A stretch of 32,366 nucleotides of DNA from Bacteroidota bacterium. GTDB taxonomy: Bacteria > Bacteroidota > Bacteroidia > Bacteroidales > FEN-979. Numbering within the stretch: position 1 is the stretch's first letter; each line of letters opens with the position of its first letter. Below the pieces are notes generated by a model. That model was not told the origin of the DNA. It was given only the letters and a program-made list of their open reading frames with translations, and made no database searches. The position numbers and the translations under genes were made by a program. Below, in pieces: positions 1-32,366 of this stretch. Location of the stretch: contig VGGL01000023.1 of the NCBI GenBank assembly GCA_016868575.1, positions 1-32,366 on the forward strand, in the 5' to 3' direction.

Positions 1-835
1 TGATCGTTGCTGATTTACCAATTCCCCTTTTCATGGATTGAAGGATGTGGTCACTGATATGCTGGACAGGGATATCGAGATATTTACAGACCTTCGGATG
101 ACGTTGCATCACATTTAGAAGTTCCAGGGGAAAATCGGCCGGATAGGCATAGTGGAGTCTGATCCGCTTGAGTTGCCTGATCTCAGCCAAGCGATGGACA
201 AGTTCAGCGATCTTTCTTTTTCCGTAAAGGTCAACGCCGTAATATGTCAGATCCTGGGCGATGAGCATTAATTCCCTGACGCCTCCTGATGCAAGCATTT
301 CAGCTTCTTCCACAAGAGATTCCAGGGTACGGGATACATGTTTCCCACGGATCAGCGGAATGGTGCAAAAGGAACAACGCCGGTTACACCCTTCCGATGT
401 CTTCAGATAAGCCGTGTGTTTTGGCGTAAATGGCACCCGCTCAACCAGGTGATGGGCATCATACCGGTTAGTTAGGCTTCTCATAACATCGACCATCTTA
501 TTGGCGCCAAACACCTCATCGATCTCGGGTATTTCCTCCCGGATTTCCGTGGCATAAAGTTCGGTCAGGCAGCCCATCACGATCAGTTTTGCAATTTTGC
601 CTCCACGTCTGAGCCTGGCGAGGTTCAGGATGGTATCGATGGATTCTTCCTTGGCATCGTGGATAAAGCCGCAAGTGTTCACAATGACAATATCACCCGG
701 ATTGATTTTCCGCTCATGTACAAGAGAAAATCCTGTTTGCGCCAATCGTCCTGCGAGAACCTCAGAATCGACAATATTTTTGGCGCATCCGAGGGTGATA
801 ATATTGATACGCCGGTGGGTATTAGGGTGTCTCAA
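1..835 (-). CDS. rimO: Ribosomal protein S12 methylthiotransferase RimO (partial, runs off the left edge)
   Basis: Reverse-strand translation from a TTG start at 835: LRHPNTHRRINIITLGCAKNIVDSEVLAGRLAQTGFSLVHERK...NTCGFIHDAKEESI...TSEGCNRRCSFCTIPLIRGKHVSR, with the MTTase N-terminal domain and radical SAM CxxxCxxC. Absent from the ORF track because it lacks an ATG and is truncated. Confidence 0.93.
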   Translation of the reverse strand, partial: MRHPNTHRRINIITLGCAKNIVDSEVLAGRLAQTGFSLVHERKINPGDIVIVNTCGFIHDAKEESIDTILNLARLRRGGKIAKLIVMGCLTELYATEIREEIPEIDEVFGANKMVDVMRSLTNRYDAHHLVERVPFTPKHTAYLKTSEGCNRRCSFCTIPLIRGKHVSRTLESLVEEAEMLASGGVRELMLIAQDLTYYGVDLYGKRKIAELVHRLAEIRQLKRIRLHYAYPADFPLELLNVMQRHPKVCKYLDIPVQHISDHILQSMKRGIGKSATI

Positions 836-1794
836 GGGGTTGACTGACTGAAAAGGCTGTCGACAAATTCCATCTTGTTGAAAATCTGGAGGTCTTCCAT
901 CCCCTCTCCTATTCCGATGTATTTGACCGGTATTTTAAACTGATCGGAAATGCCGATGACCACCCCACCTTTGGCGGTGCCATCGAGTTTGGTAAGGGCG
1001 ATGGCGTTGACCTCTGTTGCTGAGATGAATTGCCGTGCCTGTTCGAAGGCATTCTGTCCGGTAGAGGCATCCAGGACGAGCAGCGCTTCGTGGGGTGCAC
1101 CCGGGATCAGCTTCTGCATCACCTTTCTCACCTTGGAGAGTTCATTCATCAGGTTCACCTTGTTGTGAAGCCGGCCTGCCGTATCGATGATCACCACATC
1201 TGCCTCCCGCGAAATGGCTGATTTGAGTGTATCAAAGGCGACCGATGCCGGATCTGATCCCATGGACTGGTAGACGATTGGGACTCCCGCTCTTTCGCTC
1301 CATATCTTCAATTGGTCGATGGCAGCAGCACGGAAGGTATCGGCAGCGCCAATCAAGACCGATTTCCCTTTGGTTCTGAATTGGTAGGCCAGTTTTCCGA
1401 TGGTTGTTGTTTTTCCAACCCCATTCACCCCAACTACCATGATCACATAGGGTTTAATCCCTTCAGGGACGGAGAGTTCGATCAGGTCGGTTGTATTGTT
1501 TTCTGCAAGAAGGGCAGCGATCTCTTCCTTCAGGATTTCGTGCAATTCAGAGGTGTTCATGTATTTATCCCTGGCCACGCGTTGCTGAATGCGCTCGATG
1601 ATCCGGAGGGACGTTTCGACACCCACATCAGAGGAAACCAGGATCTCTTCCAGGTTGTCCAGCACTTCATCGTCAACCTGCGATTTACCAACGATGGCGC
1701 GGGATATCCTGGAAAAGACCGATGTCTTGGTCTTCTCCAACCCTTTATTCAGGTTTTCTTTCTTGTCTTTGGAAAATATGGATAACCAGCCCAT
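832..1794 (-). CDS. ftsY: Signal recognition particle receptor FtsY
   Basis: 320 aa; GVNGVGKTTTIGKLA P-loop, DTAGRLHNKVNLMNEL, TKLDGTAKGG, GIGEGMEDLQIF: SRP GTPase NG domain. Confidence 0.97.
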   Translation of the reverse strand: MGWLSIFSKDKKENLNKGLEKTKTSVFSRISRAIVGKSQVDDEVLDNLEEILVSSDVGVETSLRIIERIQQRVARDKYMNTSELHEILKEEIAALLAENNTTDLIELSVPEGIKPYVIMVVGVNGVGKTTTIGKLAYQFRTKGKSVLIGAADTFRAAAIDQLKIWSERAGVPIVYQSMGSDPASVAFDTLKSAISREADVVIIDTAGRLHNKVNLMNELSKVRKVMQKLIPGAPHEALLVLDASTGQNAFEQARQFISATEVNAIALTKLDGTAKGGVVIGISDQFKIPVKYIGIGEGMEDLQIFNKMEFVDSLFSQSTP

Positions 1795-1865
1795 GTGTCA
1801 GCAGTTAGACAAAAAAAGCTTTTTCCTGCGGAAGAAAAAGCTTTGTTGTTCGCTTGGAAAATGAT

Positions 1866-2027
1866 CTACCGGTTATATTCGCCGGCAATAAACTCTTTCA
1901 CCTTGTCGTTTGGCACAACAGTCTCTTTAAAAACATAGGCGCCGGTTTTGGGCGACTTAACCATCCGGATCACTTTCGCGAAGTCTTTTCCGGAACTCTG
2001 CAGGGTAGCAACTACTTTCTTTGCCAT
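1866..2027 (-). CDS. DUF4295 family protein (53 aa)
   Basis: Reverse-strand ORF MAKKVVATLQSSGKDFAKVIRMVKSPKTGAYVFKETVVPNDKVKEFIAGEYNR*, between rpmG and ftsY as usual in Bacteroidetes. Below the ORF track size cutoff. Confidence 0.9.
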   Translation of the reverse strand: MAKKVVATLQSSGKDFAKVIRMVKSPKTGAYVFKETVVPNDKVKEFIAGEYNR

Positions 2028-2036
2028 ATCTCAATA

Positions 2037-2225
2037 CTATTTGATTTCTTTATGAATGGTCATCTTCTTCAGAACGGGGTTGTACTTCTTGATCTCCAGC
2101 CGTTCCGGTGTGTTTTTCTTGTTTTTAGTGGTGATATATCTCGACGTTCCCGGCATACCACTGGTTTTGTGTTCGGTACATTCCAGGATCACCTGAATTC
2201 GTTGATCTTTACTCTTCTTTGCCAT
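2037..2225 (-). CDS. rpmG: 50S ribosomal protein L33
   Basis: 62 aa [63 protein letters not shown]33 signature. Confidence 0.96.
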
Positions 2226-2245
2226 GTCCTGATAATTTTGGACTG

Positions 2246-2253
2246 CAAAAGTA
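2246..2253 (-). promoter_or_regulatory. Candidate Bacteroidetes -7 box (TACTTTTG, consensus TAnnTTTG) upstream of rpmG
   Basis: Reverse strand TACTACTTTTGCAG about 20 nt upstream of the rpmG ATG. Confidence 0.45.
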
Positions 2254-2320
2254 GTAATATTATTCGAAATGAGAAATAGTATCCATTAAATATTATGCAA
2301 ACCATTACTTTTACACCCCG

Positions 2321-3220
2321 ATGAACTGGACTCCCTACATCAGAGGTTTTGAAAGCTACCTGAAACTGGAGAAATCCTTATCAGGTAATTCAGTGGAAGC
2401 TTATGTTCACGATGTCGAAAAACTGGTGCAGTATTTCGAAGCCCGGAATGTAAGTCCAACACCAGCTGAAGTAACACTTGATGATCTGCACGGTTTTATC
2501 AAGTGGATCAACGAGTTATGCATGACTTCCCGAACCCAGGCCAGGGTAATTTCGGGTATCAGGGCATTCTATAAATATTTGATCATTGAAAACCTCTCCA
2601 TCAAGGATCCAACCGAATTGCTCGAATCTCCGAAGATCGGGCGCAAGCTTCCGGTCACCCTGAACCTGGAAGAGATCAATGCCCTGATCGCAGCCATTGA
2701 CCTTTCAAAATCGGATGGAGAGCGCAACAAAGCTATCCTGGAAACCTTGTATGGTTGCGGGCTTCGGGTTTCAGAGCTGACCGACCTGAGAATTTCCAAT
2801 ATCTACCCCAAGGAAGGGTTTCTCCGTGTAATCGGTAAAGGCAACAAAGAACGGCTGGTTCCTGTGGGTGGCACGGCGCTCAGACAATTACAACGGTATA
2901 TTCATGAAGTGCGGGTTCATGTCCCGGTTAAGAAGTCATTTGAAAACCATGTATTCCTGAACCAGCGAGGTTACAAACTCAGCAGGGAATACATTTACAT
3001 GATGATCAGGGATCTGGCACAAAAGGCAGGTATCCGGAAAAAAGTCGGGCCCCATACGTTCCGTCACTCCTTTGCCACACATCTGGTGGAAGGAGGCGCT
3101 GACCTCCGGGCTGTCCAGGAGATGCTTGGGCATGCCTCCATAACAACAACCGAGATTTACACCCATCTTGACCGCGACTACTTGAGAACGACTATTCTTC
3201 AGCATCATCCGAGGGGTTAG
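2321..3220 (+). CDS. xerD: Site-specific tyrosine recombinase XerC/XerD
   Basis: 299 aa; N-terminal SAM-like domain; YGCGLRVSELTDL, HTFRHSFATHLVEGGADLRAVQEMLGHASITTTEIYTHLD catalytic motifs. Confidence 0.93.
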   Translation: MNWTPYIRGFESYLKLEKSLSGNSVEAYVHDVEKLVQYFEARNVSPTPAEVTLDDLHGFIKWINELCMTSRTQARVISGIRAFYKYLIIENLSIKDPTELLESPKIGRKLPVTLNLEEINALIAAIDLSKSDGERNKAILETLYGCGLRVSELTDLRISNIYPKEGFLRVIGKGNKERLVPVGGTALRQLQRYIHEVRVHVPVKKSFENHVFLNQRGYKLSREYIYMMIRDLAQKAGIRKKVGPHTFRHSFATHLVEGGADLRAVQEMLGHASITTTEIYTHLDRDYLRTTILQHHPRG

Positions 3221-3222
3221 GA

Positions 3223-3267
3223 CAATTATCAATTATCAATTATCAATTATCAATTATCAATTATCAA
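3223..3267. repeat. Heptamer tandem repeat (CAATTAT)x6 + CAA
   Basis: Perfect 7-bp period seen directly; starts 3 bp after the end of xerD. Confidence 0.97.
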
Positions 3268-3323
3268 GGATCAGTGATCAATGATCGGTCAGAATACTAT
3301 GAGGGGTTTGAAAATTAGTGGGA

Positions 3324-4142
3324 TTACTTGAAGGGGGAGTCGGGTTCCTTGGCCATATGGTTGTAAGCCATTTTGCTGATCCAGGACGGGAAGAATTTAT
3401 TCAGCAAGACGGTGAGTTTGCCTTCCTTGAAAGTAAGGATGAGGCTGTTTTTTCTTTTTTCGATAGCGCAGATGATAAGAGTGGCGACTTTTTCCGGTGT
3501 CATCATCTTCGATTCATTCCTTGGGGTTTCACCCTGGTTTGATCCATTGGCAGTAAGGGCTGTTTTCCGAATATTGGTAGAGGTAAATCCGGGAGCAGCA
3601 ACCAACACATGAAGTCCCTTGTATTGATTCTCACACCTGACCGTATCCAGGAATCCCCTGACTGCAAATTTGGAAGCGGAATAGCCTGTCCTGCCCGGAA
3701 GTCCAACATATCCGGCAATGGAGATCACCCCTACCAGTGATCCTTTCGAGTGCAGAAGGTATGGAAGGGCATATTTACTGCAGTAGACGGTACCCCAGAA
3801 GTTCACATCCATCAATTGATGCAGCACACGCAGATCAACCGCCTCAAATACCGCCCGCATGGAGATCCCGGCGTTGTTGATCAGCACATCAATGATCCCA
3901 AACCGTTCGACTGTTGTCTCGATCAATTTCCGGCATTCATCTTCCCTGGTCACATCGGTAGGCACCATGATCACTTCGGAGGACATCTTTCTGGCTGCTT
4001 CGGTGACTTCCCTCAGCTTTTCTGCGTCCCTGTCGGCCAGCGCCAGCCGGCATGACAGCTGTGCAAAGTGTATTGCCAGCGCCCTTCCAATGCCGGATGC
4101 ACCGCCGGTGATGATCACCACTTTTCCTTTCCAATCCATCAT
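3324..4142 (-). CDS. Short-chain dehydrogenase/reductase (SDR)
   Basis: 272 aa; VVIITGGASGIGRALA Rossmann motif, NNAGIS, SIAGYVGLPGRTGYSASKFA (S..YxxxK). Confidence 0.93.
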   Translation of the reverse strand: MMDWKGKVVIITGGASGIGRALAIHFAQLSCRLALADRDAEKLREVTEAARKMSSEVIMVPTDVTREDECRKLIETTVERFGIIDVLINNAGISMRAVFEAVDLRVLHQLMDVNFWGTVYCSKYALPYLLHSKGSLVGVISIAGYVGLPGRTGYSASKFAVRGFLDTVRCENQYKGLHVLVAAPGFTSTNIRKTALTANGSNQGETPRNESKMMTPEKVATLIICAIEKRKNSLILTFKEGKLTVLLNKFFPSWISKMAYNHMAKEPDSPFK

Positions 4143-4218
4143 GTAGCCTGTTGGTTTTGGAGGCCAAACATACCGCTTTTTCCGGAATTCTTTATACTTT
4201 TAGCTGCTGTTTTTAAAC

Positions 4219-5409
4219 ATGGAATTACCAGATCTGTTTCGGCTTTACCTGGGGCTTCCTTCCAAAAAGCCCATGATGCTTGAGATTGAACGAGCAGAAG
4301 GGATCTATTTATTTGGTCCGGGAGGGAAAAGGTATTTTGATCTTGTCTCCGGAGTCTCTGTGTGTAATACCGGTCACCGGCATCCGGAGGTGATAGAAGC
4401 CATACGTCTGCAGATGGATGCATACCTCCATGTGATGGTTTACGGGGAGTTTGTCCAATCTCCTCAAGTCAGGTTTGCCGAGCTGCTGGCTAAACAACTT
4501 CCTGGTTCGCTTTCCTCAGTCTATTTCGTAAATAGCGGCAGTGAAGCCATCGAAGGGGCAATGAAACTGGCCAAGCGGGTGACGGGACGCACCGGGATGA
4601 TCTCCTTCCGGAATGCCTATCATGGCAGCACACAAGGGGCTTTGAGTATTCTGGGAGATGAGCACTGGAAGACCTCTTTTCGCCCGCTGATCCCCGACAC
4701 CATGCTGATTCGCTTCAACCATAAGGATGACCTGCAGTGTATTACGGAACGAACTGCCTGTGTGGTTGCAGAAGTGGTCCAGGCAGAAGCAGGTGTCATC
4801 CTTCCGGAGGATGGTTACCTGCAAGCGCTTGCACTGCGTTGCATAGAAACCGGTACTTTGCTGGTTCTCGATGAGGTTCAGACCGGCTTTGGCCGATGCG
4901 GTTCCCTTTTTGCATTTGAAAAATATGGGATCATCCCCGATATCCTGGTTATCGCCAAGGGGATGGGTGGCGGCATGCCATTGGGCGCATTCATTGCATC
5001 CAGAGAGATCATGGATGCCCTCACTTTTAATCCGGAACTTGGCCATATCACTACCTTCGGCGGGCATCCTGTGTCGTGCGCTGCAGGATTGGCAAATTTG
5101 CAGGTTATCTTACACGATCGTCTGGCTTTGGGAGCAGAACAGAAGGGAAAAATATTCTTTGATCTATTGTCAGGTCACCCGGCAATCAAAGAGATCAGAT
5201 TCAGTGGACTCATGCTGGGTGTTGAATTGGAAAGTGCCGCAATGACGAGCAAATTGTGGAGCTTGCTCACTGAACATGGCGTCATCATTGACTGGTATCT
5301 CTTCAGTCCGACCACTTTCAGGATTTCCCCTCCCCTTACGATCAGCGCGGCGGAGATTTCCGAAGCATGCAGCATCATCAACCGTTGCCTGGATCAACTC
5401 ATCAAATAA
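4219..5409 (+). CDS. Class-III pyridoxal phosphate-dependent aminotransferase
   Basis: 396 aa; NSGSEAIEGAMKLAKRVTGR, LLVLDEVQTGFGRCGSLFAFEKYGIIPDILVIAKGMGGGMPLGAFIA. Confidence 0.94.
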   Translation: MELPDLFRLYLGLPSKKPMMLEIERAEGIYLFGPGGKRYFDLVSGVSVCNTGHRHPEVIEAIRLQMDAYLHVMVYGEFVQSPQVRFAELLAKQLPGSLSSVYFVNSGSEAIEGAMKLAKRVTGRTGMISFRNAYHGSTQGALSILGDEHWKTSFRPLIPDTMLIRFNHKDDLQCITERTACVVAEVVQAEAGVILPEDGYLQALALRCIETGTLLVLDEVQTGFGRCGSLFAFEKYGIIPDILVIAKGMGGGMPLGAFIASREIMDALTFNPELGHITTFGGHPVSCAAGLANLQVILHDRLALGAEQKGKIFFDLLSGHPAIKEIRFSGLMLGVELESAAMTSKLWSLLTEHGVIIDWYLFSPTTFRISPPLTISAAEISEACSIINRCLDQLIK

Positions 5410-5417
5410 TTTCAGTC

Positions 5418-6101
5418 ATGCCTGTGTACCAACTCTTCGATGAAATCTTCTTTCCCGACCCAAGTTATGCCCGGGAAGACGGACTTCTGGCGATAGGTGG
5501 TGACCTCAGCGTTGACCGGCTGTTGATGGCATATATGAAAGGGATCTTTCCCTGGTTTGAAGATGATGAGCAGATCCTTTGGTGGTCTCCCGATCCACGG
5601 TTTGTCCTCAAACTGGAAGATTTCAAGATACCTGAAAGCCTGGAACGTACGGTACGGAAACATAAGTTTACGGTATCTTTCGACACAGCATTCCAACAGG
5701 TGATCAGGCATTGCGCTACGATCAACCGCAAGGGTGAATTTGGCACCTGGATCACTCCGGGCATGGAGAGAGCCTATATCGCCCTGCATGAGGAAGGTTT
5801 TGCCCATAGTGTCGAGGCGTTCGATGGAAAAAAGCTGGTGGGCGGGTTGTATGGCGTTTCGATTGGTCGGGCTTTCTTTGGAGAATCGATGTTTCACGTT
5901 GAGCCGGATGCATCGAAGGTAGCGTTATATCACCTGGTGAAAAGGCTCCAACGGTGGAGGTTTCTTTTCATCGATTCACAAATAGAGACCGACCATATGA
6001 AGGGTTATGGAACGACCCATATTTCGAGAGATGCCTATCTGAAGCTTCTGGAAGAGGCGCTACGCTTTGATACACATGGTGGTAAATGGACAAATTGCTG
6101 A
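5418..6101 (+). CDS. aat: Leucyl/phenylalanyl-tRNA--protein transferase
   Basis: Starts MPVYQLFDEIFFPDPSYAREDGLLAIGGDLSVDRLLMAYMKGIFPWFEDDEQILWWSPDPR...FGESMFH...FIDSQIETDHMKGYG. The ORF track start at 5367 is upstream of the likely ATG at 5418. Confidence 0.95.
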   Translation: MPVYQLFDEIFFPDPSYAREDGLLAIGGDLSVDRLLMAYMKGIFPWFEDDEQILWWSPDPRFVLKLEDFKIPESLERTVRKHKFTVSFDTAFQQVIRHCATINRKGEFGTWITPGMERAYIALHEEGFAHSVEAFDGKKLVGGLYGVSIGRAFFGESMFHVEPDASKVALYHLVKRLQRWRFLFIDSQIETDHMKGYGTTHISRDAYLKLLEEALRFDTHGGKWTNC

Positions 6102-6105
6102 CAAG

Positions 6106-6576
6106 ATGGAACACAACGATTTCATGAAAGAGGCCATACGATTGGCTGAAGAGAATGCCACGAGCGGATTGGGCGGACCCTTTGGGGCTGTCGTTGTCAA
6201 GGATGGGAAGATCATCGCCACTGGCGTCAATACCGTGACTGGGACAAATGATCCAACGGCTCATGCGGAAGTTAATGCAATCAGGAATGCCTGTAAGGCG
6301 TTGTCGGATTACCGGTTGATTGGTTGTGATCTATATTCCAGTTGTGAGCCCTGCCCGATGTGCTTCGGGGCCATCTACTGGGCGCGGTTCAGGAAGGTTT
6401 TCTACGCTGCCACCCGCAAAGAAGCTGCCCAATCGGATTTTGATGATTCTTTCATCTATGATGAAATAAACCTCCCTTTTAACGAAAGAACGATACCTTT
6501 TGAGCATATTCCACATCCTGATTCGATCAAGCCTTTCAGGAAATGGGATGAGCATGAGGGGAAGAAGAGGTATTGA
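6106..6576 (+). CDS. Nucleoside/guanine deaminase (cytidine deaminase-like fold)
   Basis: GGPFGAVVVKDGKIIATGVN...THAE-type motif TAHAEVNAIR and SCEPCPMCFGAIYWARFRKVFYAA zinc motif. ATG at 6106 is preferred over 6067, which overlaps aat. Confidence 0.92.
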   Translation: MEHNDFMKEAIRLAEENATSGLGGPFGAVVVKDGKIIATGVNTVTGTNDPTAHAEVNAIRNACKALSDYRLIGCDLYSSCEPCPMCFGAIYWARFRKVFYAATRKEAAQSDFDDSFIYDEINLPFNERTIPFEHIPHPDSIKPFRKWDEHEGKKRY

Positions 6577-6614
6577 TATTCGAGATACGAAACCCGATAT
6601 TCGATTTTCGAAAT

Positions 6615-7826
6615 CTAAAACCCCAGTTTCTTTCTAATATTTTTCGGCACTGCATTCTTGTGAACCATGATATCCATGGTCTTGTATTCTACGAAAGGCT
6701 TTGATGCGTAGAAATATCCTTTGTAAGAGTTGCCATCGGTGCCCCAGCTGTTTTTAACAATATAATAGGTGCTGCCTTGCCGGTCGTTGGCCATGCCGGT
6801 GATGTGCATTCCGTGATCGTCAGTAGTCTGGTAATTATCGTAACCTTCCTGGTGCATTTCCTGGGTGATGGTTTTTTCCAGGCCGGGTTTTTCAAAGGTA
6901 TAGAGTTGCTTGTCCTTTTCGCTGTTGGAGAGCGCTTCCCAGCGAGATCTTTCGAGGTTGCTCAGTTCGGCGATGTTCTTCTCCGGGACAATGGCCACGC
7001 CATTTTTCCAGGAGAACCCCTTTTCACTGACATCTGCGCCCCAGGCAACTGTGTAGCCGGTGTTGATGGCGTTATCGATCACCTCGATCATTTCATTCAG
7101 CGGGACATTGTAGACCATCCCATGTGACCAATTATCAGGCAATTCAATCACAAACTGGGAATAAAACGGGTGATGGGTAAAAGATGCGATTTCCACGTAG
7201 TCATCCGGGTTGACGCCCAACATATCCGCAAACGAGCGGGGAGTGTATTCCTTTCCTTTATAAGTGAACTTCTCCGGGACTTCTCCGAGGTATGCATCCA
7301 GGATCCCCTGATAGCCTTTCATCCAGACGGGGGTGAGCTTCTTATTTTCATTTTTAATGACTCCTTCGAGGTAGGCTTTCAGCACTTCGTCCATCTCTCC
7401 GTGCACGTGGTCCTTCTCCCCGATTACCTTGCCGGAATAGACTTCCTCCGGGAGCATTCCATAGTTTTTGATAACATCTGTCACATCATGGAAGGCGCCG
7501 CCACCGGCGAAGTTGTTCGTGCCATGGTAGCGGACGTGCAGTTTCGCTTTATCTTCATAGGATTTCCGTACGCAGTACATATCCGAGAGATCGAAGGTAT
7601 CCTTTCCCATCCGGAGCAACTCGGATTCGATGAAAGAGATGGTGCTGAAACTCCAGCAGGTTCCGGAACGGTATTGGTTCTTTACCGGAGAGGCAGGTAA
7701 TTGTTTGATGACAGTAAATACATAACCGGAGTCCTTTTTGACTTCCTGGTTATCCTGTGCATTTGCATTTGATGATAGGGTCAGCAGGAAAGCCAGACCC
7801 AGGATGATGGTGATGAGCTTTTTCAT
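6615..7826 (-). CDS. Secreted C1B (bleomycin hydrolase/aminopeptidase C-like) cysteine peptidase
   Basis: 403 aa; signal peptide MKKLITIILGLAFLLTLSSNANAQ; QYRSGTCWSFSTISFIESELLRMG (catalytic Cys), DDHGMHITGMA (His), IVKNSWG (Asn). Confidence 0.92.
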   Translation of the reverse strand: MKKLITIILGLAFLLTLSSNANAQDNQEVKKDSGYVFTVIKQLPASPVKNQYRSGTCWSFSTISFIESELLRMGKDTFDLSDMYCVRKSYEDKAKLHVRYHGTNNFAGGGAFHDVTDVIKNYGMLPEEVYSGKVIGEKDHVHGEMDEVLKAYLEGVIKNENKKLTPVWMKGYQGILDAYLGEVPEKFTYKGKEYTPRSFADMLGVNPDDYVEIASFTHHPFYSQFVIELPDNWSHGMVYNVPLNEMIEVIDNAINTGYTVAWGADVSEKGFSWKNGVAIVPEKNIAELSNLERSRWEALSNSEKDKQLYTFEKPGLEKTITQEMHQEGYDNYQTTDDHGMHITGMANDRQGSTYYIVKNSWGTDGNSYKGYFYASKPFVEYKTMDIMVHKNAVPKNIRKKLGF

Positions 7827-7851
7827 ATGCTTTTTGATTTTGACTTTTCAC

Positions 7852-8199
7852 TTATTTGTGTCCTTTGCGCCTGACTTGGTGTCCTTTGTGGTTAAATAGA
7901 CATTTTCTTAACCACGAAGGACACGAAGTATTGCACAAAGGGCACGAAGGTGTTGTTTTGAATTTGGGAGCAAAGGTAGCAGGAAGACCGATTACAGGAA
8001 GGAAAATTTTGACGAAAGTTGCGTTTTCTCCGGTGTGTTGGGTGATAATGATAGGTTGATTCATCTCTTTAAAAAATACTATTTCTGAAGTAATACCAAT
8101 ATGTCCAATGAACAGTTTTAGAAATACGGGGATTTTTGATGACCCAAGTCTAATGGAATAAGATATATCATCTTCGTTCTTTCCTAAGAGTTCAAACAT
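7852..8199 (-). pseudogene. Probable truncated remnant of a PD-(D/E)XK-family protein, with a repeat-derived C-terminus
   Basis: N-terminus MFELLGKNEDDISYSIRLGSSKIPVFLKLFI resembles the start of PD-(D/E)XK (PDDEXK_4-like) proteins. The last ~30 aa (CNTSCPSWLRKCLFNHKGHQVRRKGHK) are read from the 7856-7948 repeat. Confidence 0.45.
7856..7948. repeat. Imperfect inverted repeat / long hairpin of the 'ttaaccacgaaggacacgaag' type
   Basis: Left arm 7856-7895 reverse-complements to TTAACCACAAAGGACACCAAGTCAGGCGCAAAGGACACAA; right arm from 7908 reads TTAACCACGAAGGACACGAAGTATTGCACAAAGGGCACGAA. Confidence 0.85.
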
Positions 8200-8320
8200 A
8201 CTATGTACCTGTTTTACGTAAATATATACATCACTTATAAAAAGGTTGTTTTTGACGTATTGTCAAAGGTTATAAATAATACAGGTTCAAGTATTATGAT
8301 TTTACACGAATATTTATGTC

Positions 8321-9523
8321 TTAAAGGCATATATATCTTCTCTCCAAATACTCCAACCACCTTATGAATTCCTCATTTGGTAAGTATTTTCGACATATTT
8401 TAAAAAATCGTTCATAGGTCACGCCCTGAACCCTATCCCGATATTCAGGTTTCAACAACTCCTGATATCCCGAGATAACTTCGGTGAAGTGGATATTCCC
8501 TTCAGGGTAAAAGGTTAAGGAATGGAAATGACTATACTTTGGTTTATCTTCAATCAGGATACTCTCTCCCAATAATTGGTTCCTCCATACCTGACGGTAG
8601 TCATCTTGTTTTAGAAGAGAGAGAATACCTTTTTGAAAAACCCCGGATTTGCAAGATCGTCGGTAATAAAGGGAAGTCTCATCTTCTACATCCCTCTTTT
8701 CCTTTGATCCATTCTTTAATTCATAGGATCGTTCTGTGTATTTGACTTCAATCCCTAGTATTCCTTCTGAACCATCAACATGTCGGTATTCAATATAAGT
8801 ATCAAAGGAGGTTCTATCATCCAAATATTTAGACGGAGGAATTTCCGGATATTCAATTTTTAAAAGAGTGATCTGTTCGATAATACCACCAAGGATCTCA
8901 TTGAACACCTGTTTCCCAAATTCCTTATCCCGGTCCAACGGTATAAAAAAATTGAACGGGATATGTTCACTCCGAAGTAAATTACAATACAATGGTTTCC
9001 GAAAACCCGGATACCGGTTTTTAACTGAAGAAAAAATATAGAATCCCGAATAAAAATTCATACCCTTTTTACCATCTTCATCCAGAAGAACATTGATATA
9101 CCTATCAAACCAGACTTTTAAAACCTCGGAACGGAATCGGGATTGATGATTCCTACAATTTCTTTTGAAATCATAATCGGAAAGGTACTGGTTCTTGGAC
9201 AAGACACGAACCCAGTCCTCGATCTTGGTTTTTTCATATTTTGAAAGGGTTTTTAGATCAATCTTTTGAAGAGATTCAAGAATAGTCGGTTTAATATCCA
9301 TATGTACTAATACAGGCTGAAGTCTGTACCATTTTGGATCTAGTGTGAAGCTTGACCAATATGATTCAAATGATGGTATTATTTTTTCCCCACCGTCCCA
9401 ATCATCCAAATCGAACTTCATAAAAGAAAATTTCTTGATAAACATGGTGGTTCCGTCAACCGAGATGCGGAATATTTTTTCTTCACCACCTTCAATTCCA
9501 AAATGTAATACCAGTTCTTCCAT
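8321..9523 (-). CDS. Putative PD-(D/E)XK restriction endonuclease-like protein (resembles the PGN_0703 type)
   Basis: 400 aa; SFDTYIEYRHVDGSEGILGIEVKYTE (candidate D241...E259-V-K261) then YRQVWRNQLLGESI, a pattern of PD-(D/E)XK nuclease-like proteins. Start is 3 nt after the upstream gene's stop. Confidence 0.65.
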   Translation of the reverse strand: MEELVLHFGIEGGEEKIFRISVDGTTMFIKKFSFMKFDLDDWDGGEKIIPSFESYWSSFTLDPKWYRLQPVLVHMDIKPTILESLQKIDLKTLSKYEKTKIEDWVRVLSKNQYLSDYDFKRNCRNHQSRFRSEVLKVWFDRYINVLLDEDGKKGMNFYSGFYIFSSVKNRYPGFRKPLYCNLLRSEHIPFNFFIPLDRDKEFGKQVFNEILGGIIEQITLLKIEYPEIPPSKYLDDRTSFDTYIEYRHVDGSEGILGIEVKYTERSYELKNGSKEKRDVEDETSLYYRRSCKSGVFQKGILSLLKQDDYRQVWRNQLLGESILIEDKPKYSHFHSLTFYPEGNIHFTEVISGYQELLKPEYRDRVQGVTYERFFKICRKYLPNEEFIRWLEYLERRYICL

Positions 9524-9526
9524 CTG

Positions 9527-10459
9527 CTAAAATGTCCTTTTAAGTTCCGATTCGATTGAAATTCCAGTGGATAATGTAAGGAACAATGGTGAACAGAAAA
9601 AATATTTTCTATTCTTGTTTAACTCTCCTATCAACCAGGATAGTTTTATTTTATCCATTTTTAGCAATGATGAAAACATATCGACACGTTTATTCCAAAT
9701 ATTCCCTGTAGGAATTATAATATTTTCATGTTTAAATTTGACTTCAAAGGTTATTTCTTCATCAGAAGAAGAATCTTCAAATAATTTAAACTTAACTTTC
9801 ATGTGATTTATTCCGACAGGTCGACCTCCTGTGTTCTCCAGTGTCAGGTAAATTATACACCTATATGAAGTTTCATTATGTTCAACAAAATGAATGGATT
9901 CAACATTATAACTTGATAAAATCCTGTACTCTGGTATCACATTCTTGTTATCCCATAACATCAAATCCAAGTCATAACGGGTAGAAAAATCAGTTCGGGA
10001 GTTTTTTCTGACCAGTGAAATATTCTGGTATGAATTCTTTTCTTTTCCATTGGGATGATATGTCTTATAATTCCTGATGATATGGGGCTTATCCATTGAA
10101 GGGGGAATATGTATGATACTTAAAGAATGACCCTGATACCGCATATCAAAAGTATTAATCTCAAAAAGACGATCAACCCGTTTGTTTATAAGGTTCACAA
10201 TATCAGATGGATCGACCGGTAAAGTACTATCCTTGAATTCCTTTGTTTTTTCATCATACCCAATGACAATAATCCCGTCCGGACCGAAAGTATTGACCAT
10301 TGAAGTCGTGTCCTTGACAAATTCTTGGATGTCTCTTTCTTTTTTAAGATCATACCACTCCCGTTTGAAATCGAACTTGGAATTTTCGACCGTAAGTCCG
10401 CTGCTTGATTGTTCGATATAAGATGAAACTATCCTTTCAATATCTTCCTTTGTCGTCAT
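9527..10459 (-). CDS. Schlafen/AlbA_2-type ATP-binding domain protein
   Basis: 310 aa; SKFDFKREWYDLKKERDIQEFVKDTTSMVNTFGPDGIIVIGYDEKTKEFKDS...DIVNLINKRVDRLFE...YQGHSLSIIHIPPSMDKPHIIR, the AlbA_2 pattern (E/D-F-K, A/S-x-xNT-GG-like), followed by a beta-rich C-terminal region. Confidence 0.8.
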   Translation of the reverse strand: MTTKEDIERIVSSYIEQSSSGLTVENSKFDFKREWYDLKKERDIQEFVKDTTSMVNTFGPDGIIVIGYDEKTKEFKDSTLPVDPSDIVNLINKRVDRLFEINTFDMRYQGHSLSIIHIPPSMDKPHIIRNYKTYHPNGKEKNSYQNISLVRKNSRTDFSTRYDLDLMLWDNKNVIPEYRILSSYNVESIHFVEHNETSYRCIIYLTLENTGGRPVGINHMKVKFKLFEDSSSDEEITFEVKFKHENIIIPTGNIWNKRVDMFSSLLKMDKIKLSWLIGELNKNRKYFFCSPLFLTLSTGISIESELKRTF

Positions 10460-12533
10460 AATCTATGTGATTGATCTCTTTTCGAAATTGTTTTAACTCT
10501 CCCTTTGGCACGATCAAAACTTCTGAGGTATCAAAATCTATTGTATCCCGTCTTATCAGTAAATCCTTGGCATAACCAGTCAGAGATACATCAGGTACAA
10601 GAAGATCGCGTTCTTCCTGGGATATCAATTCCTTTTTCAGCATTTTGTCAGCAACCAGTCGGTAATAGCCGGCCATGTCAGGTTTCAGGCGACCGTTTTC
10701 GAAAGAGCGCATGAACCATTTGGGCCGTGGGACGATACTGGCGAGGAAGATGGCTTCTGACAGGGTGAGTTGCGATACATCTTTATTGAAGTAGAACATG
10801 GAGGCCTCCTGCGCGCCGTAGACCATCGGTCCCCATTCGATGATGTTGAGGTAAACCTCGTACATCCTTTCTTTCGACGACAGTCTGTTGGTTTCCATCA
10901 GCCAGACGATCAGGATCTCCTCGAGTTTCCGGGCGATGGTCTTGTTCCGGTTCAGAAAGACATTTTTCACCAGTTGCATGGAGATGGTGCTGCCCCCACG
11001 GGCAAAGCGTTTGGCTTTGATGTTGGCTGTGACGGATCCCTCAATGGATTCCATGCTGAATCCATTGTGATTGAAAAAGCCCCCATCTTCGGAGGTCATC
11101 ACGGCAGATCTCAGGTATGGAGATATTTGATCTAATCTCCTGAAGTTTGGATTTTGCGGGCCAACCAGGAACGACCGGACAGGCGCCCCGTACTCATAAG
11201 CGGTATAGGTGAATGTGTCGTTGATCATGGTGAAGTTGGTCCTGCCGAAATGGATGATCCTGAAATTCTTCTTTTTCAGCACTGATTCAACATGCACAGA
11301 ATCAGGATGGTCGATATCCACAAAACATTTCAGGTGATAGCTGAGGGTTCCGGTGGTCTTGATCCCGCGCAGGTTCACAAACAAGCCGGGAGGAAGGGAT
11401 TCGAAGAGTTCATCGGAAAGGAAAGGTTTCTTGTTCAGGATGAGCGTGACCTGTCTGCGTGGTTTCGGCTGGTACCTAAGGTATGGATATAGCTTCAGCC
11501 TGTTAAACTGTACCGCGGTCAGGCTGTCCATTTCAAAATAATTCTCTCCGGCATGAAGCACATACTGCACAACGAGGTTATCGAAGGCCACTTCTTCCTT
11601 TGATATCCTTGGGTGGTTGATCTGAAACCCGTGTATGGCTGCCCCGCCTTTTAAGGTAAAGACATCATTGGAATATGCATTTCCATACAGACTGAATGTG
11701 ATCGAGTCAAAAGCCAGGTCACCGCCCCACTTGTATTTCAGGTAAGGGATGACGACCTTCTCCTCCCCTATTCCATGCCACCGGAAGATGGCGATCCGGT
11801 TACCGGCATCCAGCCTGCCTTCGAACACCCAGGAGATCGTATCCTTGTCCTCCACCGCGATCACATCCGATTTGAAACGATGGTCGGTGATGGAAAAATC
11901 ATCGATATGGAGCAATACCGGGTGGTTATTCTCGGTATATCTGCAGTTGAAATTGATGATCCGTATCGAGGCCGGGACCTTGTCGAAGATGACATTAAAC
12001 AACCGGTTGACACGCTCGTTGTAGGGAGAGGTGGATGTGATGACGGTATCCCTCTTTTGCTCTTTCTTCTTCGGGATCAGGAACCCGTAGTTATTCAGGC
12101 TATCGTTGCGGACCACATTGATGAGGGTGTTTTCGAGCAGGAAATCCTTCAGGTTGATCCTTGCCAGCAGGAGGCTGAAGAAACCCAGTTTGGCTCTGAT
12201 CCTGCAGGTTTTAAAGAGGGTATCACCGTCGATCGGGCGCAGGGAGAGGGAATCAACTTCAAAAGTGCTGAAGCCGCTCAGGTGTATCCGACCGATCTTC
12301 AGTTCCGCCTGGTGCGCCTCATTGAAACTCCGGATCTTGCTCCTTGCCAGGCCATTGATGATGGGGTTCCGGAACAGGAAGAGGAGGAGAATGATCAGGA
12401 TGAAAGAGGCTCCTGCAATCAATATCACCCGGAGGATGATCCGTTTATGGTGGATGATGAAACCGGTGATCACCAATAACAGCCAGGTGATATTATCGAA
12501 GTCAAAAATGGATTTTAGTTTTTCTTTGATCAT
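10437..12533 (-). CDS. Transglycosylase (GT51) with N-terminal TM and AsmA-like region
   Basis: 698 aa; C-terminal half RSAVMTSEDGGFFNHNGF...RGGSTISMQLVKNVFLNRNKTIARKLEEILIVWLMETNRLSSKERMYEVYLNIIEWGPMVYGAQEASMFYF (GT51). N-terminal half has a TM and AsmA-like FRNPIINGLARSKIRSFNEAHQAELKIGRIHLSGFSTFEVDSLSL. Confidence 0.88.
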   Translation of the reverse strand: MIKEKLKSIFDFDNITWLLLVITGFIIHHKRIILRVILIAGASFILIILLLFLFRNPIINGLARSKIRSFNEAHQAELKIGRIHLSGFSTFEVDSLSLRPIDGDTLFKTCRIRAKLGFFSLLLARINLKDFLLENTLINVVRNDSLNNYGFLIPKKKEQKRDTVITSTSPYNERVNRLFNVIFDKVPASIRIINFNCRYTENNHPVLLHIDDFSITDHRFKSDVIAVEDKDTISWVFEGRLDAGNRIAIFRWHGIGEEKVVIPYLKYKWGGDLAFDSITFSLYGNAYSNDVFTLKGGAAIHGFQINHPRISKEEVAFDNLVVQYVLHAGENYFEMDSLTAVQFNRLKLYPYLRYQPKPRRQVTLILNKKPFLSDELFESLPPGLFVNLRGIKTTGTLSYHLKCFVDIDHPDSVHVESVLKKKNFRIIHFGRTNFTMINDTFTYTAYEYGAPVRSFLVGPQNPNFRRLDQISPYLRSAVMTSEDGGFFNHNGFSMESIEGSVTANIKAKRFARGGSTISMQLVKNVFLNRNKTIARKLEEILIVWLMETNRLSSKERMYEVYLNIIEWGPMVYGAQEASMFYFNKDVSQLTLSEAIFLASIVPRPKWFMRSFENGRLKPDMAGYYRLVADKMLKKELISQEERDLLVPDVSLTGYAKDLLIRRDTIDFDTSEVLIVPKGELKQFRKEINHIDYDDKGRY

Positions 12534-12543
12534 CTTCGTTATT

Positions 12544-13566
12544 TTAAGGACCTCTCCCCTTACTCCCCCTCTCCTTAAAGGAGAGGGGGTTGGGGGGTGA
12601 GGTCATTGAAGAATTGGGTTGGGGGGTGAGGTCATTGCTGATATGGGGTTGGGGGGTGAGGTCATTGAACGGATGTTCTTTCCTGAAATCCGGCCGGTAG
12701 TGTCCCTGGCTTTCCAGTTCCTGGATCCAGCCGTTATTCATTCCAAGCTCATCCATATATCTTACTACTTCTTCATATTCGCTTCTTTTCAATGTTCTTC
12801 CAAGTACCGGGTGACCGGTCACACAAGATGTCGGGTAATACTGCGACATCAGGGAGATGTGAAGTTTCGGGGAAACTTCCTCTGCGATCCACTTCAGTGC
12901 CGTTTTACTGTTTTCGACATGTCCCGGAAGAACCAGATGCCGGATCAGGATCCCGGAAATTGCTTCATCATTTTCATTAAGATGCAAAGCAGAGCCTTTC
13001 TGGCGGTACATCTCCTTCAGCGCCATCAGCGCGATTTCAGGATAGTCTTCCGCGTTGGAGTATTCCCTTGCAAGCATGGGATCTGAGTATTTAAAATCCG
13101 GAAGATATACATCAATGATCCCCTCTAAAGTACGTAACGTGTCGACGCTGTCGTATCCGTTGGAGTTATAAACCGTGATGGGCTTATATCCAAGGTTGTT
13201 CAATTCCTGAATAATGCTTTTTATCTGAGGTACAACGTGAGAAGCAGAGACGAAGCCAACGGCATGACAGCCTTTATCAAGGTAGTAAGTAATCTGGGAG
13301 ATCAATTCGTCTGCGTCCATGTCATTCTCAGATCGATCTCTGTTCCGGCTTATCTGGTAATTCTGGCAATAGATGCATTGGAGATTGCAGTTGGTGAAGA
13401 AAATGTTGCAGATACCGTGTCTGCCGCTGATCACCGGCTCCTCACCGTGGTGATCGCAGATGGAAGATATCAGGTAACCGGCAGAAGTCTTGCAATACCC
13501 GAGTTCTCCTTCGAGGCGGTTGACGCCGCATTGGCGAGGGCAGAAGGTGCAGTTGGATGAATTCAT
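12544..13566 (-). CDS. PflA-like radical SAM protein with repeat-derived C-terminal extension
   Basis: 340 aa; CTFCPRQCGVNR, HHGEEPVISGRHGICNIFFTNCNLQCIYCQNYQISR (CxxxCxxC). The last ~35-40 aa are encoded by repeats. Confidence 0.9.
   Translation of the reverse strand: MNSSNCTFCPRQCGVNRLEGELGYCKTSAGYLISSICDHHGEEPVISGRHGICNIFFTNCNLQCIYCQNYQISRNRDRSENDMDADELISQITYYLDKGCHAVGFVSASHVVPQIKSIIQELNNLGYKPITVYNSNGYDSVDTLRTLEGIIDVYLPDFKYSDPMLAREYSNAEDYPEIALMALKEMYRQKGSALHLNENDEAISGILIRHLVLPGHVENSKTALKWIAEEVSPKLHISLMSQYYPTSCVTGHPVLGRTLKRSEYEEVVRYMDELGMNNGWIQELESQGHYRPDFRKEHPFNDLTPQPHISNDLTPQPNSSMTSPPNPLSFKERGSKGRGP
12565..12589. repeat. Perfect GC-rich palindrome CCCCCTCTCCTT-A-AAGGAGAGGGGG
   Basis: 12-bp perfect arms around one base, read directly; lies within the 3' end of the radical SAM ORF. 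Confidence 0.95.
12591..12667. repeat. Three direct copies of TGGGGGGTGAGGTCATTG (spaced 29 and 30 bp)
   Basis: Copies at 12591-12608, 12620-12637 and 12650-12667. Confidence 0.95.
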
Positions 13567-13628
13567 AATTACGAATTACTAATTACAAATGACGTGGGCA
13601 TAATTTGTACTTTTGAGTCGGTTTTTTT

Positions 13629-13705
13629 TGCCACTAAAACACAAAAACACTAAAGAACACCAAGATTATCAGCACTTTATATTGTGTCTTGGTGATTTGG
13701 TGGCA
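13629..13705. repeat. Imperfect inverted repeat, CACTAAAACAC-type intergenic element
   Basis: Left TGCCACTAAAACACAAAAACACTAAAGAACACCAAGA; right arm TCTTGGTGATTTGGTGGCA reverse-complements to TGCCACCAAATCACCAAGA. Confidence 0.75.
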
Positions 13706-13728
13706 GCATATCATCCTAAACAAAAGTA

Positions 13729-14376
13729 ATGATAAATCACAATCAGATAAAACACATCATCTGGGATTACAACGGCACCTTGCTCAATGATGCTTGGCTG
13801 AGTGTGGAGATCATCAACTCGATGCTTTCGGCACGGGGCAAACCTACCCTCACCCTGGATCAATACCGCGAAGTATTTGATTTTCCGGTAAAAGACTATT
13901 ACCAAAAAGTCGGGTTTGATTTCGAGGAAGAGCCTTTTGAAGTCACCGGGCTGGAGTTCATCATCCTGTATAATGAGCGGAAGCATGAATGCCACTTGCA
14001 TGCGGGTGCGATGGATGTATTACAATCCATTCACCAGAAAGGCTTCGGGCAATCGATCCTGTCGGCGCGCCAGGAGGACGAATTGCAGGACGAACTTGAT
14101 TACCATGGGATATCACAATATTTTAACCATATATCAGGTTTGGAAGACAATTATGCCGATGGCAAGTTGGAACACGGGAAACGGCTTGTGGAGGCGCTTA
14201 ACATACCCAAAGACCAAATACTCTTCATCGGTGATACCGTTCATGATGCCGAAGTGGCTGAGGCCATCGGGATACCCTGTATCCTGATCCCCAACGGGCA
14301 CCATGCGGTTGAAAAACTATCGACATGCGAATGCCGGATGATGAGTGGTCTAAAGGGCATTCTTGACATTCTATAG
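13729..14376 (+). CDS. HAD-superfamily hydrolase (phosphoglycolate phosphatase-like)
   Basis: 215 aa; IIWDYNGTLLND (DxDGT-like with Y-N substitution), SILSAR, ILFIGDTVHDAEVAEAIGIPCILIPNGHH. Confidence 0.9.
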   Translation: MINHNQIKHIIWDYNGTLLNDAWLSVEIINSMLSARGKPTLTLDQYREVFDFPVKDYYQKVGFDFEEEPFEVTGLEFIILYNERKHECHLHAGAMDVLQSIHQKGFGQSILSARQEDELQDELDYHGISQYFNHISGLEDNYADGKLEHGKRLVEALNIPKDQILFIGDTVHDAEVAEAIGIPCILIPNGHHAVEKLSTCECRMMSGLKGILDIL

Positions 14377-14391
14377 ATTATTCAGAACACT

Positions 14392-14465
14392 GATGACACG
14401 GGTGCCTTTGGCATCACAGATTACCACAGTTACATCCGTGATGATCTGTCTCAATCCGTGTCATC
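14392..14465. repeat. Inverted repeat GATGACACGG ... CCGTGTCATC
   Basis: 10-bp arms at 14392-14401 and 14456-14465, in the intergenic region between convergent genes. Confidence 0.75.
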
Positions 14466-14547
14466 GGTTTTCAGTACCCTCTGAGCTGAATTTCAATTCG
14501 TCTCTTGGCAAAAAGGTTTCAGTTTCCGGGATAAATCATTTCGTCCT

Positions 14548-16374
14548 CTACTCCGGTAACTTTATCCCTTCAATCTTCCGGTAATCAGGTATATCCTTCA
14601 AGGAGTAATAATCGATTTTCATATCGTCGACATAAAAAGGATTGGTTTTTGAAGGATTATAGAAATATATTTTCCCTGTGCCGTTTGCAGGAAAGTTTGA
14701 GGGTACGTAAACAGCAGCCTGAATCCGGGTCCATCGGTTTGTCTGTGCAAATCTTTCAAGGTAGACAGGGTTGTAACTGATGCTCTTGCCGTCAATCTGA
14801 AAATCGATGACCAGGGTAGCTTCTGTTCTTTCCTGTGGTGTTAATATCCATGCTTCAACACAGATGATCCGGTTGCTTGTGACAAACAAAGAGTCAAGTC
14901 GCTTTTCGACACCAATACTATAAGGAATGATTGTGTCTGTCCTCGACGACCGGTTTCCCTTATGTGCAATGCCCTCGAAGCGTGTCCGCGTGTTCATCCA
15001 GCCCTGATCGGTTTCCATATCGGTAGAAAGCGTTGTTTCAGCAATGATGCCTTCTACAGGCAGGTATACTCTTGCTTTCTGATGAACGCTCAAGAAAGAA
15101 TCCATGAATATCTCCGAGGTGATATCGGAGGGTGGGTAAATCCATCGTGTGTGCTGATAGAACTGAAAAATATTAAGACCCATAAGGAAAATGACTGTTA
15201 TCGAGAGAAGACGTTTAAATGACTTGGCTTGGATCACCTTGTAAAGATGAAGTAAAAGAATTCCAACCACGACGTATATATCAATGAAGACACGCTGTCC
15301 GCATTTAGAAGCATAATACCAGACCCACCAGCAGGAGGTGATATAAATAAAGATAACAAGGAACGCAAGAAGCCAATAAAACCTGTATCGGTTTTGCCTG
15401 AACAGGCCAATCAATCCTGCAAGAGAAATGAAGGCCATGGGAGTATAGATGAACCATCCACGATTGAAACCGAATAGGATGTTCAGGACATTTGGTTTCA
15501 GTATATCGAGCCTCTCTGCTCCGTAAGCATACACAAGCCATTGACCGGTCTGCAATTTCCACAGGATGAAAGGAATTGAAATGAGAATAACAGCCAGAAT
15601 ACCGCCAAATAGTAAAGTCAATGGTTCCCGAAGGACTTTCCGGAACGACGCGGCAAGGGATGCGTTACTCCCGGCCAGGAATGGGACGAGGAGCAAGATC
15701 AATCCATTTGTCGGTCTTATCATGACTATCAGGATGAAAAGCAGCAGTGAAAATATGAACCACTTATGCCTGTAGTTGTGTATGCAATGAAAAGATGTAC
15801 AAACGAATCCGGTAATTAAAGTGAAAGAGAAGACATGCGTCATGGAAGCCTCGACAATGGTAAAGAAGAGAAGGTTGGTGCCGATGGTGACTGCCAGGGT
15901 GATGAATGCTGCAGTCCGTTCATCAGCTGCGAAACACGCAAGCGCTTTCTGTAACCATCGTGCTCCTAGCCACAGGTACATCAATGCAGAAATAGCGATC
16001 AGATACTGGTAGGGTAACGAATACCCATCCATTGGATAATGCGTAAGCCAGGCTATCAGATGCCCCAGAAGAAAAAAAGGAAGCCAGATGATTGCCAGGC
16101 CGGGAAAATATTTGTTGACTTTCTTTTCACCTGCCTGGTTCCTGAATTCCTTAAAAACAGACTTATCTGAAGGATAATATTGTGCTTCATACTGTTCTAC
16201 GAAACCAAATTGAAGATCATGATAGATGAATATAGCCGGGAGGTAAGCATAGTAGCCTTTCCCATCACTGTTGATGACCCGGTCCCAGGGTTTTGCAGGT
16301 TCTTTAAATCCAAAGAAGAGCGCGATGTAGATTAAAAGAATTATCTCTGGGATATGTCTGTAAACATATTTCAT
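14548..16374 (-). CDS. Multi-pass membrane protein, GT39/ArnT-like glycosyltransferase candidate
   Basis: About 10 hydrophobic segments after MKYVYRHIPEIILLIYIALFFGF; DGKGYYAYLPAIF near the N-terminus; soluble C-terminal domain. ATG at 16374 is preferred over the ORF track start at 16431. Confidence 0.6.
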   Translation of the reverse strand: MKYVYRHIPEIILLIYIALFFGFKEPAKPWDRVINSDGKGYYAYLPAIFIYHDLQFGFVEQYEAQYYPSDKSVFKEFRNQAGEKKVNKYFPGLAIIWLPFFLLGHLIAWLTHYPMDGYSLPYQYLIAISALMYLWLGARWLQKALACFAADERTAAFITLAVTIGTNLLFFTIVEASMTHVFSFTLITGFVCTSFHCIHNYRHKWFIFSLLLFILIVMIRPTNGLILLLVPFLAGSNASLAASFRKVLREPLTLLFGGILAVILISIPFILWKLQTGQWLVYAYGAERLDILKPNVLNILFGFNRGWFIYTPMAFISLAGLIGLFRQNRYRFYWLLAFLVIFIYITSCWWVWYYASKCGQRVFIDIYVVVGILLLHLYKVIQAKSFKRLLSITVIFLMGLNIFQFYQHTRWIYPPSDITSEIFMDSFLSVHQKARVYLPVEGIIAETTLSTDMETDQGWMNTRTRFEGIAHKGNRSSRTDTIIPYSIGVEKRLDSLFVTSNRIICVEAWILTPQERTEATLVIDFQIDGKSISYNPVYLERFAQTNRWTRIQAAVYVPSNFPANGTGKIYFYNPSKTNPFYVDDMKIDYYSLKDIPDYRKIEGIKLPE

Positions 16375-16627
16375 TGATAAGAATGTTTTATGGTTTGTCT
16401 TCTCATTGCAAAATCCGGATATATTAACCACCCCGTTACCGGAGTAAATGGACCACCCTCCCTGAGATCATTGTTCTTATTTGAAACACCCTCATCAGAC
16501 GTATATGCAAATATAGGTTATTATTTCACCATACTAAACATTACTTAAAATCATGGTCTTCTATTCTGCCTGGTCAAATGCTTCTCAGAAAATATATACT
16601 TTTAGCTTCTTAAAGATGTAACAAAGT

Positions 16628-19600
16628 ATGCATATCATCATATCTATATTAAACAAAGTAAAATTCATTGCTGCCGCAATATTTCTTCCTTTTATACTCC
16701 ATGCAAATAACAACGCAGCAAACAATAGAGATTCCACTCTTTTTTCAGGGATCATTCATGTTGCCTTGATTAGTGAACGCGTGGATGCAGAAATCAGGAC
16801 TGCCGTTGCCAAAATAAATCAGGTTGAAGGAATTAGCGTCACAGTCATTACCCACAAACAGTCAGGTAGGCCAGGTAGCCTGAAAACATACGATATAGTC
16901 TGGATCCACCGTGCCGACAGCAGTGAGTTACGTAAACAGGAACGAAGTGAAGCCCTCATCACCTCTCTGAAGAAGTATGTTGAAGATGGCGGAAGCCTGC
17001 TGCTTTCTCAGGACGGATGCAGGTACCTGACCCTCCTCGGGCTTGAAAACAAACCTCCGGAGCTAAGAAATAAACCATGCATTGATGAAGGCTATGGCCG
17101 CAGGCTTGGGTTTCATGCTTTTCTGAGTCATCCGGTCTTTCAGGGGATGAATGGCGGAGCTTATGTGCTGGTGCCCAGGCAAGACACCAAAGTCCGCGTT
17201 TGGGGCTATTTTGGAGAAGATGTCATTCCCGCAGGAAGGGTTGTTGGCGTCGATTGGGACTACATATTTCTAAGGGAAGCATCGAAGGTCATCATGGAAT
17301 ATCGTCCTGGCAAGGGAAAGGTAATGGCCGTTGGCGGATATATGCAGTTCACTTTGCCGAATGATCACGCAGAACATCTTCTGCTCTTTACGAAAAATAC
17401 GTTGCGTTATCTCTCAGGGGAGAAAATGGACACACCCCTCAGACACTGGGACTTCTCCCCTCCTGTTGTCTCTGCCTGCCAGCCCGAATATGCGCTTCAG
17501 CCCATCTCCTACTCCCCATCAGTCAAATGGGATATTCCCTCCTCCCCCATCGATCTTACACAGCGATACGCTACGGATGATTTTTGGGATGTAGCCGGCG
17601 AACGGATGGTGCTGATGGGACAACAGCCTTCCGGCATCGATGAGATCTGGGCGCACCCTTTCATGGCGCTTAGGAATTATGAGGTTAGCATCAAGTTTTC
17701 ATACAGGGATACCATGTACCGGCTCCGAGATGAAAAGCCTGAAATCCAGGTGACTCCTGATGCTTTCATCCGCACCTACCGTTTCCCAAGAGCCTACCTC
17801 AAAGAGGTGATCACCGTTCATCCAGACCAGCCTGTTGCTGTTGTCCATTATGAATATCATGGGGTTTACGATGCCCGTCTCGAAATCCGCTTTCATTCTA
17901 TATTGCGACTGATGTGGCCATACTCCGAGAAAGTACTTGGGAATATCCAGTTCACCATGGACAAGGGATTGAACGGCTTCATGATCAGGGATCGATCTGC
18001 ATCCTTTGTTTGCATGCTTGGTGCCAACAAACGGTACGCACAGCAGACACTCGGCCCTGCCTCCAATTCGCTCTCTCCAAAAGAACCTCCAAACTCCGAG
18101 TCCGGGGAAGGATACAACAGGTTCCAGTCATCCGGGCTGTTTCATGTCAAGCTATCTCCAGTCGACTACTTCGATGTGGTTATTGCTGCGTCATCTGAAG
18201 GAATTGAAAAAACCAAGGCATACTATGAAGAGGCGCTGAAGAACCCGCTATCCGTTTACAAAGCCTCCCAAAACCATGCGCAGGAATTATTGAAGAACAA
18301 GATGACGGTGACGACTCCCGATGTCGACTTCAATACCGGGTATCGGTGGGCAATGCTTGGGACCGACCGTTTCTTTGTTCACACACCCGGGATCGGAAAA
18401 TCGCTGGTTGCTGGTTATGCGACCACCAAACGGGGATGGGACGGAGCACACAAGGTCAACGGAAGACCGGGCTATGCCTGGTATTTTGGACGTGACGGGG
18501 TTTGGTCGGCATTCGCCCTTTTGGGTTACGGCGATTTTGAGAAAGTGAGGGAGATATTGAAAACCTACTGCGCCTTTCAGGATCTGGACGGGAAGGTCTA
18601 CCATGAATTGAGCACCGGCGGTATCGTCCATTATGACGCTGCCGATGCCACACCACTCTTCCTGATCCTGGCAGGAAGGTATTATCAGTATTCCGGCGAT
18701 TCCCTCTTTATCCGTGAGATCCGGCAACCCATCCGAAAAGCAATGGCTTATTGCTTTTCGACCGACACCGACCAGGATCACCTGATTGAGAACACCAACG
18801 TAGGCCATGGCTGGATTGAAGGCGGACGGTTGTTTGGCTGTCACTCGACCTTATATCTCTCCTCCCTGTGGGCTGAGGCATTAGCGGCAACAGCTTTCCT
18901 TTGCTCGTCCTGGGGAGAATCTGAAGACGCTGCGCTTCTGAAGAAGGAATCGGATGAGGTTAAAATGAGCATTGATCAGCAATTCTGGGACAAGGAAGGG
19001 CAATATTTCTATGAAGGAAAGTTCAGGGATGGAACCTTTATGAAGGAGTTTACCATCCAGAACAGCATCCCGCTTTACCTTCGTCAGGTAAAGCATGAAA
19101 AATCCAAACCCATCCTGGAGGCTTTTGCCGGACTTGGATTTACTTCTGACTGGGGCTGCCGAATGATCCCAACGCAGTCTCCTCATTACCGCCCCAATGG
19201 ATACCATGATGGCAATGTATGGCCGCTGTTCACCGGATGGACAGCCCTGGCTGAATATGCCCAGAACAGGCCTGTCCAGGGATATTCTCATATCATGAAC
19301 AACCTGCAGAATTACCGTCATCGCGCATTGGGATTTGTCGATGAAGTGCTCCATGGGGATGTCTTTAAAGAATCGGGTGTCTGTCCTCACCAATGTTGGT
19401 CGGAAACCATGGTTTTACAGCCGGTGTCAGAAGGATTGCTCGGAATCAAGCCTGATGCTTCCAATAAAACTGTTGCGTTTACACCCGCTTTGCCGGCAGA
19501 CTGGGACTCTCTGCATGTGCACAACATCCAATACTGGAATGGTACGCCGGATATTGACATGAACAGGCAAAACGGTAAGTATCATTGGACATTCTCCAAC

Positions 19601-20050
19601 CATGGAACGGCAGAGGTGAGGATGTTGTTTACACCTCCTTCAATCCCGCAGATGAGTTACTCACAATGGAAGCTGGAGGGTGTTTCTCAGCCATGGCAGG
19701 GTGAGCTTGCACCACTTGCCGCCATTCCACTGATCATTAAAGACAAAATAACCCTTGAAATTCCTTACAGCGGGGGTATCTCTGTCCTCCCGGTATGCCC
19801 GGATCCGAAGCCTGGTCATGCATCCGAAAATATCCGGATCATCCGTGATGAATTGAACGGAAATCAGTATGAGATAACTGTGGAAGCCCAAGGGGGCACC
19901 CGGCATCAGTTTCGTGTCTACGCTGCAAACCTCCCGGGAATGGTAACGAACGGAACGATTGTCAATACGGAGAACAACATCTATACAATCGCAGTTGAAT
20001 TCCCTGAAAACGAGCCGATAACAAGGAGAACCATTACCATCAGTCTATGA
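16628..20050 (+). CDS. Secreted six-hairpin glycoside hydrolase with N-terminal ThuA/GATase-like domain
   Basis: 1140 aa; signal peptide; N-terminal VEDGGSLLLSQDG...GKGKVMAVGGYMQFTLPNDHAEHLLLFTKNTLRYLSG. C-terminal TTKRGWDGAHKVNGRPGYAWYFGRDGVWSAFALLGYGDFEKVREIL...DGNVWPLFTGWTALAEYA resembles amylo-alpha-1,6-glucosidase/(alpha/alpha)6 enzymes. Confidence 0.75.
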   Translation: MHIIISILNKVKFIAAAIFLPFILHANNNAANNRDSTLFSGIIHVALISERVDAEIRTAVAKINQVEGISVTVITHKQSGRPGSLKTYDIVWIHRADSSELRKQERSEALITSLKKYVEDGGSLLLSQDGCRYLTLLGLENKPPELRNKPCIDEGYGRRLGFHAFLSHPVFQGMNGGAYVLVPRQDTKVRVWGYFGEDVIPAGRVVGVDWDYIFLREASKVIMEYRPGKGKVMAVGGYMQFTLPNDHAEHLLLFTKNTLRYLSGEKMDTPLRHWDFSPPVVSACQPEYALQPISYSPSVKWDIPSSPIDLTQRYATDDFWDVAGERMVLMGQQPSGIDEIWAHPFMALRNYEVSIKFSYRDTMYRLRDEKPEIQVTPDAFIRTYRFPRAYLKEVITVHPDQPVAVVHYEYHGVYDARLEIRFHSILRLMWPYSEKVLGNIQFTMDKGLNGFMIRDRSASFVCMLGANKRYAQQTLGPASNSLSPKEPPNSESGEGYNRFQSSGLFHVKLSPVDYFDVVIAASSEGIEKTKAYYEEALKNPLSVYKASQNHAQELLKNKMTVTTPDVDFNTGYRWAMLGTDRFFVHTPGIGKSLVAGYATTKRGWDGAHKVNGRPGYAWYFGRDGVWSAFALLGYGDFEKVREILKTYCAFQDLDGKVYHELSTGGIVHYDAADATPLFLILAGRYYQYSGDSLFIREIRQPIRKAMAYCFSTDTDQDHLIENTNVGHGWIEGGRLFGCHSTLYLSSLWAEALAATAFLCSSWGESEDAALLKKESDEVKMSIDQQFWDKEGQYFYEGKFRDGTFMKEFTIQNSIPLYLRQVKHEKSKPILEAFAGLGFTSDWGCRMIPTQSPHYRPNGYHDGNVWPLFTGWTALAEYAQNRPVQGYSHIMNNLQNYRHRALGFVDEVLHGDVFKESGVCPHQCWSETMVLQPVSEGLLGIKPDASNKTVAFTPALPADWDSLHVHNIQYWNGTPDIDMNRQNGKYHWTFSNHGTAEVRMLFTPPSIPQMSYSQWKLEGVSQPWQGELAPLAAIPLIIKDKITLEIPYSGGISVLPVCPDPKPGHASENIRIIRDELNGNQYEITVEAQGGTRHQFRVYAANLPGMVTNGTIVNTENNIYTIAVEFPENEPITRRTITISL

Positions 20051-21747
20051 AAAAGATAATCGGTGTCATGATGGTATGGTTGGCATCCGTTCACCTGCCG
20101 GCACAGTATCTTTCGCATTTGCAGGTATCATCTGAAGATCCCCTGTATTCAACTTATGCCGCACCGCTGGAAAGGTCTTCCTACAAACTCGATCAGGGCT
20201 ACCAGATGCTTTGGAATGATCCGGGAAGGGGGATCGATTTTATCTCTTCCGACGGACCAAATCTGGGAATGGCCTTCGGCATCGGTGACCAGGTCAGGTA
20301 CACCCTGCAGGAAATGCATGCCAAACCAATTGTAACGGCCACCTACAGCGACATGGTTCGGTTCCATTACCGGCCATTCCGGGAGCTTGCGGTGGAGGTG
20401 TTTTTTGATGTTTACAGCTCTTCAACGGCGCTTCGTGAATATTCGATCCAAAACACCGGAACGGAAACCATCCAGGTCACCCTGATGCCCTTCTTGTACT
20501 ACCCTTCCATCGATGTATCCGGGAAGCGGATCATCCAGGAAGAGGACGGGACGTTTTCCGATCGCATCCGGAAGAAAAGGGACGGATGGATGGAGGAACA
20601 TCGCATCCCCGTTTTTGAAGACATCATGATGACGCATCTGATCTCCCGGAAGCCGGATTCCATCGTGACATTTCCCATCAATACAGAGTCATCTTTTGGA
20701 AAATCGAGGGAATGGGTCAACAGGTTCATGGAAGGGATCCCGAAGGCCATGCTGGGAAAGGGCCTGCGTTGTGTCATTTTATATCAAACCATCACCCTTG
20801 TTCCAGGTCAAACGGCTGTTGTAAGGGCAGCACTTCATCTTGAGGATATCCATGATCAGAAGTCATCTAATAGAGATATTTTAAGTATTGATTTACAATC
20901 TATTGAAGCTGCTAATCTAAAGCTTTACGCTAAGATGCCCAAACTTGATTTTGATACGGAAGATGAAGCTCTTACCTACTGGTCAGCATTCAACCTGATG
21001 CGCCAGTGCATGATGCAGCCTGAAGGGAAATGCACCTACAATTATTATGTTTTTTCGCGAGAACCAAAATGGGGCTGGGGATATGGCGGCCAGGTCTTTC
21101 ATGAGAGCCTGACGATGATGGCGTATGCCCTGATGGATCCGATGTCGGCGATGAATTCGCAGCGGGTATACATGGAACGGCAGGATCCGGATGGTTACAT
21201 CAACTACCGGACAGGCCCTTACCTGGATGAGACGATCATCCACAACGGGATGAAGACCTCCTCGGCGCCATGGTACAACTATCAAAACCTCGAGATATTC
21301 ACGATCATAGAAGACAAACAGTTTCTGAAGGAAGCCTATGTCTCAGGAAAAAAGTTCTACGGCTATTATTCTGCCTCGCGTGATTCAAACCAGAACGGAT
21401 TGTGTTCATGGGGCGCTCATGCAGAGCTTGAATCGGTGCGGGATGCGCGGGTTGGCGTATGTGATAAGGTAGGCCGGCCGGGAAATTTCGAAGGTCCGGA
21501 TGTCAATGCCATGCTGGTGAAAGAAGCCCGGTCACTTTCGCAGATGGCTGCCATCCTTGGATATGCTACTGAATCAAAGACTTTTAAAGAGCAGGCAGAT
21601 AGACGGTCAGCTCTGATCAACCGGAAGATGTGGGATGAGAAAGATGGTTTTTATTACAATGTCAACCTGGCCGTAAGACCTATATCTGGGCAGGGATTGT
21701 TGCAAGGATGCTTTTTGATGAAAGGTATACTTTTAATTAATAATTAA
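20047..21747 (+). CDS. GH63-like six-hairpin glycosidase, probably C-terminally truncated
   Basis: 566 aa; signal peptide; EPKWGWGYGGQVFHESLTMMAYALMDP, WGAHAELESVRDARVGVCDKVGRPGNFEGPDVNAMLVKEARSLSQMAAILG...MWDEKDGFYYNV then abrupt divergence to a stop inside a heptamer array. ATGA overlap with the upstream gene. Confidence 0.6.
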   Translation: MKKIIGVMMVWLASVHLPAQYLSHLQVSSEDPLYSTYAAPLERSSYKLDQGYQMLWNDPGRGIDFISSDGPNLGMAFGIGDQVRYTLQEMHAKPIVTATYSDMVRFHYRPFRELAVEVFFDVYSSSTALREYSIQNTGTETIQVTLMPFLYYPSIDVSGKRIIQEEDGTFSDRIRKKRDGWMEEHRIPVFEDIMMTHLISRKPDSIVTFPINTESSFGKSREWVNRFMEGIPKAMLGKGLRCVILYQTITLVPGQTAVVRAALHLEDIHDQKSSNRDILSIDLQSIEAANLKLYAKMPKLDFDTEDEALTYWSAFNLMRQCMMQPEGKCTYNYYVFSREPKWGWGYGGQVFHESLTMMAYALMDPMSAMNSQRVYMERQDPDGYINYRTGPYLDETIIHNGMKTSSAPWYNYQNLEIFTIIEDKQFLKEAYVSGKKFYGYYSASRDSNQNGLCSWGAHAELESVRDARVGVCDKVGRPGNFEGPDVNAMLVKEARSLSQMAAILGYATESKTFKEQADRRSALINRKMWDEKDGFYYNVNLAVRPISGQGLLQGCFLMKGILLINN

Positions 21748-21770
21748 TAATTAATAATTAATAATTAATA
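21734..21770. repeat. Heptamer tandem repeat (TAATTAA)x5 + TA
   Basis: Perfect 7-bp period; contains the stop codon of the 20047-21747 ORF. Confidence 0.97.
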
Positions 21771-21789
21771 GAAAATCAGTTAGTTGCTT

Positions 21790-22152
21790 ATGAGAAAGTT
21801 CGTTCTTTTCTTTATTATGCTATTTGAGATCATGCCTGAGTATGGTCAGGTGATTGAAGTGATTGGAGATGTTCAGGGCAGATGGGATGTGGACACGGTG
21901 AAGGTCATTGGAAACATCCGGGTGCCGGCTGGTGACGTGCTTACGATTGATCCGGGTGTGGTGGTACAATTTGACCGGTTTTACCGGCTTACCGTTGAAG
22001 GCCGGCTTCTGGCTGAAGGACAGCAAAGCGATAGCATTATTTTTACTATCCGGGATACCGCCAACTTCTCTGATTTCACCTCCAACCGGGGTGCATGGAA
22101 CGGGATGGTGTTTTCCAACACAGGTCAGCAGGATTCTTCCATCGGTATTTGA
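21790..22152 (+). pseudogene. 5' remnant of a secreted right-handed beta-helix-type protein
   Basis: MRKFVLFFIMLFEIMPEYGQVIEVIGDVQGRWDVDTVKVIGNIRVPAGDVLTIDPGVVVQFDRFYRLTVEGRLLAEGQQSDSIIFT...WNGMVFSNTGQQDSSIGI*: typical N-terminal cap, stops where the helix coils should begin. Confidence 0.55.
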
Positions 22153-22229
22153 GCAATGCCTGCAGGCAATTATTGGCTGATCCTGCAACACCAAGAGCTG
22201 ATTCAATCCCATAAAATAATTCATGTGAA

Positions 22230-22868
22230 GTGATGATGAAAACTTTAATCCCGGCTGTTATGGCCATTTTTTTTCTTCTTCCCGGCACAACATTGAGCCA
22301 GGTGGCGTATGATCCGGATAAGGATTATGCTTATGCGGAAATACTCCGGATGATGGATCAGGGTCTCGACATCAACCAGCAACTCACATATGGCACGGTC
22401 TTTCACTCCATCGCACACAGCTTTGGGTTTAGCGGCGATACAACCCATCTGGACTCTATCCTGATGATCGTCAGCAAAGCCGGGCATATCAAGGATCCTT
22501 TGTGGTTCCTTGAAGATCCCTATTCAGAAACAAAAAAGCATCTGTTCTACTATATCTCCAGATTGATAGCCAAGGGCAATGAGATCAGCATTGATACCTT
22601 GAAGCTGGTCATTGACCTGATTTACTACCGCCCCTGTGAAGGCTGTGACCGAAAATATTTTGATTTCATCAACTATCAGGATCAATTCGGAAAAACACCG
22701 CTGATGTATGCTTGTGAGTTAGACAAGCCGGCGCTGATCATTCATATACTGAATAAGGGCGGAAAACGGAATATCCGGGACAAGAAAGGGATGAAGGCCA
22801 TTGATTTCTGCCTCACCGAAAATGCCCGGCGCGCATTGCTCAAGAAAAAGCTGTGTGATTGTCCCTGA
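22230..22868 (+). CDS. Secreted ankyrin-repeat-like protein
   Basis: 212 aa; signal peptide; NYQDQFGKTPLMYACELDKPALIIHILNKGGKRNIRDKKGMKAIDFCLTENARRALL. Confidence 0.7.
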   Translation: MMMKTLIPAVMAIFFLLPGTTLSQVAYDPDKDYAYAEILRMMDQGLDINQQLTYGTVFHSIAHSFGFSGDTTHLDSILMIVSKAGHIKDPLWFLEDPYSETKKHLFYYISRLIAKGNEISIDTLKLVIDLIYYRPCEGCDRKYFDFINYQDQFGKTPLMYACELDKPALIIHILNKGGKRNIRDKKGMKAIDFCLTENARRALLKKKLCDCP

Positions 22869-22877
22869 AAAGTGGTA

Positions 22878-25316
22878 CTATCTTCCGCTAAGAATGAATT
22901 TAACCGGTTTGATCAGGCTTGTCCCCCTGTATCCGAGGAAATAAATACCTGATGGAATTCCGGAAAGATCGAAGGTAAATACCCGTTCAGGGATTTGCCC
23001 GATCGAATGGACAGCTACCTCTTCACCGTATAAATTGATCACCACCAGTTCCCCTTTATCAGGCGGATCGGTGAAGACGACATTCAGTCTGCCGGTAGTT
23101 GGATTCGGGAAGAGGGTCATCAGGGGTTTGGCCTGCTCACCGATACCCACGCACTCCTCGTAGCTGAAGAGCACGGAGATTGAGTCAGCGTCGTTGCATC
23201 CGAAGGCATTCCCAACCATCACGGAGTAAGTCTGAAGATCATAGCCGAGTCCGGTTGTTGCAACCATGATGGTCTGAACAGTATCTCCTGTTGACCAGAG
23301 GAATGAAAACCCCGGGTTCCCTGCATTCAGGATGATCGAATCATAAACGCAAACCACTGTATCAGCAGGGAGGTTCACTTTCGGTCTGGGTGTAACCAGT
23401 ATTGAAAATTCCTCGGCCACACCATCACATCCAAGGGCAGTTGCAGTAACGAAATAACGTAAGGTATCAACTCCAGTACCCGTTTTTACAATTCGTTGCC
23501 GGATGACATCTCCTGAACCACCGGTATGGCCTGACACATTGGAAGAAGATGCAGAAGCTGTCCAGGAGAAGGTAGCATTGTTGATATTGGAGAGGAGGAA
23601 TATCTCGGTGGTATCGCCCGAACAAACGTGGGGTAAAGCAGATGAGAAGGTTACGGATGGTGCCAGGAACATGGTGATCACCACCGTCGTATCAGGGCCA
23701 ATGCAATTCCCTTTGGTTGGTGTGACTTTATAAATCACACTGTCGATGGCAGCCTGGTTATCCATGTACAAGGTTTGTCGGATGGCTGTCCCATCGCCAG
23801 GCCCATACCCTGTGACATGGCCGCCGGGATTGGTGGCCGTCCAGAAATAATACATATCCGGGATATTCCCGATAAACGTGGCATTGGTAGTAGCTCCGGA
23901 GCAATATCCAAAATCCAGGGAACTCCAGATTTCAGGTGGCGGATAGGTGATGATCATGACTGAGTCAAGATCGGTATTCTGGCAGGCATCGGTGGCTTCA
24001 ACCACATACCAGGTATGTCCTATGGGTGGATACACCGTCACAGAATCGTTTGCTCCGTTGGGGACATTCCATTGGTAGAAATAAGGGACATGGCCACCGC
24101 TAACATGTGCTACAAGGGTGATAGAGTCTCCATTGCAGATGATCGAATTTTGGATATCCTGTACAAGAAGCGGGGCATTATCATCAATATATACCGTATC
24201 ATATTGATACTGGGGACCAGAACAAGAAGGTTTGTGAACTTTCAGAAGCACATATTCTTGTCCCTCCAGATCGCTATCATACACGGGATGGATCACAAGT
24301 GCGGTGCTATCCTGTCCCGGTGGGATGACCAGGGAATCGGGAATATCTGTGTAATCAACCCCACGGGTAGCTGTTCCGAGCACATCATACCGAATGACAT
24401 ATGGTTTGTTGGATGTCTGGGAGATCACAAAAGAAACCGTTGCATCGGCACAGCCCTCCACCGCCACACCTGAGATGAGCGGGTTCGAAAAAGATGTACC
24501 CACATTCAGCACCGTACTTGAAAAACTGTTCTTCTGCAGAAAGACACCAGAATCATAAATGTGATCTACGGCATCGCCAATGGCTAATTTGATGTGGTAG
24601 GTTGAACATGGAATAACCGCGCTCCAGGCAATAAATCTGTTCGTTAGCCTATCATATTGGAAGTTAACTCCTCCGGCATTATTCCAGCTGCAAAATTGAT
24701 TGTTGCATATATTGTTGATCGTCACTGGCTGTGATGCACTGCCCGGCATTAGTGCGATATTCTTTGCGTTGTTACTATAGGATCCTGAAATCCCCGGACC
24801 GCTGAGAAAGAAACCGAAAGCATCATTATAACTTCCGCAGTATTCGTCAAATTCCTCCGATCCGAAGACATAATTGAAACGAACAGTATCAGACTGGGGG
24901 ATGAAATCAAACTCGATAACCCCTTTGTCGAAAGTCGTAGAGCCTGACAGCATATTCAAATCGGGATCCCCTGATCCGCCTGTATTTGATCCGGCATTAG
25001 GTGCATTATTAGGTCCAATGGCAATGCTCGCCTTACCACAAGTCAGCAATATGCCCGCATCTATCTTCAATTCAGTGGTTGCTGTGCCTTGGGTTGTAAA
25101 AGTCCCAACCTGCGTAGAAGTTATGACTGCTGAGGAGCCATTGAAAGTGGCGTTGCTCACAGTGATGCCTTCCCCGATAAACCACTCCTGGATCAACTGC
25201 TGGGGCGTCATATTCATGGCTGAACCTTCCGTAACAACCAACTGGGCCGATGCCTCACAGGTTAGAAAAGCCATCACCAACAACAGAAAATATCTGATAT
25301 TTTGCCTCTTGCGCAT
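22878..25316 (-). CDS. T9SS-targeted protein with choice-of-anchor L domain
   Basis: VIEFDFIPQSDTVRFNYVFGSEEFDEYCGSYNDAFGFFLSGPGI (choice-of-anchor L). C-terminal FPNPTTGRLNVVF...GIPSGIYFLGYRGTSLIKPVKFIL (T9SS type A). Likely start MRKRQNIRYFLLLVMAFLTCEASA at 25316; ORF track start 25430. Confidence 0.85.
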   Translation of the reverse strand: MRKRQNIRYFLLLVMAFLTCEASAQLVVTEGSAMNMTPQQLIQEWFIGEGITVSNATFNGSSAVITSTQVGTFTTQGTATTELKIDAGILLTCGKASIAIGPNNAPNAGSNTGGSGDPDLNMLSGSTTFDKGVIEFDFIPQSDTVRFNYVFGSEEFDEYCGSYNDAFGFFLSGPGISGSYSNNAKNIALMPGSASQPVTINNICNNQFCSWNNAGGVNFQYDRLTNRFIAWSAVIPCSTYHIKLAIGDAVDHIYDSGVFLQKNSFSSTVLNVGTSFSNPLISGVAVEGCADATVSFVISQTSNKPYVIRYDVLGTATRGVDYTDIPDSLVIPPGQDSTALVIHPVYDSDLEGQEYVLLKVHKPSCSGPQYQYDTVYIDDNAPLLVQDIQNSIICNGDSITLVAHVSGGHVPYFYQWNVPNGANDSVTVYPPIGHTWYVVEATDACQNTDLDSVMIITYPPPEIWSSLDFGYCSGATTNATFIGNIPDMYYFWTATNPGGHVTGYGPGDGTAIRQTLYMDNQAAIDSVIYKVTPTKGNCIGPDTTVVITMFLAPSVTFSSALPHVCSGDTTEIFLLSNINNATFSWTASASSSNVSGHTGGSGDVIRQRIVKTGTGVDTLRYFVTATALGCDGVAEEFSILVTPRPKVNLPADTVVCVYDSIILNAGNPGFSFLWSTGDTVQTIMVATTGLGYDLQTYSVMVGNAFGCNDADSISVLFSYEECVGIGEQAKPLMTLFPNPTTGRLNVVFTDPPDKGELVVINLYGEEVAVHSIGQIPERVFTFDLSGIPSGIYFLGYRGTSLIKPVKFILSGR

Positions 25317-25357
25317 CTGAGTTGCCCGGATCTTCTCTGTCATAACAAATTGAGATA

Positions 25358-25365
25358 CAAAGATA
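25358..25365 (-). promoter_or_regulatory. Candidate -7 box TATCTTTG for the anchor-L gene
   Basis: Reverse strand TTATCTTTGTATC upstream of 25316. Confidence 0.4.
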
Positions 25366-25400
25366 ATCAATTTATTATAACATCCTGAAGTCTTTATTCT

Positions 25401-25408
25401 TATTTTTG
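25401..25408 (+). promoter_or_regulatory. Candidate -7 box TATTTTTG for the 25450 gene
   Basis: TAnnTTTG match about 40 nt upstream of ATG 25450; divergent from the preceding promoter. Confidence 0.45.
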
Positions 25409-25449
25409 CAAGCCTGGTTATAGTTACCAATACTTAAAATGTAGATGCA

Positions 25450-26733
25450 ATGAAGATTTTTCAAAAGATTGCTTTCGTATTTCTGAGTATCTGTTTATAC
25501 AGTCACCTCCATGCTCAGGATATCACTTTGATCAAATCCACTGCTGATAAGGTCTATTATACCGAATTCATCAGTCCAACGGAAGCGTGGATAGCCGGAG
25601 GCTCCAACACTTTTTTGAAGCTTATCAAATCAGGGAATACATGGAATGCTACCCAGCAAAGCGCCTCATTTCTTCAGCAATTTGGCAGTGGGGTTCATGA
25701 TTTTCGCGGCATGGATTTCATCGATGCCAATACAGGATTAATAGCGCTGGATGTTGATGTTGCCCCTGCACCTATTTATAAATCGACCAATGGTGGAGTG
25801 AGTTGGTTACCGTTTTCACAGGTTTTTGGAGCCAGAAGAATCAACATGCTGAAGTTCTATAATGCTTCCTACGGCGTAGCATGTTCCCATACCGGACTTT
25901 TCATCACACTCAATGGAGGTACATCCTGGACCAAACAAACCAATCTGCCTCCCTCAATCGGTACTTCAGACAAATTCTATCATTGTTATCTCCATCCGGA
26001 TGGAACGATTTACGTAACCATGGAAGACGGTTTTTCAATCCATGGCAACTCAGGTGCTTATACCCTTAATAACCTCGCCTGGATCGATGATGGCATCCCA
26101 GCCGGTTTCCAGAGTGAACCCATCAAGGATGTGTATTTTTCAGAACTCAATGTGGGATGGATCTGTGGATTGGATACAGTGGATACACGTTACAGCCTGA
26201 TGAAAAATACCGGATCAGGATGGTCACCGGTAATGGTTCCCCAAAACACTCAACCCAATAGCCGGCTTAACTCCATCCTCTTCCAGGACCCCCAGCATGG
26301 CTATCTTGGCAATAATCTTGGCGAAGTGTTCAGAACCGCTGACGCCGGTGACTCATGGACACTGATAAGCCCAAGTCCCATCCAACAGCCCATCAACAAT
26401 ATGTCTGCTGTTCCGGGTAACATCAATGAATCAATCGTCACCTGTGATAATGGTGTCTTTCTCATCCTTGATACAAATACCGGCATTGAAGATGAAATAT
26501 TGACCCATAAGCTCACCATCTTCCCCAACCCGACAAACGGATACGTTCATCTCGACCTGACCAGGCCATCACGCGTCAAAGTAGTCAACTCGGTTGGAAC
26601 TGTGTTGATGGAAACCAATGTAAATGCAGGCAGTCAACTCCTGGATTTGCACTCGATTCCTGACGGACTTTACCATGTTTTAATCTATGGTGATGATCAT
26701 TTTGCCGCAGGAAAAGTGATACTGAAAAAATAA
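25450..26733 (+). CDS. T9SS type A sorting domain protein with YCF48-like/BNR beta-propeller
   Basis: 427 aa; repeated propeller motifs (AWIAGGSNTFLKLIKSG..W, YKSTNGGVSWLPF, ITLNGGTSWTKQ, FRTADAGDSWTLI); C-terminal TIFPNPTNGYVHLDL...IPDGLYHVLIYG...KVILKK. Confidence 0.85.
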   Translation: MKIFQKIAFVFLSICLYSHLHAQDITLIKSTADKVYYTEFISPTEAWIAGGSNTFLKLIKSGNTWNATQQSASFLQQFGSGVHDFRGMDFIDANTGLIALDVDVAPAPIYKSTNGGVSWLPFSQVFGARRINMLKFYNASYGVACSHTGLFITLNGGTSWTKQTNLPPSIGTSDKFYHCYLHPDGTIYVTMEDGFSIHGNSGAYTLNNLAWIDDGIPAGFQSEPIKDVYFSELNVGWICGLDTVDTRYSLMKNTGSGWSPVMVPQNTQPNSRLNSILFQDPQHGYLGNNLGEVFRTADAGDSWTLISPSPIQQPINNMSAVPGNINESIVTCDNGVFLILDTNTGIEDEILTHKLTIFPNPTNGYVHLDLTRPSRVKVVNSVGTVLMETNVNAGSQLLDLHSIPDGLYHVLIYGDDHFAAGKVILKK

Positions 26734-26739
26734 CAACCC

Positions 26740-27182
26740 ATGAACCTGCTGAATGGTTCAGGTGGTACATGCTACTATCCCCTGGTATTCAATCTTAATG
26801 CCGAATATGGGTATCCGGGATACCCGGCGTATTCATGACCGATGCCCTGTTCAACAAAGGTATTAGTGGCGGGGTGGTGCTGGCAATCAGGGATGGTGTT
26901 CCCAACTTTGAGTTGGTCGGGATGGCCAAGTCGGTATCTACTTCCAATGAATTCTACTTAAGGCCTGACATAGGTCACAACACCGTTGAATATGACCTTA
27001 CCACGCCTTACGAAGGGAATGTGTTCGTAAGTACCGGTGAAATGATCAAATACGGTGTAACATATGTTATTTCCATGGAAAAGTTGCGTACCTTTTTTGA
27101 GGAGCACAAGGAGGAAATACACCGGCAGGGATATTATCCGGATCCGTTTTTTATAAAACAAATCCAAAGACCCGTCAAGTAA
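26740..27182 (+). pseudogene. Frameshifted remnant of a trypsin-like peptidase domain protein
   Basis: Frame A from ATG 26740: MNLLNGSGGTCYYPLVFNLNAEYGYPGYPAYS*. Frame B from about 26823: GVFMTDALFNKGISGGVVLAIRDGVPNFELVGMAKSVSTSNEFYLRPD, with SGG motif. The frames join near 26825-26834. Confidence 0.45.
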
Positions 27183-27243
27183 ATATCCTGATATTTGTAA
27201 CGAAATTGATTGATCTGCGTAAAAACGGTAAACCTGTCTGATC

Positions 27244-28191
27244 TTGAATTTGCGATTTGGATTCCTTTCATCATTTCTGCTGATCATCGCGTCTTCCTCT
27301 TTTGTGGTGGCACAGCAGCCGGTCACAGCTAAGGTAGTTCCGGCGAATTTCTGTGTTTCAACGGAAGAAATGAAACTTGTGAACATGGTCAACGAATACC
27401 GGCGGAAATATGCCCTTCCCTCCATCCCGCTGTCTAAATCGCTATCTTATGTTGCTTCTACCCACGCCAAGGATCTCTATTACAACCAGCCGGACAAGAA
27501 GCCCTGCAATATGCACAGCTGGTCTGATAAAGGCGCCTGGAAACCTTTCTGTTACCCGCGTGATGAAGACAAGAAAAACTCGGTGTGGGATAAGCCCAAA
27601 GAAATCACCCACTACAAGGGAAAAGGATTTGAGATCGTATATTGGGAGAATACCCGTGTAAACATCGACAGTGCCATGGATCTCTGGAAATCGATGGATT
27701 ATTTCAATGCCTTCCTCCTGAATACTGGAAAATGGGCAGAAAAGAACTGGGGCGCCATTGGAATTGGCATTTGCGAGAACTATGCTGTCGCCTGGTTTGG
27801 AAAAGAGCCCGATCCAGAACCCAAGCCATATGTCTGTGGAACTGAACCGCCCAAGAAAGACACCGTAACCGCTAAAAAGGAGAATCCGGTTATTCCAGAT
27901 AAGAAAAAGGAACCCACCACAACCGTCCCTGCTTCAAAGCCGACAACGACAAAACCCGTCTCTTCTGAGAAAGGAAAGTACTATATCATTGTCAGAAGTA
28001 TGCTCCCGCTCAGCGAAAGCACCAAAACAGCAAACGAGCTGATCGCTAAAGGTTACAAAGATGCCAAGGTATTGGACAAACAAAGCAAGCTTCGTGTCTC
28101 AATCATGGAGTTTCAGTATAAAACACAGGCTGACAGCGCACTTAGGGAGGTTAAGAAGACATGGAAGGATGCGTGGATTTTAAGCGAATAG
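27244..28191 (+). CDS. CAP (SCP/PR1)-domain secreted protein with C-terminal SPOR-like domain
   Basis: MVNEYRRKYALPSIPLSKSLSYVASTHAKDL...YWENTR...NWGAIGIGICENYAVAWFG (CAP); Lys/Thr/Pro linker; KYYIIVRSMLPLSESTKTANELIAKGYKDAKVLDKQSKLRVSI (SPOR-like). Confidence 0.82.
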   Translation: MNLRFGFLSSFLLIIASSSFVVAQQPVTAKVVPANFCVSTEEMKLVNMVNEYRRKYALPSIPLSKSLSYVASTHAKDLYYNQPDKKPCNMHSWSDKGAWKPFCYPRDEDKKNSVWDKPKEITHYKGKGFEIVYWENTRVNIDSAMDLWKSMDYFNAFLLNTGKWAEKNWGAIGIGICENYAVAWFGKEPDPEPKPYVCGTEPPKKDTVTAKKENPVIPDKKKEPTTTVPASKPTTTKPVSSEKGKYYIIVRSMLPLSESTKTANELIAKGYKDAKVLDKQSKLRVSIMEFQYKTQADSALREVKKTWKDAWILSE

Positions 28192-28281
28192 CGAGTAGCG
28201 ATCAAACGTCAGTGAGGCGATTTGTGCCGGTACCTGGAAACACACCAGGAGAAGCAAAAAGATCAGGGTATTAAGTCTCAT
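28180..28281 (-). pseudogene. Orphan signal-peptide ORF (33 aa), probable 5' remnant of a secreted protein gene
   Basis: Reverse strand MRLNTLIFLLLLVCFQVPAQIASLTFDRYSLFA*, convergent with and overlapping the end of the CAP gene. Confidence 0.45.
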
Positions 28282-28285
28282 TTGG

Positions 28286-28510
28286 TTATCTGTGTTCAAT
28301 TGACTTCTGGAAACGCCTTTTCCGCCAGGTTAAAAACAGTAACACCAGGCCGAAAACCAGCATCAGTAAGCCCGACCAGAGGTTCACGTTAAATCCCAAA
28401 GAACGCAGATACATCAGATCGTTGGAAGAGGTCACCAGGCCGAAGATGGTCAGCAGCAGCCCCAGCAGGGTGAACATGGCGCCGATAGGCAGGCGGATAT
28501 CGATTTCCAT
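28286..28510 (-). CDS. Small two-TM membrane protein
   Basis: 74 aa MEIDIRLPIGAMFTLLGLLLTIFGLVTSSNDLMYLRSLGFNVNLWSGLLMLVFGLVLLFLTWRKRRFQKSIEHR. Confidence 0.65.
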   Translation of the reverse strand: MEIDIRLPIGAMFTLLGLLLTIFGLVTSSNDLMYLRSLGFNVNLWSGLLMLVFGLVLLFLTWRKRRFQKSIEHR

Positions 28511-28517
28511 ATTGAAG

Positions 28518-28549
28518 TTGGTGATTTGGTGATTTGGTGATTTGGTGAT
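28518..28549. repeat. Octamer tandem repeat (TTGGTGAT)x4
   Basis: Perfect 8-bp period; degenerate continuation at about 28612-28655. Confidence 0.95.
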
Positions 28550-28552
28550 TTT

Positions 28553-28614
28553 GTCATTGCGAGGAGCTGAAATCCCGAGCGAAGCGAAGGGAGCAGCGAC
28601 GTGGCAATGGTGAC
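28553..28614. repeat. REP-like element GTCATTGCGAGGAGC...GAAGCGAAGG...GACGTGGCAATGGTGAC
   Basis: CATTGC/GCAATG inverted ends; resembles the common CATTGCGAG...GTGGCAATG dispersed repeat. Confidence 0.75.
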
Positions 28615-28668
28615 TGGGTGATTTAGTGATTGGGTGAGTTAGTGATTGGGTGATTGAATGTTCAGGTC

Positions 28669-30714
28669 TTACAATATTATGATCTTCTTTTGATAGTTGT
28701 TAATATTGGTTTTTAGACAAATCATGTATACTCCTTTGGTTAGTCCGGATGACGACAGAGGGACAACATAACGATTCGGATATTGAGGATTTCTGATAAG
28801 TTCACCAAGCTCCTGAACAAATGATCCTTTCAAGCAATAAAGAATACATGAAACCGGCTTTTCTTCCTGAAGATCAAGATAGATGGCAGCCTGTCCGTGA
28901 ACGGGATTAGGTACCACCCGGATTACATTATTTCGATAACTTCCGGACAGATCGAAACCGGTAGGTATCACATCAATGTATTCGCTCCGGATCAGGCTAT
29001 CGGATGTAGATCCGTCGCTGACCTTCAGTTTTACGGCATACAATCCCGGATCCGTATAGGTAAATACCGGGTTTTCCTCTGAAGAGTCATCGATGCCGTC
29101 ATTCTGGAAATCCCATTCCCAGGAAATGACATTTCCCGCTGAGAGATCAGTGAAAGATACTGTTAAGGGAGCTACTCCGAATAAAGGCTCTCCCACAAAC
29201 ATGGCTGTCGGAAATGCGGTGCCGGTGATGGTAAAGGGACCTGTGGTATCGGCAGCATCAGGAATACCCGATTTCTGCGCGACAAACCGCAAATAGCAAT
29301 TATCTGAATAAGCCATGGGGACATTCCATTGATATCGGCCATTGTCGGGCACACCCGTAATAACTTCTTCATAAGGTCCACCGATACCGGTTACAGAGAG
29401 ATAGATTGAAACATTTGAGCTGTCTCCTCCCGGAACAGCCGTTATCCAATCGATGAATTGCACCGATTGCTGGTAAAAAACCTCATTTCCTCTTGGGAAT
29501 AGTCCATGGATTTTGAATTCCGTCGCGACTGATGTCTCTTTGTAACACTTCAGATAGTTTTTATAATTGATCCAGTTTCCCCATTCGCCTACCATGATAA
29601 TATCCGGATAGCCGTTGTGGTCAACATCCCCTCCTACCCTGAAAGCCTTGCATTCCTCGATGCCTGTGGCAATGAACTGGGCATCCGGCGTCCAGTTGCC
29701 TTGCCCGTCACCCAGCCACAGTTTAAATGTGCCGGTACCATAAGCACAAACATCGAGGTGCCCATCCACATTCATATCCCATACTTGGGTTTCTTCAAAA
29801 TTACCTGACGTTGGGAGCGTACCCGAGATGCTAATCCACAGGTTCTGGGAGATGTCCCATTTCCAAACCTGCACTCCGCCATTCCGGCAGAAAGCGAGAT
29901 CCTTGCTGCCATCTTCATCGACATCACCCAGAGAGGGTCCGCTGTAGCCGAGTGTTCCAGGTGATGGAAGGTTGCCGGTCGCATTGGAGAAGTTCCCATT
30001 TCCATCTCCAAAATAAACAACCCCATTCTGATGGGCAATCGCCATATCGGGGTATCCATCTTTGTTGATATCCCCGAATACCAATCTCTCACCGGAATTG
30101 CCTCCCAAAAAACCGAAAGTTTGAGTCCATGAACCATTCTGGTTATTACGATATACGTGGACCCCGGCACAACAACCGAAAGAGATGCTTCCCAGGTCAA
30201 GGTCGCCATCATGGTCGATATCAGCGAAGTCGCTGCCAAACATCCCCCAGTCTTCGCCATTTGTGGCCAGGCCATCATCCCAGGCAACCCAATTGAGCCC
30301 TGTGCCATCACCCAGCGCAACCTCAAGGATTTGGTCACCAAGATCTGTCGATGAATAATTATGATGTATCCCGTAGCCTACATCCATGATGCCGTCGTTG
30401 TTTACATCTCCAACGGCCACACCGCCATAGCCCAGGTCGCCGTACATCTGAACAGCCCAATTCCCCTGACCATCTCCAAACCAGACCATGATGCCGTGCT
30501 CTGTAGCATTGATGTTGGGACTTCCGTGATCCCCTACCGAAATGATATCAATTTTACCATCATCATTGATATCGGTGAATTCAAGTTCGGTCATTCCTCC
30601 TTCCCATGATGGAAAAGCAAGACCGGTTGAAGACTCCACATAGTTGAGCACTTCATTTTGTGCCAAAAGCCTGATGGAAAAGGCCAACATGGTTAAAATA
30701 AATAATGTTTTCAT
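28669..30714 (-). CDS. Secreted FG-GAP/VCBS repeat protein with PKD domain and T9SS C-terminal domain
   Basis: 681 aa; repeated DINDDGKIDIISVGDHG, DVNNDGIMDVGYG, DIDHDGDLDLGSI, DINKDGYPDMAIA; PKD VSFTDLSAGNVISWEWDFQNDG; C-terminal VVPNPVHGQAAIYLDL...LTKGVYMICLKTNINNYQKKIIIL. Confidence 0.88.
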   Translation of the reverse strand: MKTLFILTMLAFSIRLLAQNEVLNYVESSTGLAFPSWEGGMTELEFTDINDDGKIDIISVGDHGSPNINATEHGIMVWFGDGQGNWAVQMYGDLGYGGVAVGDVNNDGIMDVGYGIHHNYSSTDLGDQILEVALGDGTGLNWVAWDDGLATNGEDWGMFGSDFADIDHDGDLDLGSISFGCCAGVHVYRNNQNGSWTQTFGFLGGNSGERLVFGDINKDGYPDMAIAHQNGVVYFGDGNGNFSNATGNLPSPGTLGYSGPSLGDVDEDGSKDLAFCRNGGVQVWKWDISQNLWISISGTLPTSGNFEETQVWDMNVDGHLDVCAYGTGTFKLWLGDGQGNWTPDAQFIATGIEECKAFRVGGDVDHNGYPDIIMVGEWGNWINYKNYLKCYKETSVATEFKIHGLFPRGNEVFYQQSVQFIDWITAVPGGDSSNVSIYLSVTGIGGPYEEVITGVPDNGRYQWNVPMAYSDNCYLRFVAQKSGIPDAADTTGPFTITGTAFPTAMFVGEPLFGVAPLTVSFTDLSAGNVISWEWDFQNDGIDDSSEENPVFTYTDPGLYAVKLKVSDGSTSDSLIRSEYIDVIPTGFDLSGSYRNNVIRVVPNPVHGQAAIYLDLQEEKPVSCILYCLKGSFVQELGELIRNPQYPNRYVVPLSSSGLTKGVYMICLKTNINNYQKKIIIL

Positions 30715-30807
30715 ATCAGCTACTTTTTAGAACGCAGATTACACAGATTGAACAGATTTACACAGATTATCTTTTCCGATAAAAGTCGTCATTAATACTG
30801 AAGATTC

Positions 30808-31629
30808 TTAATAAAACAACCCCATCCATTTGTCCATCCGCCAGTCTTGATTATATATCATGATCGCATTGAGGATTGGATAGGTCCAATGCCACGCCAT
30901 GGTCATCCCACTGGCAGCACCGAAAACCCGTTTGACAAATAGAATTTCTCTTGAATGGATGTCAAAAAGGACCATATAGCTCACTTCACTTTCAGTTCTC
31001 TTGTCAATTTCAGCCATCAAAAACACCAGCCCGATCCCCTTCTTAAACTTTTCCGAGCGATAGGTTTGAATGTTCTCTCTGATCATATGCAGCGGCACTC
31101 TTTTGGCTGAATCCCTGCAATCAAAAACCTGATCAAGATTGACTTTCTTATTTCGTTCGGTAACAACGGTTAAGTCCTGCTTCAATCCAGACAACGGCCG
31201 CGATTTCTTCCGGATCCACAAAGGTTTATAATGCTTGTCTTGCAACACAAAATCGTTACAATCCTTGAAAAACATATGGGAGTATTTAGCTGAATTTGCG
31301 GGATGGCAAACGGTAACATGAGTGAAATCAATACCAAACCAGACGATCGGGAGCTCCAATCCTTTTTCAAAGGCGTGACGGAGATCTTTCGTTTGATAAA
31401 CATCAGAACCCTCTTGGGGAGATCTCAGTTTAATCGTGTCAATATTATCTTTCACAACGGTCATCACGCTATTATCGGAAGCATTTCGATACCTGATTGA
31501 ATAGCCGTTAAATTCAAGATCAATGGGGTTAACAGGCGTAGGCTGTTGTCGGAGAAAAAGGAGATCGGATTGTGCAAGGCACAAACTTGAGATAATCCAT
31601 AGAAAAGCCAAAAATGATGTTGTTTTCAT
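30808..31629 (-). CDS. Secreted protein of unknown function
   Basis: 273 aa with signal peptide MKTTSFLAFLWIISSLCLAQ; no recognised domain. Confidence 0.65.
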   Translation of the reverse strand: MKTTSFLAFLWIISSLCLAQSDLLFLRQQPTPVNPIDLEFNGYSIRYRNASDNSVMTVVKDNIDTIKLRSPQEGSDVYQTKDLRHAFEKGLELPIVWFGIDFTHVTVCHPANSAKYSHMFFKDCNDFVLQDKHYKPLWIRKKSRPLSGLKQDLTVVTERNKKVNLDQVFDCRDSAKRVPLHMIRENIQTYRSEKFKKGIGLVFLMAEIDKRTESEVSYMVLFDIHSREILFVKRVFGAASGMTMAWHWTYPILNAIMIYNQDWRMDKWMGLFY

Positions 31630-31630
31630 T

Positions 31631-32366
<736 letters not shown>

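Follow-up and report, generated by a model that had tools for sequence, protein, structure and literature searches.

A probable two-effector defence cassette pairing a Schlafen-type AlbA_2 protein with a PD-(D/E)XK nuclease in a Bacteroidota genome

Introduction

Do two closely spaced genes of a Bacteroidota bacterium, one encoding a Schlafen/AlbA_2 protein and the other a PD-(D/E)XK nuclease, form a single defence system, and if so, of what kind? We examined this pair (gene 1 and gene 2, encoding protein 1 and protein 2) within the window, by which we mean the whole stretch of DNA that was analysed (32,366 nucleotides of contig VGGL01000023.1). An earlier note, made by reading the sequence, had proposed an ATP or nucleic-acid sensor paired with a nuclease effector; the nuclease and its link to defence have stood, whereas the ATP sensor has fallen away, as protein 1 lacks an HATPase domain. 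The pair is probably a two-effector defence cassette that combines known parts in an unlisted way. Both effector families are known and both have already been linked to defence. What is new in the resources searched is their combination without a core system, together with an unlisted domain at the N-terminus of the nuclease.

Results

The two genes are closely spaced and look foreign to the genome

Gene 1 ends with TAG at 9529-9527 and, after three nucleotides (CAG), gene 2 begins with ATG at 9523 on the same strand, which confirms the coordinates and the 3-nt spacing reported earlier (Table 1). At its other end, gene 1 shares 23 nt (10437-10459) with the end of the transglycosylase gene upstream, and since its start lies inside the last codons of that gene, co-transcription from that side is possible. 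Both ORFs have a GC content of 34–37% and a GC3 of 34–36%, compared with ~48% and ~57–64% for the adjacent genes; given this low GC and GC3 relative to their neighbours, the two-gene segment looks foreign to the genome. A further ORF at 7852-8199 is also GC-poor (37%), has no Pfam match and encodes a repetitive "NHKGHQVRRKGHK" stretch at its end; it may be part of the foreign segment. In an empty-site comparison, the transglycosylase homologues of six related genomes had other neighbours, so the insertion cannot be dated by synteny.

The neighbouring genes in the window (for a transglycosylase, a radical SAM enzyme, a C1 peptidase and an aminotransferase) are of housekeeping type, and no BREX or type I restriction-modification (RM) core genes adjoin the pair among the flanking genes of the window. 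Flanks of this kind, rather than a defence island, count against reading the pair as a defence cassette. Elsewhere in the window, two adjoining genes (16628-21747; 1140 and 566 aa) each have matches in the MGH1-like and trehalase-type glycoside hydrolase families, and three large secreted proteins (22878-25430, 25450-26733 and 28669-30714) have Por_Secre_tail-type C-termini (type IX secretion), with one of these matches scoring just under the cut-off.

Table 1 Positions of the two genes and associated features in the window.
Feature	Position	Strand	Remark
Schlafen/AlbA_2 gene (gene 1)	10459-9527	-	310 aa
PD-(D/E)XK nuclease gene (gene 2)	9523-8321	-	400 aa
Nuclease N-terminal domain, residues 1-112	9188..9523	-	recurs elsewhere, not in Pfam
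Codons for F240 and invariant D241	8801..8806	-	computed from ORF start 9523
Codons for E259-V260-K261, catalytic motif	8741..8749	-	computed from ORF start 9523
GC-poor stretch	7852..10459	.	between transglycosylase and C1 peptidase genes

Relatives of the two genes occur apart, several of them beside defence genes

The pair was not found a second time by protein, family and profile searches of the sampled order, phylum, plasmids, phages and viral contigs; the sole match of the pair search in genome contigs (L016) was spurious. In the stretches examined, relatives of gene 1 occurred without the nuclease, and relatives of the nuclease occurred without gene 1's type of AlbA_2. The earlier note had held that a lack of conserved pairing would speak against its proposal, and in the genomes searched the homologs are indeed not conserved as a pair, which weakens the case for one system and does not disprove it. 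As the sampled genomes are a fraction of the public ones and close relatives of both proteins are few, the missing second copy is weak negative evidence.

Proteins similar to protein 1 in length and layout were found in the same taxonomic order (L061, L020 and L133), along with a longer one (L132). The nuclease was beside none of these four within the stretches examined, and L061 lies directly behind HsdS/HsdM. Relatives of protein 2 were found in 27 of the 397 sampled genomes of the phylum. One comes right after BrxL and PglZ (L130), another is near PglZ and BrxHII (L131), and four are in type I RM loci (L118, L121, L122 and L127, with L118 and L122 recognised by sequence likeness only). Other relatives are plasmid-borne, behind DUF1156/DUF499 in Rhodococcus and in a stretch with drmC in Nocardioides, or lie on a viral contig near an HsdM/HsdS-like locus (by sequence likeness); several more have ordinary neighbours. 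The nearest approach to the pair is L118, where a different AlbA_2 protein is ~0.6 kb from the nuclease; L121 has an AlbA_2 protein, again of another type, beyond the type I methylase. PD-(D/E)XK and Schlafen nucleases are recurrent auxiliary effectors of BREX-type systems according to a 2026 survey (PMC12839542), which also describes Schlafen-linked systems as tRNA-cleaving anti-phage modules. The position of several relatives next to genes of BREX, DUF1156/DUF499 and type I RM systems, together with this survey, is what chiefly supports a role in defence.

In agreement with the earlier failure to recognise the pair as a named system, no PADLOC system was matched by both proteins, with only PDC-S50 (a weak, partial match to protein 1, E 2.6e-5) and KwaB (0.012) appearing. 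On the basis of PADLOC and NCBIfam, a known named system was rejected. A PHROGs search gave nothing informative, and the literature searched contained no match for REase-ARP, PGN_0703, PDC-S50 or CbCash.

That both families are found mostly apart, often as accessories of other systems, and that no second pair turned up would fit chance neighbours, that is, two independently acquired defence-type genes, each working alone or left over from a larger system, with no joint mechanism. We consider this alternative somewhat unlikely, as the 3-nt spacing, the shared strand and the shared low GC argue for one co-inherited unit, and the close relatives are too few for the absent second copy to weigh much.

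Protein 1 is better read as an RNase effector than as an ATP sensor

Protein 1 matches SLFN_AlbA_2 (PF04326) in Pfam at residues 25-134 with 36 bits (curated cut-off 25.3; E 1.1e-8), bearing out the AlbA_2-like N-terminus that had been noticed. A profile of the AlbA_2 domain, built from protein 1 and twelve relatives (n=13), was compared with all PDB chains and found CbCash (E 3.8e-19), followed by the animal Schlafens SLFN14, SLFN8, SLFN11, SLFN5 and SLFN12; protein 1 alone reached CbCash only at E 0.1. The AF2 model of protein 1 has a pLDDT of 72 overall and ~90 over residues 31-160, and is poor in the C-terminal half. Its best Foldseek match is the tRNase domain of rSAMD9 (9o0d; E 9.9e-6, probability 1.00), at a TM-score of only 0.28-0.39 and from a model that is partly of low confidence, with DIP2311, the SAMD9 DNA-binding domain and SLFN11 next in rank. 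The beta-rich C-terminal half agrees with weaker hits to ApaG, LEA14-like and arrestin-like proteins, and we tentatively, and with low confidence, assign it as an Ig/ApaG-like beta-sandwich.

The earlier description of the first protein as ATPase-like, or as an ATP sensor, was rejected because the ATPase domain is absent: HATPase_c_4 (PF13749) has no Pfam match in protein 1, and protein 1 is not among the 2/13 aligned AlbA_2 proteins in which it is present. Considering that the best structural matches are the SAMD9 tRNase and related AlbA_2/Schlafen domains, an RNase effector would be the better reading.

Schlafen-type RNases require two Glu and one Asp (PMC11221667). The triad positions in protein 1 are E25, D30 and E70, which align with E206, E211 and D249 of SLFN14; all three are acidic, and the second and third are swapped relative to Schlafens, reading D and E in place of E and D. 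CbCash also has D at the second position. D69 was ruled out as the third triad residue, since the alignment with SLFN14 and CbCash places E70 there. The third acid is absent from three relatives in the alignment (L020, L132 and L135), which, together with the swapped positions, makes RNase activity of protein 1 uncertain, if plausible.

These same two features, along with the binding of nucleic acid by AlbA_2 domains (SAMD9 and pAgo literature), would also suit a catalytically dead protein 1 that binds nucleic acid or acts as a regulatory partner, a sensor controlling the nuclease as the sole effector. We regard this as unlikely given that protein 1 still has an acidic residue at all three triad positions, that the second-position D is shared with a protein of solved structure (CbCash) and that a tRNase domain is its closest structural match.

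Protein 2 is a PDDEXK_13 nuclease

Residues 115-398 of protein 2 match PDDEXK_13 (PF20796) in Pfam with 185 bits (cut-off 27; E 2.2e-54), and the protein also matches the related REase-ARP family (PF22558, E 2e-27). Among the 17 aligned sequences that contain the nuclease core, E224, D236, D241, E259, K261 and Y262 are invariant (17/17), and Q311 and R314 are kept in 16/17, with a gap in the remaining row. The AF2 model of the full-length protein is confident (pLDDT 86). It had no match at E <= 0.001 when compared with the PDB and viral models using Foldseek, so assignment to the superfamily rests on sequence, by which protein 2 is clearly predicted to be a PDDEXK_13 nuclease. The PD-(D/E)XK core originally proposed (D241, E259-V-K261) agrees with both the Pfam match and the invariant residues, and these results, together with the defence neighbourhoods of relatives, uphold the identification of a nuclease and the leaning towards defence. 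The N-terminal half had been called unrecognised, which is true of only the first ~112 residues.

It is very unlikely that protein 2 works by itself as a restriction enzyme, modification-dependent or type II-like, with gene 1 being a transcriptional or unrelated regulator: Pfam does call the relative PF22558 a restriction endonuclease, but the weak Foldseek matches of the nuclease to EcoO109I and MspI fall short of significance (E > 0.2, TM 0.1-0.3), the window genes scanned include no methyltransferase, and protein 1 has no HTH match in Pfam.

The N-terminal domain of the nuclease recurs in other proteins

Residues 1-112 of protein 2 had no credible Pfam match across the 16 domain members scanned and no sequence match in the PDB. 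By profile search, the domain was found in 8/43 genomes of the family, 9/344 of the order and 5/377 of the phylum, the last five all from the same class. Besides fronting nucleases (the window protein, L052/L062 and L057), it occurs as a standalone protein of ~105-135 aa, and it also makes up the C-terminal end of a Cys-rich repeat protein (L053) and of small P-loop (kinase-like) proteins (L163:1009-1842 and L164:991-1830). Judged from its sequence matches, it is a mobile domain absent from Pfam, and a binding or adaptor role would be a guess. We rejected the idea that it is specific to defence, since copies lie beside ordinary genes and also form the C-termini of P-loop proteins; still other copies adjoin secreted or signalling proteins, so its occurrence extends beyond defence.

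A second, standalone copy is encoded in the same genome (G000:C85:8029-8361, locus L055:8023-8385); the genes for a 226-aa protein and an MBL-fold protein lie downstream of it, and an HsdM-like gene runs divergently from it. In two genera (L053:4620-6210 and L055:6078-8385), the standalone domain has an MBL-fold gene of the same type nearby, and in L053 it is preceded by a nuclease-like protein of 413 aa. At L083:5005-6448, the domain follows a gene for an AbiEii-type nucleotidyltransferase (Pfam PF08843, E 1.4e-28).

Discussion

A proposed mechanism

Our best explanation, held with moderate confidence, is a co-acquired two-effector defence cassette in which the Schlafen arm would be an RNase and the nuclease a DNase; we infer these activities, as well as the joint action, the trigger and phage defence. 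The cassette would be horizontally acquired, probably co-transcribed and of an anti-invader (phage or plasmid) type. An infection signal would be read by the beta-sandwich of protein 1, by the N-terminal domain of protein 2 or by both. The AlbA_2 domain, most likely an RNase that possibly acts on tRNA and is controlled by the C-terminal beta-sandwich, would cut RNA and thereby stall translation, and protein 2 would cut DNA, with its N-terminal domain most likely giving targeting, activation or protein contact. A more elaborate version, in which one trigger frees both the RNA-cutting Schlafen arm and the DNA-cutting PD-(D/E)XK arm and the N-terminal domain is an adaptor common to both that can be joined to further proteins of the same bacterial family, draws on the standalone copies of the domain, among them the copy that this genome carries beside an HsdM-like gene; we consider it quite improbable.

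If the pair protects its host, it would be a minimal cassette joining two effectors that have so far mostly been described as accessories of BREX-like systems, and it would offer a case in which to test, in bacteria, what triggers Schlafen RNases. Several proteins of the lineage may share the N-terminal domain as a module.

Comparison with known systems

Bacterial Schlafen anti-phage proteins are reportedly described in a 2025 preprint by Taboada et al. (cited in PMC12839542). With such proteins, protein 1 shares an AlbA_2/Schlafen RNase-type domain followed by a distinct C-terminal region. In the BREX-linked bacterial Schlafens, a histidine-kinase-like domain and a wHTH are present (PMC12839542), whereas protein 1 has a putative beta-sandwich, lacks an HATPase and is partnered by a nuclease. 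CbCash (PDB 9ylu, 297 aa) is similar in length to protein 1 and has the same E-x4-D at the first two triad positions, in an alignment with the AlbA_2 profile that is confined to the AlbA_2 part. The tRNase domain of SAMD9 and the N-terminal domains of Schlafens have the fold and the acidic triad positions in common with protein 1, which in contrast is bacterial, has two of the three triad residues D/E-swapped and is without helicase or SAM domains. The PADLOC candidate PDC-S50 has an N-terminal AlbA_2 in common with protein 1, to which the match is confined (residues 22-129). Finally, protein 2 shares its whole nuclease domain and catalytic residues with the PDDEXK_13 (PF20796) nucleases, a family frequently found beside defence genes, and differs from them in having an extra N-terminal domain and in being partnered by an AlbA_2 protein rather than by core genes of BREX or type I RM.
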